Shown piece by piece: positions 1-64,000 of a stretch of 64,000 nucleotides of DNA. The position numbers and the translations under genes were made by a program. How positions within the stretch are numbered: the stretch's first letter is position 1; every line of letters starts with the position of its first letter. The DNA is taken from NCBI GenBank assembly GCA_000247545.1, contig CP003316.1, forward strand, positions 715,233-779,232, read 5' to 3'. This DNA is from Pyrobaculum oguniense TE7 (GTDB lineage: Archaea; Thermoproteota; Thermoprotei; Thermoproteales; Thermoproteaceae). The notes under the pieces were generated by a model. The model was not told the origin of the DNA. It saw nothing but the letters and a program-made list of their open reading frames with translations, and did not search any database.

Positions 1-1
1 C

Positions 2-307
2 TTTTCAGACCCGTTTAAGGCGTATTTGTCGTGGCTCAGCGGCCTGCCTAACATAGTCGATGTGACCGCCAAACGCCAAGCAGTATTCCCCCATGTGGTA
101 GTTTCTTACCTTATGAAAACCTCATCAACGTGGTATGTTGTGACTCCAAACGCCACATACATCCACGTAGGGTGGGAGGATGTTTACCAGCCGGCGGGGA
201 TAAACCTTGGTTTCTACCTGGGGCAAAAGAGGGGTTTAGTGGCAGTGGGCGGGTACAAGGCGCCCGGTATTACAAGTGATATCTGGGCGTATTTAGAAAT
301 TAACTAA
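2..307 (+). CDS. C-terminal part of an unknown protein (5' end outside window)
   Basis: The frame is open from the first bases of the window to a TAA at 305-307, so this is the last ~101 residues of a longer gene whose start lies upstream. An internal TTG at 26 could start a 93-residue protein, but the open frame to its left makes truncation by the window edge more likely. The sequence is rich in aromatic and small residues (W, Y, G, V), with no obvious membrane segment or cysteine motif. I do not recognise the family. It could be the tail of a secreted or beta-rich domain. Confidence 0.5.
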   Translation, partial: FSDPFKAYLSWLSGLPNIVDVTAKRQAVFPHVVVSYLMKTSSTWYVVTPNATYIHVGWEDVYQPAGINLGFYLGQKRGLVAVGGYKAPGITSDIWAYLEIN

Positions 308-569
308 GCCCGACGCCGGCGCTAGAAGAAGCCCAAATGCCGTTGAGGGCTTGGCGAAAGTCGCCACGAGACGCTAACTGCCACCTTTATACCTCGCCTA
401 ACCTGCGTTTAATATTGCCGTTGCACATCGTAGCTACCTTGAGGAGGAGAGCCCTGCTCTTCACGCTGAACGACAGATAAGGAGGTATTGCCTCATGGGG
501 GCAAGGACGTTGTTTCCATTTACCCGCGCGTCTAGCACTTCCTGAGTAGCTTTACTCTCTGCCTGTTGC
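308..569. other. non-coding stretch with nothing recognised
   Basis: About 260 bases lie between the partial first gene and the 3' end of the minus-strand gene ending at 570. A TTG-started plus-strand frame of 21 codons near 414-479 is too short to support. No tRNA, hairpin terminator or repeat was seen. Confidence 0.4.
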
Positions 570-1334
570 CTATTGTTCCAGCTTTATATAGCCGTATTTT
601 GCCAGTTTGTGTAGATGTCTGTGGAGAGTGGTTTTCGGGAGGTCCAGCGCCTCTTGGAGCTCTGTCCTTTCGGCGACGCCTCCCCTGTTAATTAGCGCGT
701 TGATTATTGCCTTATCAGTTTCGTTTAAATCGGCGCAGTCGCCCCTCCCCCTTTTCCTAAACAGTAATGTAGCTGTAATTGCCGCGACTACAATTAACGC
801 GGCGGCAATTAAAAACTCCGTCCCCGGGGCATGTGGCTGGGTCGAAGTGGCAGTTGACGGCGGAGGCGTTGCTGTTGTGGGCAGAGATGTCGGCGTCGGA
901 GTCGTGGAGGGAGGCGGCGAGGGGGGCGGCGTGACTGTTAGTGTAAATAAGCGACTTTCACGTCGCCGGGTTAAATAGAGGTAGAGACTTGTCTTGTTCA
1001 TCTCTACTCTCTCGGGCCTTGGGGAGATGTCCTCTATCATTACCTCCGGCGGCGCCTGTACCCCTCCTTCATTGACCCTCTCCAAGATCCACCTGACATC
1101 ACTCTCTTTCAGCTTTATGACGATGGTTCCGCCGCCCCACTTCCTGATGCGCACTTCCCTCCTCGGCAAGTCCACAAAGACGCCGCGGCTCATGTCCCTC
1201 TCGTCAGCCAGTCTCAGCTGGGCGTCAAAAGGTAGCGGCACTTTCCACTCATTCTTAAGCCCATTCACGGGAATGAGCTTCAACACAAACCTCAGCTTCT
1301 CGGCGAAGTACTTCAGCGAGTTTTGTTCCGGCAT
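570..1334 (-). CDS. chimeric protein: TnpB-like N-terminal relic joined to a membrane-anchored winged-helix regulator
   Basis: Of 254 residues, the first ~92 read like the N-terminal domain of a Pyrobaculum-type TnpB/OrfB transposase. This reading continues upstream of the ATG through an in-frame TAG (see the relic at 1335-1439). From about residue 93 the protein changes character: a Pro/Thr/Ser-rich linker (about 133-167), one transmembrane helix (about 172-192) followed by RKRGR, then a C-terminal winged helix-turn-helix of ~55 residues with a TTLHRHLHKL recognition helix. The second half matches a known archaeal layout of extracellular stalk, one membrane helix and cytoplasmic DNA-binding domain. 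The fusion probably results from an insertion or deletion that replaced the original N-terminus. Whether the product is made or inserted correctly is unknown. No signal peptide remains. Confidence 0.6.
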   Translation of the reverse strand: MPEQNSLKYFAEKLRFVLKLIPVNGLKNEWKVPLPFDAQLRLADERDMSRGVFVDLPRREVRIRKWGGGTIVIKLKESDVRWILERVNEGGVQAPPEVMIEDISPRPERVEMNKTSLYLYLTRRRESRLFTLTVTPPPSPPPSTTPTPTSLPTTATPPPSTATSTQPHAPGTEFLIAAALIVVAAITATLLFRKRGRGDCADLNETDKAIINALINRGGVAERTELQEALDLPKTTLHRHLHKLAKYGYIKLEQ

Positions 1335-1439
1335 CGGCGCCTTGAATCCGCTGAGGTACTACTCCGTGGCCCACCTCCGGAATTGTTGTTGCACCTCCAC
1401 AAAGCGGTTTAGTTGCTCCGGCGGAATCTCCATTACCAT
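1059..1439 (-). pseudogene. N-terminal relic of an IS200/IS605-type TnpB gene
   Basis: Read on the minus strand from the ATG at 1439, the frame gives MVMEIPPEQLNRF and so on for 26 codons, then an amber TAG at 1359-1361. It then continues in frame through the ATG at 1334 for about 92 more residues before switching to unrelated sequence. The segment around KLIPVNGLKN and VPLPFDAQL is, from memory of the family, typical of the N-terminal domain of TnpB-like proteins in Pyrobaculum. The RuvC-like core and zinc ribbon are absent, so this cannot be an active nuclease. The family call is from recall and was not checked by a search. Confidence 0.5.
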
Positions 1440-1525
1440 ACGCCTAAGGCGGAGAGTTCAGTACTTCATGTCTCTGTTTGCGCAAATGTGCAATTGAAAG
1501 TTGCTGAACAGCAAAAAAGAGGGGG

Positions 1526-1816
1526 TTACTCTATCCAGAACTTTCTCAAATACTCAGCCACCTCCTCCCTCGTCTGTTCGTAGATCCACCTGCCCTCTTT
1601 GGTGAGCTCCGCCACACCATCTTTCACCACCACCTCCCGTTTCAGTAGCTCTGGCCAAACCCTCCAGTCGTACCTAATCCCCGTCTTCTCCACGGCCTCC
1701 CTCGCCAGCTTGTCCAGCTCCTCCACCGGCGCTGGGCCTCTTGCCAGCCTCTGCATTACGACTAGGCGCAGGTACTCGCCGACGGGGCTGAAGCGTACTG
1801 GCTGTATGCCCATCAT
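1526..1816 (-). CDS. small winged-helix-like hypothetical protein
   Basis: This is a 96-residue acidic and basic mixed protein without membrane segments. Its spacing suggests three helices followed by a short beta wing: a PVEELDKLAREA helix, a VWPELLKREVVV turn and strand, then VAELTKEGRWIYEQ. That layout is common in PadR/MarR-type winged helices, so DNA binding is likely but unproven. It starts at ATG 1816 (a second ATG directly follows) and stands alone in the accessory region between the TnpB relic and the inverted repeat. Function and targets are unknown. Confidence 0.6.
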   Translation of the reverse strand: MMGIQPVRFSPVGEYLRLVVMQRLARGPAPVEELDKLAREAVEKTGIRYDWRVWPELLKREVVVKDGVAELTKEGRWIYEQTREEVAEYLRKFWIE

Positions 1817-1910
1817 GACCGCTCCTACGCGCGTAGAAGCTATGATTGCCGCCGGAGCTGTTACAACTCCTCATCGCGCCGGGGAGGTTAAAATATGTCA
1901 AGAAGAGTTA

Positions 1911-2036
1911 CGCCGGCCTGACAGACTAGCCTGACGCGATTTTCCACCGGTCAGGCCGCCAGTCAGGCTCCTGAGCACAGGAGCCTGACAATCCGCCTGA
2001 CCGGTGAAATTTTCCCTCAGGCAGACGAGTCAGGTC
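1911..2036. repeat. nested inverted repeat made of GTCAGGC/GCCTGAC words
   Basis: Two perfect or nearly perfect inverted repeats are nested. The inner arms are 1963-1973 and 1978-1988 (11 bp, 4-base loop). The outer arms are ~1941-1956 and 1995-2009 (one extra C on the left), separated from the inner stem by two 6-base internal loops. The same 6-7 base word (CCTGAC or its complement) also occurs outside the stem, near 1915, 1930 and 2025-2035. The block could fold as a long RNA hairpin, act as an operator array or be a small non-autonomous element. No coding capacity was seen. Confidence 0.6.
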
Positions 2037-2074
2037 AGCGTGCAGAGCGGCGCGGAGAGGAAAAAAAGGGAGGA

Positions 2075-2209
2075 TTAACAATCATATACAATGAAATCCG
2101 GCAGAGACTTAGGTATAAGTTTTAGCTTACGTTCAATGTAATTTTTCAAGATTTCCACATCTTACTCGAGTTTCTCCGTAAACTCAAATTCTACCCTGAG
2201 ACACTTCAT
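2075..2209 (-). pseudogene. remnant of a small gene with one in-frame stop
   Basis: From ATG 2209 the minus strand reads 15 codons (MKCLRVEFEFTEKLE), a TAA, then 28 more codons of protein-like sequence (DVEILKNYIERKLKLIP, then SLPDFIVYDC) before a second TAA at 2075-2077. The amphipathic, charged composition continues unchanged across the stop, which suggests a small gene interrupted by one mutation. It overlaps the start of the Nre fragment by 2 bases on the opposite strand. The family is not recognised. Confidence 0.35.
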
Positions 2210-2702
2210 GGCAATGTGTAGGCGTCTTTCAAGCTTGATTCAGCTCCGCGGCGGGCGTTATCTCTGCGGGTTGTCTTACTGCCCGTTGTTGGTGAGGCAA
2301 GCCGCGGCGCCATTTAGACAGCCGCCGCCTAAGGAGCTGTACGGCTCCAGCCCCCCTTCCGTATTTGTCGGCAGGGTGGGGTATCCCAAGGTGAGGCTAT
2401 ACCCGTCGTCGCCGCCGGAGGTTGGAGACACGACGCCTTATGAAAACCCCGGGGAGTGGCTTCACATGTCTCTAGAGCGCTTCCTCGCAATGAGGCTCTC
2501 CTTGTACAGAGGAGCCGTCGTGCTTAGAGTTGAAGACGCGGCGAGGCCCCCCAGGTTGCTTCAAGACGTCCAGTTGTTAGCCCTCTCACAAAGGCCAGTA
2601 GAGCTGTATCTACAATTCCGCAAGCCGCCCAGAGGCGTGTATTTCAGCGAATATTCGCCGCGCTGTGGGCCACTATTCCAGGTAATCACTGGCGTAGTCT
2701 AA
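2208..2702 (+). pseudogene. 3'-truncated Nre-type DNA repair protein gene
   Basis: The 164-residue product carries the N-terminal hallmarks of archaeal Nre proteins: a CGLSYCP cysteine motif, then PPSVFVGRVGYP, PPEVGDTTPYENP and a run ending in PVELYLQFRKPPRGVYFSEYSP. In full-length Nre (about 400 residues) that last segment sits before the middle of the protein. Here it is followed by about a dozen residues and a stop, so the C-terminal half, including any PCNA-binding tail, is missing. The 3' end overlaps the convergent HEPN-MNT gene by 30 bases, which points to replacement of the distal half by a rearrangement. ATG 2214 is an alternative start. Confidence 0.7.
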
Positions 2703-3398
2703 ATACTCCAGGTAAGTCTCAATTTCCCACCGCTTTCGCAACTTTTCGTCTTCTGAGTATATTACAACGCCGTCTCTCAACACTATGTATATTAGATCAA
2801 GAGGCGCATTGTCTAAGGCCACCACATCTACCTCTGCCTCCAGCCACTTGGAGAGCTCTGCCCCCAGCTCGGCCTCTTCTATTATAGTCACCTCCCTACC
2901 AAAATACACAGCGACATCCCAATCGCTGTCCTCTCTCTCAAGCCCCCTCGCCCTTGAGCCGAAGATATATGCAAATTTAACACCCCAACGTTTAAACACG
3001 TGAGCTAAAGAACTCCACTCCACAACGGGGTCTATACCCCTAGCCGACACATAAGAGCGAAGCGCCGACAAGAACAGAGGCAGTTTCTCCAGAACCCTCA
3101 CTCTCAGCGCAGTTAACTCTTTCTCGTCTATTTCCCTATACGCGTGAGCCAATGCGTTTCTTACTTTTGCAAATGGGACTAATCCCTCTGGAATAACGCC
3201 GCGCTCTTCAGCCTCGCGGGCTAATTTGCTGTAGGAGGGAGGTTTTTTCCAGCCCTCCTCCGAGAAGATAATCGCCAGTACGTCCAATATGTCTTGAATT
3301 GCGGCGTATATATTCCATCGCAATACGTCTTCATCTCCCGACGTCTCGATTCTCTTCAGCCTCCTCTCTGCGTCTTCTAAAATTCTAAAAATACGCAT
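2673..3398 (-). CDS. fused HEPN-nucleotidyltransferase (HepT-MntA type) toxin-antitoxin protein
   Basis: This is a 241-residue protein with two recognisable halves. Residues ~1-115 form an all-helical HEPN domain carrying RNALAHAY at 80-87, the RX4HXY signature of HepT ribonuclease toxins. Residues ~130-220 form a minimal nucleotidyltransferase with GSRARG at 147-152 and the acidic pair D159/D161 (SDWDVAV). In known type VII systems the MntA enzyme silences HepT by transferring AMP to the tyrosine of that motif. The two are normally separate neighbouring genes, but here they form one chain. A lone antitoxin-type DNA-binding protein is not adjacent. It starts at ATG 3398. Confidence 0.82.
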   Translation of the reverse strand: MRIFRILEDAERRLKRIETSGDEDVLRWNIYAAIQDILDVLAIIFSEEGWKKPPSYSKLAREAEERGVIPEGLVPFAKVRNALAHAYREIDEKELTALRVRVLEKLPLFLSALRSYVSARGIDPVVEWSSLAHVFKRWGVKFAYIFGSRARGLEREDSDWDVAVYFGREVTIIEEAELGAELSKWLEAEVDVVALDNAPLDLIYIVLRDGVVIYSEDEKLRKRWEIETYLEYLDYASDYLE

Positions 3399-3434
3399 GC
3401 TCTTAACACGGCGTTATTTTAAAAACTACTTCAA

Positions 3435-4864
3435 GGCGTGAAGGGAGCGGGGAGGGAGGAGGACATCAAGGATGGCTTCGTCTTGGGCTGGCTTGCGACG
3501 GACGCGTCACTCCTAGGAAGTATTGTGAAGGCGAATATAACCTCTCTCTTCCAAGCCGCTTTGTACAAGGCCGCAGGCAGGAGGGGGTGAAGGCCGAAGA
3601 TGTAGGGACTGTCACCGGAGCGGGGTTCAAGGTCTACTACCACGGCTACAGCACCGGGCTATATCAACGTTACCGCGGGACGGCTGATGGGATGAGGGCT
3701 GGGCGTCGTGTAGATCCTCGACGCATCAAAGGAGGGTGTGGAGAAGAACTTGGCTAGGCCGGAGGGAGCGAGGAGCGCCGTTGGAGCGCTCGTCGATAAG
3801 CTTCTGGAGGAGGGCGGGGATCTCCTCGTATCCAGCTGTCAGCGCATCGGCTGGTGGCGCGGAGGAGCGCGCTAAAAACGTCGAGGTGGAGCACGTCTTG
3901 CGCGGCCCGCCCGGCGCGGAGCCGTGGCTGGAGGCGAGGCCTAGAGACGAGAGGGGGGACGAGATAGCCCGCATAGTTATCAAATGGGACGGCGAGGGTC
4001 TACGCGCAGTTTTCAACGGCGATAAGGAGAAGGCCGAGCGCCTTGGCTCTATACTCAACGCCTTGGGGGCAGACGTAAAGTTTAGAGAGCACGGCGGGGA
4101 GTAACTAGTGGAGCTGTCTACGAGCTCCATCGCCTCAGTTAGCCACCCCGGATGGCAGAACGCGGTTAGGGTCATCGTGGAGGAGCTGTACAAAAGGGGG
4201 AGGATCGACGAAAAGGAAAGGGGCCGCCTGCTGAAAATTATAGAGGCCGGCCCGATCACCGCGAGGATCAAGAAGGCGGCTGAGGAGATTCTGACCTTGG
4301 AGGCGGCTAGGATGATGGACCAGGCGGAGCACTCAGCATACAGCCGCGTCTACTACCCGTTAATGGATTTATTGCTGAGAGACACCTCAGAGGCCGAATT
4401 CGCCCAGTTCTTCACGGCGGCGATATTCGGCGACGGCTCTGTTTACCCGCATATTGTATGCTTGATATTAGGCGAATTCGATTCGGACGAGTTGCCTTAG
4501 ATAGATTCCACAAACTGGCGCTTTGGCTGGCCGTGGCCGAGAAGTACCGCCCCGTCTTCAAGAAATACGGCGTGGACATCACGCCGAGTGTGTACGTCGG
4601 AGAGGGTCGCATGCGCCTAGCCTTCGACCCGAAAGAGCCGGTCTCCTCTTCGCGTTAGGCGGCGGGCCAGTGTGGCGCCTCTACGATAAATACGTCGACG
4701 AGATTGGGAGGAACCTCTGGGATGCAGGGTTTATTAAGGCCGAAGAAATGTTTGAAACGGTGAGGGAGGCCTTTAAGGACGTAAAGATCCGCTGGGGGAT
4801 AGACGAGAGCGGAGAGAAGCCGGTGCTCAGGATGCGGTTTGTGAGGGAGGCGGGCGGTAGTTAA
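3435..4864 (+). pseudogene. decayed 5' and middle part of a PaREP2-family gene
   Basis: Translated fragments in shifting frames match the general pattern of PaREP2 proteins, a repeated Pyrobaculum family of unknown function. They include GFVLGWLATDASLLG (frame of 3438), GYINVTAGRL (near 3654), GDKEKAERLGSILNALGADV (frame of 3736) and LALWLAVAEKYRPVFKKYG (frame of 4458). Lesions include in-frame TAA stops at 4102-4104 and 4862-4864, and frame changes near 3580, 3655, 3830, 4500 and 4640. The open frames 3736-4104, 4108-4500 and 4523-4864 are pieces of this one gene. The 5' end is lost beside the HEPN-MNT gene. The family assignment is from memory. Confidence 0.7.
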
Positions 4865-4885
4865 GTCGAAATCAGAAGCCTAAAC

Positions 4886-5527
4886 GTGTATGTGCAAGAG
4901 ACCCCCACAAGCAAGGAATTACGCGCCGCGTTCATGGGCTCTCGCGAGAAGGCCGAGATCTTGGCGTCTATGCTGAGGGCGTGGGGGGCTGAGGTCGAGG
5001 CTAGGCCTAACGGCGAGCGGTGGTGTGCGACTCTGTACTCCAGCCAGCTGTCGGCCGTGGAGCATCCGGAGTTCAAGGCAGCGCTGGATGCATTCATCGC
5101 CAAGGCAAAGGAGGAGGGCATTCTGACGGGGGAGCAAGCGGAGAGGAAGGCGGCGAGACTGTCCGCTGGTCCCAACGCCGTGGAGATCGCCGGGGTGGAG
5201 TTCTGCGTGGTGCCGGTATGGAAGGACGATGAGGAGAAGGCTCTGAAAACGGTATTAATCCTCTACCAGCCAGCAGACCGGGGCCAGTTCGAGGAGGCGG
5301 TGAAAGCCCTCGAGGAACTCGGCCTCGCGAAGGACGCGGACTTCGCGGCGACGTGGGACGATAAGGGCAGAGGCGACATCTGGCTCAAGGCTGGTGCTTT
5401 CGACAAGGCCATGGAGGCGCTTAAAACCGCTGGGCTAAGGGAGGGGGAGGACTACACCGTCAAGAGGGCTAAGGGCGGCGGCTACATCCGCGTAAAGAAC
5501 CAAGGAGGACTTGGGAAAGGCGCATGA
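4886..5527 (+). pseudogene. PaREP2-family fragment, central repeat region
   Basis: The 213-residue open frame (GTG start) lies in the same frame as the piece ending at 4864, separated only by the TAA at 4862-4864, so it continues the same broken gene. It begins TSKELRAAFMGSREKAEILA and contains two similar blocks, EEAVKALEELGLAKDADFAA and KAMEALKTAGLREGEDYTV. These suggest internal duplication of a ~50-residue unit of the PaREP2 type. It loses frame at about 5497, and the next frame resumes without missing residues. PaREP2 function is unknown; the proteins are repeated within Pyrobaculum genomes. Confidence 0.65.
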
Positions 5528-6245
5528 GTTGTTTAAGAAGGCCAGCCTGGAGGAGGGTAGGGACTACACTGTGTACAGCGGACAAGGCGTTATCCGCCTC
5601 ACAGTGCCCGAGGCGCTGTGGACGATTGCGTGGAGGGCGAAGAAGGGCGACGAGAAGGCCGAAAAGGCGCTGGGCCAACTACTCGAGGCGGCCGAGAGGC
5701 TGGGCATTAGGCAGTACTTCAAGGAGAGGATCAGGCTGGTGTTGATGGCCGGCACAAAAAACGCCGTTGGGAAGAAGATGACGCTGGAAGAAAAGGGCAT
5801 CACGGTGGAGATCACCGGCTTCAAGGTGGAGTTGGTGTCTTTCGAAGATCCAAACAAGACGTGCAACCGGCCGGCCGAGCTCTGTCGGCGGAGGGTAACC
5901 ATCAGGTACAAGATAGGCGACAAGGAACAGGAATTCACAGTGGCGTGGGGGGTGGGCGAAGAGAATACAATTCGCGCCAGCGTGAGGATCAATGCGCTAT
6001 ACAGAGCCGCCGCGTTGATAGCCGTCGCGATTCGTGAAGGAGACGAGGAGGAGAAGAAGAATAGGATAATCAACAGGGCGAGGAGGGGCAGCACGGTGAC
6101 CCCCTCCTTCGACAACCCACTCGCCATGGCCCAATACGACGCATCGCTACTGGGATGGGCGATGGAAATACGGAGGAGGGGCAACGAGCTTCGCAGAGAA
6201 AAAGGCAAATCTACAAGGGAGACTCGCCGATACAAAACTTTATAA
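5511..6245 (+). pseudogene. PaREP2-family fragment, C-terminal region
   Basis: This is a 244-residue open frame from TTG 5511, overlapping the previous fragment by 17 bases. The protein similarity crosses a one-base shift near 5497, where one frame reads up to GGGYIRVKN and this one continues EDLGKAHELFKKA. It contains the blocks LLEAAERLGIRQYF, MTLEEKGITVEITGFKVE and INALYRAAALIAVAI, which I associate with the PaREP2 C-terminal domain. It stops at 6243-6245, immediately before the fibrillarin TATA box, so it may be shortened at its 3' end. Alone it could still encode a stable domain. Confidence 0.65.
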
Positions 6246-6247
6246 AT
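6238..6247 (+). promoter_or_regulatory. TATA box of the fibrillarin gene
   Basis: CTTTATAAAT is centred about 23 bases before ATG 6266, the spacing expected for a leaderless archaeal transcript. It supports the internal ATG rather than the longer upstream frame. Confidence 0.7.
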
Positions 6248-6265
6248 AGCGGAGTCGACGGGGGC

Positions 6266-6973
6266 ATGTCTATCGAGGTGGTTGACGTAAGGCCCCACGA
6301 ACGCCACTACGGCGTCTATATGGTTAGGCTGGAAGACGGAACTGAGAGAATAGCTACTAAGAACCTCACGCCGGGGAAGCGAGTGTACGGGGAGAGGCTG
6401 ATAAAGTGGGGCGGCGATGAGTACAGGGAGTGGAACCCCTACCGCTCCAAGCTGGCGGCAGCTATTGTAAATGGCCTCAAATTAGTTCCTATAAGGGAGG
6501 GCACCCACATGCTGTATCTCGGGGCCGCATCTGGCACTACTCCAAGCCACATCAGCGACATTGTTGGGGAAAAGGGGCTGATATACTCCGTCGAGTTTTC
6601 GCCTCGTGTCTTTAGGGAGTTTATGGAGAAGCTCGTGGACCAGGGCAGGAGGAACGTAGTACCCATACTCGGCGACGCGAGATTCCCCTATCAGTACGCC
6701 CACTACATAAAGGGCGTCGACGTGGTGTATATAGACGTGGCCCAGCCGGCCCAGGCCAAGATACTAGCCGATAACGCAGACTACTTCTTGAAGCCGGGCG
6801 GATACGTAATGCTGGTAATAAAGGCCATGTCTATAGACGTCACGGCGCCGGCTACTGAGACTTTTAAGCAGGAGATAAATACATTAAAGGAGAGAGGCTA
6901 CGAGATTTTGGAGACCGTCCACCTGGAGCCTTACGACACTGCCCACGCGATGGTAATAGCTAGGAAAAAATAG
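6266..6973 (+). CDS. flpA: fibrillarin-like rRNA/tRNA 2'-O-methyltransferase
   Basis: This 235-residue protein is the SAM-dependent methyltransferase of archaeal box C/D ribonucleoproteins, guided by C/D RNAs to ribose 2'-OH sites on rRNA and tRNA with Nop5 and L7Ae. SAM-binding motif I is [11 protein letters not shown] near residue 87. An acidic YIDVAQPAQ strand and a C-terminal HAMVIARKK strand complete the fold. The start at ATG 6266 is chosen because a TATA box precedes it by ~23 bases and the product [11 protein letters not shown] has normal length. The nop5 gene, often next to flpA in archaea, is absent. The upstream neighbour is PaREP2 debris. Confidence 0.93.
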
Positions 6974-6974
6974 A

Positions 6975-8024
6975 CTAAAGGCTTTTCAAATACTCGTCTA
7001 CGAACTGGGCAGCCCTCATTCCGGAGCCGAGGGCTTTCCCGATAAGTGAGGGTCCTGTCACTACGTCTCCCGCCGCGAAGACTCCCTTCCTCGTTGTCAT
7101 CATCTTTTCGTTTACCTTTATGGTGCCGTCTGGGTTAAACTCTATGCCTGCGCAGTTGCCAGGCGGCGTGGGGATCTCCCCAGCCGCTATGAGGGCTGTG
7201 TCGAACTCCTCCTCGAACTCGCTGCCGGGCACAGGCTCCGGCCTAGGCCTTCCTGACTTGTCGGGCGGGCCTAGGCGCATTCGTATAAATCTTACTTTTT
7301 CCAGTCTGCCGCGTCCAAGGAAGGCTACTGGGTTTAGCAACTCTCTGAACTCTATACCCTTTGCGATAAGCTCTGTCTCAATGGTCTTCCGGCCTGCCGG
7401 TGCCTCGTTGATAGTCCGTCTATACGCCACAACCACCTTCTCGGCGCCCTGGAGCTTTGCCTCAAGCGCTGCGTCGACGGCTGTCAAGCCGGCGCCGACG
7501 ACTAAGACCTTCTTACCGGTGGGGTAGACCTTGTCCTTGGGTAGGTATCCCAGCTGGTTTGCATATATCCTCGCCAAGTAGTCCAAAGCCTTGTACACGC
7601 CGGGCAAGTCCTCGCCTGGGATTTCCAGAGATCTACTCCTCCACGTACCCGTTGTTATGACAACAGCGTCGTATTTCTTAATAATGTCTTCGAGGTTTAC
7701 AAACTCTTTTACAAAGAGGAGCGCCTCGTGTTCACGGGGCTTCTCCCCACAGTAGACAAAGGTAGAGGTGAAAAATCGGGCCCCCGCCTCTGCCAGCTCT
7801 TTGACCCCCTCCCGTACTCCTTCTTTTGGGACCCGAAAGGCAGGTATGCCAAAAATCAACAAACCGCCGGGCTCGGGCAAGGCGTCGAAGACATCCACCT
7901 CGTGGCCGTTGCACAGTAGGCCTCCGGCCGCGCCGAGACCCGCAGGACCCGCGCCAATTATCGCGACTTTTTTGCCGGTTGGAGGTTTTTTTGTATTGGG
8001 TTTACACCTCAATAAGAAATGCAT
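6975..8024 (-). CDS. GltD-like FAD/NAD(P)H oxidoreductase
   Basis: This is a 349-residue pyridine-nucleotide flavoprotein of the glutamate synthase small-subunit family. The FAD-binding GAGPAG lies at 24-29, the NAD(P)-binding VGAGLTAVDAA at about 176-186 and the closing FAD motif ATG-like AAGDVVTGPSLIGKAL near 317. The N-terminal cysteine/iron-sulfur domain of bacterial GltD is missing, so it resembles the short archaeal form. No glutamate synthase large subunit is nearby. It may pass electrons between NAD(P)H and a ferredoxin-type partner. It is convergent with flpA (1-base gap) and lies 27 bases downstream of cmk on the same strand. Confidence 0.8.
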   Translation of the reverse strand: MHFLLRCKPNTKKPPTGKKVAIIGAGPAGLGAAGGLLCNGHEVDVFDALPEPGGLLIFGIPAFRVPKEGVREGVKELAEAGARFFTSTFVYCGEKPREHEALLFVKEFVNLEDIIKKYDAVVITTGTWRSRSLEIPGEDLPGVYKALDYLARIYANQLGYLPKDKVYPTGKKVLVVGAGLTAVDAALEAKLQGAEKVVVAYRRTINEAPAGRKTIETELIAKGIEFRELLNPVAFLGRGRLEKVRFIRMRLGPPDKSGRPRPEPVPGSEFEEEFDTALIAAGEIPTPPGNCAGIEFNPDGTIKVNEKMMTTRKGVFAAGDVVTGPSLIGKALGSGMRAAQFVDEYLKSL

Positions 8025-8051
8025 AGGTAAAGAAATTTCCCAATTTTTAAG

Positions 8052-8606
8052 TTAGCAAACCTTCTTGGAGTACTTAAAGCTCAAGGTTGTGCAGGTAAAA
8101 TCGACGCTGATCCTGACAGCGTCGTTCACAGAGAGAAACGATGTGTCTACTACCAAGTCGAAGATGGAGAGATCTTTTATGTCAATTCCGTAAATTGCCA
8201 AGTATCGCCTTCGGTTGAGCTCTTCCCGTTCTGTAACCTCTCTATACGCCTCCTCTAGGCTCTTCCCGTCGCGGAGGGCCACGCGCCTTGCCCTAACCTC
8301 GGGGGAGGCCTTAAGGTAGATGCACACGTCGGCGTATGGCCTCACAACCCACGCGGTTAGGTGGCCTTCTAACACCACGTTGCCTGCCTTAGCCCTTTCC
8401 ACGGCGGCCGTGTCGACTGACTTGTCTATTTCTGGGTTAGACTCGGCGTATTTGTGAAATTCTAGAAAATCCATACCCATCTTAGTAGCCATTTCCCTAA
8501 ACAGCGTCCCAGAGGAGACTAGGGGTACTTTCAAAACCCTGGCAATTTCTCTGGCTATTGTGGTCTTACCGCTACCCGGCTGTCCAGAGACGGCTACAAC
8601 TACCAT
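8052..8606 (-). CDS. cmk: cytidylate kinase, archaeal type
   Basis: The 184-residue P-loop kinase phosphorylates CMP/dCMP with ATP. The Walker A GQPGSGKTT sits at 8-16, followed by SSGTLFREMA, typical of the archaeal Cmk family, and an RDGKSLEEAYREVTEREELNRRRY lid-type segment rich in arginine. It starts at ATG 8606, 3 bases after the stop of the upstream L34e gene. The rpl34e-cmk pair is a common crenarchaeal arrangement, and the two are probably cotranscribed. Confidence 0.9.
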   Translation of the reverse strand: MVVVAVSGQPGSGKTTIAREIARVLKVPLVSSGTLFREMATKMGMDFLEFHKYAESNPEIDKSVDTAAVERAKAGNVVLEGHLTAWVVRPYADVCIYLKASPEVRARRVALRDGKSLEEAYREVTEREELNRRRYLAIYGIDIKDLSIFDLVVDTSFLSVNDAVRISVDFTCTTLSFKYSKKVC

Positions 8607-8609
8607 CTA

Positions 8610-8867
8610 CTACTGGCCCCGCACCGCGAGCCGGATGGCGCGTGCTATTACCTTGTGAGAATAAACACCGCCGTATGGCCTGCTTGGCGCCCTAATCTTC
8701 ACACCTGTGCGGTAGATCTTCCCGTTCATGCCTCCAATCACAAGGCCAGTTATGGGACACCGCGGCGCGCCCAATGCCCGCTTCTCGTAGTGAATTACAG
8801 TACGGCTCCCCGGCGTTTTGACCATTACCCTCCTCAGACTTCTAGAGCGGTACGCCGGCCGAGGCAT
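8610..8867 (-). CDS. rpl34e: 50S ribosomal protein L34e
   Basis: The 85-residue basic protein begins [14 protein letters not shown]. The CPITG segment and the [16 protein letters not shown] tail are characteristic of archaeal/eukaryotic L34e. A longer frame begins at 8918, but the ATG at 8867 gives the family length and lies ~21 bases from a minus-strand TATA-like box at 8885-8894. It is the first gene of a short operon with cmk. Only one cysteine is present in the CPITG segment, so the zinc site seen in some L34e proteins is incomplete here. Confidence 0.92.
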
Positions 8868-8884
8868 GGCTCCCTCTAAAAACC

Positions 8885-8894
8885 AATATAAAAA
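8885..8894 (-). promoter_or_regulatory. TATA-like box of rpl34e-cmk
   Basis: The minus strand reads TTTTTATATT here, about 21-24 bases before ATG 8867, consistent with leaderless initiation of the L34e operon. Confidence 0.55.
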
Positions 8895-8918
8895 CATTGA
8901 GGCCATTACTTCACCCAC

Positions 8919-9300
8919 AAGCCAACCCCCCTCACGAAGGGGGAGGTACCAACTAATCCCTCATTGTGATAGCGACAGCTCGGTGAGCATAAGCCATAGT
9001 GTAGCTACCCAGCTGTTGGATATCTCCGTTGAGGGTGGCGCTGGGTCCGGTACAAGGCTATACCTAGTGCGTATAGCATATATTGCATATATTCCTTCAT
9101 TGTATCTCCTCATTATTATGTCTCACTTACCGGCGTGGTTATCAGCGCGTTGCTGAGATAGCTACGGCTCATATTGCTTAGTCCTTAGTCTATTACCGCA
9201 GTTTTGGGTTGAGAGTTTTTAGAGGTTAGTTATCAGCGGTGTGGTGTTTGGGATATGTCCTGAATAGTGGGGGTAGTGTTGGAGACGGTGGTTGGCCTAA
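8919..9300. other. long intergenic region between rpl34e and the EF-1alpha gene
   Basis: About 400 bases contain no supported gene. The segment contains a short C-run/G-run hairpin (CCCCCTCACGAAGGGGG at 8926-8942) and AT-rich tracts near 9070-9120. I looked for tRNA and box C/D RNA signatures and could not support one. It could hold an unannotated small RNA or a decayed gene. Confidence 0.4.
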
Positions 9301-9306
9301 GAAAAA

Positions 9307-9314
9307 TTTATAAG
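9307..9314 (+). promoter_or_regulatory. TATA box of the EF-1alpha gene
   Basis: TTTATAAG lies ~25 bases before ATG 9336 within a purine-rich flank (GAAAAA), a strong archaeal promoter layout. It indicates leaderless translation from 9336 rather than from the upstream GTG at 9267. Confidence 0.75.
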
Positions 9315-9335
9315 TGTTTAAATAACGTCGCCTTC

Positions 9336-10670
9336 ATGCCGTCAATAATACTGCCACCTAAACCAACGGCACTACAAAAACCGCACATAAACCTGGCAGT
9401 GGTGGGACACGTTGACAACGGTAAGTCAACGCTGGTTGGCAGGTTGCTGTACGAAACTGGCTACGTCGATGAGAAGGGGTTCAAGGAGATTGAGGAGATG
9501 GCTAAAAAGATGGGTAAAGAGGATTTCGCCTTTGCGTGGATTCTCGACCGCTTCAAGGAGGAGAGGGAGCGCGGCGTCACTATTGAGGCGACGCACGTGG
9601 GATTTGAGACTAACAAGCTGTTTATCACCATCATTGACTTGCCTGGCCACCGCGACTTTGTTAAGAACATGATAGTAGGCGCGAGCCAGGCCGACGCCGC
9701 TTTGTTCGTGATTTCTGCCCGTCCTGGAGAGTTTGAGGCCGCAATAGGCCCGCAAGGACAGGGAAGAGAGCACCTATTCCTAATAAGGACGCTTGGCATA
9801 CAGCAGATTGTCGTAGCAGTAAACAAGATGGATGTTGTGAACTACGACCAGAAGCGATATGAGCAAGTCAAGTCCGAGGTTTCTAAGCTATTGAAGCTTC
9901 TTGGCTATGATCCGAGCAAAATACACTTTGTGCCTGTAAGTGCTGTCAAGGGAGACAACGTTAGGATCAAGTCGTCAAATACGCCGTGGTACAACGGCCC
10001 CACGCTTCTAGAAGTTCTTGACACCTTCCAGCCGCCGCCGAGGCCTACCGACAAGCCTCTGAGGCTCCCAATACAAGACGTCTTCTCCATCACAGGTGCA
10101 GGTACTGTGGTAGTGGGCCGTGTCGAGACGGGCGTGTTGAAAACAGGAGACAGGGTCGTTGTGGTCCCGCCCGCCAAAGTAGGCGATGTCCGCTCTATTG
10201 AGACGCACCACATGAAGCTTGAGCAGGCCCAGCCGGGAGACAACGTCGGTGTAAACGTAAGGGGCATTAATAAAGAGGACGTCAAACGCGGCGATGTACT
10301 CGGCAAGGTAGACAACATACCGACAGTTGCAGAAGAGATAGTTGCCCGTATAGTAGTCCTGTGGCACCCGACGGCAATAGGCCCAGGCTACGCGCCTGTG
10401 ATGCACATACATACAGCCACTGTGCCCGTCCAGATCACAGAGCTAGTATCCAAGCTAGACCCACGTACGGGCCAAGCAGTGGAGCAGAAGCCGCAGTTTA
10501 TCAAGCAAGGCGACGTCGCAATAGTGAAGATTAAGCCGCTGAAACCTGTAGTGGCTGAAAAGTTTAGCGACTTCCCGCCGCTCGGCCGCTTCGCCCTCCG
10601 CGACATGGGCAGAACTATTGCCGCTGGCCAAATTCTTGAAGTGAAGCCAGCCCAGGTACAAATAAAGTAA
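9336..10670 (+). CDS. tuf: translation elongation factor EF-1alpha (aEF1A)
   Basis: The 444-residue GTPase delivers aminoacyl-tRNA to the ribosome. G1 is GHVDNGKST (24-32), followed by switch II DLPGHRD, NKMD and a C-terminal beta-barrel pair (GRVETGVLKTGD, then GRFALRDMGRTIAAG). The region KEERERGVTIEATH fits the archaeal/eukaryotic form. The start at ATG 9336 (MPSIILPPKP) is set by the TATA box 25 bases upstream; the longer frame adds an atypical extension. It is a single-gene unit facing herA convergently. Confidence 0.97.
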   Translation: MPSIILPPKPTALQKPHINLAVVGHVDNGKSTLVGRLLYETGYVDEKGFKEIEEMAKKMGKEDFAFAWILDRFKEERERGVTIEATHVGFETNKLFITIIDLPGHRDFVKNMIVGASQADAALFVISARPGEFEAAIGPQGQGREHLFLIRTLGIQQIVVAVNKMDVVNYDQKRYEQVKSEVSKLLKLLGYDPSKIHFVPVSAVKGDNVRIKSSNTPWYNGPTLLEVLDTFQPPPRPTDKPLRLPIQDVFSITGAGTVVVGRVETGVLKTGDRVVVVPPAKVGDVRSIETHHMKLEQAQPGDNVGVNVRGINKEDVKRGDVLGKVDNIPTVAEEIVARIVVLWHPTAIGPGYAPVMHIHTATVPVQITELVSKLDPRTGQAVEQKPQFIKQGDVAIVKIKPLKPVVAEKFSDFPPLGRFALRDMGRTIAAGQILEVKPAQVQIK

Positions 10671-10691
10671 CCGTTTTTAGCCCAAATCAAC

Positions 10692-10712
10692 AGAAAGCCT
10701 TTCTGGCTTTCT
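10692..10712. terminator. possible hairpin after the EF-1alpha gene
   Basis: An 8-bp perfect stem (AGAAAGCC / GGCTTTCT) encloses a 5-base loop, 22 bases after the tuf stop codon. A T-run (CCGTTTTTAG) comes before the stem rather than after it. Archaeal termination relies mainly on T-runs, so the hairpin may instead stabilise or process the 3' end. Confidence 0.35.
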
Positions 10713-10793
10713 AAAACTACGACGACGATTATTCATATAAGTTGTGGGGTTTGGGAAACTTGCCTTATTATGTTTTTTCCAGCTTTTTCTTCG

Positions 10794-12365
10794 TTATACT
10801 TGTCTTCTTATGCTTGGGGTTATTCCGCCGTGTTGCGTCCACCTTTGGTCAACTACTATCATTAGCGGCACTGGGACTGAGATTCCTGTTACTACCGCTT
10901 CTGCCTCGTCTAGGGTTCTCAGCGGCCTAGGGTCGTCTAGGTGCTCCGCGACTGTGGCGACGTATCGCAGGTCGTGGGGGTTTATCATTCTTTTGAATAT
11001 CTGGGTCATTGCCTGGGATACGACGTCTGGGTCCAACTTTGTAGGCCGTTGGGTGATTAGGCACAGCCCCAGGCCGAATTTCCTGCCTTCTCTTGCTATT
11101 TTTGCTATGTAGCTTTTGGCAACTGAAGAGCCAGCCGCCGGGGCGTAGTTGTGGGCTTCTTCGATTATGATTAGTGTTGTGAGGTTTTTCCTCCGTGTGG
11201 AGACTCTGTAGAGCTGGTCTAGGAGTACGGCGAGGAAGAGTTGCTGGTCGAGGATGTCGAGGCCGGATATGTCGAAGATGTGTATTGACGGAGTGGTGAG
11301 GTACATCTCGGGGTCTATTAGCTTGATTGGTTCTCCTTGATACGTCTCGCCGTATCTCGTAATGAATACGGGGCTTGTGTAGAAGAGGGCTTTTAGACGT
11401 CCTTCAAGTCCTCTTAGTGACATCTCCCCCGCAAAGCCGGGCGGGGCTGCGTGTTTGCCGCCTTCTAGGACTTCTTTTATTAGCTCTTCTACGGATGTGA
11501 GAGGTTGTCGCTCGCCGTAGCTAGTGGCGCTTTGCCACCCCTCTTCAAGTATTCGTCGTTGTGCGTCCGTAAGGCCGTATAGTAGGTCTAGGATCTTTTC
11601 TAGGGTGCGTAGGGGGATGCTACGTGGGTTTAGGCCGATTCTCGTATATGTGCGGGGGATGCCGTAGCGTTTCATAAAGGCTTGGTCGAGGTGAGTTACG
11701 TCTGTTTTGCCCACGACGAAAATCCTCACCTTTTCCGATACGTGCTTGCCCTCTTCCGAGGCCGGCACCGCCATAGAGGAGTACTCTCCATGGGGGTCTA
11801 TCACCACTATTGGGATGTCCAACGCCGAGAGCCTCTCCACTATCACACCGGCGAGGTAGCTCTTCCCGGCGCCGGTGCTGGCTAGAATTGCGCAGTGGTG
11901 CGTGACTAGCCTCTCAGCGTCTATGTATGCAGGAATCGAAGTGCCTTTTATTTTTCCTATTGATATGTACGTTCCCTCTTCTCCAGGTGCGAAGAATTGT
12001 TCAAGTTCCTCGGGTGTGGTGCTGTACACGTAGCTCAGAGGCTTGACGGGCTTCTGCGGTTTGAGGATTTTCCGGTCTCTCCTGGCGCCGAGTACCACGG
12101 CTTTGGCCTCTGTGTAGTACAGCGCCTCTTCTATTCCAAGAGTTTCTTTAATCTCCTTTACTGTAGACTCTTCGTCGAAGTGGGCAATTAGGCGCGGGTC
12201 CACCACGGCGTTCCTATGCCGTATGGCTACTACCCTGGAAATGACTCTAACTCCGTCGATCTCCGTCGCCACAAAAGAGCCTACGTCAAGTTCAACGCCT
12301 CTAAACGGCTTAAAGACGTAGTAGTACAGAGATGGCGATTTGACAACTACACCGATCTTAGCCAC
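10794..12365 (-). CDS. herA: HerA-type hexameric DNA-translocating ATPase
   Basis: The 523-residue protein has an N-terminal HAS-barrel (residues ~1-145). A RecA-like ATPase follows, with Walker A ASTGAGKS at 162-169, a VIDPHGEYS motif and Walker B LIIIEEAHN near residue 397. HerA pumps double-stranded DNA for end resection together with NurA, Mre11 and Rad50. None of these partners is in the window, unlike the classical herA-mre11-rad50-nurA operon. The start is GTG 12365, ~25 bases after a minus-strand TATA-like box near 12386-12393. It could be a paralogue dedicated to another function. Confidence 0.88.
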   Translation of the reverse strand: MAKIGVVVKSPSLYYYVFKPFRGVELDVGSFVATEIDGVRVISRVVAIRHRNAVVDPRLIAHFDEESTVKEIKETLGIEEALYYTEAKAVVLGARRDRKILKPQKPVKPLSYVYSTTPEELEQFFAPGEEGTYISIGKIKGTSIPAYIDAERLVTHHCAILASTGAGKSYLAGVIVERLSALDIPIVVIDPHGEYSSMAVPASEEGKHVSEKVRIFVVGKTDVTHLDQAFMKRYGIPRTYTRIGLNPRSIPLRTLEKILDLLYGLTDAQRRILEEGWQSATSYGERQPLTSVEELIKEVLEGGKHAAPPGFAGEMSLRGLEGRLKALFYTSPVFITRYGETYQGEPIKLIDPEMYLTTPSIHIFDISGLDILDQQLFLAVLLDQLYRVSTRRKNLTTLIIIEEAHNYAPAAGSSVAKSYIAKIAREGRKFGLGLCLITQRPTKLDPDVVSQAMTQIFKRMINPHDLRYVATVAEHLDDPRPLRTLDEAEAVVTGISVPVPLMIVVDQRWTQHGGITPSIRRQV

Positions 12366-12460
12366 GCCATTTTATAACGCCCAGCTTATATCTACGGGAG
12401 ATAGTATAAGCCAAATACTGACACCCCGGGCGTAGGTCTACGGTTTTATGAACGTTGTGA

Positions 12461-13372
12461 TCAGAGCATTCTTACCGCGAGTCTGGAGTCGAGCTTACCC
12501 TCTATGTATTCATAGTAGTTGAGCACCGGCGTCTTGACTCTGTCCAAGTCGTCTATGCCTATTCGGGGACATGCTGTGTTCACCACAAGGTCGACTTGTA
12601 GGTCGTCGATGAGGTCAGGAGAAACCTCATCTAGTACAACCACCGTGACCCCCCTCGCGGCTAACTCCCTGGCTTTTTCGTCTTGTCTCTGCCCCGGTTT
12701 AGTGCTTACCACCACAGCCACACGCTTAGCATCAACCAGATGCGACCTCGCCTTGAGCTTCATTAATCTGGCAAACTCCGGTTCCACGTCTCTGACCTCG
12801 TTGCGGAAGGGGTCGATTTGGTAGACCACGGCGTCGGGGAAGAAGAGCTTTAGCGTGATGGGGTAGAAAAGCCCGGTGGCAACCACATAGGCAACACCAC
12901 TTGGCCTCTCCCCAACCCAGCAACCGGTGATCGGCTCCTTTGCCATCGGGATACCCGAGCGTCGGCTCAACTCCTCGGCAATTCTCCTGTAGGGTACTGG
13001 GAAGTAGATAGTGCCCTCGCCGCGGAGAGTTGGCAACACGTCAGGGGGCTTGTAGTAGACTGGGATAAAGTAGGCCTCCACGCTCCCCACCACGAGTTTG
13101 TATAGGTCGGTGTCGAGCTTGACAACCCGGGCGCCTAGATTCTTCTCCAGGAGGTGGGCAATGTTTGGGGGGACTCCGTGTCCTAGGTGGAACAGCTTTC
13201 GGTAGGTTGGGTCTATCTTTACGTCGCAACTGCCCCACACGGGGCGGCCGGAGACAGCGGCCCCGGTTTTCTCCGCAATTTTCATAGCCAGCCACTTAAA
13301 CCCTGGCGGCGCCTCTATTAGTGTGTCGGGCCCCGCCGTCCACACCAGCGGGTGGACCTCTACGCTATCCAC
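12461..13372 (-). CDS. dph2: 2-(3-amino-3-carboxypropyl)histidine synthase, diphthamide biosynthesis
   Basis: The 303-residue noncanonical radical-SAM enzyme carries out the first diphthamide step on the conserved histidine of elongation factor 2, moving a 3-amino-3-carboxypropyl group from SAM. The three cluster-binding cysteines expected of archaeal Dph2 are at about C49 (WGSCD), C151 (TGCW) and C268 (NTACPR), spread over three domains. Archaea use a homodimer of this protein. Its start overlaps the 3' end of the topoisomerase gene by 8 bases, so the two are probably cotranscribed. Confidence 0.9.
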   Translation of the reverse strand: MDSVEVHPLVWTAGPDTLIEAPPGFKWLAMKIAEKTGAAVSGRPVWGSCDVKIDPTYRKLFHLGHGVPPNIAHLLEKNLGARVVKLDTDLYKLVVGSVEAYFIPVYYKPPDVLPTLRGEGTIYFPVPYRRIAEELSRRSGIPMAKEPITGCWVGERPSGVAYVVATGLFYPITLKLFFPDAVVYQIDPFRNEVRDVEPEFARLMKLKARSHLVDAKRVAVVVSTKPGQRQDEKARELAARGVTVVVLDEVSPDLIDDLQVDLVVNTACPRIGIDDLDRVKTPVLNYYEYIEGKLDSRLAVRML

Positions 13373-15173
13373 GTTGGCTGTTCCGAGATGAGTTTAAAGC
13401 CGTTTCAAGCGCCTTCTTTATCTCCTCTTTTCTAGCCTTGAGCGCTTTGTAGTACTCTTCGAATTCTTTTTTTATCTCGTAGATGAGCCTGGCTGGGGGG
13501 GTGCCGTCTGTGACTATGGAGTTAAGCGCTTTCTCCATTTTAGCCCTCACAGTTGGCTCTATGAGCTGGGGGGCGAACTGGAAGAGCGACGTGGCTAGCG
13601 CTATGCCGAGGTCTGTGGGGATGCACTTCCCCTTTGTGATTTTCATGTAGCCCCGTCTAACGTTGGTATGTATGTGGTCCTGCATAGTGGCGTCGGTGCC
13701 TATGCCGTACTTCTTCATTAGTGCCAGAAGCTCCGACTCGGTCATCTGGGGCGGCGGCTCGGTCTCCCGCTCTACCACATATACTTTCACCGCCCTAGCA
13801 GGTTCGCCTGGGCTCACCCGGGGTAGTGGCTTACTGCTCTGCCTCTCCCATGGGTAAATGCGCCAGTAACCCTCATCGACGACAATCTGTCCCTCTGCCT
13901 CCATTTCGAGCTTGCCGAAAGAGACTACGATTTTCTGTTTTTCCACCACCGCCGGTGGGCTGAGGGTGGCAAGGAAGTGCCGCACCACGAAGTCGTATAT
14001 GGCCCAGGCTTGGGGGGCAAGCTTGCCGAAGGTCTTTGCGATTTCTCCTTTAGTAGCACCTCTGGTGGGGTATATAGGTGGGTGTGCCCTGTCGTCTGAA
14101 TCGCCGCGGGTAGGCCTGAAACCGCGGCTCATCAACTCATCTGCGTAGTAGCCCAGGTGGCCGCTGGCCAGTTCTTGTAGGACTTCTCTGAGATCCAGCG
14201 TAGGGGGGTAAATGGTGGTCTCGGTTCGGGGGTACGAGATGTAGCCTCCTCTGTAGAGCTCCTCTGCTATGTCCAGTGTCCGCTTCGAGTTTATCCCAAG
14301 CCACCGGCTTGCCCTCTTCTCCAGTTCCACTGTCTCAAGCGGCACTGGCGGATTGACGTGGTGTGGCTTATACACAGCGGCTTTCACTACGCCGCGGCTA
14401 ATAGTCGCCGCCGCCTCCTCTGCCTCCTTTCTAGTCTTAAACCTCACGTCCGCAGACATCTCTATCCTGTGGCCGTCTATCTCTACCAGTGCCTTCACGA
14501 CGTAGTACTTTTCCGGCTTGAAATTCCTCCTCTGCAACTCACGGGTGACCACGATGCCCAGGACGGGTGTTTGACACGGCCCGTAGCTGAGGAACTGTCC
14601 TCTATCAAGCGAGTGCCTCACGGCGAGTGTTATGAACCTGGTGAAGACGGCGCCTAGGGTGAGGTCAACTTGCATCCTGGTGAATACCTTCTCCACCATC
14701 CTCAAGTTGATGTGGGTGGGGTTTCTGAAGGCGTTTGTTATCTCCCTCTGAGTCACGGCGTTGAAGCGGACGCGGTAAATCTTGGCGCGGGGGTTCATCA
14801 GTCGCACCAAGAGAGCCGCCTCGTAGGCTATGGCCTCGCCCTCCACGTCGGCGTCCAGTGCAAGGTAAACCTCGTGTGTCCTTGCGGCGAGGGTTCTAAG
14901 GGCCTTGACATATTTCATTGTCTCCGGTCTGTAAACTATGAGGGGTTGCGATGCGAAGAGCTCCTCTGGCGGTATCCACGTCCACACGTTCTGCCTAGCC
15001 GCGAAGTCGAAGTCCATAAGGTGGCCGCTTAGCCCCAGCGCAACGGCTTCTCTTCCGCCGTAGTTAAAGCGGTAGGCCGCCACGCCTTGTATCTTCTCCA
15101 GTTTGTACCCCCCGCCGAGGAACTTTGCAATGGCATGCGCCACCGAGCGCTTCTCCGCCACGATTAGTATCAC
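13365..15173 (-). CDS. topA: type IA DNA topoisomerase (topoisomerase III-like)
   Basis: The product has 602 residues from GTG 15173 (MILIVAEKRS). An N-terminal Toprim domain with ALDADVEGEAIAYEA holds the metal-binding acidic cluster. The catalytic tyrosine lies in GGYISYPRTETT. The IGTDATMQDHI motif is typical of topoisomerase I/III. There are no C-terminal zinc-finger cysteine pairs, unlike many TopA proteins. A longer frame reaches 15299, but residues before the Toprim strand are not family-like and a TATA-like TTTTTAAAG at about 15192-15200 precedes GTG 15173. The enzyme relaxes negative supercoils or decatenates by single-strand passage. Confidence 0.88.
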   Translation of the reverse strand: MILIVAEKRSVAHAIAKFLGGGYKLEKIQGVAAYRFNYGGREAVALGLSGHLMDFDFAARQNVWTWIPPEELFASQPLIVYRPETMKYVKALRTLAARTHEVYLALDADVEGEAIAYEAALLVRLMNPRAKIYRVRFNAVTQREITNAFRNPTHINLRMVEKVFTRMQVDLTLGAVFTRFITLAVRHSLDRGQFLSYGPCQTPVLGIVVTRELQRRNFKPEKYYVVKALVEIDGHRIEMSADVRFKTRKEAEEAAATISRGVVKAAVYKPHHVNPPVPLETVELEKRASRWLGINSKRTLDIAEELYRGGYISYPRTETTIYPPTLDLREVLQELASGHLGYYADELMSRGFRPTRGDSDDRAHPPIYPTRGATKGEIAKTFGKLAPQAWAIYDFVVRHFLATLSPPAVVEKQKIVVSFGKLEMEAEGQIVVDEGYWRIYPWERQSSKPLPRVSPGEPARAVKVYVVERETEPPPQMTESELLALMKKYGIGTDATMQDHIHTNVRRGYMKITKGKCIPTDLGIALATSLFQFAPQLIEPTVRAKMEKALNSIVTDGTPPARLIYEIKKEFEEYYKALKARKEEIKKALETALNSSRNSQRG

Positions 15174-15242
15174 TGTATACAAGTCCCCCCTCTTTAAAAA
15201 GTTGTGTAGAAAACCTTTATATAGCGGGGCGTGGGTTTGGCC

Positions 15243-15731
15243 ATGGCAGTGGATGATAAAGATCAGGAAAAGCCGCTGAGGAGGCCGCCGCCGAGGCAAC
15301 CGCCACCGCCTGCCCAGCCGGTGCCGGTTCAGCCTCTACCTCCGCCGCCTCCTCCGCCGCCGATGCAGTACCAGCAGCCGCCTCCTCCGCCGCCTGGAGC
15401 CTACCCTATACCGCCGCCGACTGTGAGGACTCAGAGGACGGTCCCCCCGCCGCCTATTGCCCCCCCGCAATCCGCCTCGGTGCCTGTGACGCCTCCGCAG
15501 GAGACTGCGCCTACTAAGACAATGCGTAAAGTAGCCGAGAGGGCGACGCCCTTGCCTCTATTCGGCATAGTGGTGGCGTTAATAGCGGCTTTGATAGGGG
15601 TAATAACTGCAGCGATGTCCGTCTTCAACGAGGCATTGTCCATCCCGTTGTTGGCGATTGCGCTGGTGGGGACCAACGCAGCTTTGTTAATAGTAGCAGT
15701 GGCAATCTGGCGTCTTATAACACGGCGTTGA
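15243..15731 (+). CDS. proline-rich two-helix membrane protein
   Basis: In this 162-residue protein, residues ~15-95 are extremely proline-rich (PPPPPPPP runs alternating with Q and R) and would form an extended hydrophilic arm. Two hydrophobic helices follow, LFGIVVALIAALIGVITAA and LLAIALVGTNAALLIVAVA, and the protein ends LITRR. It has no signal peptide. The start at ATG 15243 is favoured over 15231 because a TATA box (TTTATATA, ~15215-15222) lies about 24 bases ahead. It is divergent from topA and overlaps the 3' end of the XPD-like gene by 17 bases. The function is unknown; the arm may bind a partner or the cell envelope. Confidence 0.7.
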   Translation: MAVDDKDQEKPLRRPPPRQPPPPAQPVPVQPLPPPPPPPPMQYQQPPPPPPGAYPIPPPTVRTQRTVPPPPIAPPQSASVPVTPPQETAPTKTMRKVAERATPLPLFGIVVALIAALIGVITAAMSVFNEALSIPLLAIALVGTNAALLIVAVAIWRLITRR

Positions 15732-17442
15732 AAAACTCCCTAATACTCTCCTCGGCCTCCTCCACGCCGCCTACTATAGTAGCGCCGGAGGTTAAGTCTG
15801 AGAGTTGCCCCCACAGATCGGGCTCCGCGTACCGCCTATCGAGTAGCGCTATGACGCCTCTGTCTCCCGGCCCTCTGAAAAGTCTCCCAACGGCTTGTCT
15901 AATGCCCACAACTGCTTCGTATAGGTAGACAGCCTCCCAAGCCTTTTCTCTCAGCTTCGGCCTCAATATTTCCACCCTCCTTTCTAGGTATGGCGAGGGT
16001 TCTGGGAACGGCACTCCCACAATGGCCACCGTTGAGAGTAGGTTCTCGCCGTCTCTCGTATACTCCACGCCTTCGGTATACCTGCCCCTTGCCACTGCCC
16101 CTATGAAAAACTTATCGGGAAGCTCCTCTGCCACCTCGCCGGAGTCCTCATACCAGTGTGGGATAGATATTTTCAGGTATTTGCGAACTCCTTTCATGAC
16201 TTCGTAGGATGGAAAGACGGCCAAGATCCCGCGGGGCGATAGGTTTATAAGCGTCGCAAGCCGCTTCGCCAATCCGAAGTACATCTCTTCTCCCCTCTCC
16301 GCATACCTCGTGGTGACTCCCACGTCTATTATAGTGAGGTAGTTCTCTCTTGGTACATACGCGTTGAAGGGGACGTCGAGCTTCTCGTATTTAGTCAAGC
16401 CCAGGTTTTGGGCGAACAGCTCCACGGGCAGTGTGCCGCTGAGGTAGACTACGGCGTATGCCCCCCGCAACGCCTCCCTAACCACGGTTGCGGGGTCTAG
16501 TGGGTAGAGAGCAAGCACTTTTGATCCCTCCGTTTCCTCCACCTCTGCGTAAAGCCGCGTCTTTGTCCTAAGAGCCTCCTTGAGCTCTTTAAGGAGCAGA
16601 AGAGGCGTATAGGGGGTGGACCTCCTCTCAATTTTTAACGCGGTGATTTTCCCAATTGCCTCGTCTAGGTCTAGGTCGGCGATTAACGAGAGGAGATCGC
16701 CTATCTCCACTGTTCCGGTGGTTTTTCTAACAAAGGCGTAGAGTCTGTATATCTTTGCCGCCTCTTCGAGGAAGCCGTATTTCCGCGCCTCTCTGTAGGC
16801 TTGTCTTATCTCACTTTCATTGAGCTTGAAGCCGTGTAGCTGAACCACGGCGTCGAAAACGGAGTGTGCCTCGTCTATTATTACTACTCTTTTCCTGACA
16901 TCAGCCCCCTCTTTACTAAATACATAGTAGTATGTAGATATCAGTATCTTAGCATCTCTCAGTTTCTTCTTTGCGTATTCATAGGGACAACTGCCGGCTG
17001 CGCAGAGAAACTTCACGTAGGCTGAAACGCTTCGTAGAGGCGCGTCGACCTCCATCGGGGGATAGTAGGCGCACTTCCCCGTCTTCCTCAAATACGAGCA
17101 CTCGGCTAAGAATTCAAGATAGGACAACTTCCTGAGTTGTGGGTAACAACACATATCCTGACGACTCTTTATGACGACGTAGTCCACCTCGACGCCTTTC
17201 TTTCTCATCTTTGAGAGCTCCCGCACAGGAGGTTCTAGTTCAGCCCTTGTCCTCACGGCGTAGTGTATTGGGATTCCCGTTTCCAGCGTGAACTTCACGG
17301 CCGCCGCGAGCACCGCCGCCGTTTTGCCCAGCCCTGTTGGGGCGTTTATAAGAGCCGGCACGCCGTTGCGCAGAGAATCGTATACTTTGCGGTAGATGTC
17401 TTCCTGGAACGGCCTAAAACTGGGATAGGGGAAGATCTCCAC
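15715..17442 (-). CDS. xpd: XPD/Rad3-family iron-sulfur helicase
   Basis: This is a 575-residue superfamily 2 helicase. It has Walker A APTGLGKT, a DEAH box ([13 protein letters not shown]), a C-terminal YLSGTLP motif and [18 protein letters not shown] (motif VI). Between motifs Ia and II, cysteines in DMCCYPQ, CSYL, KCAYY and CPYE supply the ligands of the 4Fe-4S cluster that couples DNA strand separation. Such helicases unwind 5'-3' in excision repair. GTG 17442 is chosen because a minus-strand TATA-like TAAAAATATA at 17461-17470 lies 24 bases upstream and [13 protein letters not shown] is family-like. A longer frame begins at 17625. Confidence 0.9.
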
Positions 17443-17444
17443 TG

Positions 17445-17470
17445 TTATATTTAAAGCATCTATATTTTTA
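17445..17470. promoter_or_regulatory. interleaved divergent promoters of xpd and nicotinate phosphoribosyltransferase
   Basis: Plus-strand TTATATTTA (17445-17453) sits ~27 bases before ATG 17477. Minus-strand TAAAAATATA (17461-17470) sits ~24 bases before GTG 17442. The two boxes lie in the 34 bases between the divergent start codons and point across each other, so the initiation complexes would clash. Confidence 0.5.
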
Positions 17471-17476
17471 GAAGAC

Positions 17477-18634
17477 ATGCACATAGCCACTCTTTCTGAT
17501 GTCTTGTCAGGTAAGACGACTGATATATATTTCGTGAGGACGGTGGAGGTTTTGAAAAACGCCGGATTAGCCGACGTTAAGGTGAGGGCAGAGTTCCACG
17601 TCTCGTCTCTTCCCAAGGGGTACAAATGGGCCTTGTTTACCGGTTTGAAGGAAGTCGTGGAGGTTCTTAGGGAAAGAAAAGTAACGCTATACGCAATGCC
17701 TGAGGGGACGTTGTTCTACGAAAACGATCCGCTCATGGTCGTTGAGGGGCCCTACCTAGAATTTGCGGTGCTAGAAACTGCGCTTTTAGGCATTGTCAGG
17801 CACTACTCCAGTATTTCCACAAAGGCGGCTAGGGTGAAGAAAATAGTTGGCGAAAAGACGTGTCTCTTCTTCGGAGCCAGGGCGCTACATCCGGCGATCC
17901 AGCCCATGGCCGACCGCGCGGCTTACATCGGCGGTTGTGACGGGGTGGCGACCGTAATGGGAGCTGAGCTAATCGGCATAAGGCCCTCCGGGACCATGCC
18001 TCATGCCCTTATGATAATTTTCAAGGCCACCACAGGCGACCATACCCTTGCCTGGGTCTGGTTTGACAGAACTATGCCCCCAGAAGTCTCCCGCATTGTA
18101 CTAGTCGACACTTTTATCGACGAGAGAGAGGAGGCTTTGCTCGCGGCGAGACTACTCGGCGATAGGCTTTACGGAGTGAGGCTAGACACGCCAGGTAGCA
18201 GGAGGGGGAATATGAGGAAGATAGTGGAGGAGGTGAGGTGGGTCCTGGATCTCCACGGGTATAGGAATGTGAAGATTTTCGTAAGCGGCGGGCTAGACGA
18301 GGCGCAGGTAGAGGCGTTAAAGGACATTGCCGATGGTTTTGGAGTAGGGACGTCCATCGCCTTTCCGCCCTCTGTCGACGTTGCGATGGACATAGTGGAG
18401 GTGGAGGTGGACGGGAGGTGGGTGCCCATAACGAAGAGGGGGAAGCTCCCAGGGTTTAAGCAGGTGTATAAATGCGGCTCTAAACACGTCTTTGCGCCTT
18501 GGGATAGCCCGCCGCCTTGCGGGGAGCCCCTCTTGGCCAAGTGGATAGAGGACGGACGCGTGGTTAGAGAAGTCCCCGCTGAGAGGGAGATAAGGGATTA
18601 CGTGCTTAGGCAACTAGCCGAGGTTGAGCTATAG
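17477..18634 (+). CDS. pncB: nicotinate phosphoribosyltransferase, archaeal type
   Basis: The 385-residue enzyme salvages nicotinate to nicotinate mononucleotide using PRPP, feeding NAD synthesis. Family features include the [13 protein letters not shown] loop, [26 protein letters not shown] near the substrate site and [13 protein letters not shown]. The C-terminus has a [22 protein letters not shown] cysteine-containing tail of possible metal-binding type. It starts at ATG 17477, placed by the TATA box at 17445. The last 6 bases overlap the convergent flavoprotein gene. Confidence 0.88.
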
Positions 18635-19705
18635 CCTCTGTACTGGCCTTAGTAAGAGGCTGTAGGTCGCCTCTCCTGTGTAAACCGCGGAGTAGAGCCT
18701 AACAAGCCTTCTGCCCAAAAGCTTGACAGCCCATTTCTTTGTGCCTATGGCTTTCGCCAAATGGTAGAGCTTTCGCGTCTTCTTCACCTCTTTTACATAC
18801 GGCTTTACAAGTTCGTGGTAGATTGACAATGCGTACTTTTCTCTGCCCCATATCCTAAGTGCCGCGTATGCCGCGATGGCGGCAGCGGCTCCGCTGGCAA
18901 CGGCGTAGTATATGCCCTCTCCGGTGGTGGCATCTACTAGGCCTGCCGCTTCTCCTGCGAGGAGTACATTTCCTCTTCCCAGCCCCGCCACGTAGCCAAG
19001 AGAGAGCGGGTGGCCCATGACTTTTCCTGGCTTATAGCCGTGTTTTGTTGCGTATTCCTCTACTAACTGGCGTAGATCTGCCCACTTCCCTCCTCCTATC
19101 CCAGCTCCGATGTTGGCGCCCTCTGCCAGTGGGAAGATCCATGCGTAGCCCACATTTCCCGTGCCGTCAATAACGGCGTCAAAGTCGACGACGCAAGTCT
19201 CGCTTGTTGGTCCCTTGGCTATTGTCATGTAGGCAATTGCGTGTGTCTTCTCCCGGCGGTAGTTGGCTATGCCTATGGACCTCGCCACTGTGCTAGTGGC
19301 GCCGTCTGCGCCGATGATTATTCTTCCTTGGTACACGCTGGCTCTGCCCACTACTTCGTTCTGTCTTACCGAGATGACTTGGTCTTTTACAAACTCGGCG
19401 TTGCTTTGTTTAAGCAGTGAGTAGTCAAAATCGGGCCGCCTAGTGACGTATATAGGTTCTTTTTTCAGCACGTAGCTATATCCCGCGGCCCTGGTCTCCA
19501 CCTCTTTGCAGATGCCGTAGACGGGGTACTCGACGCCTAGTGCGTTTAGGAGTTTCCAGCTACGGGGGGTGAGGCCGCCGCCGCAGGGCTTCTCCCTCGG
19601 CGGGGATAACCGATCTATGATTAGGGTTTTTAGCCCGAGTCTCCCTGCTATAAGGGCGGCTGTTGATCCCGCTGGGCCGGCCCCGACGATGATCACGTCC
19701 AACAC
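18629..19705 (-). CDS. geranylgeranyl reductase-family flavoprotein
   Basis: This 358-residue FAD-dependent protein begins [20 protein letters not shown], with the dinucleotide-binding fold at the very N-terminus. CGGGLTPRS and [17 protein letters not shown] follow, then [19 protein letters not shown]. These motifs define the archaeal geranylgeranyl reductase family, which saturates isoprenoid chains of membrane lipids or quinones. GTG 19705 is preferred over longer frames up to 19864 because it is 26 bases from the palindromic TATA box at 19724-19739. The exact substrate cannot be told from sequence. Confidence 0.82.
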
Positions 19706-19723
19706 AAGTTGGCGGGTTAATTC

Positions 19724-19739
19724 GGTAAAATATTTTACC
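19724..19739. promoter_or_regulatory. palindromic bidirectional TATA box
   Basis: GGTAAAATATTTTACC is a perfect 16-bp palindrome. Its midpoint is 26.5 bases from both GTG 19758 (plus) and GTG 19705 (minus), so one symmetric box can serve both leaderless divergent genes. Confidence 0.7.
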
Positions 19740-19757
19740 CCTAGGGACAAAGGCGGC

Positions 19758-20171
19758 GTGTGGCGGGATCTTGGCTGGTTTGAAGTAAAGTTTAGGTGTA
19801 TAAAGTGTGGGATTTGTTGTATAGGGACTGAGATGGAGCTCCTCGCGGAGGATATAAGGCGCATAGAGGCGGCGGGGTTTAAGCTTGAAGAATTCGCCGT
19901 GGAAAGAGACGGCGTCTACCGGTTAAGGAATGTGGACGGCCACTGCGTCTTCTACGACCCTAAAAGCCGTAGTTGCAAAATTTACGACATTAGGCCAGTG
20001 GGGTGCCGTCTATACCCACTAGTGTACAACGGCGAGAGGGTAGAAGTGGATAAAACTTGCCCCACTTGGGACACCGTGCCTCATAGTGAGGTAGAGAGGT
20101 TGGGGCCTTACGTGGTAAAGTTCTTGGAAGAGGTGAAGCTGGCGAAGATAAAGATCAAGCTAAGGCTTTGA
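19758..20171 (+). CDS. YkgJ-family cysteine cluster protein
   Basis: The 137-residue protein has eight clustered cysteines in the pattern [37 protein letters not shown] and a later KTCPTWD. This is the layout of the YkgJ (UPF0153) family, proposed to bind zinc or an iron-sulfur cluster. The molecular role is not established. GTG 19758 is placed by the palindromic TATA box; the frame extends upstream to 19569 only as antisense of the flavoprotein gene. Its 3' end overlaps ribB by 17 bases convergently. Confidence 0.82.
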
Positions 20172-20817
20172 TCTCCTCCCCGGTCACTAGGGGGATGCCC
20201 AAGATCTCCGCCATAGTCTTAGCCTCGTGAATGGGCATAGCCTCAGTGTGCCTGCCCAGCGCCTCTATAATCACCAGGGCGGGGGGGACGCCAGCCGCCC
20301 GGGCTAGGATAAGCGAGAGCTCTGTGTGGCCCCACCGTTCTCCTATTCTCCCTCCCAGCACTGGCACGTGGCCGGGTAGGTAGAAACTCATCCTAAAGAG
20401 CTCTCTTGCCTCTTCGGGATCTCTGAGAGCTACGTCAACTACTTTGGCCAGCTCTTTTACTGTCAAGGCCTTGTCGGCGTCTCTCACGCCAGTTTTCGTC
20501 TTGACGTGGTTTACATATCCCATAAAGGCCGGCTCGTCTCCATAAGGAGCCTTAGTGGAGAAGCCCCTCATTCCGTAATACCTGCTTAGGAACTCTAAGC
20601 CGAGGCTAATACCTATCTCTCTGGTGGTGACGAAGCAGAGGAGGCCGCCGGCGTTTTCTCTAAGCCATCTCACCGTCTCGGCTGATACCGCGTCCGCACG
20701 CATTACGAAGTCAACCTCCGCCTCTCTATTATCGCCGTCATATATCATAACGAGGCGTCCTTGCCTAAGCGCTTTCATGGCTTCTTCAAGTCCCATGGTT
20801 AACTCTTTTTTTCTCAT
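20155..20817 (-). CDS. ribB: 3,4-dihydroxy-2-butanone 4-phosphate synthase
   Basis: The 220-residue enzyme converts ribulose 5-phosphate to the four-carbon unit of the riboflavin ring. The acidic loop [20 protein letters not shown] binds magnesium, [10 protein letters not shown] and [21 protein letters not shown] match the family active site, and it ends VTGEEIKAL. It is a stand-alone ribB without a GTP cyclohydrolase II domain, as usual in archaea. It starts at ATG 20817 (an internal ATG at 20796, MGLEEAM, is also possible) and overlaps the upstream rib7 gene by 4 bases. It is the last gene of the arfA-rib7-ribB operon. Confidence 0.93.
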
Positions 20818-21488
20818 ATTATATTTTGTGTCAACTGATTTTTACACTTAACCTCGTAGTGGAGCACTATTTCCCTGCCGCACTGGCAGAGCTTAGCCTC
20901 TAACAGCCTTAGCTCGAAGGGGGCCTCCTCGGTATCGGCGAAGCCCTCGCCGTCAACTAGTGAGACTCCCCGTCCTAAGACGTAGGGGGTTACTGTAATG
21001 ATTAGCTCGTCCACTAGGCACCTTCTTAAAAACTCCCAGTTTGTTTTGCCCCCACCTTCGAGTAAGACCTTCTCAACTCCCCTTTTGCCGAGGTGTGCCA
21101 CCACCTCTGCTGGGTCTACGGTAGTTCCCTCGGTCACTATTACCTCTACGCCTTTTTCCTGGAGTTCTTTTATCTTCTCAGAAGGGGCCTTCGACGTGGT
21201 GAAGACTATGGTTGGGGCGGACTTGTCGAATAGTCTAAGATCTGTCGGCGCCCGTAGTGCGCCGTCTATTAACACCCGGATTGGATTCCTCCCCTCGGCG
21301 TAGCGCACTGTCAGTCTTGGATTGTCGGTGATTGCTGTATTAGCGCCTACCACTACGGCGTCGACCATAGCTCTCATGGCGTGTAGCCGCCTTAGATCAT
21401 ACGGACACGACAACTTCGAGTACCCAGTCTTGCTCGCAATTCTGCCATCTACAGTGACCGCTGCCATCATGTAGACGCGGGGCCTCAT
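20814..21488 (-). CDS. rib7: 2,5-diamino-6-ribosylaminopyrimidinone 5'-phosphate reductase
   Basis: The 224-residue dihydrofolate-reductase-fold enzyme corresponds to the RibD C-terminal domain as used in archaea and fungi. It reduces the ribosyl side chain of the pyrimidine intermediate to ribityl with NAD(P)H. Visible features are MMAAVTVDGRIASKTG at the start, the VVVGANTAITDNPRLTVR substrate segment and VLLEGGGKTNWEFLRRCLVDEL. It lacks a deaminase domain, as expected in archaea. It overlaps arfA (4 bases) and ribB (4 bases), giving translational coupling within the operon. Confidence 0.92.
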   Translation of the reverse strand: MRPRVYMMAAVTVDGRIASKTGYSKLSCPYDLRRLHAMRAMVDAVVVGANTAITDNPRLTVRYAEGRNPIRVLIDGALRAPTDLRLFDKSAPTIVFTTSKAPSEKIKELQEKGVEVIVTEGTTVDPAEVVAHLGKRGVEKVLLEGGGKTNWEFLRRCLVDELIITVTPYVLGRGVSLVDGEGFADTEEAPFELRLLEAKLCQCGREIVLHYEVKCKNQLTQNII

Positions 21489-22150
21489 CTCACCACTTTC
21501 ACACCTGTCTTGTTCTCTGCTCTAAGTGCGTCGAGCCCCTTGGTGGCCTTTACAAACGCAGTGTATGGCCTTGGAGACACTCCAACCCCGGCTCTTACCG
21601 GCGCTTCGACGCGGTCTAGCAATGCATATATGGCCCTAGGCTCCGGCAGGTACACCACCATGTTGTCGCCTCCTAGGTAGAAGGCTATGCAACCCACATC
21701 TTCACACGCTCCAGCCGCTGTTCGAAGCATATCTATTGCTCTGAGGTATGTGTGTATAGGGCCGTTTATGCGCGTCGCGTCGGTGCTGTTCACTATGTCT
21801 ACGTGGGCCACAACCGCATTGCTCTCCTTTCCCTCTTTGTGCTCTCCACAACTCCTATACGCATCCAGTGGAGTGTCTCCCATGCCTATGCAGTAATCCA
21901 CTTCTACAGGCGTAGACCTCCTAATTTTTGCAACGGCCGCATCAATCCAGTGTCGAGGCACGTTGTTGGCGAGGGCAATTAAGTAGTCGTACCTAAAGTG
22001 GTGGGGCAGAGCGCCGACGGCGGTGAAGCTCGACCATAAAGCCCCGTGTATGCGGGCCTGTACTTTTTGTATTATATGTTCTCTCCTCGGCCCCAGGGAC
22101 TCAGTCCACTCGCGGTATCCTCTAAGCGAGATTAAAACCACCTTATGCAC
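21485..22150 (-). CDS. arfA: GTP cyclohydrolase III
   Basis: The 221-residue enzyme is the archaeal GTP cyclohydrolase that makes the formylamino-pyrimidine FAPy from GTP, the first step of riboflavin and F420 synthesis. It starts MHKVVLISLRGYREWTESLGPRRE. It has HHFRYDYLIALANN and an internal repeat (VVAHVDIVNSTDATR, then GGDNMVVYLP) typical of the two nucleotidyl-cyclase-like halves. GTG 22150 follows a minus-strand TATA-like box at 22173-22181. The adjacent divergent arfB acts on its product. Confidence 0.9.
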   Translation of the reverse strand: MHKVVLISLRGYREWTESLGPRREHIIQKVQARIHGALWSSFTAVGALPHHFRYDYLIALANNVPRHWIDAAVAKIRRSTPVEVDYCIGMGDTPLDAYRSCGEHKEGKESNAVVAHVDIVNSTDATRINGPIHTYLRAIDMLRTAAGACEDVGCIAFYLGGDNMVVYLPEPRAIYALLDRVEAPVRAGVGVSPRPYTAFVKATKGLDALRAENKTGVKVVR

Positions 22151-22172
22151 GGCGTTGTAAACAACTCGCTGT

Positions 22173-22246
22173 ATATAAATTTGTTAAATGTAAACAAAAG
22201 TTACCAAGGAGGAAACTGGAGCGGGAAGCCGCCGTTGCAGTTTTAT
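22173..22246. promoter_or_regulatory. divergent promoters of arfA and arfB
   Basis: The minus-strand box (TTTATATA type, 22173-22181) is ~25 bases before GTG 22150. The plus-strand box TTTTATAA (about 22239-22246) is ~27 bases before GTG 22270. Both genes therefore look leaderless with separate promoters. Confidence 0.55.
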
Positions 22247-22269
22247 AAAGTGCCGCCAGCCACAGCTCC

Positions 22270-22908
22270 GTGTTGCAGAGACTTTGCATTTTGCCCGTGG
22301 GGTCGTACGAACAACATGGCCCACATATGCCTCCCACTGTGGACGCTGAAGTGGCGCAGTTTGTGGCAAGAGAGGTGGTCAAAAAGGTCGGAGGGCGCGA
22401 ACTCCCACCAATCTACTACACATGTAGCGAGGAGCATAGGGACTTTCCGCAGACCATCTCGGTGAGGTGTAAGTCCTTCATCCCCTATTTGGAAGAACTG
22501 CTCAGATCTGCGGCGGAGAAATGCGGCGTAGTGGTAGTAGTTGTAGGGCACGGCGGCGTGTGGGAAGCGGTGAAGCTTGTGGCGGATCAATTAAACTACG
22601 AACTAGGCCCCCGCTTACTCGCCGTAAATATATGGTCCGTGGTCAAGGCGAGGGACCATGCGGGGACGGATGAGACCAGCATATACCTAGCGGCGGGAGG
22701 CTCGCTGACAGGGGAATTAATCGAGGTGTGCGAAGGCGACGTATCCCTATTCGGGAAGACCAGGGTCTCGTCGTTTTCAAAAACCGGCGTGGTTGGCTGC
22801 CTGAAGCTGAGCGAGGTGTCCGCCGAGCGGGGCAGGGAGATGTTGGAAAAAATTGTTAATTTCGTTGTTAAAAAAATCGAGGAGTTTACTGCTCTCCGCA
22901 CTTATTAA
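22270..22908 (+). CDS. arfB: ArfB-type FAPy deformylase, creatininase family
   Basis: This is a 212-residue member of the creatinine amidohydrolase fold. It has the metal-binding sequence VGSYEQHGPHMPPTVDAEVA (Glu/His/Asp ligands), VVVGHGGVWEAV and DHAGTDETS. ArfB removes the formyl group from the ArfA product. Its position divergent to arfA and rib7 supports this over a creatininase role. GTG 22270 lies ~27 bases from a TTTTATAA box. The protein has four scattered cysteines. Its end overlaps the small minus-strand gene 22886-23080 by 23 bases. Confidence 0.83.
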   Translation: MLQRLCILPVGSYEQHGPHMPPTVDAEVAQFVAREVVKKVGGRELPPIYYTCSEEHRDFPQTISVRCKSFIPYLEELLRSAAEKCGVVVVVVGHGGVWEAVKLVADQLNYELGPRLLAVNIWSVVKARDHAGTDETSIYLAAGGSLTGELIEVCEGDVSLFGKTRVSSFSKTGVVGCLKLSEVSAERGREMLEKIVNFVVKKIEEFTALRTY

Positions 22909-23080
22909 CTGCCTCGGCGAGCTTTTCTATTGCCTTGACAAGTTCTTTAAGGCCGGCAATTTGTATAGTAACAGAAACCGCCTCTGATTTTTCGTCATCC
23001 TGTTGTTTAAGCTCTGAGAGAATCCTCTCGAGCTCGTCTTCTTCTTCGTCTTTTTTCTGCTTCCTCTTTAGTATCGACAC
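22886..23080 (-). CDS. small charged coiled-coil protein
   Basis: The 64-residue protein starts with a lysine- and glutamate-rich stretch (KRKQKKDEEEDELERIL) and ends in an amphipathic helix (KELVKAIEKLAEAVNKC). It probably forms an alpha-helical dimer. There is no known domain. It starts at GTG 23080, divergent from the deacetylase gene at 23139, and its 3' end overlaps arfB by 23 bases on the opposite strand. The charge pattern suggests expression, but no function can be given. Confidence 0.55.
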   Translation of the reverse strand: MSILKRKQKKDEEEDELERILSELKQQDDEKSEAVSVTIQIAGLKELVKAIEKLAEAVNKCGEQ

Positions 23081-23138
23081 GTCTATACCCCTCTTTTAAA
23101 ACACCTGAAGGTTTATCTAGTAGTACATTGAGTATGCT

Positions 23139-24149
23139 ATGTACGTGTACTACTCGGAGATTTTTAAGAAGCACACTCCCCCCTTTAGACACCCTGAGGC
23201 GCCAGATAGGCTTGACTACGTCATAAAGGGCGTAGTGGAGGCGGGAGGCGTTGTAAAGGAGCCTAAAATGCGGGAGGACGCGTGGAGGCTTATATACTCG
23301 GCTCATGATAAGAGCTACGTAGAGTACGTCAAAAGGCTCTGCGGCGCTGGCCAAGCAGAAATTGATGGCGATACATACGTCTCGGCGGGTACTTGCGACG
23401 CAGCTGCGCTCGCTGTCTCTGCCGTAATGGAGGCCCTCGACAAGAGGGAGACAGCCCTCGTCGCGGCGAGGCCGCCCGGGCACCACGCCGGCTTCGCCGG
23501 GAGGGCCCTCACGGCGCCTACCCAAGGCTTCTGTATATTCAACACGGCGGCCATTGGGGCCTTGTACGGGGGAGACGGCATCGCTGTGGTTGACATCGAC
23601 GTGCACCACGGGAATGGAACGCAAGAAATGCTCTACGAAAGAGATCTCTTGTACATATCAACTCATCAACACCCAGCGACGCTGTACCCCGGCACTGGGT
23701 ACCCAGACGAGGTGGGGACAGGCAGAGGCGAGGGGTTTAATGCCAACCTCCCTCTGCCGCCGGGGACAGGAGACGACCTGTACATCAAGGCTATTGATGA
23801 AGTGGTCTTGCCGTTGCTGATGCAGTACGACCCAAGGGCGGTAATAGTCTCGCTTGGGTGGGACGCCCACAAGGACGACCCACTGGCCGACCTCGCCTTG
23901 TCCCTAAAGGGCTACCTCTACGCGTTGAGCGCGATTCTCAGCTTGCAGAAGCCAACCATATTTCTCCTGGAGGGGGGCTACAACAGAGAGGTGTTGCAGA
24001 GGGGGACAAAGGCGCTGGTGCGCCTAGTAGCGGCGGGGGACTTCCGGCCCGAGGAAACCCAAACAGATTCGCCTCTTCATGTGGCGAGGCGATACGAGGA
24101 GATTATGCAAGAGGTAAGACGCCACCTAGGCCGGTATTGGCGCCTATAA
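23139..24149 (+). CDS. histone deacetylase-family (AcuC/arginase-like) enzyme
   Basis: The 336-residue zinc-dependent deacetylase has the class I/II HDAC core: [25 protein letters not shown] (tandem histidines), [14 protein letters not shown] (zinc Asp/His ligands), [29 protein letters not shown] (second Asp) and FLLEGGYN. All catalytic residues appear present, so it should be active. Candidate substrates in crenarchaea are acetylated chromatin or metabolic proteins, acetylpolyamines or acetoin-pathway enzymes. ATG 23139 follows a TTTATC box at ~23112. The 3' end overlaps prs by 6 bases convergently. Confidence 0.88.
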
Positions 24150-24998
24150 CAGCTTCTCAACTTCCTTTCTCAAAAGTGGCCCTACCCTCACCTCGGCAAA
24201 TTCGTTAAGGATAGTGTCTGTACACACAAGCCTATCTAGGCATGTCTTGACCTTTTCCCTTGCGTCTTTTAACAATTGGCAGTGGGTTACCGCTGCGTAG
24301 ACGGCGGTTGCGCCGAGGTTCCTAGCCGCCTTGCAAGCCTCCACAAGGGTTCCTCCAGTGGAGAGGATATCGTCTACAAGCAATACGTGAGCATTCCTCA
24401 AATCGGCATCCCGTGGCGTGAGGGTTATGCCGCCGGTTTCCCGATCTCTAAACTTCTCGAAATATGTGTAAGACACGCCCAGGGCCTTGGCCACGGCTTC
24501 AGCCCTATGGATAGAGCCGAAGTCGGGGCTCACCACTACGTCCACATCTTTAAACACGCGGGCATACTCCTCTGCGGGATACACATTTCTAAAAAGTACG
24601 CGGGGCGCGTAGTCAGCTACGTACTGTTTGTGTACGTCCACCGCCACGACGGCAGAGACGTTGAAAAGAGTGAGAATCCTAAGCACAGTCTTTGAGCTTA
24701 TCGGCTCGCCTGGGCGGAATCTCCGGTCTTGTCTCGCATATGGCAGATACGGCAACACCAAGACAATCCGACTAGCGCCCTGGTCGTTGAGAGCGTCGAG
24801 GGCAAGGAAGAGTTTAAACAAATTTTCATTCACCCCGGGGTAGAGCCTCGCCACGACGACCACGTCCCTTTCCGAGGGGGGTAGCTTCACCAACAGCTCG
24901 CCATCTGGGAAAACTCTTTCCTCCATCTGCGCTAGTGCGCCTAATCCCTCAAACTCTATCGCCAAGTCAAAGGCGTTTTGAAATGATAAAATCTGCAT
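24144..24998 (-). CDS. prs: ribose-phosphate pyrophosphokinase
   Basis: The 284-residue PRPP synthetase uses ATP and ribose 5-phosphate. The flexible-loop/ATP site is [20 protein letters not shown], the metal and substrate region VDVHKQY, and the PRPP loop [14 protein letters not shown]. It has the short archaeal form and resembles the crenarchaeal class. It supplies PRPP to purine, pyrimidine and the nearby nicotinate salvage enzyme. ATG 24998 lies ~20 bases from a GTTTAAATA box at 25014-25022. Confidence 0.94.
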
Positions 24999-25027
24999 AT
25001 CTGCCTACAGCCTTCGGTATTTAAACA

Positions 25028-25804
25028 TCACAAATCAGCCCAGTCCATTGCCTGCTTCAAGCTTTTAGGCACACCTCCCGTCTTCACCGCCACCACGATA
25101 AGGCGGTCCGAGCTCTTGGAGTACGCCTGTCCGTCAAAATCGCCGTAGACATTTTCTATGACGAACCCAACACTGCTTAACATAAGCTTCAGCTCCCCAA
25201 GTCCGTATAGCCTAAGTTCGAGAACCCGCTCCCCCAGAAGCCTCCCGCCCTTGTATATAAGCCTCGTCTCCCTAATCCTCGAGGCAACTGGGTTGTAATG
25301 AGCAGTGCTCAAAACCCTAAAAGGACCTGCAGAGATCCAAAAATTCCACATATCTCCAAGCGAGGCATATACGCCCTCTACCTTGTCTTTATTTGCCACA
25401 TCTATTACCAAGCGCCCTCCCTGCTTCACCACGCCCGACAACCACGTCAAGATCTCCATATCCACCTCGTCACCGAACATGCCAAAAGTTGAGTGCATTA
25501 TGTAGGCCCCGTGGAAAGCACCCCTTCTAAAAGGCAAACTTCTCACATCAGCCTGCACAACATCGCCGTGTTTCTTCGCTACTTTTAAGTAGGACAGGTT
25601 TATGTCTATGCCCACCACAGTATCCCTGGGCATATACGCCATATGTCGCCCATGGCCGCAGGCAACGTCCAGCACCCTTACCCCAGGCCTAACGCCCAAC
25701 GCCTTCGCCACAAAAACAGCCTCCGCCCTAGACGCCTCCTCCCCCCTATAGTACTGCATAAACTCGAGATACACGTCGTCGAAAAACGCCTCCATCCAGC
25801 TCAT
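25028..25804 (-). CDS. class I SAM-dependent methyltransferase
   Basis: The 258-residue Rossmann methyltransferase has motif I VLDVACGHGRHM near residue 42, an acidic VVGIDINLS strand end and QADVRSLPFRRGAF as motif III. The substrate is unknown; the family includes small-molecule and UbiE-like enzymes. Its start overlaps the sua5 stop by 4 bases (ATGA), so the two are translationally coupled. Coupling to a tRNA-modification gene hints at an RNA or translation-related substrate, but this is inference. Confidence 0.8.
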   Translation of the reverse strand: MSWMEAFFDDVYLEFMQYYRGEEASRAEAVFVAKALGVRPGVRVLDVACGHGRHMAYMPRDTVVGIDINLSYLKVAKKHGDVVQADVRSLPFRRGAFHGAYIMHSTFGMFGDEVDMEILTWLSGVVKQGGRLVIDVANKDKVEGVYASLGDMWNFWISAGPFRVLSTAHYNPVASRIRETRLIYKGGRLLGERVLELRLYGLGELKLMLSSVGFVIENVYGDFDGQAYSKSSDRLIVVAVKTGGVPKSLKQAMDWADL

Positions 25805-26832
25805 AACATGGCTAACAACTGCTCCTTATTAAGTGCCTCCCTGTGCCCCGATGCCTTTCTAAGCCTGTTCATAATTGCCAGCCCCACACCTCTCTCCTCA
25901 ATCGCGGGTACCACCCCGACGTCTACCCCGAGTTTATCCAAGTCTCTGAGCGACTTGTAGAGGTTTCTAGCCACTTCGTAGAGGTCGTCGCCCATTTGTA
26001 TGACGTAATTCGCCTCGGCACACTTCCCAGTTGCGCAGAGAACTGCCACTTTGAGCCCCCTGGCCCTTAGCGTTTCCACAGCCTCGGCCAAGTCGAAGTG
26101 CACAATGACGAGCACAGTGTCTGGAGCATAATGGCGATACTTCATGCCGGGTGCCAACGCCACGTCCGCCTCCGCGAGGCCCCGTGCAACAGGAGGCACA
26201 GAGACGGGGCCAAAGAGCTTTTCCAGCTCCTCCACTGTGAAGGGGCCCGGCCTTAAGACGACAGGAGGTCTTTTGGTCACATCTATAATAGTTGACTCAA
26301 CGCCGAAGAAGGTGGGGCCTCCATCAATCACTACGTCAACCTCGCCGTCTAGGTCGTCTACTACATGCCCGGCAGTAGTGGGGCTGGGGCGGCCCGCCTT
26401 GTTGGCGCTTGGCCCCGCGATAGGTGCACCCAGCTCCTTGATAATAGAAAGCGGGATTGGGTGCGCCGGTGCCCTCACCGCCACCGTAGGGAGCCCCGCA
26501 GTGACGCATCTCGCCACAACGCCGCGCGAAGGCACTACCACAGTGATGGGGCCAGGCCAGACGCGCCTCAAGACCTCTGCCACGTCGTTTGGTATATCTG
26601 CCACAGCCATAGCCATCTCCACGGTGTCAACGTGGACAATTAGCGGATTGTCCATGGGCCTCCCCTTGGCCTTAAACACCTTTGCACAGCCATCTTCTCT
26701 ATACGCATGGGCGAAGAGGCCGTAGACCGTCTCTGTCGGAGCCGCCACTATGCCGCCATTTCTCAACACCCCAGCCGCAGTCCTAATTACAGAAGGGTCC
26801 GGTCTAGTTGGGTCGGTGCGCAACAGGAGCAC
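25801..26832 (-). CDS. sua5: threonylcarbamoyl-AMP synthase, Sua5 type
   Basis: The 343-residue protein makes threonylcarbamoyl-AMP from threonine, bicarbonate and ATP for t6A37 tRNA modification. The YrdC domain shows GGIVAAPTETVYGLFAHA, KAKGRPMDNPLIVHV and GPSANKAGRPSPTTA. The C-terminal Sua5 domain follows a linker around ALAPGMKYRHYAP. GTG 26832 is preferred to ATG 26877 because a TATA-like box (26851-26860) is centred 23 bases ahead. The box is shared with the divergent dehydrogenase gene. Confidence 0.9.
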   Translation of the reverse strand: MLLLRTDPTRPDPSVIRTAAGVLRNGGIVAAPTETVYGLFAHAYREDGCAKVFKAKGRPMDNPLIVHVDTVEMAMAVADIPNDVAEVLRRVWPGPITVVVPSRGVVARCVTAGLPTVAVRAPAHPIPLSIIKELGAPIAGPSANKAGRPSPTTAGHVVDDLDGEVDVVIDGGPTFFGVESTIIDVTKRPPVVLRPGPFTVEELEKLFGPVSVPPVARGLAEADVALAPGMKYRHYAPDTVLVIVHFDLAEAVETLRARGLKVAVLCATGKCAEANYVIQMGDDLYEVARNLYKSLRDLDKLGVDVGVVPAIEERGVGLAIMNRLRKASGHREALNKEQLLAML

Positions 26833-26850
26833 GGAAGACGTGGGATTCAG

Positions 26851-26860
26851 AAATATAAAC
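26851..26860. promoter_or_regulatory. shared TATA box of sua5 and the divergent dehydrogenase
   Basis: AAATATAAAC on plus (GTTTATATTT on minus) is centred ~24 bases from ATG 26880 and ~23 bases from GTG 26832. A single box appears to serve both directions. Confidence 0.6.
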
Positions 26861-26879
26861 ACTCTCCGTCTTTCCATGT

Positions 26880-27692
26880 ATGGAGATAACCGTTGTTGGG
26901 ATGGGCAACATGGGCACTGCCTTTGCCAAGAGAGCTGCGTCTCAAGGCTTTAAGGTGTATTGGTGGAACCGCACTAGGGAAAAGGTAAGGGACGCGCCGG
27001 GTGCGCCCATAGCCAAACTATCGGACGCAAGAGGCCTAGTTGTGGTATTCGTCGCAGACGACGATGCCTTATTCGCCGTGGCGCCGGAGCTCGGCGGCGA
27101 TTATATAGCCCTGGCGGGGACGTACTCAATAGACGCAGTGAAGAGGGCTATTGACACGCTGTCGGCGAGAGGCAAAAAAGCCTTTGCAATGCCCGTCGTG
27201 GGGAGCCCGAGGAATGTGGAAGGAGGAGACGCAATATACATTATAGGCGCCCCCGAGGACATCTACGAGAAGCTGCGGGAGGCCTTGGAAAGGTTCGGCG
27301 TTCTCTTCTACGTTGGGGATAACGTAAAGGCCGTGGCGCTCAAGCTGGCGTACAACTCCTTCTTGATCTCCACTGTAGCTGTGCTGGGGGAGGCGCTGAC
27401 GCTTGCGCGTAGGTACGGAATTGACCACGACGTTTTCAAAAAACTGCTCGAGCAAACGGTGTTCAAAGAAGTAGCTGCGCGCTACGTGGACAGAATTGTA
27501 GGGGCAACCGCACCTACGTTCACAGTTAAAAACGCCGCCAAGGATATGAGGTACGCCTCATTAGCTGCGGGAAAGGCAGAGACTGGAAACGTGGCCATAA
27601 GCGGCGTCAAGGCCCTGTATGAAATACTAACAGCCATGGGACTAGGAGAGGAGGACTACGCCAAAGCGGGGGTATTAGAGACGAGGAAATGA
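26880..27692 (+). CDS. NAD-binding beta-hydroxyacid dehydrogenase family protein
   Basis: This is a 270-residue member of the 3-hydroxyisobutyrate/6-phosphogluconate dehydrogenase family. It has an N-terminal Rossmann motif VVGMGNMGTAFAKRA, WWNRTREK (suggesting NADP use through the Arg after the second strand), FAMPVVGSPRN in the substrate loop and LKLAYNSFL with the catalytic lysine. Its substrate could be a short hydroxyacid such as glyoxylate/succinic-semialdehyde type. It shares ATGA with the following small membrane protein and probably forms an operon with it. Confidence 0.8.
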   Translation: MEITVVGMGNMGTAFAKRAASQGFKVYWWNRTREKVRDAPGAPIAKLSDARGLVVVFVADDDALFAVAPELGGDYIALAGTYSIDAVKRAIDTLSARGKKAFAMPVVGSPRNVEGGDAIYIIGAPEDIYEKLREALERFGVLFYVGDNVKAVALKLAYNSFLISTVAVLGEALTLARRYGIDHDVFKKLLEQTVFKEVAARYVDRIVGATAPTFTVKNAAKDMRYASLAAGKAETGNVAISGVKALYEILTAMGLGEEDYAKAGVLETRK

Positions 27693-27937
27693 ACGGCGAC
27701 TTGGTGGTATTTGCCTTCATAGCACTAGCCCTGCTTGCACTATTCACCTACATGTTCATCAGAGACTTGTCTAATAGGCCAAAGTCCAAACCAGCGGAGG
27801 TCTACACAGTAATTAAGTGCGGGGACGGCGCCGAACGCAAGAGGAAGTACCAGGAGGGAGACTACGTGGGCAAGCAGGCACAAGACTGCCCAGGGGGCGT
27901 CGTCGTGGGGATATATAAAGAAGTCCCACAAGAATAG
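27689..27937 (+). CDS. small single-span membrane protein
   Basis: In this 82-residue protein, residues 5-24 form one hydrophobic helix (LVVFAFIALALLALFTYMFI) and the rest is a soluble tail of about 55 residues with two cysteines (IKCGDG, QDCPGG). It overlaps the upstream dehydrogenase by 4 bases. The tail contains the TATA box of the next gene (27911-27920). The function is unknown; the tail may face the cytoplasm given the basic residues after the helix. Confidence 0.65.
   Translation: MNGDLVVFAFIALALLALFTYMFIRDLSNRPKSKPAEVYTVIKCGDGAERKRKYQEGDYVGKQAQDCPGGVVVGIYKEVPQE
27911..27920 (+). promoter_or_regulatory. TATA box of asnS inside the upstream gene
   Basis: ATATATAAAG lies ~25 bases before ATG 27940 and within the coding sequence of the small membrane protein. 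It points to an independent promoter for the synthetase. Confidence 0.55.
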
Positions 27938-27939
27938 TG

Positions 27940-29235
27940 ATGGAGCCGTATAAAGCTGCGATACCAATACAAGAGGCGCTACGACGCGGAGAGGGGAAGG
28001 TCACTCTGAGAGGGTGGATCCACCGCAAAAGAGTGTTGAAAGAGAAGATCTTCATACTCCTCCGCGACTCCACGGGGGTAATCCAGCTGGTCCTTCCCCG
28101 CGATAAGTTCAAGGACCTAGAGGATCTGAACCTAGAGTCGGCGCTGGTGGTGACAGGGGCTCTCGTGAAGGAGCCGAGAGCTCCTGGAGGCGTTGAAATG
28201 CACGTGGAGTCTGTGGACTGGGTATATAGGGGAGAGCCCTATCCGATAAACGAAGACGCTGTTGCGGCTGACAGCGAGTATCTACTAGATGTGAGACACC
28301 TCTGGATAAGAAGCAGGAAGATGCAAGCCGTCTTGAAAATAAGACACACAGTCTTCGGTGCAATACATGAATACTTTAGGAAAAACGGCTTCTACGAGGT
28401 GCACCCACCCATGTTCATAACCGCGGCCGTGGAGGGGGGCGCCACGCTATTCAAAGTACAGTACTTCGACAAGATAGTTTACCTGACACAGAGCTCCCAG
28501 TTTTACCTAGAAGCCCTAATATACGGACTAGAGAAGGTGTATACAATCGCCCCAAGCTTTAGGGCTGAGCCGTCGAGAACCCGCCGCCACCTCACAGAGT
28601 TTTGGCACGCCGAGATGGAAATTGCCTGGGCCGGTATGGAAGACGCCGTACTTGTAGGTGAAGGGGTGATAAGCCACGTTGTGGAAAAAGTGTTGGACGA
28701 GAGGCAGGAAGAGCTACGTCTACTCGGAAGGAGGATTGAACCTCTAGAAAAGGCAAAGCCGCCGTTTTACAGAGTGTCCTACGACGAGGCTGTGGACATA
28801 CTCCAAAAGAAAGGCTTCAAGATTGGTTGGGGCGACGATATAGGCGCAGACGAGGAGAGGGCACTCTCACAAGACTTCGATAAGCCGATTGTCCTCTACG
28901 GATTCCCCGAGAAAGTCAAGGCGTTCTACCACAGGAACAATCCAAGGAGGCCAGAGGTCACACTAAGCTTCGATGTTTTGCTCCCAGAGGGCTACGGCGA
29001 GGTAATAGGCGGCGGCGAGAGGATCTACCAGGCAGAGGAGCTTATAGAGAAAATCAAGAGATTCGGCCTCAACCCACAGGATTACTGGTGGTATATTGAT
29101 CTCAGGCGCTACGGCTCAGTGCCCCACTCCGGCTTCGGCCTCGGAGTTGACAGGCTTACCATGTGGATAGTCGGCGCAGATCACATACGCGACGTCGTTC
29201 CCTTCCCACGAGATGTGAGGCGCACCGCGCCCTGA
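27940..29235 (+). CDS. asnS: asparaginyl-tRNA synthetase (AsnRS-like class IIb)
   Basis: The 431-residue class IIb synthetase has an N-terminal OB fold (TLRGWIHRKRV, IFILLRDSTGVIQLV) and a catalytic core with SFRAEPSRTRRHLTEFWHAEME (motif 2 region) and GSVPHSGFGLGVDRLTMW (motif 3). The insertion GWGDDIGADEERALS and the EGYGEVIGGGERIYQ segment match archaeal AsnRS rather than AspRS. GTG 27937 directly precedes ATG 27940; the TATA box favours 27940. It charges tRNA(Asn) directly, implying no need for the amidotransferase route. Confidence 0.87.
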   Translation: MEPYKAAIPIQEALRRGEGKVTLRGWIHRKRVLKEKIFILLRDSTGVIQLVLPRDKFKDLEDLNLESALVVTGALVKEPRAPGGVEMHVESVDWVYRGEPYPINEDAVAADSEYLLDVRHLWIRSRKMQAVLKIRHTVFGAIHEYFRKNGFYEVHPPMFITAAVEGGATLFKVQYFDKIVYLTQSSQFYLEALIYGLEKVYTIAPSFRAEPSRTRRHLTEFWHAEMEIAWAGMEDAVLVGEGVISHVVEKVLDERQEELRLLGRRIEPLEKAKPPFYRVSYDEAVDILQKKGFKIGWGDDIGADEERALSQDFDKPIVLYGFPEKVKAFYHRNNPRRPEVTLSFDVLLPEGYGEVIGGGERIYQAEELIEKIKRFGLNPQDYWWYIDLRRYGSVPHSGFGLGVDRLTMWIVGADHIRDVVPFPRDVRRTAP

Positions 29236-29366
29236 GACGTGTGGGTAAAATGGCCACAACAATAATTTTACCGTTTATAAGGGGTTAACTGCACCGACAC
29301 GTCTTGTGGAGTTCCTTTGCAACTAATAGCCATATAAGGCTTAAATGTGATTAACCCTACAGCGGC

Positions 29367-29990
29367 GTGCGGCAAAGGCCGGAAGGAGGCTCGGGGCGCC
29401 CTAAGGCGCTGATCACTGGGACGCCGGGCGTGGGAAAAACTACACAATGTAGAAAACTTGCGGCGTACCTCGGCGTCAAGTGCGTCACTGCCGGAGAGAC
29501 GCTTCGCGGAACGCCATTCGTGAGGTACATACCAGAGCTCGACACTTACGAAATTGTCGACATGGAGAAGGCAAAGGAGGTGGTGCGCCTCGCTGTGGGG
29601 ACAGGGGACGTAGTTGATACGCACATAATAGAGCTGTCTCCAGATCCTGACGTCGTCGTGGTGTTGCGGAAGGCGCCAGACGTGTTGTATAAAGAGCTGA
29701 AAGACAGGAAGTGGTCAACGAAAAAAATACTTGACAATGTGTGGGCCGAAATTCTAGACGTCGTATACGTGGAGGCTTCCTCTAGATGGCCCTGGGCTGT
29801 ACAAATCGACGTCACGCACCGGACGCCTGACGAGACGTTTGAAATAATTAGGCGATGCGTGGCGGAGGCTAAGTGTGTCGGAGATGAGGTTGATTGGCTC
29901 GACTACGCGGAGAGGTCAGGTTTCCTATCTTTTATCGAACGTCTGTCTCGCTTGGGAGGTTTTTCTTCACAACCTTCTTCTCTATCATGA
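29367..29990 (+). CDS. Fap7/AK6-type adenylate kinase-like NTPase
   Basis: The 207-residue P-loop protein has Walker A TGTPGVGKTTQ near the N-terminus, VVDTHIIELSPDPDVVVVLR and an RKWSTKKILDNVWAEILDVVYVEA lid/helix segment typical of Fap7/hCINAP. This family acts in late maturation of the small ribosomal subunit with uS11 and has adenylate kinase/ATPase activity. GTG 29367 follows a CATATAAG box at about 29331-29338. The C-terminal ~40 residues extend beyond the typical fold. The 3' end overlaps the convergent unknown gene by 59 bases. Confidence 0.83.
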   Translation: MRQRPEGGSGRPKALITGTPGVGKTTQCRKLAAYLGVKCVTAGETLRGTPFVRYIPELDTYEIVDMEKAKEVVRLAVGTGDVVDTHIIELSPDPDVVVVLRKAPDVLYKELKDRKWSTKKILDNVWAEILDVVYVEASSRWPWAVQIDVTHRTPDETFEIIRRCVAEAKCVGDEVDWLDYAERSGFLSFIERLSRLGGFSSQPSSLS

Positions 29991-30324
29991 AAAGGAGTCT
30001 CCAGCCTTGTGCCACTAGGCGTTTGACTAATCCCCTCACTGTCCCCCTTTGCGAAATCAATACAGCGTAGTAAACTACGCCGTCCACTGCGTAGAAGCGG
30101 GCGTAGTACCTCCTCCCCGACATGTCCTCCAGAATGGTGTCAAAGGAGTACATCTCCCTCAGCGCGGGCACGGCAGAAACCAACTCCTCCTCTATGTATG
30201 CGAACTCGTTTGCATATCTGCTAGGCTTCTCGCCTGTGTCCTTCAACCCGGCGATTTTTAAGTCGAGAGAAGTCACCCCGTAGTCGCGTCCCACCTTGAA
30301 TAGGGCTATCGACCTCATATCCAT
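29932..30324 (-). CDS. conserved-looking protein of unknown function
   Basis: The 130-residue protein has no recognised domain. It starts MDMRSIALFKVGRDYG. A central aromatic beta-rich segment (RRYYARFYAVDGVVYYAV) is followed by a basic C-terminal helix (RGLVKRLVAQGWRLLF) and a lysine-rich tail. A longin-like or profilin-like alpha/beta fold is possible but cannot be claimed. It is convergent with the Fap7-like gene, with a 59-base overlap of the two 3' ends that may affect both mRNAs. Confidence 0.55.
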   Translation of the reverse strand: MDMRSIALFKVGRDYGVTSLDLKIAGLKDTGEKPSRYANEFAYIEEELVSAVPALREMYSFDTILEDMSGRRYYARFYAVDGVVYYAVLISQRGTVRGLVKRLVAQGWRLLFMIEKKVVKKNLPSETDVR

Positions 30325-30352
30325 GGAAAAACCAATAGTGTGGTTAAAAACA

Positions 30353-31345
30353 TTATCTTGAAACAGCGCTTAGTGCCGCATCGAAAATAATCCCGGCGGG
30401 GTCTTCAAGCCTTATGGGCGCAGATCTGCCGCGGCGCAACATCTCTCTGAGACTCAAGAGGCAAGTCTCTAAGCTGTCGCACCGGTAAAGCGGGGCCCCC
30501 TTCTCTGCAAGATAACGATCTACGTAGTAGCTCTGGGGGAAGTAGGACAACGCAGGAACGCCTAGAAGCGCCGCCTCTGTGGCCATCGAGGCGCCCCCAG
30601 TTATAACCCCCGCCGAGAAGTACGCCAGTTGCAAGTGATCCACAGCCCTAGTCAAGTTGATGGCCCCCTCCAGCACTTGGTCCGGATAGCGCGGCACGTT
30701 AACCACATTGTAACCAAGGCCCTCCACAGCCCTGGCCAGCTTTATGCGAAGCTCTGTGTATTCCCACTTGTAATACGCCGCATACCTCTCCTCCGGCCTA
30801 AAAACCACGTATCCGCCTGGCTCCAAGCCGAGGCTCTTCACCACAGACTCATCAGGTTTAAACCTCGAAGTCCACATATACTCGAATACCCCGTCGAAAG
30901 TGACAACTTTCCTGGGGCAGTAGGGGCGCCACATCTCCTCGGGGATGGCCGCAGGTGCCACGAGAGCTTCCGAAAGCGGTATGACTAGCCTATTTACCTG
31001 AGTTGCGTGGGGAGTGTCGTTGAGCACCAACACGGGCTTTCCCAGCCCAAACACCACCCTCGCCGCGTCTGGGGATGGGAAGCCCAGCATTCCGTCTACC
31101 TGCCTCGCCACCTCGGCCAACTCCCTCTGTCTCTCGATGCCGTACACAAGCTTTTCGTATACAGTGAGGCCGTATTGCCCAAAACATCTATAAGAAACGC
31201 CGTACATGTCGAGTATGTCTGAAACATGCATGTAGTGGCGACACGTTATCTCCACCTCAACGCCCCGCTTGGCCCCCTCAAGCTTGAGCAACGCGGCGAT
31301 ACGTGCCTGCTTCGGCGTCAACGCGTCGGAGAGAAACCTAACCAT
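30353..31345 (-). CDS. DUF354-family glycosyltransferase-like protein
   Basis: The 330-residue protein of the archaeal DUF354 family has a GT-B-like fold related to UDP-GlcNAc 2-epimerase and MurG. It begins MVRFLSDALTPKQARIAALL. It has GKPVLVLNDTPHATQVNRL near the domain junction, YVVFRPEERYAAYY and a nucleotide-site-like GVITGGASMATEAALLGVPAL. ATG 31345 gives the family N-terminus. Its sugar substrate is unknown. It lies downstream of GluRS and a sugar nucleotidyltransferase on the same strand, which fits a role in cell-surface glycan synthesis. Confidence 0.75.
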   Translation of the reverse strand: MVRFLSDALTPKQARIAALLKLEGAKRGVEVEITCRHYMHVSDILDMYGVSYRCFGQYGLTVYEKLVYGIERQRELAEVARQVDGMLGFPSPDAARVVFGLGKPVLVLNDTPHATQVNRLVIPLSEALVAPAAIPEEMWRPYCPRKVVTFDGVFEYMWTSRFKPDESVVKSLGLEPGGYVVFRPEERYAAYYKWEYTELRIKLARAVEGLGYNVVNVPRYPDQVLEGAINLTRAVDHLQLAYFSAGVITGGASMATEAALLGVPALSYFPQSYYVDRYLAEKGAPLYRCDSLETCLLSLREMLRRGRSAPIRLEDPAGIIFDAALSAVSR

Positions 31346-31478
31346 GAAGCGCCAATACACAACACTATTTCTACGTTATCGCTACTACCCACAGGCAAAA
31401 CGAAGTAGTTTCCGACAGCATGCACTGCACGACGCCCAGTGGCTCCAGGATGCCTTCTTGAGTTGTATGAATGCAACG

Positions 31479-33191
31479 TCAATCGTGTAGATATACGAAC
31501 TCCAGAGGCCCCTTCTTTTTTAAATAGCCATACCGGAAGAACTGGACGTACGCCCCAACCTCCACCTTTTCTAAGTGTCGCTCCCCCAACCCTCTCTCTT
31601 CGGCCTTCTTCCCCAAGGCTATCGGCTTTATCACAGTAACCTCGACCGGGTCCCATGCCCACTGCACTATAGGAGCCCCCGCCTTCTTTGCCTCTTCCAA
31701 GGTGAGGCTGTGGAGGCGGCCGTAGGCGACATCCCCCTCGATTTTCTGCACCTCCACGTTGGCCAGCTCCATCAGCCTTATTACCTTACCAGCCGCCGCA
31801 TCCCTCCGCTGGACGTACAGCTCAACCATGCCTGGCCCAAGCCGGTAGACCCGCTCGCCTCTCTCCCTAAAGCTGGGGTGATAAGGCACCTTGGCCACAA
31901 GCTCTCTATCAGCTTCAAAGACGAGCTTGACGGGGTCCGCGACGAACATGTACCTATTGGCAATGGGCTCAACGTGCTTCCTATTTAGGGCGTATAGGTT
32001 GGCCAAGGCCACTGTGGAGTCCGACGGCTTTATGCCCACTGACAAGATGAGGTCCCAAATCGCCTCTGGCAGAATCCCACGGTTTCTCAAACCGGCAAGA
32101 GTAGGCAGAGTCAGGTCGTCGTACCTTATCTTCATGGACTTGAGCTTAGACTTGCTGAGGGTTGCTCCCTCTATCTTCAACCTGCCGAAGTGTATCGTCA
32201 CGGGTTGCTCCCAGCCGAAGTGTTTAAACACATATGACTGCTTCACCGTGTTGACGCTGTGCTCCTGCGCCCTCAGCACGTGGGTCACACCCATTAGGTG
32301 GTCGTCTATAGACACGGCGAAGTTGTACGTCGGCCACACAATGTACTTATCGCCGGTGAGGGGATGCGGCGTCTTTGTCGTGTCGATAATGCGGAAGGCC
32401 ACCCAGTCCCTCACGCTGGGGTCCGGGTGGGCGAGGTCCGTCTTTATCCTCACCACAGCTTCACCCTCGCCGAACCGCCCCTCCAGCATCTTATCCCACA
32501 ACTCCAGTTGCACCTCCGGCGGCTGGTCTCGGTGGGGACACGCCTTTCCCTGGTTCCTAAGCCGCCTCCACTCATCAGCCTTGCAGAGGTCCACGTAGGC
32601 GGCCCCCACCTCCAGCAACCTCCGGGCGTGGTCGTAGTACACCTCCATGCGTTGCGACTGTATATATTCCTCGTCCCAGCGGATTCCAAGCCACCTCAAA
32701 TCCTCCCTAATTGCATCGTAGGCGTTGACCTCTTCGGTGACAAGCGGCTTCTTAGTCCGCGGATCGGTGTCCTCAAATCTGAGGATAAACCTCCCCCCGT
32801 ATTTCAGGCGGTATGCGTAGTTGAGAATAGCCGGCCTCGCGCTACCAAGGTGCAGAACGAAGTCGGGATTAGGGGCGAACCTCACCACTACGCCGCCCTT
32901 CACGCCGGGAAGTTCAGGCAAGCCCTCTATGCCCGGCCTCTTTTGCTCCGCCCTCCTTTCTTCCAGCGCGTCTGGCCACCTCTCTCTCAAAATTCTCAGT
33001 TGATCCTCCGGGGACATGGCGTTTACCTTGGCCACAACTTCTTCTACAAGTTGTTTTACTTCTCTGGCCCTCTGCCTCAGCTCCGGCGCATCCGCCATTA
33101 ACTTTGCCATTACAGCCTTTAACTCAGCCTTACCGCCGTACCGGACGGCGTTGACTAAGGCGTGTTTCCAGACTAGGTCTTCAATGTTCAT
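31479..33191 (-). CDS. gltX: glutamyl-tRNA synthetase, archaeal type
   Basis: The 570-residue class I synthetase has the HIGH-equivalent [20 protein letters not shown], the KMSKS-equivalent ATLSKSKLK and an all-beta C-terminal anticodon-binding domain, as in the archaeal/eukaryotic GlxRS group. An N-terminal helical extension of ~95 residues precedes the catalytic domain, normal for the archaeal form. ATG 33191 ([11 protein letters not shown]) overlaps the upstream nucleotidyltransferase gene by 11 bases. It probably also supplies Glu-tRNA(Gln) for transamidation. Confidence 0.95.
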
Positions 33192-33867
33192 TATTTGCAA
33201 AATGTCTATCCACTTCTTCCAAGTCCTTCAAGCTGTCCACCGAGCGCCAGAACACGTCTTTAAACACAACCGCCTTGAGCTTCCTCTGCTGGGCAAGCCT
33301 GGGGAAGAGCGTCTCCTCGATATTGCCCCGGTCTGGTAGCTCCTGCAATAACCGCCTCCTCAACACGTAGACGCCGGCGTTTATGTAAAAACCCTCCAGG
33401 ACGGGCTTCTCTCTAAATCTCGTTATGCGGCCATTCTCATCAAATTCCACTATGCCGTAGGGGCTCCTCAGCGGGACAAGGGCGATAGCGCCCTCGGCAT
33501 CTCCCAGCGCCTCCACCATCTTGTCCACAGGCAGGTTAGTAAGCACGTCCCCATTCACAACGATGAACAGATCATCTGTTAAGAAAAGCGAAGCATTCTT
33601 CACGGCGCCGCCCGTGCCAAGAGGCTCCTCCTCAACGCTGTAGAAAATCCTAACGCCGAACTTCCTCCCATCCCCCAGCGCCTCAAACACCTTATGCCTA
33701 AGGTAACCCACTGCGAGGATTACATCCGTCACGCCGTAGCTCCTCAGCCACTCGATCTGACGTACTAATATGGGCTTGCCTCCAACAGGCAGAAGAGGCT
33801 TAGGCGTCTCCGATGTGAGTGGGGCTAGCCTCTTCCCAAAGCCGCCAGCCAGAATTACAGCCTGCAT
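33181..33867 (-). CDS. sugar-1-phosphate nucleotidyltransferase
   Basis: The 228-residue protein belongs to the NTP-transferase family. It begins [20 protein letters not shown] with the GG-x-G-x-R-L nucleotide loop, followed by [24 protein letters not shown] (metal-binding Asp) and [19 protein letters not shown]. It activates a hexose or mannose 1-phosphate to an NDP-sugar; the base and sugar are unclear. It lacks a C-terminal left-handed beta-helix. It is the first gene of a cluster with gltX and the DUF354 gene. Confidence 0.85.
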
Positions 33868-34126
33868 CGGATCTCCAAACAACGGATATTATTAAACTTC
33901 ACACAAATACTCTTAAGAAGTCCGGTCACGGACGCCAGAGAGACGTAATGAGACACACGCCGCACTCCCGAGAGCTGGACACAATGCCAAGACACGGAAT
34001 CTAGAGTATAAACTATCCGAAGACTAACCAGCACCTGAGCCCCATCAAGTACGCCGTTGAAAACACTGTTTAATATTCACGAGCTATATTCCGCAAACTT
34101 AATTAACCAGTGACTATCCATGTCCA
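33868..34126. other. intergenic region upstream of a four-gene cassette
   Basis: The ~260 bases contain no supported gene. AT-rich boxes near 33886-33893 (minus) and AATTAAC near 34100 (plus) could be the promoters of the flanking genes. A GTCCGGTCACGGAC-like short palindrome sits near 33919-33932. No C/D RNA boxes could be paired convincingly. Confidence 0.4.
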
Positions 34127-34339
34127 ATGATTATACACACATCGCAGCTGAACATCGTTGAAGATGTGGAAGCGCTTCTGGCTAAGTACAAAGTGAAGCC
34201 GATTAAAATAAAAGGGCAGAGGCTCAGTTTCTACTGGCCGCCCCAACCTGTTGGGTTGCCACTGGACTTGTTAAAATATTTCCCACAAGACATGTACGTC
34301 GTCTTTAAAGGCAGAAACACACTAATTGTAGTTCCATGA
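34127..34339 (+). CDS. unknown small protein, gene 1 of a four-gene coupled cassette
   Basis: The 70-residue protein appears alpha/beta: an N-terminal helix (NIVEDVEALLAKY), then strands RLSFYWPP, DMYVVFKG and NTLIVVP. There are no cysteines, signal peptide or known motif. ATG 34127 is ~25 bases after an AT-rich promoter-like stretch. Its TGA overlaps the next ATG (ATGA at 34336-34339), so translation is coupled. The family is not recognised. Confidence 0.65.
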   Translation: MIIHTSQLNIVEDVEALLAKYKVKPIKIKGQRLSFYWPPQPVGLPLDLLKYFPQDMYVVFKGRNTLIVVP

Positions 34340-34473
34340 GAAACATCATCAAGAAAAAAGTTGGCGAATTACAAATAAACCCGCGCATAAAAGAAGTGCT
34401 TTTACAAGTACTTGGCCCAGATGAAGACGTCTACGTAGAAAGCACAGGCAAGGGGGTACGAATTATCCTATGA
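34336..34473 (+). CDS. unknown 45-residue protein, gene 2 of the cassette
   Basis: The tiny open frame, MRNIIKKKVGELQI onward to GKGVRIIL, fills the gap between two clear genes with ATGA overlaps at both ends (34336-34339 and 34470-34473). That is strong positional evidence that it is translated. Predicted structure is a helix followed by strands (DVYVES, GVRIIL), resembling the C-terminal half of gene 1. It could be a small partner subunit. No family is recognised. Confidence 0.6.
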   Translation: MRNIIKKKVGELQINPRIKEVLLQVLGPDEDVYVESTGKGVRIIL

Positions 34474-34895
34474 TAGTAGTGCGATCCGGCAGTGTGGAGA
34501 ACCTCATCTGGCAAGTGAGGTCGCTCCTCCCGCAGATAGAGACCACGCCCATCCTATTGGCCCAGAGGCAGGTGGGGAACTACCTAATTGGCCTCGGGAC
34601 ATTGGGTTATATATACGAGGCGCTTTCTTCTGTGCTGGAGACACTGGTCGAGGCGCAGAGAATGGCGAAAGACCTCGGTCTCAGGGACTATTCAGTCGTC
34701 ATAGGGCCAACCGAGAGCTACCTAACAACCATGCCTATACCGGAGGTGATGCCCCCGTTGCCCCAGCCGAAGCCAGTTCCCCCACTGCCCAGAGAGGAGG
34801 TTAGGCTGAACACCTTTAACTGTTCAGACTTGACCCGAGGGCTGGTGAAATTCTGCGTCGACAACGTAGAAATTGCCTACTACCTTTCGCGATGA
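34470..34895 (+). CDS. unknown protein with proline-rich linker, gene 3 of the cassette
   Basis: In this 141-residue protein, residues 1-75 look helical (QVRSLLPQIETTPILLAQRQ, SSVLETLVEAQRMAKDLG). Residues ~90-112 are a proline-rich linker (MPPLPQPKPVPPLPREE). The C-terminal ~30 residues contain two cysteines (NCSDLTRGLVKFCVDN). It is coupled to its neighbours by ATGA overlaps at both ends. The linker suggests two binding modules. No family or catalytic motif is recognised. Confidence 0.62.
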   Translation: MIVVRSGSVENLIWQVRSLLPQIETTPILLAQRQVGNYLIGLGTLGYIYEALSSVLETLVEAQRMAKDLGLRDYSVVIGPTESYLTTMPIPEVMPPLPQPKPVPPLPREEVRLNTFNCSDLTRGLVKFCVDNVEIAYYLSR

Positions 34896-35221
34896 TCCAG
34901 CTTACACTTTCAGAGCTGGAGTCTCTGCTAACAACGCTCCGGGAACACGCAGAGAAGTACAGGACAAACCGCCCCGTGCTCGAGGCACTAGAAGAGCGGT
35001 GGCTAAAGTTTACGGAGCTGGCCTTCGCCTTCGGCATAGATCTAAAACCGGCGGAGGGGGTTGAATTCTACGCGGGAGGCCCCCTGCCAGACAACACTGA
35101 TTTCATAAGGAAAATAGACAGGATGTTGTCGACAGTGAAAAAACTTAAAGAAGTGTACGGAGATGTCAAAGTAATTGTAGACCTCGAAATTAACATTAAA
35201 AAGACCGTAATCAAGATATAA
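34892..35221 (+). CDS. unknown helical protein, gene 4 of the cassette
   Basis: The 109-residue protein is mostly helical with charged heptads (SELESLLTTLREHAEKY, IRKIDRMLSTVKKLKEVY) and ends in two strands (VKVIVDLEINIKKTVIKI). It overlaps gene 3 by 4 bases. The TATA-like box of the following CBS gene covers its last codons (35216-35224), so the cassette probably ends here as a unit. The function is unknown. Confidence 0.62.
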   Translation: MIQLTLSELESLLTTLREHAEKYRTNRPVLEALEERWLKFTELAFAFGIDLKPAEGVEFYAGGPLPDNTDFIRKIDRMLSTVKKLKEVYGDVKVIVDLEINIKKTVIKI

Positions 35222-35243
35222 ATACCAGTTCTAGATACAATCT

Positions 35244-35663
35244 ATGCCATTGGTGAAGAAAAGAGAAGTCCCGCTTAGAGTTTCTGACATAATGACAAGA
35301 AATGTAGTTACAGCCAAAAGGGATGACAAGATAAAAGACATTGCCGCTAAGATGTACGAAAATAAGGTGGGAAGCGCCGTTATTGTAGATGACGAAGGCA
35401 AGGCTATAGGTATAATCACAGAGCGGGATCTAGTATACGTAATAGCCCGCGGGCTCTCCCCCGATACCCCGGCGTGGATGGTGATGACAGAAAACCCCAT
35501 CGTTATAGATCAGGACGCACTAGTCGTGGAGGCCATGGAAAAGATGAGAGAGCTCAACATTAGGCACCTCCCAGTAGTCGACAAGGCGGGAAAAGTCGTA
35601 GGCGTAGTGTCCTTCAGAGACATTGTGGACTTTGCCGCCACCATGTTCTCCCTACTGAGATGA
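35244..35663 (+). CDS. tandem CBS-domain protein
   Basis: This 139-residue protein is one Bateman module: two CBS motifs, VSDIMTRNVVTAKRDDKIKD ... GSAVIVDDEGKAIGIITERDL and MTENPIVIDQDALVVEAMEKM ... HLPVVDKAGKVVGVVSFRDI. Such modules bind adenine nucleotides and act as energy or ligand sensors. No other domain is attached. A TATA-like ATATAAATA at 35216-35224 lies ~24 bases before ATG 35244. The stop overlaps the ATG of the DUF309 gene (ATGA), so the two proteins may work together. Confidence 0.88.
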   Translation: MPLVKKREVPLRVSDIMTRNVVTAKRDDKIKDIAAKMYENKVGSAVIVDDEGKAIGIITERDLVYVIARGLSPDTPAWMVMTENPIVIDQDALVVEAMEKMRELNIRHLPVVDKAGKVVGVVSFRDIVDFAATMFSLLR

Positions 35664-36181
35664 GGTACTTGCTTATCGTAGAAAACCCAGGCTACACTCC
35701 AGGCCACCGCGAGGAGTTGCTAAGAAGGATAAGAGCCGCGCTCCCAGTCATCTCAGTGAGGGTGGCGTCGACACACGTAGAGGTTGACGTTAAGTCAGAC
35801 GACTTGGCCAAGGCTAAAGAGACAGTGGAAAGGGTAATAGGCGGGAAGGTGTTGGAGGCGGTGGATATAACTTTTGAAGATGTGCCTGGAGGAGTCGAGA
35901 CCTACGTAAGGCTTTTCAACGCCGAGAGGTTCTGGGAGGCACACAACGCCTTGGAGGGGCTCTGGCGGCGGACCAAATCCCCAACTCTCCAAGGGCTTAT
36001 AATGCTGGCCGCTGCCTTTGTCAAACTGCAAGAGGGCTCGCCGGAGAAGTTCGAGCGTTTGTTAAAAGAGGCGATATACCTAATAGAGGAGGACGTCGGT
36101 TGCATAAAAATAAAAGAAGTAAAAAAGCTTGCAGAGAAGGCGTTGTTGGAAAAGAGGCCGTTTAAAATAACATGCTCTTAA
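35660..36181 (+). CDS. DUF309-family protein with an N-terminal extra domain
   Basis: The 173-residue protein has an N-terminal ~75-residue alpha/beta segment. The DUF309 helical bundle follows with its hallmark FNAERFWEAHNALEGLWRR, then LQGLIMLAAAFVKLQEG. The family is of unknown function; the conserved E, H and R suggest a binding site. It is translationally coupled to the CBS protein upstream and overlaps the sir2 gene by 20 bases convergently. Confidence 0.78.
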   Translation: MRYLLIVENPGYTPGHREELLRRIRAALPVISVRVASTHVEVDVKSDDLAKAKETVERVIGGKVLEAVDITFEDVPGGVETYVRLFNAERFWEAHNALEGLWRRTKSPTLQGLIMLAAAFVKLQEGSPEKFERLLKEAIYLIEEDVGCIKIKEVKKLAEKALLEKRPFKITCS

Positions 36182-36923
36182 CCTTCTCCACAAGCGCCGG
36201 CAATACCTCTTCCACGTTACCCCTGAACACATAGTCGGCGGCGAAGTCGTAATAGGTCTCCTCGGCGTTTATTACAACCAGCTTCGCCCCCCTCTTTTTC
36301 GCTATGAGGGGCAGCTGGTTGGCGGGATAAACAGCCAGGGAGGTCCCCGCGGCGATGAAGACGTCGGCCATCTCAGCCAACATCATCGCCTCCCTCAACG
36401 CGTCCCGCGGCAGAGGCTCTCCGAAAAACACGACGTCCGGCTTCAACACCCCACCGCACTTAGGGCACCTAGGCGCCCCCCCTGTCCTTTGCCTCAGTGC
36501 TTCAGAAAGCGGGTATCTATACCCGCATTGGAGACAGATTACATCTTTCAGGGAGCCGTGTAGCTCAACGACGTTTCTAGTGCCGGCGGCTTGGTGTAAC
36601 ATGTCTACATTTTGCGTGATCACCGCGCACAGCTTCCCCAACTTTTCCAACTCCGCCAATGCGTAGTGCGCCGGATTTGGCTTAGCGTTGAACGTTGATA
36701 GGAAGAATTCTACAAAGAGATCCCATACCTCGTCTGGGTGGTCGTGGAAGTAGCTAATTTCGAACTTCTCGGGGTCCACCATCCTCCACAGTCCCTGAGG
36801 CCCCCTGAAGTCGGGTATCCCGCTGGCTGTTGAGACGCCCGCCCCGGTGAGGGCCACGTTGCACGAAGATCTGACAATAAGCGAAGCTACCTCTTCAAGA
36901 GGATCTCCAGATTCCACCTCCAT
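36162..36923 (-). CDS. Sir2-family NAD-dependent protein deacylase
   Basis: The 253-residue sirtuin has the NAD-binding motifs GAGVSTASGIPDFRGPQGLWR and QNVDMLHQAAG, the catalytic histidine in VVELHGSL, and a four-cysteine zinc module (CLQCGYRYP, CPKCGGVLKPDVVFFGE). In archaea a Sir2 protein deacetylates the chromatin protein Alba and Acs-type enzymes. It starts at ATG 36923, preceded by a minus-strand TTATTAAAA-type box. Together with the HDAC-fold enzyme at 23139, this window has two unrelated lysine deacetylases. Confidence 0.93.
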   Translation of the reverse strand: MEVESGDPLEEVASLIVRSSCNVALTGAGVSTASGIPDFRGPQGLWRMVDPEKFEISYFHDHPDEVWDLFVEFFLSTFNAKPNPAHYALAELEKLGKLCAVITQNVDMLHQAAGTRNVVELHGSLKDVICLQCGYRYPLSEALRQRTGGAPRCPKCGGVLKPDVVFFGEPLPRDALREAMMLAEMADVFIAAGTSLAVYPANQLPLIAKKRGAKLVVINAEETYYDFAADYVFRGNVEEVLPALVEKVKSMLF

Positions 36924-36961
36924 GTACTAATAGAGTTGTTTTTTAATAAAAAGCCCTAGGA

Positions 36962-37414
36962 TTAGTTGCCTGTGACGAAGATGAACCCCACTGAGCCGTG
37001 AAGAGGTCGTTGCTCGCCGACTTTAACCACCTTAGGCACTTCGAATCTCGGGTCTAGCTCGAGCACCTTGTCGCCATACCCGCAGACCGATCTTGTGTCC
37101 ATGGGCCTCCCGTAGGCCCAGTAAGTAACTCGTTGCCCGCTCACCCAGATAATTTTAAGCGGGATTCGCGTGTTTTTCATCCAGAAACAATAGGTGGAGT
37201 TTTGGGGGAAAACAAACAACATCCCCACAGCGCCGACGTTGCGTGGGTCGTAAGAGGAGACGTTCATGTAGCCAATTGCCCATTTGGCCAAGTTATCAGC
37301 TACGTAGACAGTGGTCGTGGAGCCGTCGATCTGTACACTGTACGTGGCCGAAAAAGGCGATATGTTTACCAGAACCGCGTAGAGGACTAGGAGTATAGCC
37401 ACTTCTCCACCCAC
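36962..37414 (-). CDS. secreted DUF192-family protein
   Basis: The 150-residue protein starts with a signal-like hydrophobic segment (VAILLVLYAVLVNISPFSA). The DUF192 core follows, with MLFVFPQNSTYCFWMKNTRIPLKIIWV and a C-terminal VLELDPRFEVPKVVKVG. The family is small, beta-rich and extracytoplasmic in many archaea and bacteria, and its function is not established. Two cysteines (YCFW, SVCGYG) could form a disulfide. It overlaps the 3' end of the upstream solute-binding protein gene by 28 bases on the same strand. Confidence 0.78.
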   Translation of the reverse strand: MGGEVAILLVLYAVLVNISPFSATYSVQIDGSTTTVYVADNLAKWAIGYMNVSSYDPRNVGAVGMLFVFPQNSTYCFWMKNTRIPLKIIWVSGQRVTYWAYGRPMDTRSVCGYGDKVLELDPRFEVPKVVKVGEQRPLHGSVGFIFVTGN

Positions 37415-38190
37415 GAAGTAATTAGCCGTTCCATCTCCCCGCTCTGCAACATGTCGTAGATTACTCTGTCTACTTGCAACTTCAAGTCGTAGGCACAGCT
37501 GGGCATAGCCACGGCGCTGTACCTAACCCCCGTTGATGCCACTATTTCAAACTCAGGGAACCTCGCCACGATGGCCCTACCCACCACGCCTCCCACTACA
37601 ATAGCGTCAACATCGCCTTTGCGCAGTGCCTCTACCATGTACGGATACACCTTGTCGTATCTCACGATTTTTGAAACATTACCCAAAGTCCGGAGTGCCC
37701 AGTCTTCTTGGATTGTCCCCACCTGCACCCCAACAGCCCTCCCCTTTATGTCCTCTGCTCCGCGTACCGCCGCCCCCCTCTTCGCAATTACGACTGAGGT
37801 GTCGACCTGGTATGGTATGGAGAACAGGACCTGAGTCTCCCGCTCTGGGGTGATTGCCATGTCGGCAAGGACCACGTCGACATCGCCCCTCTTGACCGCC
37901 TCGATAAGCGCCGAGAATTTCATATCCCTGACCTCCAGCCCCACCCCGAGGCTGTCAGCAATCCTCTTTGCAATTTCTATGTCAATTCCCACCACTTTGC
38001 CGCCCTCGATGTACTCGTACGGAGGCCAGTCGGCGGATGTCCCCACAACGAGTTTGCCCCGAGCCGTGATGGTGTCGATCGAAACTGGACACCGAGGTTG
38101 TTGTTGCTGTGTCTGAGACGGAGTGAGGATATACATCAACGTTGCCCCCAACAAAACGCCGAGGATAAGCCACACAACTGACCTAAACAC
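37387..38190 (-). CDS. family 3 extracellular solute-binding protein
   Basis: The 267-residue protein has an N-terminal membrane anchor (VVWLILGVLLGATLMYIL), a short glutamine-rich linker and a complete amino-acid-type SBP_bac_3 domain. That domain shows LVVGTSADWPPYEYIEGGKVVGIDIEIAKRI and DVVLADMAITPERETQVLFS. It would capture polar amino acids or similar ligands outside the membrane. No permease or ATPase gene is next to it, so it is an orphan or acts as a sensor. GTG 38190 follows a minus-strand TATTTTTAAA box near 38208-38218. Confidence 0.85.
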   Translation of the reverse strand: MFRSVVWLILGVLLGATLMYILTPSQTQQQQPRCPVSIDTITARGKLVVGTSADWPPYEYIEGGKVVGIDIEIAKRIADSLGVGLEVRDMKFSALIEAVKRGDVDVVLADMAITPERETQVLFSIPYQVDTSVVIAKRGAAVRGAEDIKGRAVGVQVGTIQEDWALRTLGNVSKIVRYDKVYPYMVEALRKGDVDAIVVGGVVGRAIVARFPEFEIVASTGVRYSAVAMPSCAYDLKLQVDRVIYDMLQSGEMERLITSWVEKWLYS

Positions 38191-38300
38191 GCCTTAAACT
38201 TAGGTCCTCTTTAAAAATATTGACACGTCTAAAAGTTTTGGCGTAGGCAAATGCGAAGTTTTTACGTGTAGTGGATATAAAAGAAAACACGTAGGAAGTT

Positions 38301-38495
38301 GTGAAGGCCTACCTCGTCACAAAAAACGAAGAACTGCCAGATATATCGGGGTTGCATGTTATTAAAATCCCCTTTGCAGACGAGGATACGTTGTATGTAT
38401 TCGACGCTAGACTTGGCTACTTAGAAATCAAGGGTAGGGAAAAAATAATGGAGTTCATCCACCGGCTGAAAAACGAGCCACAAACTTCTCAATAG
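38301..38495 (+). CDS. small unknown protein
   Basis: This 64-residue protein starts at GTG 38301, ~24 bases after an ATATAAAA box at 38274-38281, which supports expression. The sequence alternates strands and helices (VIKIPFADEDTLYVFD, LGYLEIKGREKIMEFIHRL). No domain is recognised. It is convergent with the gene at 38455, overlapping it by 41 bases. Confidence 0.55.
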   Translation: MKAYLVTKNEELPDISGLHVIKIPFADEDTLYVFDARLGYLEIKGREKIMEFIHRLKNEPQTSQ

Positions 38496-39594
38496 CGTTT
38501 AAGAACTTCTCGAACTCGTTTTCCACAACGCCGACACCTGGCCCGAAGGGCGAGTCCATACCAGTCACGAGGTCCTCATGGGGAAGGTATATGAAGACTC
38601 TTTTATGGGCCGTGTTGGAGGCATACATAATCTCGCTGAAGACTCCTCTGTGGAACGTCTTTTTCATGAAAGGCCGGTAGACCGCCACGGCGTCAGACTG
38701 CAGGATGTACCTAAAGTCCTTAAACCTAATTAAGTTGTCGATGTCGGCTAAAACCTCGTCTACCTGCTCCGCGGGGATTTCCATTGGGTAGAGCTCTGGC
38801 TCATCCTCAACCGCCGGCTTGACGCCAGGTGGTAGAAGCCAACGATCCCCCTCCTCGACAACCGCCGAGTTGCCGCTACGCTTTGCAAATTTCAAAACTC
38901 TTTCATCCATTGTAAGAGGGTCAAAAGCGGCGAACTTCTGGTGCATGACAGATCTGTAGCGATCCACCTCGCCGCGGGCCTCAGGGTCACTTCTTATGTA
39001 AGTAATAGGGAAAGACAAGTAGAACCATGGCCTGGACCCCTCTAAGATAATCTTGTAAATTGTGGCTGACGGGTGCTTAACGGCCATTACCACGTTTTGC
39101 ACTCCAATAGCCTTCGCAATAATGTCGCCTATAAGTATCGACGCTGTCCGCCACGGGAATACATCCTTCAGCCTCAGATAGGCGCCTGTCTTCTCCCGCC
39201 CCTCTCTTAGCTGTATCCTTTTCCATATCACGTGGGCCTCCTCAATTAGGGTAACAACTAGATCAGGCCTATAAGCCCTTAGCAGCGAGACATCTACAGC
39301 CGGGAAAAACCTGCTTTTCCTAAAATAGGGCAAGTTCATGAAAAGAACGGCCTTGTCTGGAGACTCCTCCTCCACCCTAGCCACAGACCGGGCCACAGCT
39401 TCTTTCCACATCTGTTCTTGCCAGTAGTAATCGTCGCTGTCTAGGTATATAACCCAATCCACGTTTTTCTTAAGCTCATCTTCTACGAAATACAGCCCCA
39501 GCCTCCCCCTCCCCCGCTCTTTGTGGCACCGTTCTAGCTCTGCGGAAAGCGCCTTCATATTTACGCCAGTGGTGCCAATGGCGATAACCCGCAC
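38455..39594 (-). CDS. two-domain protein: P-loop-like N-terminus and nucleoside-deoxyribosyltransferase-like C-terminus
   Basis: The 379-residue protein begins MRVIAIGTTGVNMKALSAEL, a nucleotide-binding-like loop where the usual GKS/T is reduced to NMK. An acidic LDSDDYYWQ segment and HVIWKRIQLREGREKTGAYL resemble kinase-type nucleotide handling. The last ~90 residues (ILQSDAVAVYRPFM, RGVFSEIMYASNTAHKRVFIYLP) follow the pattern of nucleoside 2-deoxyribosyltransferase folds, with the E of SEIMYA in the catalytic position. I do not recognise the full-length family. GTG 39594 is 23 bases from a palindromic TATA box. Confidence 0.6.
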   Translation of the reverse strand: MRVIAIGTTGVNMKALSAELERCHKERGRGRLGLYFVEDELKKNVDWVIYLDSDDYYWQEQMWKEAVARSVARVEEESPDKAVLFMNLPYFRKSRFFPAVDVSLLRAYRPDLVVTLIEEAHVIWKRIQLREGREKTGAYLRLKDVFPWRTASILIGDIIAKAIGVQNVVMAVKHPSATIYKIILEGSRPWFYLSFPITYIRSDPEARGEVDRYRSVMHQKFAAFDPLTMDERVLKFAKRSGNSAVVEEGDRWLLPPGVKPAVEDEPELYPMEIPAEQVDEVLADIDNLIRFKDFRYILQSDAVAVYRPFMKKTFHRGVFSEIMYASNTAHKRVFIYLPHEDLVTGMDSPFGPGVGVVENEFEKFLNAIEKFVARFSAGG

Positions 39595-39611
39595 GCCTCC
39601 GTGGAGTAAAT

Positions 39612-39623
39612 GTATATATATAC
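39612..39623. promoter_or_regulatory. palindromic bidirectional TATA box
   Basis: GTATATATATAC is a perfect 12-bp palindrome centred 24.5 bases from ATG 39642 (plus) and 23.5 bases from GTG 39594 (minus). Confidence 0.65.
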
Positions 39624-39641
39624 GACACGCCGTTAGTAACG

Positions 39642-39956
39642 ATGAGAGTGTGTGAAGTACTTGCCAAGTACCTTATGGAAATGGTTGCCGGAGCCCGCGG
39701 CAACGTGGTGAGCTTCGTTGTCGGAGACGTTGCCCGATGGGCGGAAGCCAAGATGAGGCCCAGCAGATCGCTGATTTTCAAGGTATCCAGCATGGCCGAG
39801 GCGCTCCTTGCTTCTGGGTACTTGGAAAAAATAGGCAAGAAGTATATACTGAGGAAAGGCTCCCCGCTATGGGAGAAGGCCAAAGCCGGCGACGTGGAGG
39901 GGATTTGCGAAATCGCGGAAAGCGCCCTTCTACGCTATACAAAAGTGCTTAGATAA
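39642..39956 (+). CDS. small winged-helix-like protein of unknown function
   Basis: The 104-residue protein has a helical N-terminus (CEVLAKYLMEMVAGARG), then VARWAEAKMRPSRSLIFKVSSMAEALLASGYLEK, which resembles a recognition helix followed by a beta wing (GKKYILRKGS). A DNA-binding role is likely by shape only. ATG 39642 shares a palindromic TATA box with the divergent gene at 39594. It is followed by the gene pair encoding a tiny membrane protein and a MinD-like ATPase. Confidence 0.6.
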   Translation: MRVCEVLAKYLMEMVAGARGNVVSFVVGDVARWAEAKMRPSRSLIFKVSSMAEALLASGYLEKIGKKYILRKGSPLWEKAKAGDVEGICEIAESALLRYTKVLR

Positions 39957-39994
39957 TACGCAATACATATTTATTGGGCTACTCTATAGCTGTC

Positions 39995-40207
39995 GTGAGA
40001 CGCGAGCTGGGGCTACTGCTGAACTTGGCATCGTTCGTCATCTTAGCCGCCGGCAACCTGTGGGTAGCGGCTCCTCTCTACGCCGCAAGTATTGCGCTCC
40101 TCCTAATTCCGCAGAAAGTAAAAAAAGAGGAAAAGAAAGAAGAAGTAAGGAAGGAGCCGACGCCTGACGAAATTAAGCGACGCCCTGTGGCCGCCCCGGA
40201 GATATGA
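39995..40207 (+). CDS. tiny two-helix membrane protein coupled to a MinD-like ATPase
   Basis: The 70-residue protein from GTG 39995 has two adjacent hydrophobic segments (LGLLLNLASFVILAAG and LWVAAPLYAASIALLLI). They are followed by a charged tail (KVKKEEKKEEVRKEPTPDEIKRR). GTG 39995 is placed by an ACATATTTA box at 39965-39973; a longer frame starts at TTG 39974. The ATGA overlap with the next gene indicates stoichiometric expression. The charged tail could recruit the ATPase to the membrane, by analogy with other ParA/MinD partner proteins. Confidence 0.6.
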   Translation: MRRELGLLLNLASFVILAAGNLWVAAPLYAASIALLLIPQKVKKEEKKEEVRKEPTPDEIKRRPVAAPEI

Positions 40208-40971
40208 AAAAACTACTATTCTTCTCAGGAGCGAAGGGCGGAACCGGGAAAACTACCCTAGCCCTCAACACCGCTGTATTGTTGGCATATCATTGGAGAG
40301 ATGCCGCGCACTACCCCGTGGTCTATCTTGATCTAACTCCCAGTTTGGGGACAGGCGCTCTTTTGCTCGTAGGCGACATAATTGGGGCGTGGGGTAGGCC
40401 CTCCCTCTCTGACTTCCTCGCCGGCCAGCTCGCCGAGCCTCTAAGAGCCTTCTACCTTAGAAGGTGGACTACTGAAAAGGGGCCGTTCCAAATAGTCTTT
40501 GCCTACATGGCTAGAGACGCGCCGTTGACTAAGAGACACCTCTCTCTTATACTAGACACGGTGGAGCGGAGGCTTAGGCCCAGGCTTGTGATCATAGACA
40601 TGCCCCCAGTCGCCGCTGGGGAAAGCCCCGCGGCAGGCGCCGTAGACTACGTAGTTCCCGTCGTAACTCCCGATGCCTCAGCCATAGAAACAACAAAGAC
40701 ATTCACAGAGGTTCTGGGAGCCCCCCGCCTAAGGCCGGTCCTGAATATGTATATTCCGGATTACCCCGTAAGTGCCGTCCACGCCGCGCCTTGGGTCAAA
40801 GTTGTGCAGGATGCCTTTGGTGAGGAGCCCCACGTAATTCCCTACGACAAGCTGTTGCAGGCGGCAAGACAAGCGCTGGAGATAGAGGTTCTAAAGCTTA
40901 AACCCACCGAGTCCCCCGGTGTCAAGGCAATTATCGAGTACGCCCGCTACCTTTCTACTAGGCTGGCGTAG
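40204..40971 (+). CDS. MinD/ParA-superfamily ATPase
   Basis: This 255-residue deviant-Walker ATPase has GAKGGTGKTTLALN with the signature lysine, an acidic strand VVYLDLTPSLGTG and LVIIDMPPVAAGES as Walker B. It lacks the amphipathic C-terminal membrane helix of MinD; its tail is VKAIIEYARYLSTRLA. It has no CxxC cluster site as in Mrp. Its translational coupling to a tiny two-helix membrane protein suggests a membrane-linked positioning or assembly function. It overlaps the HAD gene by 14 bases convergently. Confidence 0.8.
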   Translation: MKKLLFFSGAKGGTGKTTLALNTAVLLAYHWRDAAHYPVVYLDLTPSLGTGALLLVGDIIGAWGRPSLSDFLAGQLAEPLRAFYLRRWTTEKGPFQIVFAYMARDAPLTKRHLSLILDTVERRLRPRLVIIDMPPVAAGESPAAGAVDYVVPVVTPDASAIETTKTFTEVLGAPRLRPVLNMYIPDYPVSAVHAAPWVKVVQDAFGEEPHVIPYDKLLQAARQALEIEVLKLKPTESPGVKAIIEYARYLSTRLA

Positions 40972-41710
40972 AGCAGTTCTCGGCCTCATGGAGTATTAGC
41001 GGGAGCGACTTGAGGCTCTTCGCAATATAGGCCCTGCACGGGATAGACTCTACGAGGTCTTTCTTGCCGTACTTCCCGTTTCTATCTACTAACACGGCGC
41101 CGTACCCCGCCATGAGAGCTCCGAGAAAGTCCTCGTAAAAGTCGTCGCCGATGTGTAGATACACGTCGGGTACAACGTCTCCGAGGAGCAGGGTCTTTGC
41201 GGCCTCGAATATCTGTATTGACGGCTTCACGTACCCTACATCGTCGGCGTAGATCTGTAGGTCTACTAACTGCGCCACGCCGAGCGATTCCAGAAGCCTC
41301 CGCGTAGCCCTAGAACGCCAGAATAGAACATTGGAAATTATCCCAACACGGTACCCCTCGTTTTTGGCGCCCTTCAGCGCCTCCAAGGCGTCTTCAAAAG
41401 GCGACACCTCAAGCCGAGACACCGCCTCGTCTACTGCGTCTTGCACCTGATATGCGTCGAACTGGGCGAAAATCCCCCTTTCGCGCAGTTGCTTCTTGAT
41501 TTCCAAAAGTACAAAGAGAGGCGGCACCACCTCGTGCTTCTCCCTCCTTAGTAGCTTCATAACCCTCCTCCGCTCCCCCACCAACGCCTGAAGAGTCTGA
41601 TAAGGCACCCTCCCACCGAGGCTCTTGTACAACACGTCCACCACAGTCTTGACGGCCGGCTCTACCGGGAGCAACGTCCCCCACACGTCAAATGTTACCA
41701 ACTTAGCCAC
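40958..41710 (-). CDS. HAD-superfamily phosphatase
   Basis: The 250-residue protein begins MAKLVTFDVWGTLLPVEPA, where DVWGT is the nucleophile motif (the first Asp is the nucleophile; the usual second acid is W-G-T type). IISNVLFWRS supplies the Ser/Asn motif II and HIGDDFYEDFLGAL the metal-binding acidic motif. K-containing YVKPSIQIFE matches motif III. It is a haloacid-dehalogenase-like hydrolase of unknown substrate. GTG 41710 lies ~25 bases from a minus-strand ATATATTTTTAA box at 41731-41742; a longer frame reaches 41767. Confidence 0.83.
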   Translation of the reverse strand: MAKLVTFDVWGTLLPVEPAVKTVVDVLYKSLGGRVPYQTLQALVGERRRVMKLLRREKHEVVPPLFVLLEIKKQLRERGIFAQFDAYQVQDAVDEAVSRLEVSPFEDALEALKGAKNEGYRVGIISNVLFWRSRATRRLLESLGVAQLVDLQIYADDVGYVKPSIQIFEAAKTLLLGDVVPDVYLHIGDDFYEDFLGALMAGYGAVLVDRNGKYGKKDLVESIPCRAYIAKSLKSLPLILHEAENCSTPA

Positions 41711-41865
41711 GGCGCCAATACCACTCGCCCTTAAAAATATATCCGGCGAAAAACAGCCACACATCAAGCCCCCCTAAAAGGAGACACGCCTCTGCCGGAG
41801 CCTCTTTTGGATGGTTCGCTACGGTTGCGGGGATGAGTTTTTTATGTAGGTCAGTGGGCTGGGCC

Positions 41866-44283
41866 ATGGCTGTTAGGAGGGTGTTGGCGTTGTTGGTGTT
41901 GTTGCTCGTGTGGTGGGTGTTTGGCATTGAGGTGGAGCCGGGTTTTGTCAATGCATATACCTACACAAATCTAACAATTAGGGGAGCGGAAAATGTGTCG
42001 GGCGTAGAGGGGGCCTATGTGGATTTTGTGAAGAGGGTGGGGGACGGCGTTGTTTTGATGGGGCTCAAGCCTGTAGAGGACAGAGGGGATGTGGTAATTA
42101 AAGCGGATAACAAGTCGGTGAGGTTGCCCGTGAGGGATTTCTGCAGGATAGACTTGGAGGTGGGAAACATGACGTGGTTGATCAAAGCGGGCGCGGGGGG
42201 GTCTTGCAGAGATCTTAAGCTGTATGTGAACAATACATTGCTTCAGGGGCTAAATGTGAGCTACGTGCCGCGCTACGCCGGGGTGTATGCTGTTGTGGCA
42301 ACTAACGGCGTTTTCTACCAAAAGGCCGCCGTGGTGGTGATTCCTAACGTGACGGTTTTGAACAACGTATTTGGGGAGGTGTTAACTATTAGACTTTCGC
42401 CGCCGCCGAGGTCGGGCGTGGTGAGCCTGGGCTCATTGTCGAGACAAGCAGGGGAAGCTGTGGAGTTCGACACGTGGCTCCTAGGCGCTGGCAACTACAC
42501 GCTGAGGGTAACATTCAGCGGCGTGACAGTGGCGCGCAATGTGACTATTCTGAGGGCAGTTCCGCAGGTCGAGGTGTCGTACAGAGGTGAGTATACCTAC
42601 GGAGAGTCTGTCAATGTGGGGGTAAGGGTATTAGTAGGGAAGAGGGAGTACGGTGCCGGGGTCGTGGTGGGGGTGGGGGGAAGAGAGGTGGTGGCTAAGG
42701 CACCTGTCGTTCTGTCTCTTGGGCTTCTAGACGCCGGTGCCTACACCTTGTCTGTCAGGGTGGCGGAGGATGGGAACATTACGTCTTACCAGACGAATGT
42801 GTCTTTTAAGGTTTTGCCAGCTCCGGTGAGGCTAGACGTCTTGATCAACGGGACCTTTTCCAACCCCTACATTGTACAGTTTGGGAAGATACTTATAGTG
42901 AACGCGGTAGCTAAGTCGCTGGTGCCGCCGATTGGGGAGGTGGTAATATTAATAGATGGGAGGAAGGGGGGGCCTGTGATCGATACGCTGAGGTTGGGAC
43001 CAGGCGCGCACAACCTAACCGTGGCCTTCCGCCCTGGAAGCGCCAACTTTCTTCCGGCGCAGTTGTCTGTGGCTCTCGTGGTTACTGAGGCGGCGCCTGA
43101 GATTGCGGTTAATAAAACCATTTCTATCACCTACGGCGAGCCGTTGGTGGTGCCTTTTTACGTGCGGCTGTTTGGGAGGCCCATAAATGCAACGCTCGCC
43201 GTCCAACTTCTTGGGCAACACCGTTCTTACAACTTCACCGTCGATGTTGTCAATGGGGTGGGGGTCCTTAAGGCTGTGGGCTTAGCCGCAGGTACATACC
43301 TAGCCACTGCGACTCTTAAGGGGGTACAGGGGTTGATAGGGGGAAGCGCCACCTTCAACGTTTTTGTCAGTAAGGCGCTGGTTCATGTGAGGCTGGAGGT
43401 TCCAAAGAGTGGGGTATACGGCGAGCCTATACCGATTGCGGTGAGCGTAGCTCCACAAGTACGGGGAGAGGTCGAGCTTAGGGTAAACGGGACACGCATA
43501 TATCTAACCAACGCATCGTCGTTTCAGAGATTATGGCAACCACCTCGGGGTGGGGTATTCCTAGTGTCTGCCACGTTTAAGAGCCTGGACCTGAACTACT
43601 CAGATGCAGAGTCGGCTACATTCATATATGTTGACAGGGCAAAGTGCGTCGTGAGGTTCGGCATAGTTGGGGACATGGCCGGGTCAGGGGAGCTGTACGT
43701 CTTGAGGCGGTACAGAATAGCGGTGGATTCGATCGTGCCGACGAGCATACTTATCAACGGCACGGCGGCAGGTCCCACTGTGGTTTTCAACGAGACAGGG
43801 ATTTACAACATAACGGCGTACTTCCCAGGGGACGAGAGGTACTACCCATGCGGTGCCGCCGAATTTTTCAAGGTGGTGAAAAACCCAGTTGAGGTGCTTA
43901 TCCAGACTTCGAGGAGAATAACGCTGGTAGACATAGGCGAGCCCCTGAGAATTACGATAAAATCGCCTGTGGGAAGAGCTGAAGGCGATGTTCTCTTGTA
44001 CAAGGTGAATAAAACCTTCAATAAAACGGAGGTGGAGGCTAGACATATCTTTGGCAACACCACGCTTGAGCTTAGCTTTGGGAGCACCGGCGTTTATGAT
44101 ATCTACGTCGAGTTTTTGGGGAACGAGTACCTAGAACCTAATAGGTCTAATATCGTTACGTTGACAGTGGAGATGAGCGTGTTGAGAATCCCCCTCTTCC
44201 TCTTGACGCTGTACATATCATCAATAGTCGCCGGGCTCGCTGTCGGCGTGGTGGTCAAAAAGATTTTTAAAAAGAGCTTGTAG
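41866..44283 (+). CDS. large secreted, membrane-anchored surface protein with Ig-like repeats
   Basis: The 805-residue protein starts with a signal peptide (RRVLALLVLLLVWWVFGI). The ectodomain is made of repeated ~90-residue beta-sandwich-like units, with conserved YTYGESVNVGV, ITYGEPLVVPF and VYGEPIPIAV openings and GAYTLSV, GTYLATATL and GVFLVSATF closings. It ends with a membrane helix (LFLLTLYISSIVAGLAVGVVV) and KKIFKKSL. Many NxT/S sites suggest N-glycosylation. It could be a cell-wall, adhesion or S-layer-associated protein. ATG 41866 lies ~25 bases from a TTTTTTATG box. Confidence 0.8.
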   Translation: MAVRRVLALLVLLLVWWVFGIEVEPGFVNAYTYTNLTIRGAENVSGVEGAYVDFVKRVGDGVVLMGLKPVEDRGDVVIKADNKSVRLPVRDFCRIDLEVGNMTWLIKAGAGGSCRDLKLYVNNTLLQGLNVSYVPRYAGVYAVVATNGVFYQKAAVVVIPNVTVLNNVFGEVLTIRLSPPPRSGVVSLGSLSRQAGEAVEFDTWLLGAGNYTLRVTFSGVTVARNVTILRAVPQVEVSYRGEYTYGESVNVGVRVLVGKREYGAGVVVGVGGREVVAKAPVVLSLGLLDAGAYTLSVRVAEDGNITSYQTNVSFKVLPAPVRLDVLINGTFSNPYIVQFGKILIVNAVAKSLVPPIGEVVILIDGRKGGPVIDTLRLGPGAHNLTVAFRPGSANFLPAQLSVALVVTEAAPEIAVNKTISITYGEPLVVPFYVRLFGRPINATLAVQLLGQHRSYNFTVDVVNGVGVLKAVGLAAGTYLATATLKGVQGLIGGSATFNVFVSKALVHVRLEVPKSGVYGEPIPIAVSVAPQVRGEVELRVNGTRIYLTNASSFQRLWQPPRGGVFLVSATFKSLDLNYSDAESATFIYVDRAKCVVRFGIVGDMAGSGELYVLRRYRIAVDSIVPTSILINGTAAGPTVVFNETGIYNITAYFPGDERYYPCGAAEFFKVVKNPVEVLIQTSRRITLVDIGEPLRITIKSPVGRAEGDVLLYKVNKTFNKTEVEARHIFGNTTLELSFGSTGVYDIYVEFLGNEYLEPNRSNIVTLTVEMSVLRIPLFLLTLYISSIVAGLAVGVVVKKIFKKSL

Positions 44284-44288
44284 GAGCC

Positions 44289-44684
44289 GTGATCGTCGTG
44301 CCTCCGGCCATAGTAGTCGTCCCCTTGGCGTCAAAAGAGCAGGTGTATCAGACTATCTCATACGTGGCGTCAAAAGTTAGGCAGACCGGCGCTCCTGTCA
44401 GGCATGTCCACTCCGATGGGCCACTGTATCTAGAGTCCAGAAGCCTACGGGACGTTGTGGAGAGAGTTGACGTGTACATCGCCTCGGCTGTTGGCGACTT
44501 CGCCAACGTTCTCCCGGCGCAGGAGGAGCTCAAGGAGGGCTTCATAGAGAAACGCGGGTTTGTCCACGTTGTTCAGGGAGTGGCTGTGTTGTTCAAATAC
44601 AGAGTCGGAGGTGAGCCGCGGCTGGAGGAGGTGGTGATATATACAGTGGGGGCTCCCTACCGGGATTTTAAGTTTAACCTTTAA
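44289..44684 (+). CDS. unknown alpha/beta protein
   Basis: The 131-residue protein starts with a hydrophobic strand (IVVPPAIVVVPLAS) and a helix. VDVYIASAVGDFANVLPAQEELKEGF, HVVQGVAVLFKYRVGG and EEVVIYTVGAPYRDF follow. No family is recognised. It starts at GTG 44289, 5 bases after the surface-protein stop on the same strand, so it is probably cotranscribed. It has no signal peptide or cysteines. Confidence 0.55.
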   Translation: MIVVPPAIVVVPLASKEQVYQTISYVASKVRQTGAPVRHVHSDGPLYLESRSLRDVVERVDVYIASAVGDFANVLPAQEELKEGFIEKRGFVHVVQGVAVLFKYRVGGEPRLEEVVIYTVGAPYRDFKFNL

Positions 44685-44707
44685 ATATGAGTACATAGAC
44701 GCCCTAG

Positions 44708-45034
44708 ATGTCGCTTATTTCGCTTGACGACTTCAAGCGCGTGGAGCTACGGATTGGAAAAGTGGTAGAAGCTTCACGTGTGGAGGGCTCGAAGAAGCTT
44801 ATCAAGTTGCTGATTGACCTAGGCAACGAGAAGAGGCAAGTCTTGGCCGGCCTTGCGGAGTATTACAAGCCCGAGGATTTTGTTGGAAAGTACGTCGTGG
44901 TAGTCGTGAACCTCCAGCCTAAGAAGATGATGGGTCTTGAGAGTCAGGGGATGATCCTCGCTACATGCGAGAAACCTGTTCTCCTCACAATTGAGAAGGG
45001 CGGAGATGAACATGTGGGGGAACGGGTCTGTTAA
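44708..45034 (+). CDS. metG2: stand-alone tRNA-binding domain (MetRS beta subunit type)
   Basis: The 108-residue OB-fold protein of the Trbp111/EMAP family has FKRVELRIGKVVEASRVEGS, KLLIDLGNEKRQVLAGLAEYY, VVVVVNLQPKKMMGLESQGMIL and CEKPVLLT. In many bacteria this domain is fused to the C-terminus of MetRS. Here it is a separate gene 1.4 kb upstream of metG, whose product lacks it, so it probably acts as the MetRS beta subunit. ATG 44708 follows a CTTTAAATA box at 44679-44687. It overlaps uppS by 29 bases. Confidence 0.88.
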   Translation: MSLISLDDFKRVELRIGKVVEASRVEGSKKLIKLLIDLGNEKRQVLAGLAEYYKPEDFVGKYVVVVVNLQPKKMMGLESQGMILATCEKPVLLTIEKGGDEHVGERVC

Positions 45035-45728
45035 AGTCCCGCGGCACATCGCGGTCATCCCCGACGGGAATAGGCGCTACGCCAAGAAGGTTGGCTTGGA
45101 CTTCTACCACGCCTACAAGAGGGGGGTGGAGAAGGTGCGGAGCTTCCTCACCTGGGCGCTTGAGTTTGGCGAGATTAAAAACGTGACTTTCTACGCCCTG
45201 TCCACGGAAAACCTCCAGAGGAGCAGGGTGGAGCTTGAAATCCTTTTCCGCATATTCGAGGAGGAGTTCAAGAAGACGATTGAAGACCCCCTCATCCACG
45301 AGAACAAGGTGAGAATTAGGTTCATCGGCGACAGATCTATCATACCGGGTAGACTCGTGAAGCTTATGGAAGAGCTTGAGTCTGCTACGAGTAGTTACTC
45401 AGAACGCCACCTCACCTTTGCATTGGGATATGGGGGGAGGGCAGAAATAGTCCGGTGCGTGAAGCGCATCATCTCAGGGGAGGTGAAGCTGGCGGAGATC
45501 AATGAGGAGTCGCTATTCCAGTGCCTAGATACGAGAGACTTGCCAAACCCGGAGCCAGATGTCGTCATCAGGACGGGTGGGGAGAAGAGGCTGAGCAACT
45601 TCCTCCTCTACCAGACGGCTTATTCCGAGCTGATTTTTCTAGACAAGCTCTGGCCGGAGATCGAGAGGGAGGATCTCCTATACGTGGTGGAGGAGTATTC
45701 GAGAAGGCAGAGGAGGTTCGGTAAATAG
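45006..45728 (+). CDS. uppS: cis-prenyltransferase (undecaprenyl diphosphate synthase family)
   Basis: The 240-residue enzyme elongates isoprenoid diphosphates in cis to make the archaeal lipid glycan carrier. The active-site opening is HIAVIPDGNRRYAKK (Asp/Gly/Asn/Arg). NVTFYALSTENLQRS follows, then the C-terminal PDVVIRTGGEKRLSNFLLYQTAYSELIFLDKLWPE with RTGGE and ELIF motifs. It starts at ATG 45006 or ATG 45012 within the trbp gene, a purine-rich stretch ahead. It sits inside the split MetRS cluster. The product length class (C45-C60) cannot be told from sequence. Confidence 0.93.
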   Translation: MNMWGNGSVKVPRHIAVIPDGNRRYAKKVGLDFYHAYKRGVEKVRSFLTWALEFGEIKNVTFYALSTENLQRSRVELEILFRIFEEEFKKTIEDPLIHENKVRIRFIGDRSIIPGRLVKLMEELESATSSYSERHLTFALGYGGRAEIVRCVKRIISGEVKLAEINEESLFQCLDTRDLPNPEPDVVIRTGGEKRLSNFLLYQTAYSELIFLDKLWPEIEREDLLYVVEEYSRRQRRFGK

Positions 45729-45730
45729 CA

Positions 45731-46354
45731 ATGGCTGACTTCGCCGGGCTCGCCGGCGTCTTCCTAGCAGTGTTTATATCCCACTTCATCCCGTTTATCC
45801 CCCTCCCCGGGTATTTAGCGGCGATTGAGTATGCATCTCTACATAGAGACTTGGTCACCTTGTTTCTAACCGCCGTCGTTACGGCGCTTGCGGCGTCGCT
45901 CGGGAAGCTGGTGGTATTTGCTTACGGCTACGGAATAGGTAAGGCCGTAGCCGGCAAGGAGCTGGAATACGCCAAGAGACTTTTCCAGAAGATTTCAAAA
46001 TTCGGGATTGACGTGGCGGTGTTTGTATTCGCCATCTCCCCCCTTGCCGACGATGTTTTGTACATACCGCTCGGCGCAGCCGGGTACGACATAAGGAGAT
46101 TCTTCCTGGCGGTTTTCGCCGGCAAGTTCGTCCTTGCCTCCATAATCGTGGCCTTGGGGAGAGCGGTTTCAGCCGCAGTAGAAGCGGTGGTGGGCGACAC
46201 GCTACTGTCTGTAGTGGTGATGGCGGCAATAACCGTGGCTTTTACTGTGCTAGTTCTAAGAGTAAAGTGGTCGGAGGTGCTCAGTGCATATGAAGAAGGT
46301 GGCGCAAGGAGGGCTGCAGTTGCGCTTTTAAGGTCGATGTTTAGGAGAGGGTAG
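45731..46354 (+). CDS. DedA/VTT-domain membrane protein
   Basis: The 207-residue polytopic protein has about five membrane helices, including [44 protein letters not shown] and [23 protein letters not shown]. The last shows the VTT-type re-entrant motif. [21 protein letters not shown] helix follows. Family members are implicated in lipid flipping. It starts 2 bases after uppS, and together with a polyprenyl synthase it may support recycling of the lipid carrier. It is followed by the metG promoter. Confidence 0.8.
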
Positions 46355-46377
46355 CCCGATCCGCACCTTCGGTTAAA

Positions 46378-46386
46378 GTTATAAAT
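46378..46386 (+). promoter_or_regulatory. TATA-like box of metG
   Basis: TTATAAATA is centred ~23 bases before GTG 46405 and overlaps the upstream in-frame ATG at 46387, which favours GTG 46405 as the true start. Confidence 0.5.
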
Positions 46387-46404
46387 ATGAGCGAGCCACG
46401 AGGC

Positions 46405-48117
46405 GTGGCGAAGTACGTCGTAGGGTCGGCGTGGCCGTACGTGCAGACTGTGCCCCACCTGGGCAACATGATAGGCTCCGTCCTCTCGGCCGACGTATAC
46501 GCCAGATACCTAAGGCTTAGGGGTCACGAGGTGGTGTTTGTATCCGGCTCCGACATGCACGGCACGCCGATAGAGGTAGAGGCGATCCAGCTAGGGGTGG
46601 ATCCCGCAGACTACGCGTTGAAGATGCACCAAATCGTGGCGGAGCTCTTCAGGAGGTGGGACATCTCCTTCGACCTCTACACCCACACCCACTCCGAGAC
46701 GCACATTAAGTTTGTCCAGGACTTCTTCGCTAGGGTGTACGAAAACGGCTTTATCTTTACGAGAGACGATGAGGTGCCATACTGCCCCCGGGACAAGATA
46801 TACCTCCCCGACAGGTTTGTAATTGGGAAGTGCCCATACTGCGGCTACGAGAGGGCTAGGGGGGACCAGTGCGAGAACTGCGGCCGCCTCCTAGACCCGA
46901 AGCAACTTATAGAGCCCCGGTGTGCCGTCTGCGGGTCGAAGCCCGAGTGGAGAGTCACGAGGCACTGGTACCTAGACTTGAGGAGGCTGGAGGACAGGAT
47001 TAGGAAGTACGTCGAGGGGAACCCTCACTTGCCCCTAAACGCCAAGGAGATGTCTCTCGCCATGTTGAAGGAGGGGCTGAGACCCAGGGCGATTACTAGG
47101 GACAACAAGTGGGGGATACCGGCGCCGTTCCCCGGCGCAGAGGGGAAGACCATATACGTCTGGTTCGAGGCGGTGTTGGGGTATATATCGGCGGTGGTTG
47201 AGTATTTCAGGAAGCTGGGTAGAGAGGAGGAGTGGAAGCGCTTCTGGCTCGATCAGGAGACCAAGGTGGTGTTCTTCGTGGGGAAGGACAACGTGCCGTT
47301 CCACGTAATTATCCTCCCCGCCCTGCTAATGGCAAGCGGGGAGAACTACGTCATGCCAACCACCACGGCCTCGACGGAATATCTACTATACGAGGGGGAC
47401 AAGTTCTCCAAGAGCAGGAGGTGGGGCATCTGGATAGACGAGGCGCTCCACCTACTGCCCACCGACTACTGGCGCTTCGTCTTGGTGTACATACGGCCGG
47501 AGAACAGAGACACAAGCTTCACCTGGCAGACGGCGCTTGAGGTAATAAACAAGGTGCTTAACGACGACGTGGGGAACTACGCCAACAGAGTACTCACCTT
47601 CATCAAGTCGAGGATGAGCGGCGCCGTGCCTCCCCCCGGCAAGCCCTCGCCGGAGGACGAGGAGTTTATCTCAAAGGTGGCTCAGCTGTTTCAAAAGGCG
47701 GAGGCCCACTACGACGCCATTGAGCTCAAAGACGCGGTGCACACAGTTGTGGAGATCGCGAGGGAGGGGAACAAATACCTCAACGCCAGGGCGCCGTGGG
47801 AATTGGCGAAGAAGGACGCAGAGGCGGCCAACACGGTTTTGTACCGCGCCTTCTGGTCCCTGAAATACCTAGCCGCCGGCCTCGCACCTGTAGTGCCAAG
47901 AAGTGCAGAGGCGTTGTGGGCCATGATGGGCATATCCACACCGTTGACGTGGGAAGAGGCCAAGAAACCGCCGACGCCCGGGGCGCAACTCGGCGAGGTG
48001 AAGCCTATATTCCGCAAAATAACAGAGCAGGAAGTGAAGGCCCTCTTGGCCAAGCTGGAGGAGCTCAGAGCCCAGAAATACTCCAGGAAGTACCCCTGGG
48101 AACAGGTACTCCTCTAG
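46405..48117 (+). CDS. metG: methionyl-tRNA synthetase catalytic subunit
   Basis: The 570-residue class I synthetase has the HIGH-equivalent [14 protein letters not shown] and a two-knuckle zinc domain [19 protein letters not shown] plus [15 protein letters not shown] is represented by FSKSRRWG, and [11 protein letters not shown] is conserved. The anticodon-binding helical domain is present, but the C-terminal tRNA-binding domain is not; it is encoded separately at 44708. GTG 46405 gives [13 protein letters not shown], a family-like N-terminus; ATG 46387 would add six residues. It overlaps PaREP1 by 4 bases convergently. Confidence 0.94.
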
Positions 48118-48611
48118 TTCTGCTGGAGGAGTTGCAGTACTTGATCTACGAGCTTCCTAATATCGTCAATTACGTATTCCAAGCTTGGATATCTGCTGAA
48201 GACCCCAGCCTCGTCGAGGCCGTTGTATTGAAATTCGTGCAGGTTTAAAGCGATATTCGTTAAGTCCGACAACGGCTTCCCGGTGAGTTGCTCAAGCACT
48301 TTCGCCACGGCGAGCATGTAGCCGGTGGGCATAAAGGCAATTAGGAAATCGGATAAGCTCACCTTCTTGCCGTCTCTCGTCCTCCGCACCCCCCTAAACT
48401 TTTTTGCCAGTTCCTCTTTGTAGTCGGCCGCCATGGCTGCTAACAACGCCTTCCAAGCTTGAAACGCCTTGCCAGCCGCGTTTCTATAAAGCCCAGCCTC
48501 CAAGAACTTCAACGCCAACTCGGCCTCGTACCTGGCTTCGAGGAGACGGCCCTTCTTGTAATCGCTAAGATTTTTCCAAGGCTTGCTGAACCTCAGAGAG
48601 GGTGACCCCAT
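48114..48611 (-). CDS. PaREP1-family protein
   Basis: The 165-residue, mostly helical protein has [40 protein letters not shown], typical in my recollection of PaREP1 (a repeated crenarchaeal family with a HEPN-like helical core). It ends in a coil ([14 protein letters not shown]). It has no RX4-6H pair in the classical HEPN position, so ribonuclease activity is doubtful. ATG 48611 lies ~27 bases from a TATATAAG box at about 48636-48645, inside the tail of the methylthiotransferase gene. Function of the family is unknown. Confidence 0.75.
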
Positions 48612-48640
48612 GTAACAATCGATAGGCCAGCTTATATATC

Positions 48641-49891
48641 CTACTCTACAATGTCGCCGTAGAGGTAGACTGCGCCAGCTGCGACTATCTGGACTTCTCT
48701 GTACTGGCCAATGAGGCCGTCGCCGCGGCCCCTTTTCACCACCACCTGTCTGTAGTCGCTTGCGCGGCCGACAACCAACCCGTGGTCAACCTCGTCGATT
48801 AAGACGACGTCGCGGCTCCCCACACGCAGGCCGTTTCTCAGACGGGCCACTCTAAGAGAGACCTCACTCAGGATTTTGCTCCTCCTCTTCTTCTCCGCGT
48901 CGGGGACTTGTCTAGGCATGACAGCGGCCTCTGTGAAGGGCCTCGGGCTAAACCTAGCCACGTGCACCTTGTCCAGCTGGAGCTCCTCCACCAGCTTCAC
49001 CGACTCCCAGAAGTCGTCCTCAGCCTCGCCGGGGAAGCCGACTATGATATCGGTGGCGACAAAGGCGAACTCTCCCAGCGTCTTCCTAATCTTCCTCACA
49101 AGCTCCCTATACTCGTCAACGGTGTATCTCCGCCCCATCGCTCTAAGCACCTTATCGCTTCCGGACTGCACCGGGAGGTGGAAGTATCGGTACACCCGGC
49201 GGTCGCCCTTAACAATGTCGAGGAGACGGTCTGCAAACCTCGCAAATACCCAAGGCTCCGACATGCCTATCCTAACCCTGTACTCTCCCTCCACCTCCCT
49301 CAATATTCGCTCCAGGAGATCCGGCAGGCTCCAGCCGGGCCTCCACCTCATGTCGAAACCGTAGGTAATGACGTCTTGACCTGTCAGGTAGATCTCCTTT
49401 GCCCCCCTCGCCACGGCCTCCTTCACGTGGCGCACCACGTCGTCGGGGTTGGCGCTCTTGACGTAGCCGGCGCCACCCCGCGTGTACTTGGTAGCGCAGA
49501 AGGTGCAGTTGCCGAGGCAGCCGACCTGTAGCGGCACCGTGTAAATGACGCCGCCCTCGTACCTGGGCAGTACCTTCATCTCCCTCTTCTGTCCACCCTC
49601 CACCTCAGAGGGGTATAACAGACGCGCGTTGGGCGCGGCGGATTTAATCGTGTACGGCCTCAGCTTGGCGAGACAACCCGCCACCACAACCTCCTTGCGT
49701 AGACCCGCAAGCTCCCTTATTCTTGCAAGCTGGCGAACCTCACCGTCTTCCCTCACCGCGCATGTATAGATCATCACCACGTCGGCATCCTCGGGCCTTT
49801 CCACAGCCACAAGCCCCAGTCTCTGTCTGATGATCTCCGCGTCGGCCTTAGCCAGCCAACAACCATAAGTCTCTATATAGGCCCTTGCCAC
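48641..49891 (-). CDS. tRNA-t6A37 methylthiotransferase (MtaB/CDKAL1 type)
   Basis: The 416-residue radical-SAM protein has an N-terminal UPF0004 domain with the cluster cysteines in ETYGCWLAKAD, YTCAVREDGEVRQL and GCLAKLRPY. The radical SAM core CTFCATKYTRGG is at about residue 128-142. A C-terminal TRAM-like domain (SRDVVLIDEVDHGLVVGR) binds RNA. It adds methylthio groups to t6A in ANN-decoding tRNAs. Sua5, the t6A-making enzyme, is also in this window. The length is normal for the archaeal form. Confidence 0.92.
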   Translation of the reverse strand: MARAYIETYGCWLAKADAEIIRQRLGLVAVERPEDADVVMIYTCAVREDGEVRQLARIRELAGLRKEVVVAGCLAKLRPYTIKSAAPNARLLYPSEVEGGQKREMKVLPRYEGGVIYTVPLQVGCLGNCTFCATKYTRGGAGYVKSANPDDVVRHVKEAVARGAKEIYLTGQDVITYGFDMRWRPGWSLPDLLERILREVEGEYRVRIGMSEPWVFARFADRLLDIVKGDRRVYRYFHLPVQSGSDKVLRAMGRRYTVDEYRELVRKIRKTLGEFAFVATDIIVGFPGEAEDDFWESVKLVEELQLDKVHVARFSPRPFTEAAVMPRQVPDAEKKRRSKILSEVSLRVARLRNGLRVGSRDVVLIDEVDHGLVVGRASDYRQVVVKRGRGDGLIGQYREVQIVAAGAVYLYGDIVE

Positions 49892-49911
49892 AACTTAAGG
49901 CCGACCTGAAT

Positions 49912-50214
49912 TTAAATCTGGTGCTGGGGACAGAGCCTGGTCTTGTACACCGCGTAGGAGACCTCTCCAGTTTCGAAATTCCGCGTCTCATCGATCTCCA
50001 TGGAGCAACCGCAACTTGGGGTGATGTAGATACGCCTAACAGAGGAGGAGGGCGTGTCGGAAATTTTACGCGCTTTTATTTCGCCGCTGTCTACGGTGAA
50101 AATTGCGACCTCGCCCCTCTTAACTACGTTGCCCCACTTCTGCAACGCGTTTATAATCTCCTCTGGCAGGACTCCCTCGAAGATGTAGCTTTTTCCGCGA
50201 ATAACTTTTTGCAT
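49912..50214 (-). CDS. unknown small protein with a CGC and CPQH motif
   Basis: The 100-residue protein is beta-rich (KSYIFEGVLPEEI, GEVAIFTVDSGEIKA). It ends with cysteines in SCGCSMEID and LCPQHQI that could bind a metal ion. It starts at ATG 50214; a TTTATAAGT sequence lies only ~6 bases before it, so the promoter/start relation is unclear. It is divergent from the DHPS-like gene. The family is not recognised. Confidence 0.55.
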   Translation of the reverse strand: MQKVIRGKSYIFEGVLPEEIINALQKWGNVVKRGEVAIFTVDSGEIKARKISDTPSSSVRRIYITPSCGCSMEIDETRNFETGEVSYAVYKTRLCPQHQI

Positions 50215-50276
50215 ACTTATAAAACATGCAGAGTATTAAAACGTTAAATCAATAAAAACCCCAAAACGGCGAGTGG

Positions 50277-51179
50277 GTGGTGATCAGGGGATATCTCGGT
50301 AGCCTACCAGTTGGTGACGACTTGCCGGCAAGGGTGATGGCCGTAATAAACCTGTCACCTGAGTCCTTCTACAAAGGGTCAGTTGCGGACGAAGACCCCG
50401 TAGAAAGGGCGCTATTCCTCGAGAGGCACGCGGACGTGATCGACGTGGGGGCAATGTCCACAGCGCCGTACCTAGAGACTTGGGTCCCCCCAGAAAAGGA
50501 GCTAGAGAGGCTCAAGAAGGCACTGCCAGAGATCGTGAAGTCGGTAAAAATCCCAGTAAGCGTCGACACTTACAGGCCCCAGGTGGCTGAATACGCCCTT
50601 AAGGTTGGCGCTTCTATTATAAACGACGTGACCGGCGGGAAGCTCTATCCAGAGATGTGCAGAATCGTGGCGGACTACGGCGCCTCGGTGGTGCTGATGG
50701 CCAGGGAAAGAGAGCCGAGGCCTGGCGTGGACCCAATCACCCGGGTATTAGACGCCCTGCGGGACTCGATAACCCACTTCGAGAAATGCGGCGTCGATAG
50801 TGGCAGGATAGTGGTAGACCCAGGGGTTGGGTTCCCCACCCTCCCGCCAGGAGACCAGCCGTATGTAGTGAAGGGCGAGTACCGTCACGGCGACCCCCAG
50901 TGGCCTTGGTGGAAATGGGACTTGTACATATTATCGCGCCTCCCCAGCCTCCGCGTGTTGGGCAAACCCATACTAGTCGGCGTTTCTAGAAAGTCGTTTC
51001 TCCGTAAAATCGCCGGCGTTGCGACCCCCGACGAGGTCCTGCCGGCGTCACTTGCTGCGGAGGCCCTAGCGGTGTACAAAGGCGCCCATGTAATTAGGAC
51101 GCACAACCCCGCCGAGACTAGGCAAGTGGTAAGACTAGCCGAGACTCTGAGGTCAGTAGAACTCGGCAAAGAAGTCTAA
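50277..51179 (+). CDS. dihydropteroate synthase-like protein
   Basis: The 300-residue TIM-barrel protein is related to dihydropteroate synthase. Features are VMAVINLSPESFYKGS (DHPS motif 1), ADVIDVGAMSTAP, VSVDTYRPQVAEYALKVGASIINDVTGG and a C-terminal VGVSRKSFLRKIAG. The archaeal DHPS-like family works in tetrahydromethanopterin or folate-type pterin synthesis, though the condensation reaction in archaea is uncertain. GTG 50277 or 50280 follows an AATCAATAAAAACC box. The 3' end overlaps the hydrolase gene by 27 bases. Confidence 0.83.
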   Translation: MVIRGYLGSLPVGDDLPARVMAVINLSPESFYKGSVADEDPVERALFLERHADVIDVGAMSTAPYLETWVPPEKELERLKKALPEIVKSVKIPVSVDTYRPQVAEYALKVGASIINDVTGGKLYPEMCRIVADYGASVVLMAREREPRPGVDPITRVLDALRDSITHFEKCGVDSGRIVVDPGVGFPTLPPGDQPYVVKGEYRHGDPQWPWWKWDLYILSRLPSLRVLGKPILVGVSRKSFLRKIAGVATPDEVLPASLAAEALAVYKGAHVIRTHNPAETRQVVRLAETLRSVELGKEV

Positions 51180-51737
51180 CACCACTTTTACAAACTCTTC
51201 GGGCCTGTCCAAGTAGGCGGGGTGCCCAGCGTCTTTCAGGATGACGACTCTCGCCACGTCTTTTAGGAGCTCGGCGTTGGATGGTGGGGATATCTCATCC
51301 CTGTCGCCCCATATCGCCAATATCGGCGTCTTAACGCCGCGCAGTTTTTCAAGCAATTCCTCGGTGAGGCCTACGGGCCCCACCACCACGGCGGCCGCCG
51401 CCGGGTACCCCCTTGCCAGGTACCAGAGGACAACCTCCCCCGATGCGCTTGGACCCACAAGCGGAGGGGCGCCAAGGCCCAGGCGGTCGAGGACGCGGCG
51501 GAGAAACACAGCATACTCCGGCCGAGGCGCGCGGAACTTGTCGCTCTTACTCCTTATCCCGTACGGCATATCCACAGCGTAGACCGAGTAGCGCTGGGCC
51601 AGCCTAGCGAAGATGCCGCTCTCGACCCAAGTGTCTGCATTAAAAGACCAGCCGTGAAGCATCACAAGCGGCTTCCCGGAGCCGCCGTGTATATATCGGA
51701 CTCTCCTCCCCTCTACGTCGATTTGCGCCTCGCCCAT
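51153..51737 (-). CDS. alpha/beta-hydrolase
   Basis: The 194-residue hydrolase has VMLHGWSFNADTW (oxyanion region), a nucleophile elbow GPSASGEV, acidic GDRDEIS and catalytic His in AGHPAYLDRPE. The protein is compact, without a large lid. The substrate is unknown; esterase or C-C hydrolase activity is possible. It starts at ATG 51737. Confidence 0.82.
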   Translation of the reverse strand: MGEAQIDVEGRRVRYIHGGSGKPLVMLHGWSFNADTWVESGIFARLAQRYSVYAVDMPYGIRSKSDKFRAPRPEYAVFLRRVLDRLGLGAPPLVGPSASGEVVLWYLARGYPAAAAVVVGPVGLTEELLEKLRGVKTPILAIWGDRDEISPPSNAELLKDVARVVILKDAGHPAYLDRPEEFVKVVLDFFAEFY

Positions 51738-51766
51738 GTACCTTAGCCCAGGGCGTTTTAAAATAA

Positions 51767-52300
51767 TTACGCCGTGTGTTCCCCAGTACGGCTCCGCATC
51801 AACGAGAAGTTCTCGCTCTCCCGGATCACCGAGACGCCTGACCGAGAAGGAAACATCTCAATCCACACCACCTTGTCCGGCTTTGTGAGGTTAACCTTCC
51901 TGTTCACAGCCTTAGCCACGTACTCGATGACCGCCGACCTGTCGTACTTCACTCCCCTCTTCTTTAGCTCAATCTTAAACGTCTCCTCCGGCAATATATA
52001 GCGCTCCGCAAGCTCTCCGACGACCTTCTGCAACTCGTCTAGGTCAGTCTTGACCACCACCATGATGGGAGTAGCCCTCAGCACGTAGCGCGGTATGTAG
52101 TAGTTGCTACTCACTAGGTCTATCAATAGCTTTACAAACTCCACGGGGTCGCCCTCCACCTTCGCGGTCAGCAACCCGTCAAAGCCGGTAAACCAGATCT
52201 CTTCCACCCTCCTCCCCACTATGTCTCCAATTCTATACATCTCCTCCATACACAGCCTCTCCAGCCTCCAGCCCGTCGCCACTACTAAGTTCCAGCTCAC
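51767..52300 (-). CDS. THUMP-domain RNA-binding protein
   Basis: The 177-residue protein is an N-terminal alpha/beta segment followed by a THUMP module (RYVLRATPIMVVVKTD, ETFKIELKKRGVKYDRSAVIEYVAKAVNRKVNLTKPDKVVWIEMFPS). There is no catalytic domain. Stand-alone THUMP proteins such as Tan1 assist acetylation of tRNA, which is a plausible role. GTG 52300 lies ~25 bases from a minus-strand TATAAATA box at ~52319-52328. It sits at the edge of the TnpB relic. Confidence 0.8.
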   Translation of the reverse strand: MSWNLVVATGWRLERLCMEEMYRIGDIVGRRVEEIWFTGFDGLLTAKVEGDPVEFVKLLIDLVSSNYYIPRYVLRATPIMVVVKTDLDELQKVVGELAERYILPEETFKIELKKRGVKYDRSAVIEYVAKAVNRKVNLTKPDKVVWIEMFPSRSGVSVIRESENFSLMRSRTGEHTA

Positions 52301-52356
52301 AGAAGCGCCGAAGTTTGTTTATTTATATTTCGCGTTCGGCGAAGGAGATGCCAAGT

Positions 52357-52371
52357 GTTGACGTCCTCAAC
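52357..52371. repeat. short hairpin at the end of a TnpB relic
   Basis: GTTGACGTCCTCAAC forms a 5-bp stem with a GGACG-type loop, directly after the relic TGA at 52372-52374. A hairpin at this position is typical of the right end of IS200/IS605-family elements and of the RNA that guides TnpB. Confidence 0.4.
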
Positions 52372-52860
52372 TCACGCCGCCCTCTTAAACTCCGCGGCTC
52401 TGATCAACTCAGGTAACTTTTCTCATATTAAGCCCGGCGCTCACCTCCCCGAGCAAAGGATCCCATGTCGTTGACTTAGCCGCCGTATACAGCTCTTTTG
52501 CGAGTGGCCCTCCAGCTACGTGGGGGGCGCGACGCCGTGATGTAACCAAGGGCTTGCGTGATGCATAATCTTCCATCGTATTCCCTAGGATCGGTCTCTG
52601 GACCCAGGGCATTTGGACAGAGACTGGACCCTCTTTGGTGCTACGATTTTCTGCACATAGGCTTTCGCCTCTTTCCTTACATATATGCGCTATCACTTGT
52701 TCTTAATTACCTAAAACGAATGTAATCGCTATACGAAATGTGCTCATTCTCCCCTTTCTCTACATATTTCTCCATGTCAATCTTCTCAGCCGGCCTCGTT
52801 GCAAGTTTTTCGATGTCAAGTGGATTCCCCCTCTTCCTCAGTACTCGCCACTACTGATCT
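52372..52860 (-). pseudogene. C-terminal relic of an IS605-type TnpB gene
   Basis: Read on the minus strand toward 52372, the sequence ends EKLPELIRAAEFKRAA then TGA, preceded by an in-frame TGA (52423-52425) where related elements would have a Gly codon. Another frame upstream shows TWDPLLGEVSAGL and, farther, SSLCPNALGP, which resembles the zinc-ribbon region of TnpB. Frameshifts separate these pieces, and the 5' part beyond ~52860 is unrecognisable. The open frame 52409-52696 is a piece of this relic. Identification is from remembered TnpB C-terminal patterns. Confidence 0.5.
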
Positions 52861-53038
52861 CCTCAGCGGTTTCTTATAAGTCAATACGTCTATTCTCTTG
52901 GACTTCTCTTCCACTACTTATCCGAGGCGCTTGGAGTATGAATTTCTTTTCTAGCTAAGCACTCTCTATATCCTTTGCAAGTCGTTCTTGACGGACGTGG
53001 CGCCTATATCATGGATCCTCACATGACCTCAGTAGTTG
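52861..53038. other. unrecognised sequence beside the TnpB relic
   Basis: About 180 bases contain several stops in all frames. Minus-strand fragments such as RIDVLTYKKPLRRSVVAS look protein-like but are interrupted. It may be the eroded middle of the relic. Confidence 0.3.
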
Positions 53039-53626
53039 CTATATGCCGCTGGGCAGTGCGACTATGTTAGTGTAGGGATAGGCTATGTCTCTGAACTTGA
53101 CGTATTGTCTCTTTTCGGCATAGTGTAGGGGTATGGTTATCTTAGGCCTCAGAAGCATTACTGCCTCTGCGGCCTCCTCTGGAGTCATCACCGAGCCTCC
53201 GCCTATGGGCACAAAGAGGATGTCCACAGGACCCACAGACGACATCTCCTTTATGAGGTCTGTGTCGCCTGTGTGGTACAGCCTCACACTGCCGGCGTCG
53301 ACGACGTAGCCTACGCCCTCGCCTCTTGGGTGGATAGGCCGCCCTCCTTGGAGCTTTGTCACGTTGTAGGCGTCAGTCACGGCCACCCTGAAAGGCCCCA
53401 GGTCTAGGACCTCGCCTGGCCTCACTACACGGCCTCCGAAGGGGGAATAAAAGTCCGCAACTCCCCGGGGGAAATGATCCGGGTGGGAGTGAGTGTAGAG
53501 AAGGACATCGCACCTGTCAAGGCCCAGCGCATCAATACACAAGGTAACCCCTCCGTGTCTTATAGCCACGCCGGCGGCGCCGCCAGTCCTGCGGATCTCG
53601 ACGCCTCTGAACTGAAGCCTTAGCAT
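53039..53626 (-). CDS. metallo-beta-lactamase-fold hydrolase
   Basis: The 195-residue protein has THSHPDHF at 45-52 (HxHxDH zinc motif), TGDTDLIKE (bridging Asp) and PLHYAEKRQY as the last histidine. It is a compact UlaG/MBL-type fold. Substrate unknown. It overlaps hypE by 7 bases on the same strand, so it is probably cotranscribed with hydrogenase maturation genes, which may or may not reflect a shared function. Confidence 0.82.
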   Translation of the reverse strand: MLRLQFRGVEIRRTGGAAGVAIRHGGVTLCIDALGLDRCDVLLYTHSHPDHFPRGVADFYSPFGGRVVRPGEVLDLGPFRVAVTDAYNVTKLQGGRPIHPRGEGVGYVVDAGSVRLYHTGDTDLIKEMSSVGPVDILFVPIGGGSVMTPEEAAEAVMLLRPKITIPLHYAEKRQYVKFRDIAYPYTNIVALPSGI

Positions 53627-54660
53627 ATCCTAGGGACGAGGTCCCCACGGGGAGCCTCAAGTATTCTCAGCCCCCCTACCACGGTCTTGAGCAGGACGTA
53701 CCCTCTGTACCTCTCGGCTTTTCTAACCTCGCCTATGATTGCAGCATTGTCGAAGCCGAGCTTCTTCATAAACTCCACGACCTCTTCGGCTACGTCGGGG
53801 CTTACAGATAGCACGGCCGCGCCTTCGCTGGCCAGCGCCAGGGGGTCTATGCCCAACATGTTGGCGTAGTACGCCACCTGGGGCCTAATGGGTATCGCAG
53901 ATTCTTCCACGATGATGACAGTGCCGGAGGCCTTGGCCCAGTCGTTGAGCGCCATGGCTAACCCGCCTCTAGTCGGGTCGCGTGCTGCGTGGATGTGGGG
54001 GCCGTACTTCTCGACTAGAGGTAGCATGAGCCTGGTCAAGGGCTTTACGTCGCTTACGAGCCCACCTCCCGAGCCTTCGTCTATTATGCCGATCTGCCTC
54101 GCCAAGATCGCAGCCCCGTGATCTCCGAGATATCCGCTCACGACTATTTTATCGCCAGGCTGGGGCCTGTCCACTATCAGCCTATCGGCTATCCCAATGC
54201 CCACTGTGGCTATCGCTATCTTGTCTATCTGGCCCTTCGGCATCACCTTGAAGTCGCCGCCTATCAGCGCGACGCCCTCCTCGCGCAACACCCTCAACAT
54301 TGAATCCACGATTCTCCTCAGATCTTCCAGGGGGAAGCCCTCCTCTACTATGATGGCGTCCATGAGGGCAATGGGCTTTCCGCCTAACATTAAGACATCG
54401 TTGATAGAGCCTGACGCCGCTAAGACGCCTATATCGCCTCCGGGGAAAAATGGCGGGTTAACCGTGTAGGAGTCTACCGTCACGACCAAAAAGCGCCCAT
54501 CGCCCATGGGTATTGCCGCCGCATCGTCGGGGAAGTCTATACCCAAGCCACCCTCCACTTTTTTAAGCCTCTCCTCGATCTTGGAGAAAATCAATGACTC
54601 GAGGATTTGTGACGTCTCCACACTGCCTGCCCCGTGGGCTAACTTGACGACCTCGCCCAT
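53620..54660 (-). CDS. hypE: hydrogenase maturation protein HypE
   Basis: The 346-residue ATP-dependent dehydratase converts the thiocarboxamide on its C-terminal cysteine to thiocyanate, supplying the CN ligands of the NiFe centre. It belongs to the PurM/AIR-synthase family, with DAAAIPMGDGRFLVVTVDSYTV, LIGGDFKVMPKGQ and HAARDPTRGGLA. The essential tail is PRIC, with the modified cysteine last. ATG 54660 is ~20 bases from a minus-strand TATTTATA-type box at 54675-54685. Its partner HypF is not in the window. Confidence 0.95.
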   Translation of the reverse strand: MGEVVKLAHGAGSVETSQILESLIFSKIEERLKKVEGGLGIDFPDDAAAIPMGDGRFLVVTVDSYTVNPPFFPGGDIGVLAASGSINDVLMLGGKPIALMDAIIVEEGFPLEDLRRIVDSMLRVLREEGVALIGGDFKVMPKGQIDKIAIATVGIGIADRLIVDRPQPGDKIVVSGYLGDHGAAILARQIGIIDEGSGGGLVSDVKPLTRLMLPLVEKYGPHIHAARDPTRGGLAMALNDWAKASGTVIIVEESAIPIRPQVAYYANMLGIDPLALASEGAAVLSVSPDVAEEVVEFMKKLGFDNAAIIGEVRKAERYRGYVLLKTVVGGLRILEAPRGDLVPRIC

Positions 54661-54719
54661 GTGGATTAAAAACAGCGTATAAATAACGAATTCGCGACGA
54701 GACAGTCGCTACGGCGCGC

Positions 54720-56621
54720 TCAAATGTTGCTCCTCAACTTAGAGGCGACCTCCTTAGCCCAAGGGTGCAACCCATCAGCACCCCTCAGCGCAAGCTTGAG
54801 GGCGAGGCGCAGTTGCCTCTTGGGCTCTTGGGGTATGTGATCCATCACGACTACTGCAGAGGGCTCGGCTATGGGTCCTACGTATTCTCTGACCTTGTGC
54901 CTTACGTCTTCGGGGTTTGCCTTGCCCTTTACTACGACGAGTGGAGACTCGAACTTCTGGGGGTCGCGCAAGCCAACGGCCACCGCGTCCTCGACGCCGG
55001 GTAGGGAGGCTACGGCCTTCTCTATTATGGCAGGCGAGATCCTGTACCCGTTGATTTTCATCACTGTGTCCGATCTGCCTAGGGGGAATATGTTCATGTC
55101 GTCGGCCATCACGGCCAAATCGCCGACGTAGTACACCCCGCCTCTCCACTTCTTGGCGTACCAAGCGGAGTACTCGACAGGCATCGCCGGCCAAGGTCTC
55201 TTGACGACCAACTGGCCCGGCCTACCCCTCACGGGGTTTCCCGAATCGTCTACCACGTCTATGTCGAAGCCGGGCATCGGCGGGCCTACGGAGCCCGGGG
55301 CTACGGGGACAAATGCATAGTTGGGGAGACTACCCGTGACAAAGGTCCCAAGCTCTGTCTGGATGAACATGTGGATGACGGGTATCCTCCCGCTGAGCTT
55401 CTCCGGAAGTGAATCAATAGAGGGGGTCGTCCCCGTACCCACATAGTGGTAGGCCCACTTCCAGTATTTGACCTCCATGGGCTCCGCCGTGGTCAAGATC
55501 AGCTTCAACATGTCCAAGTTGTGGCTCTCGAGCAGCTTGGGATCTTGCCTCGAGAGGAGCCTTAAGGCCCCCGCCGTCGTCAAGAAGACGTTGACGGCGT
55601 AGTCCTCCAGCACGCTCCACCATACATCCCAGCTCGGGTAGTCGGGGCCCCCCTCGTATATTACCACGGCCGAGCCTACCATAAAGGGCCCAAACAAGAC
55701 GTAAGTGATGCCGGTTATCCATCCCGGCAGGACCGTGCAGAAGTAGGTGTCGCGCGGCCTTAAGCCAATCCACCTCGTGGTGGCGTAGGTCTGCGCCAAG
55801 TAGCCGCCGGCGCCGTGCGCGACAAAGCCAAGACCGTCGTCGTAGCCCACGTGGAGGCCGAAGAGTGGGTGGGAAGACTCAACAACGACCTCCTCGGCCT
55901 CTACGGGCGAGACGTCGTCTAGGACGAAGTCCCTCCCGCCGATTAGCTCCACGTCTATGCCCATCCTCCGCACGACCAACACCTTGGGCACGTGCTTAGT
56001 CAACTTCAGCGCCTTGTCCACAGTCTCCTTGACCTTTATCGCCTTCCCCTTCCTGGGGAAGGCGTCGACGGCTACGAGCAGCTCGGGGCGTCTGTCCTCG
56101 ATGCGCATGGCCAAATCGCCGTGGCCGAAGCCCGTAAACACGGGCTCAAACGGCGCGCCTATACGTACGGCGGCGAGCATTAGCGCGATAACTTCCGGCG
56201 TTGGCGGCGCGTAGAACATGACCCAATCGCCTCTCCCCACGCCCAGAGCTCTGAGCGCTCCCGAGTACCTCGCGGCTAGCTGGTCTAGGTCTGAGTAAGT
56301 GAAGGCCTTTATGAGACCGTCCTCACCCCTCCAGATCAAGGCCACCTTATCCCATATCCAAGTGCCGGCGTGTTTCCCCACTATGTTCTTATAGGGGCTC
56401 AACTCGCCGCCCACAAACCACCTAACGGCCGGGGGATCCCCCTCCACGAGCTTAGTCCAAGGCCTCTCCCAGATTAGGTAAGACGCCTCCCTCGCCCAGA
56501 ACTCCGGCTTTAGGCTTTCCTTGTATATTTTCTTGTACTGCTCGAATGGTATCGTCTTATACTTGAAAAGCGGCGGGATTACTCTCTCCTCGCTGATGAA
56601 CTCTTTCAGGAGAGTCTCCAT
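54720..56621 (-). CDS. acetyl-CoA synthetase-like protein lacking catalytic motifs
   Basis: This 633-residue protein shares the length and layout of AMP-forming acetyl-CoA synthetase (TTRWIGLRPRDTYFCTVLPGWITGITYV, VVIYEGGPDYPSWDVWW, GDLAVMADDMNIFPLGRSDTVMKINGYRISPAIIE). The P-loop normally reading YTSGxTGxPKG is replaced at ~253-275 by LHVGYDDGLGFVAHGAGGY. The C-terminal PKTRSGK motif with its catalytic lysine is replaced by PKRQLRLALK. ATP activation is therefore unlikely, and it may be a CoA/acyl-binding pseudoenzyme. It starts at ATG 56621, 1 base after the Mrp-type gene, in the nikR-hypA operon. Confidence 0.78.
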   Translation of the reverse strand: METLLKEFISEERVIPPLFKYKTIPFEQYKKIYKESLKPEFWAREASYLIWERPWTKLVEGDPPAVRWFVGGELSPYKNIVGKHAGTWIWDKVALIWRGEDGLIKAFTYSDLDQLAARYSGALRALGVGRGDWVMFYAPPTPEVIALMLAAVRIGAPFEPVFTGFGHGDLAMRIEDRRPELLVAVDAFPRKGKAIKVKETVDKALKLTKHVPKVLVVRRMGIDVELIGGRDFVLDDVSPVEAEEVVVESSHPLFGLHVGYDDGLGFVAHGAGGYLAQTYATTRWIGLRPRDTYFCTVLPGWITGITYVLFGPFMVGSAVVIYEGGPDYPSWDVWWSVLEDYAVNVFLTTAGALRLLSRQDPKLLESHNLDMLKLILTTAEPMEVKYWKWAYHYVGTGTTPSIDSLPEKLSGRIPVIHMFIQTELGTFVTGSLPNYAFVPVAPGSVGPPMPGFDIDVVDDSGNPVRGRPGQLVVKRPWPAMPVEYSAWYAKKWRGGVYYVGDLAVMADDMNIFPLGRSDTVMKINGYRISPAIIEKAVASLPGVEDAVAVGLRDPQKFESPLVVVKGKANPEDVRHKVREYVGPIAEPSAVVVMDHIPQEPKRQLRLALKLALRGADGLHPWAKEVASKLRSNI

Positions 56622-56622
56622 G

Positions 56623-57354
56623 TCAAAGGCCCCTCGCCACGTCCCGCACCGCCTCGGCTACGGGGCCTCTGTACTCGTGCAGTCTCCCGACGTAGTCCTC
56701 AAGGGAGGGGTCTATCGGTATCTCGTAGACTCTGGCGCCGACGTTTTCGCCAAGCCTTCGCGCCTCGTCGCCACGGCCGAAGGGGTAGATTCTCGCCCCC
56801 CCGCATTCGACGTAGGCCATGTTGAGGATAAAGGCCCTCGGCTTGCGACCCACCTCTATGAGGTAGTCGACCAGTTGCTTCACGACCTTGTAGGAAGCTT
56901 TTGAGGGCGTGGTGACCACAACCGGGACGTAGCTGGCGATTCTGCCCAAGGCGAGTAGCTCCTCGCCCATGCCGGGCGGCATATCGACAATTACAGTGTC
57001 GGCGTCTCCGAGCTTGGCGAACGCTATCAGGGCCTCGACGGCGCCGGCTTGGCCGTACCCCGGGAGCACCACGTATCTATCGCCCACGATGCCGCCTAAC
57101 GAAAACAACTTCAAGCCGCCGACGACGATCGGCTCGACACCCTCCCTTCCCACCTCGTGAAGCTTTCCAGACACGCCGAAGAGCTTCGGGATAGACATGC
57201 CGCTGAGGTCGAGGTCGATCAAGGCAGAGCCCCTAATACTAAGCGCCAACAGAGACGCAACAACGCTTTTGCCCACACCTCCCTTGCCGCTCATCACAGC
57301 TATCACCTTCCTCCTCTTCAGCTTATCCCGTGCGAGCTCCAGGAGCGGCCTCAT
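56623..57354 (-). CDS. Mrp/MinD-type ATPase, probable atypical HypB
   Basis: The 243-residue deviant-Walker ATPase has MSGKGGVGKSVVASLLALS, LIDLDLSGMSIPKLFG and VIVDMPPGMGEELL. The position right after hypA (ATGA overlap at 57351-57354) matches the Thermococcus atypical HypB (Mrp/MinD type), which works with HypA to insert nickel into hydrogenase. A classical HypB with histidine-rich metal-binding tail is absent here. ATG 57354 gives MRPLLELARDKLKRR; the longer frame to 57414 lies in hypA. Confidence 0.8.
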   Translation of the reverse strand: MRPLLELARDKLKRRKVIAVMSGKGGVGKSVVASLLALSIRGSALIDLDLSGMSIPKLFGVSGKLHEVGREGVEPIVVGGLKLFSLGGIVGDRYVVLPGYGQAGAVEALIAFAKLGDADTVIVDMPPGMGEELLALGRIASYVPVVVTTPSKASYKVVKQLVDYLIEVGRKPRAFILNMAYVECGGARIYPFGRGDEARRLGENVGARVYEIPIDPSLEDYVGRLHEYRGPVAEAVRDVARGL

Positions 57355-57761
57355 GTTGTCTCCACCTCCTCTATCTTTATCGAGAGCTCCGCCTCTATGT
57401 CGTGGGAGCCGCACTTAGGGCATTTGACAAAGGTGGGGAGCAACTCGGGAATTAGGTGCAGGGGGTACTCCTCGCCGTACTCCCCAGCTATGCGCCTAAT
57501 CTGGGGGTCCACCTCTTCTTGGCCGAACTCGTAACCGCAAGCACGGCAACGATAGCGGGGCGACCTCACCTTGACCTCCAGCTTGGCCCTCTCGAGCCTG
57601 GACTCCCTCTTGAGCGCATCGAAAGCCTCGTTTAACACAGATACGTCAAGTTGAGCCGGCGAGGGCACCGACAGCACAACCCTTTTTATCTCGACGCCGT
57701 GCTCTAATGCCCAGCGGTCTAGCGTTTGCACCAATGAGAGCGCCAGCGACCACTCATGCAT
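57351..57761 (-). CDS. hypA: hydrogenase nickel metallochaperone HypA
   Basis: The 136-residue chaperone begins MHEWSLALSLVQTL, where His2/Glu3 and the N-terminal amine bind nickel. It has a zinc domain with paired CxxC motifs, YRCRACGYEF and VKCPKCGSHDIEAE. Between them lies a longer loop than in bacteria, typical of archaeal HypA. ATG 57761 is the only sensible start because the N-terminal Met-His-Glu is functional. It is the second gene of the minus-strand nikR-hypA operon. Confidence 0.95.
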   Translation of the reverse strand: MHEWSLALSLVQTLDRWALEHGVEIKRVVLSVPSPAQLDVSVLNEAFDALKRESRLERAKLEVKVRSPRYRCRACGYEFGQEEVDPQIRRIAGEYGEEYPLHLIPELLPTFVKCPKCGSHDIEAELSIKIEEVETT

Positions 57762-57790
57762 GTGCCGCAGGCATTGGGTGCATTAAAGTA

Positions 57791-58183
57791 TTACTCAAGA
57801 CGTGGGATGTTCACCACTCTTAGGAACCTAAGACCCCTGCCCACTCTGGACATCCTCGTGACGAGGCCTCTTATCCTTTCGCTATCGCCGAGGGCGTGTA
57901 TCACCTCTAGGCAATTCCTGTCGTCTAGATGTATGTGTGTCGAGGCCCTTATCACGTCTCTGAACTCGTGCTGAATCTCAGTGAGGTTCTTTGCCACCTC
58001 GCCGACTTCGTGGTCATATATGTAGATTATAATAGACGCCATAGGCTTTTGTACAAGCTCGCTGATCTTCTCCGCAATTATCGAGGCGACGAAGCGGGAC
58101 CGGTTTGTCTCGCCAAGAATAGACATGGCATTTTCCATTTCTTTATAGAGCTTATCGTCAAGAGTCAGACTAATCCGTTTCAT
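57791..58183 (-). CDS. nikR: nickel-responsive regulator NikR
   Basis: The 130-residue ribbon-helix-helix regulator begins MKRISLTLDDKLYKEMENAM. The C-terminal ACT-like nickel domain shows IQHEFRDVIRASTHIHLDDRNCLEVI, with the conserved His, His-x-His and Cys ligands of the high-affinity nickel site. It would repress nickel uptake or hydrogenase genes when nickel is plentiful. It starts at ATG 58183. A TTTTTATTAAAAA box centred 21 bases away is shared with the divergent gene. It heads the nikR-hypA-Mrp operon. Confidence 0.94.
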   Translation of the reverse strand: MKRISLTLDDKLYKEMENAMSILGETNRSRFVASIIAEKISELVQKPMASIIIYIYDHEVGEVAKNLTEIQHEFRDVIRASTHIHLDDRNCLEVIHALGDSERIRGLVTRMSRVGRGLRFLRVVNIPRLE

Positions 58184-58196
58184 GTATAGCTGTTTA

Positions 58197-58211
58197 CTTT
58201 TTATTAAAAAC
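58197..58211. promoter_or_regulatory. shared TATA box of nikR and divergent hydrogenase-side gene
   Basis: CTTTTTATTAAAAAC is nearly palindromic, its centre 21 bases from ATG 58183 (minus) and 20 bases from ATG 58224 (plus). Confidence 0.6.
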
Positions 58212-58223
58212 CCTTTTCATGCC

Positions 58224-58535
58224 ATGTTTAGAATGGACGACGGCATAGCGCCAAGGGATCTAAAAGTGGAAATTATCAAAGACGGCTTGAGGAACATAAG
58301 GGCAAAGTACAAGGAGTGCCAGACGACCAGAAAGAAGGAAATCTGCTATGCTATAGCGGCCAACGAGCTGATGTCTATGTTCGGCTCCTTGGTGCCAAAC
58401 GTATGGCACGACCCCGAGATGAGATTCTTCATCCTAAAGGGCACCGAAGGCTTTTTTGTCTACGACGCGGACCTCGACAAGTTGCGAATATTATCCATAG
58501 AAGAAATAGTAACTATCATATTAAGAGAAACATAA
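58224..58535 (+). CDS. unknown small protein divergent from nikR
   Basis: The 103-residue protein begins MFRMDDGIAPRDLKVEIIKDGL. It has cysteines in YKECQTT and KEICYAI, then FFILKGTEGFFVYDADLDKLRIL, which looks like an alpha/beta fold. No family is recognised. It shares a TATA-like box with nikR and precedes an AT-rich gap before the hydrogenase protease, so it is probably part of the hydrogenase regulon. Confidence 0.6.
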   Translation: MFRMDDGIAPRDLKVEIIKDGLRNIRAKYKECQTTRKKEICYAIAANELMSMFGSLVPNVWHDPEMRFFILKGTEGFFVYDADLDKLRILSIEEIVTIILRET

Positions 58536-58696
58536 TATATTTTTATAATATACCCTTAGAAAACTATAAAAAGTATATTATGTTCTAGATCCATATGAAT
58601 AAAATATATATTAATAAATGCATAATTTGATCAATATAATTGATTCGCAATGCAATACGCTTTATATCTTTTTAAAGTCTCATTTTCCCAAATTAC
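58536..58696. promoter_or_regulatory. AT-rich control region of the hydrogenase operon with inverted repeat
   Basis: These 160 bases are mostly A/T in a GC-rich neighbourhood. A perfect 9-bp inverted repeat, ATAATATAC at 58545-58553 and GTATATTAT at 58573-58581, has a 19-base spacer. Another palindrome, TTGATCAA, follows near 58627. A TATA-like CTTTATATC (~58659-58667) is ~30 bases before ATG 58697. NikR-type regulators bind inverted repeats with a comparable spacing, so this is a candidate operator. Confidence 0.5.
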
Positions 58697-59182
58697 ATGT
58701 ATAACTCTTTTGCCCTGATAGCCTCTGTAGGATATCTTTTGAGGGGAGATTGCGCTATAGGCTACGAGGCCGCGCGCATATTGAGGGAAAAGGGTCTACA
58801 GGTGTTGGAGTTATCCGGCGACGTCTTCACGATGATAGACGAGCTGAAGGAGCATCCGCACGAGGTTTTGATCTTGTTAGGCACAATACAGAAGGGCCGT
58901 CCGCCTGGGACTCTAGAGGTTTATGAGTTCAAGCCGCAGAAGTTCGACGACGTCCTCGCCGCGGCCAGCGCACTTCGCCCCTCCCTCGAGGGAAGGATAT
59001 CCCTCCAAGATCTGCTCATTGGTCTCAGCGTCTTGGGGCCTATATCCAAAAAGACGTACGTCGTGGACTGCGAACCCCCGCGCCCCGAGCCCGGCATAGG
59101 CCTATCGCCCGAGGGGAGGAAGTGCGCGGAGCTCATGGCAGAGAAGACGCTGGAGTTGCTGGGCCATGTGCAAGGTGCTTGA
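58697..59182 (+). CDS. hydrogenase maturation endopeptidase
   Basis: The 161-residue member of the HybD/HycI nickel-dependent protease family removes the C-terminal tail of the hydrogenase large subunit after NiFe insertion. The GYLLRGDCAIGYEAA opening corresponds to the GNxLxxDDGxG motif with the nickel-binding acid. VLILLGTIQKGRPPGTLEVYE and GLSVLGPI match the second half. The family residue Glu/Asp pair is partly altered (GDC in place of DDG). It overlaps the next gene by 17 bases in the hydrogenase operon. Confidence 0.83.
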   Translation: MYNSFALIASVGYLLRGDCAIGYEAARILREKGLQVLELSGDVFTMIDELKEHPHEVLILLGTIQKGRPPGTLEVYEFKPQKFDDVLAAASALRPSLEGRISLQDLLIGLSVLGPISKKTYVVDCEPPRPEPGIGLSPEGRKCAELMAEKTLELLGHVQGA

Positions 59183-59789
59183 CGAGAGGGAACTAGAAGT
59201 TCTGAAGGCATCGCTCGATTCGCAACGATTCTACCATGTATACAAAAAAACTCCTCTTCCGCTGGCCTCTGCCTGGAGACTCATTAGGCGTTTAGCAAAG
59301 GCCGGATTGATAGAATACAACAGAGGGCATATCAAGGTGGCCGAGGCTGGGCTCATTGTATTGGCTAACCACGGCGATCCCATCGCCTTAGCACTCTTGG
59401 CCCATAAATACAGAGTTAACACGGTAGCTGTAAAGGAGTTCTTAGAGTTCCTCTGCCAGAGGATAAAAGACATGCCAGTAAAGACGTTGGTAGACACAGT
59501 GGGACTTATAGGGCCGGGCTCTTTAAAGGAGTTACACGGCACGCCAGCTGAGGGCCTCGCGGCTAAGCTCTTGTTGGAGTTCTGCAAAGAGTTCGTAGTG
59601 GAGGTAGACGGCTCTAAGTTCCTGCTGGGAGGTAAGGGGATCATCGTAGCGTATTGCAAGCTGTGCGATCGCGAAGGGAGACTAGAGCTGTACCCCAATT
59701 GCCCACTCGCCAAGCTTTTTTTCAGATCTCTGAAAACGCGTTTTTTAAAAGTGAACAAGACATTTTCCGATGCTGATAAAAAGACGTGA
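59166..59789 (+). CDS. winged-helix-like protein with C-terminal cysteine motif
   Basis: The 207-residue protein has an N-terminal winged helix-like module (KTPLPLASAWRLIRRLAKAGLIEYNRGHIKVAE). A helical middle and a C-terminal metal-type motif follow, with CKLCDREGRLELYPNCPLAKLF (CxxC and a later C). It lies between the protease and small-subunit genes, overlapping both (17 and 20 bases), so it is translated with them. It may be a regulator or an assembly factor. No family is recognised. Confidence 0.6.
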   Translation: MCKVLDERELEVLKASLDSQRFYHVYKKTPLPLASAWRLIRRLAKAGLIEYNRGHIKVAEAGLIVLANHGDPIALALLAHKYRVNTVAVKEFLEFLCQRIKDMPVKTLVDTVGLIGPGSLKELHGTPAEGLAAKLLLEFCKEFVVEVDGSKFLLGGKGIIVAYCKLCDREGRLELYPNCPLAKLFFRSLKTRFLKVNKTFSDADKKT

Positions 59790-61086
59790 TTTCCTGAAAG
59801 CCTCGGCACTTGCATCGATGTTGGCGTCTCTCAACTGGAGCGCTTTAGTGAAGGCAGCAAGTGAGACCATTAGGAGCGGCGGTATAGGAGTTGTTTGGTT
59901 TGAGGCTCAGGACTGCGCCGGCAATACGACTGCAGTGATCCAAGCTACTGACCCGTCCCTTCTAGACGTTTTGCTGGGAACGACGCCGCTGGTGGGCCCC
60001 GGCACCGTCAGACTTCTATTCCACCATACTGTGATGCCGCAGTGGGGTACGTATCACATACAGTCCCCCTCTGACGTCGCTGAACATACAAAGCTTGAGC
60101 AGTATTTAGCAACCCAGCCTCCGCCTGGCGACGCCATGAAAATCTTAGAAGAGATCGCAGAGGGGAAGCACGGCCCCTACGTCTTGGTCCTAGAAGGGAG
60201 CTTCCCCCAAGAATATGGCATTCCGGGCTCAAACATTGAAACGAAAGGCGGCTACTACTGCGTAGTGGGTCACAGAACATGTACCGAGTGGGCAAAGCTC
60301 TTATTTAAAAACGCGGCTGCGGTGGTGGCCGTGGGGAACTGCGCTGCCTATGGTGGGGTAGTTGCCAACAAGGTGTTGGAACCTCCGCCGAATTTCAAAT
60401 TCCCAACTTGGTCGCCGTCTCCCACTGGCGCAATAGGCATGTTCGACGACCCGATAAGGGGAGTAAAGGGAATGATCCACCAGCCGTACTTCCAGCCAGA
60501 AGTGGAGCCGTTCCGCAAGTATATTGACGAGGGAGGAGTCCCCGACTTTAAGACAATAAAGCCAGCTGTTGCCGTGCCGGGATGTCCGGCTAACGGCAAC
60601 GGCATTCTCAGAACTCTAGCATTACTAGTACTAGTAGCAGGAGGGGTATTAAAGCCCGACGTCCTTGAGAGAAGGGCGTTTCTCGACGAATATGCAAGAC
60701 CGAGGTTTATATTTGGCCAGACCGTCCACGAGCAGTGCCCAAGGGCGGGATCCTACGCCGCAGGCGATCTCCGCCCCTACGCTGGCGCCGGCGATTACAA
60801 ATGCCTATTCGGGGTGGGCTGTAAGGGGCCTATTTCAAATTGTCCGTGGAATAAGGTGGGATGGGTCAGCGGAATAGGGGGTCCGACAAGGACTGGAGGC
60901 GTGTGTATAGGATGTACTATGCCCGGATTTACCGACGCCTACGAGCCATTCTGGGCTCCACTTCACGCGCCAAGGTTGCCTGCAATACCCACGCTCGTGG
61001 CCGCTGTGGGGGGCGCTGCAGTGGCAGGGTTGGCAGGCGCTTATTTAATTACCCGCGGGGCTAAGGAAAAGGAGGAAAAGAAGTAG
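59770..61086 (+). CDS. hynS: [NiFe] hydrogenase small subunit, Tat-exported
   Basis: The 438-residue subunit begins with a Tat signal (KRRDFLKASALASMLASL). It carries iron-sulfur ligands in GNCAAYGGV, VPGCPANGNG, HEQCPRAG, CLFGVGCKGPISNCPWN and GGVCIGCTMPGF. The proximal-cluster CxxC of standard hydrogenases is CAGN here (C49 to N52). A C-terminal membrane helix (LVAAVGGAAVAGLAGAYLI) anchors it. It transfers electrons from the NiFe site to Isp1/Isp2 and quinone. It is cotranscribed with isp1, isp2 and hynL in the order typical of Isp-type hydrogenases. Confidence 0.93.
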   Translation: MLIKRRDFLKASALASMLASLNWSALVKAASETIRSGGIGVVWFEAQDCAGNTTAVIQATDPSLLDVLLGTTPLVGPGTVRLLFHHTVMPQWGTYHIQSPSDVAEHTKLEQYLATQPPPGDAMKILEEIAEGKHGPYVLVLEGSFPQEYGIPGSNIETKGGYYCVVGHRTCTEWAKLLFKNAAAVVAVGNCAAYGGVVANKVLEPPPNFKFPTWSPSPTGAIGMFDDPIRGVKGMIHQPYFQPEVEPFRKYIDEGGVPDFKTIKPAVAVPGCPANGNGILRTLALLVLVAGGVLKPDVLERRAFLDEYARPRFIFGQTVHEQCPRAGSYAAGDLRPYAGAGDYKCLFGVGCKGPISNCPWNKVGWVSGIGGPTRTGGVCIGCTMPGFTDAYEPFWAPLHAPRLPAIPTLVAAVGGAAVAGLAGAYLITRGAKEKEEKK

Positions 61087-61087
61087 T

Positions 61088-61855
61088 ATGGAAATTTTGG
61101 AGTTTTCCCTTTTTGTACTATTCCCGGCGGCGTTAGCCATATTTGCGCTCGGCGCCTCATACCGCTTATTCCGCTACGTCTTCCTTTACAGAAAGGGCGT
61201 ATACATACATAGGGATAGTAGCTTTGCCTTTAAAATTAAAAGTCTAGTACTGTCATTTTTAAGGCCCACATCTTTTAATCTCAGAACTAAGCCAATGGAG
61301 TTTGTATTTGGGTTTATGTTAATGCACGCAATAGGGCTTATCCCGTTGATCTTCTTGTTAGCACAACACATCGCATATATTGAAGCTATTATTCCATTCT
61401 ATGGTTTATTGTGGCCGCTGGCCATACCAATAAGCCCAATTACAGGTGCTCTTACCGTGACGTCGCCTGTAGGCGTTAAACAAGTTGAGACGTTGTGGGG
61501 CCCCCTTACTATTGTATTAAATGGCGATTTCTTAGCTATATTTGCAATTTTGGGAGCTACATACAAGTCTTTTGCGAAAATATATGAGAGGTTCAAAGGT
61601 CACAAAAATGTAAGAATAGGCGATCTTCTTATTTGGCCACTTCTGCTTGCCGTATTGATAACTGGGTGGCTCGCTGCTCACCACACGCCTAGTGGCGATA
61701 TAGTTTGGTATAGAACTATGCTGGGTCTGCACATCGCCTTCGCCGCGTTGTTCGTGGCTGTGTGGCCGTTTACTAAGTTCTTCCACTTCCTTTGGGGTTA
61801 TTGGTATGGAAAACTACACGAGTGGTACGACATGGCGATAAAGAGGGGAGTCTGA
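61088..61855 (+). CDS. isp1: hydrogenase-associated membrane protein Isp1 (NarI/HdrE-like)
   Basis: The 255-residue protein has about five membrane helices (FVLFPAALAIFALGASYRLF, FGFMLMHAIGLIPLIFLLAQH, PLLLAVLITGWLAAHH, LHIAFAALFVAVWPF). Histidines lie within the helices as probable heme b ligands (MLMHAIG, LAAHHTP, LGLHIAF). The family includes NarI and HdrE/DsrM-like quinone-reactive cytochromes b. It starts 1 base after hynS. In the hynS-isp1-isp2-hynL cluster it is predicted to pass electrons from the small subunit to the quinone pool. Confidence 0.88.
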   Translation: MEILEFSLFVLFPAALAIFALGASYRLFRYVFLYRKGVYIHRDSSFAFKIKSLVLSFLRPTSFNLRTKPMEFVFGFMLMHAIGLIPLIFLLAQHIAYIEAIIPFYGLLWPLAIPISPITGALTVTSPVGVKQVETLWGPLTIVLNGDFLAIFAILGATYKSFAKIYERFKGHKNVRIGDLLIWPLLLAVLITGWLAAHHTPSGDIVWYRTMLGLHIAFAALFVAVWPFTKFFHFLWGYWYGKLHEWYDMAIKRGV

Positions 61856-61907
61856 AATTTTCACCTTAGCGAAAAACATCTTTTTAACGATCTTTGTCAT
61901 TTTTTCT

Positions 61908-63167
61908 ATGCCGGTTTCCATTCCCAATCTAGATTCAGTAACGCTTCATTATTTTGAAAACTGTATGGGATGTGCCGCTTGTGCCCCTTCTTGTCCCTAC
62001 TACTACGTAGATAAGCACTACGCGCCTGTGGAGAAGGCCGAATTTCTAAGAGAAATTTTAAGAAAAAAATATACCATTTCTGGCAGATTAGCTGGACGGC
62101 TTGTGGGGGCGAAGTTGCCAAAGAGCGAAGAGGATTTTAAAAAACTTATGGTATTTGCATATCGGTGTGCCAACTGCGGCCGTTGCTACACAACCTGCCC
62201 ATATGGCATTGACAGCGGCGCCATGGTGAATAGGCTACGCCAAGTTTTGTCCAGCGCAGGTTATGCCCCCACTTTGCTGAGACAGCTAAGCGCCATGGAG
62301 AAAGAAGGCGGCTATGTCGCTGCGGCAAGGAAAATTTGGGAAGATTTCCTCAATACAGCACAGGCGCCGGTTGAAAAGAAGAGCGCTCGCGTCCTCCTTA
62401 TGGTTTCTCTTGGCGACATTTTAATATCAAGACAAGCAGTCTTAGACGCAGTCACCGTACTTAAAAGCGTTGGGGAGGACTTCACGTTGCCGGGAAGACC
62501 GCTTGGCGTCTTCCCGCCTGTAGGCTACACACTGGGGGATCTGGAAGCGGCAAGAGCCGTCGTAGCAGAGATCGTCAAGTACGTGGAGAGCCTAAGCCCG
62601 CAGATTGTGGTGATATTAAACGGCTGTTATACCTACTCCTATTTCAGGTTTGAGGCCACAAATATTCTTAGAAGGAAGTTTGGCTTCAAGTTACTTCATA
62701 TATCAGAGCTTCTGGCTGAGTACCTAAAGAGTGGTAGACTGAAGTTAAAGAAGCTTGGGATAAAAGTAGTATTGCAGGACTCTTGCCAGCTGGCTAGGCG
62801 TGGAGGTGTAGTTGAGGAGCCTCGTAGGGTGCTCGAGGCATGTGCTGATGTCCTTGACGTCAAGCACAGCGGCAGGGATGTGGAGTGTCTAGGCGGGGGG
62901 GCTGGCATTGGCATATTGTCAAGACAAATCAGCGATGAGCTCGTCAAGGCTCTCGGCGCAACTGTAGCGTCTTCCGACTGGGAGAGACAATTTCTAGAAA
63001 AATTGGAGAGGGACTACGAAAAGGCTACTGCAAAGAGGATAAAAATTTTAAAGGATGTAGATGCCGATGTAGTAGTCGCTCTGTGCCCCTTTGCATTAGA
63101 GGCTTTGAAGAGAGGCGGCGTTGAGGCAGAGCACTTCGTCTCTTTTGTAGCTAAGGCCCTTTGGTGA
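61908..63167 (+). CDS. isp2: hydrogenase-associated iron-sulfur protein Isp2 (HdrD/DsrK-like)
   Basis: The 419-residue protein has two 4Fe-4S ferredoxin motifs, NCMGCAACAPSCPYYY and CANCGRCYTTCPYG. A C-terminal cysteine-rich CCG-like domain carries LNGCYTYSYFR, LQDSCQLARRGG, VECLGGGAGIG and VVALCPFALEAL. This is the HdrD/DsrK layout in which the CCG cysteines bind a special cluster. One CCG cysteine pair reads CLGG rather than CCGG. It lies between isp1 and hynL and should face the same side as the cytochrome. Confidence 0.9.
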   Translation: MPVSIPNLDSVTLHYFENCMGCAACAPSCPYYYVDKHYAPVEKAEFLREILRKKYTISGRLAGRLVGAKLPKSEEDFKKLMVFAYRCANCGRCYTTCPYGIDSGAMVNRLRQVLSSAGYAPTLLRQLSAMEKEGGYVAAARKIWEDFLNTAQAPVEKKSARVLLMVSLGDILISRQAVLDAVTVLKSVGEDFTLPGRPLGVFPPVGYTLGDLEAARAVVAEIVKYVESLSPQIVVILNGCYTYSYFRFEATNILRRKFGFKLLHISELLAEYLKSGRLKLKKLGIKVVLQDSCQLARRGGVVEEPRRVLEACADVLDVKHSGRDVECLGGGAGIGILSRQISDELVKALGATVASSDWERQFLEKLERDYEKATAKRIKILKDVDADVVVALCPFALEALKRGGVEAEHFVSFVAKALW

Positions 63168-63190
63168 ATTTTTCAAGTGATTGGAAACAG

Positions 63191-63203
63191 GTTTTTAATT
63201 AAA
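63191..63203 (+). promoter_or_regulatory. TATA-like box before hynL
   Basis: TTTTTAATTAAAC lies ~24 bases before ATG 63221, allowing extra initiation of the large-subunit gene in addition to operon read-through. Confidence 0.45.
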
Positions 63204-63220
63204 CGGGTGTTAGTGTATTT

Positions 63221-64000
63221 ATGTCTACAATAAAGCTCTTGATAGATCCCATAACGCGCATAGAGGGTCACCTAGCGCTTTATGCCGAAGTGGATGCCGC
63301 TACCCGCGCCGTTTCCACGGCGAAGACTACCGCCATGATGTTCCGGGGCTTTGAGGTCTTTTTGAGGGGGAGATCCCCAGAGGACGCCATTGCCATAACC
63401 TCGCGCAGTTGCGGCGTCTGCGGGGCAGCCCACGCCAACGCCTCGACGAGGGCTTGCGACGCCGCGGCTGGTATGACCCCCCTCCCCATGGGCAACGTGC
63501 TGAGGAATTTGGCCTACGCAATGACAGACTACACCTACGACCACCCACTCATCCTCAACATGTTGGAGGGCCCCGACTACAGCGAGCTGATAGTGAGCAA
63601 GCTGACGCCCTCGGTGTGGCAGACCGGCCAGCAGACGCCGGCAAAATACTCCAGCATACACGGTTACCGCACAATAGCTGACATAATGCGCGACCTCAAC
63701 CCCATCCAAGGGCGTATTTGGCAACTGACGGTGAAATACCAGCGCATAGCCAGAGAGGCCGGTGTGTTGATATATGGCCGCCACGCCCACCCAGCGACGT
63801 TAATACCCGGCGGCATATCGACAGACATAACAAACCTGGCATCGTTGCTCCAGGAGTACTACGCGCGCCTATCCCTCTTGACCGCTTGGGTTAAGTTCGT
63901 CTGGGCCATATGGCAAGACCTCTACGAGTTCTTCAGAGACCACGTATCGACGCCGGACGGACAGCCCTACGCCCTAACGCAAGGCAAGACCCACGACCCG
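63221..64000 (+). CDS. hynL: [NiFe] hydrogenase large subunit (3' end outside window)
   Basis: The first 260 residues of the NiFe-binding subunit are present. It begins [20 protein letters not shown] with the conserved RIEGH signature. The L1 motif [11 protein letters not shown] at about 61-71 supplies two nickel-binding cysteines (C64, C67) and His71. The C-terminal L2 cysteine pair and the cleavable tail lie beyond base 64000. The start ATG 63221 gives the family N-terminus. It follows isp2, completing hynS-isp1-isp2-hynL. Confidence 0.95.

What the first reader, a model, noticed from the sequence alone, without database searches (positions are those of the whole stretch)
34127..35221. Four-gene cassette of unknown small proteins joined by ATGA overlaps
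Four consecutive genes (70, 45, 141 and 109 residues) are each coupled by a 4-base overlap, and none resembles a known family. The third has a proline-rich linker and two C-terminal cysteines. Such strict coupling implies a stoichiometric complex, making this the best candidate for an undescribed system in the window.
Basis: partly seen in the sequence, partly recalled or inferred. Interest (0 to 1): 0.65.

Follow-up and report, generated by a model that had tools for sequence, protein, structure and literature searches.

The report
Conserved four-gene cassette, probably pilus-linked
Four tiny overlapping genes that no database recognises are kept together in nearly every known Pyrobaculum-family archaeon, and in the family's deep branches they sit among type IV pilus genes, so they most likely encode an undescribed soluble helper complex of that pilus.

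Summary
Genes A (70 aa), B (45), C (141) and D (109) at 34127-35221 of Pyrobaculum oguniense are real, consecutive and joined by three 4-base ATGA overlaps. None has a Pfam, NCBIfam, PDB-sequence or fold match. All 19 Thermoproteaceae genomes held carry A, C and D; the genes stay adjacent in 18, and in the 19th D lies elsewhere. Nothing was found in 62 other genomes of the class, nor elsewhere in a pattern scan of 84,980 species.

New here is the context. In Pyrobaculum and Thermoproteus the cassette is followed by a DUF309 gene. In the divergent genus g3 (two genomes) ABCD lies between a TadC-ATPase pilus operon and a pilus-linked surface-protein gene. In the deep-branching Pyrobaculum G007, ABC lies between the same two partners, and a second A lies between two pilin genes. 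The pilins resemble the cryo-EM pilin of P. arsenaticum (6W8U).

Best reading: a soluble accessory complex of this type IV pilus (confidence 0.4). It is inferred from context only; two Thermoproteus genomes with a broken pilus ATPase keep ABCD intact. Rival: a lineage-specific cytosolic complex unrelated to pili (0.35).

The parts
34098..34107 (+). TATA-like element (acttaattaa) about 25 bases upstream of the first ATG, fitting a leaderless transcript that starts at gene A
   Evidence: An AT-rich TATA-like box lies 20-30 bases before gene A in nearly all genomes compared, most clearly as gcaaaatatataaa in Pyrobaculum and ttataaagg in genus g3; promoter function is inferred
34127..34339 (+). 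gene A, 70 aa, pI 9.6, no transmembrane segment
   Evidence: found in 19 of 19 Thermoproteaceae genomes
34336..34473 (+). gene B, 45 aa, pI 9.3
   Evidence: between A and C in all genomes where the region reads cleanly
34470..34895 (+). gene C, 141 aa, pI 5.1: N-terminal strand and helical hairpin, proline-rich linker, C-terminal hairpin with two invariant cysteines
34821..34823 (+). codon of invariant Cys118 of gene C
34854..34856 (+). codon of invariant Cys129 of gene C
34892..35221 (+). gene D, 109 aa, pI 5.9: strand, 41-residue helix, conserved loop (LKPAEGVEFYAGGPLPDN), second helix, strand
34336..34339 (+). ATGA overlap A/B
34470..34473 (+). ATGA overlap B/C
34892..34895 (+). ATGA overlap C/D
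35244..35663 (+). context: CBS-pair protein, 139 aa, next in the same direction; present at this place in Pyrobaculum, not in Thermoproteus
   Evidence: PF00571 at 5.1e-33; neighbourhoods
35660..36181 (+). context: DUF309 protein, 173 aa; linked to ABCD in 16 genomes of Pyrobaculum and Thermoproteus
   Evidence: PF03745 at 5.3e-17

Best explanation
ABCD is a translationally coupled unit, led by its own promoter, that makes four small soluble proteins which most likely form one cytosolic complex. The complex most likely serves the PilA-type type IV pilus of the Thermoproteaceae, as an accessory or regulatory module of its cytoplasmic motor (TadC-like platform and TadA/ArlI-like ATPase). Shown: the gene unit, its conservation, its restriction to the family, and its position among pilus genes in two deep lineages. 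Inferred: that the four proteins bind each other (basic A and B, acidic C and D), that C118-C129 form a disulfide, and that the complex acts on the pilus motor.
For: Present in 19 of 19 Thermoproteaceae genomes, one copy per genome (a second A in G007 apart), and not found in the rest of the class. In genus g3 (G017, G018) the order is PilA-like pilin, second pilin, TadC, ATPase, cy71, mem168, then A-B-C-D, then the WD854 gene on the opposite strand; A starts 48 bases after mem168 (the two pilins and TadC are seen in G017 only, because the G018 contig begins at the ATPase). In G007 C-B-A lies between WD854, convergent, and TadC-ATPase-cy71-mem168, divergent. Each partner is a pilus gene on independent evidence: ATPase PF00437 3.8e-23, ArlI 3.6e-45, BasE 5.7e-45; TadC as UpsF 7.4e-13; pilin to 6W8U at 1.9e-15 and 7e-18; WD854 relatives lie near pilA and/or pil132 homologues in nine of the Pyrobaculum genomes examined. 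G007 also has an extra intact A between two pilin genes. The orthologous ATPase has the same distribution: 19 of 19 Thermoproteaceae, while nothing else in the order exceeds 38% identity.
Against: In 16 of 19 genomes, including the window's, ABCD is not near pilus genes but next to DUF309. In g3 ABCD has its own promoter-like element, so it is adjacent to the pilus operon but not clearly part of it. Two Thermoproteus genomes have an interrupted pilus ATPase (G015, of the same size as T. tenax, with a short duplication that shifts the frame; G012, with an internal loss), yet their ABCD is intact. The shared distribution is one clade, so it counts as one event. Whether the g3 and G007 arrangements are one ancestral state or two events is undecided (AU p 0.339). 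No interaction or expression data.
Confidence: 0.4

Rival explanations
1. ABCD is a lineage-specific cytosolic complex with a general cellular task (for example in division, chromatin or RNA metabolism) that has nothing to do with pili; its place among pilus genes in two deep lineages is inherited neighbourhood.
For: Universal, mostly single copy and conserved through the family, even where the pilus ATPase is broken. Not linked to pili in 16 of 19 genomes. D is highly conserved (44-83% identity).
Against: The cassette lies between pilus genes on both sides in g3 and in G007, although their internal order and orientation differ, and a second A lies between two pilin genes. No general cellular gene is a constant neighbour.
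Confidence: 0.35
2. ABCD acts with DUF309 (and in Pyrobaculum the CBS-pair protein) in a metabolic or nucleotide-sensing task; the true unit is ABCD-(CBS)-DUF309.
For: DUF309 lies downstream in the same direction in 16 of 19 genomes; in several Thermoproteus genomes D and DUF309 overlap or abut. CBS pairs commonly bind adenosyl nucleotides (general knowledge).
Against: In g3 the DUF309 gene lies elsewhere, and no relative was found in G007. CBS is not at this place in Thermoproteus, and a kinase-like gene lies between D and DUF309 in G011. DUF309 proteins occur far beyond this family (general knowledge).
Confidence: 0.15
3. A toxin-antitoxin, defence or other mobile module of small overlapping genes.
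For: Small size and ATGA coupling; three A relatives give a weak HicA hint (best E 0.02).
Against: Present in all family members, essentially one copy, mostly in conserved synteny; no relative in IMG/VR viral contigs for D; no toxin or antitoxin family reached a significant score, and the AbrB/MazE test of A and B was negative. The PADLOC library was not searched.
Confidence: 0.03

Closest known systems
Thermoproteales type IV pilus systems described by Makarova, Koonin and Albers 2016 (PMC4858521), probably their subclade 4E
   Same: The T4P locus next to ABCD in g3 and G007 has the parts they describe: a conserved ATPase, TadC, a membrane protein and one further cytoplasmic component, with PilA-family pilins often elsewhere
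   Different: The passages of the paper that I read do not describe a four-gene cassette of this kind; supplementary tables could not be opened, and the assignment to 4E was not tested
Pilus of Pyrobaculum arsenaticum, PDB 6W8U (PMC7347861)
   Same: The pilins beside the pilus locus of g3 and beside WD854 in P. oguniense are homologous to its pilin (E 1.9e-15 and 7e-18)
   Different: That work solved the filament; the cytoplasmic assembly parts are unknown
Archaellum cytosolic proteins ArlC/D/E (ArlX in Crenarchaeota)
   Same: Would be analogous in role: small, lineage-variable soluble proteins that belong to a T4P-like motor
   Different: No Pfam match of any ABCD member to the archaellum families even at E up to 10; no archaellum is reported in most Thermoproteales (PMC4858521)
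AbrB/MazE swapped-hairpin domains
   Same: B, and the end of A, resemble the helix-hairpin pattern by eye
   Different: Tested and not supported: profile comparison P 0.029 (B) and 0.28 (A); HMM scores at or below 5 bits

Membership tests
Type IV pilus accessory gene set (Thermoproteaceae PilA system) | Gene neighbourhood with T4P ATPase, TadC and pilins | tested here: inconclusive
   Met in G017, G018 and G007, between pilus genes on both sides; not met in the other 16 genomes
Type IV pilus accessory gene set (Thermoproteaceae PilA system) | Same distribution as the orthologous pilus ATPase | tested here: met
   Both in 19 of 19 Thermoproteaceae; neither in the 26 other genomes of the order; but this is a single clade, and the ATPase is broken in two of the 19
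Type IV pilus accessory gene set (Thermoproteaceae PilA system) | Physical association with the pilus motor or a pilus defect on loss | not testable with these tools
   No interaction or phenotype data available
Archaellum ArlC/D/E/X | Sequence match to the archaellum families in Pfam | tested here: not met
   No such family among matches of any member at E up to 10
AbrB/MazE domain | Profile match to the family | tested here: not met
   Alignment of AbrB domains from the same genome against A and B not significant; no PF04014 hit
Toxin-antitoxin or defence module | Patchy, mobile distribution and a known toxin or antitoxin domain | tested here: not met
   Universal and essentially single copy in the family; no domain; no viral relatives of D found
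   Adjacent in 18 of 19 genomes
   Only single-chain folds were possible; C pLDDT 75, D pLDDT 78, no solved fold matched

The most novel reading that the evidence does not exclude
ABCD is a cytosolic ring or switch complex of a type IV pilus, evolved once in the Thermoproteaceae and unrelated in sequence to ArlC/D/E or any bacterial pilus part, which governs assembly or sensing by the P. arsenaticum-type pilus.
Probability: 0.2. Interest if true: 0.65.

Novelty: new variant of a known kind. Interest (0 to 1): 0.45.

Why it matters
Type IV pili of Thermoproteales are reported to be exceptionally diverse and little understood beyond the filament (PMC4858521, PMC7347861). A universal four-protein soluble partner would be a concrete handle on how the pilus motor of these archaea is built or controlled. 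If the pilus link is wrong, the four families are still a core, family-wide gene set with no known function, well suited to structure and pull-down work.

Tried and rejected
Family searches of each gene and of every aligned homologue in Pfam, and of the window genes in NCBIfam: nothing significant; the few E of 0.001-0.05 hits (e.g. HicA for A, coiled coils for D) are scattered single-member hits. PDB by sequence and profile for A, C and D: nothing. Foldseek of C and D against PDB and of D against viral models: no E below 0.7, only generic helical matches. Paralogy among A, B, C and D: not supported by profile comparison. AbrB/MazE membership of A and B: not supported. A weak D hit in another family of the order (G062, E 2e-4) is a 159-residue protein with a different-looking sequence beside an AAA ATPase and no A, B or C; rejected as a helix match. 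Weak A hits elsewhere in the own genome fall at unrelated, well-explained genes. Viral contigs: no relative of D.

Full report
What the window is. The window lies at 715233-779232 of a chromosome of 2,436,033 bases with a second contig of 16,887 bases; these are the published sizes of Pyrobaculum oguniense TE7 (PMC3558965).

The observation. Gene A is led by a TATA-like box about 25 bases before its ATG, and a comparable AT-rich box precedes A in nearly all other genomes compared, so the unit probably has its own promoter and a leaderless start. B/C overlap is kept in 16-17 of 19 genomes, A/B in 17; C/D varies between 4, 1 and 14 bases. Overlaps of this kind are common in the window, 6 of 49 same-strand neighbours, so the overlaps say 'operon', not 'complex'.

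What the proteins are. All four lack transmembrane segments and signal peptides (strongest 19-residue hydropathy 1.2, and inspection). A and B are basic (pI 9.6, 9.3), C and D acidic (5.1, 5.9). The AlphaFold models (pLDDT 75 and 78) give C a strand, two helices, two strands, a proline-rich linker and a C-terminal hairpin; D a strand, a 41-residue helix, a conserved loop, a second helix and a strand. The two cysteines of C are invariant; a disulfide is inferred. No sequence family, solved sequence or fold matches.

Distribution. Single-sequence searches find C, D and A in all 19 Thermoproteaceae genomes held. C by sequence is absent from the other 62 genomes of the class and by profile from the other 26 genomes of the order. 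D by profile gives nothing credible outside the family, and a pattern scan of 84,980 species found D only in Pyrobaculum, Thermoproteus and other Thermoproteaceae/Thermoproteales records. A-B-C-D are together in 18 genomes. In G007 D is on another contig; that contig runs on past D and the A-B-C contig runs on past C, so the separation is not simply a contig end, though G007 is a draft assembly.

Two contexts. In Pyrobaculum (apart from G007) and Thermoproteus the cassette is followed by DUF309, with a CBS-pair gene between in Pyrobaculum, and near it lie a nucleotidyltransferase, GltX and Sir2. In genus g3 and in G007 it lies among type IV pilus genes. In g3 genome G017: pilin 171, pilin 133, TadC 504, ATPase 493, cy71, mem168, A, B, C, D, then WD854 reversed; in G018 the contig starts at the ATPase and the rest of the order is the same. 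In G007: pilin 171, WD854, then C-B-A reversed, a 124-residue gene, TadC, ATPase, cy71, mem168; a separate contig has an intact second A between pilin 133 and a second pilin 171. The partners are pilus genes on independent grounds: ATPase (PF00437 3.8e-23; ArlI and BasE models at E of about 1e-45), TadC (UpsF model 7.4e-13), pilins (6W8U, E 1.9e-15 and 7e-18), and WD854, whose relatives lie near pilA and/or pil132 homologues in nine Pyrobaculum genomes. WD854 has N-terminal signal-like and C-terminal membrane segments (inspection), like the S-layer-like proteins described for such loci (PMC4858521).

Weight of the link. A random four-gene unit would fall at one of the few internal junctions of a seven-gene pilus cluster in well under 1% of cases (my estimate, assuming about 1,500 genes), but I did not fix the hypothesis beforehand. 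The grouping is found in two lineages with about 63% identical ATPases, with internal rearrangement, which favours function; whether it is one ancestral state or two events is open (G007 outside the other Pyrobaculum plus Thermoproteus is not rejected, AU p 0.339). Against it: 16 of 19 genomes lack the link; g3 keeps a separate promoter-like box; and in two Thermoproteus genomes (G015, 1,841,542 bp as published for T. tenax, PMC3189178; G012) the pilus ATPase is interrupted while ABCD is intact.

Verdict. The best single explanation is a soluble accessory complex of the PilA-type pilus (0.4); a general lineage-specific complex is nearly as likely (0.35). Novelty: four new protein families; in kind, probably a new variant of pilus accessory machinery.

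Noticed in passing
L090 (G015:C1:769001-789000) 9263-10733: The pilus ATPase of the T. tenax-sized genome is interrupted by a short tandem duplication that shifts the frame; in G012 (L089 9484-10453) an internal part is missing. Sequencing error or real loss is open.
   Followed up: partly
L065 (G007:C23) rc 3775-4002: A second, intact copy of gene A between two pilin genes in the deep-branching Pyrobaculum G007.
   Followed up: partly
L096 (P. oguniense 2050001-2064000) 6113-10828: A pilA homologue, a second pilin, two ORFs that look like pieces of one membrane glycosyltransferase, and a 901-residue surface-like beta-propeller protein in a row: probably the second half of the pilus gene set of this species.
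   Followed up: partly
window 35244-35663: CBS-pair gene between D and DUF309 in Pyrobaculum but not at this place in Thermoproteus.
   Followed up: no
L030 (G010:C8) 9105-9446 and L035 (G011:C186) 11192-11400: Gene A (and in G010 also B) reads with a shifted frame in these draft genomes; probably sequence errors.
   Followed up: no
L038, L039: In genus g3 C and D overlap by 14 bases instead of 4.
   Followed up: no
L062 (G062:C90) 6237-6716: A 159-residue small protein with a predicted long helical tail beside an AAA ATPase and a SWIM-like gene in another family of the order.
   Followed up: no
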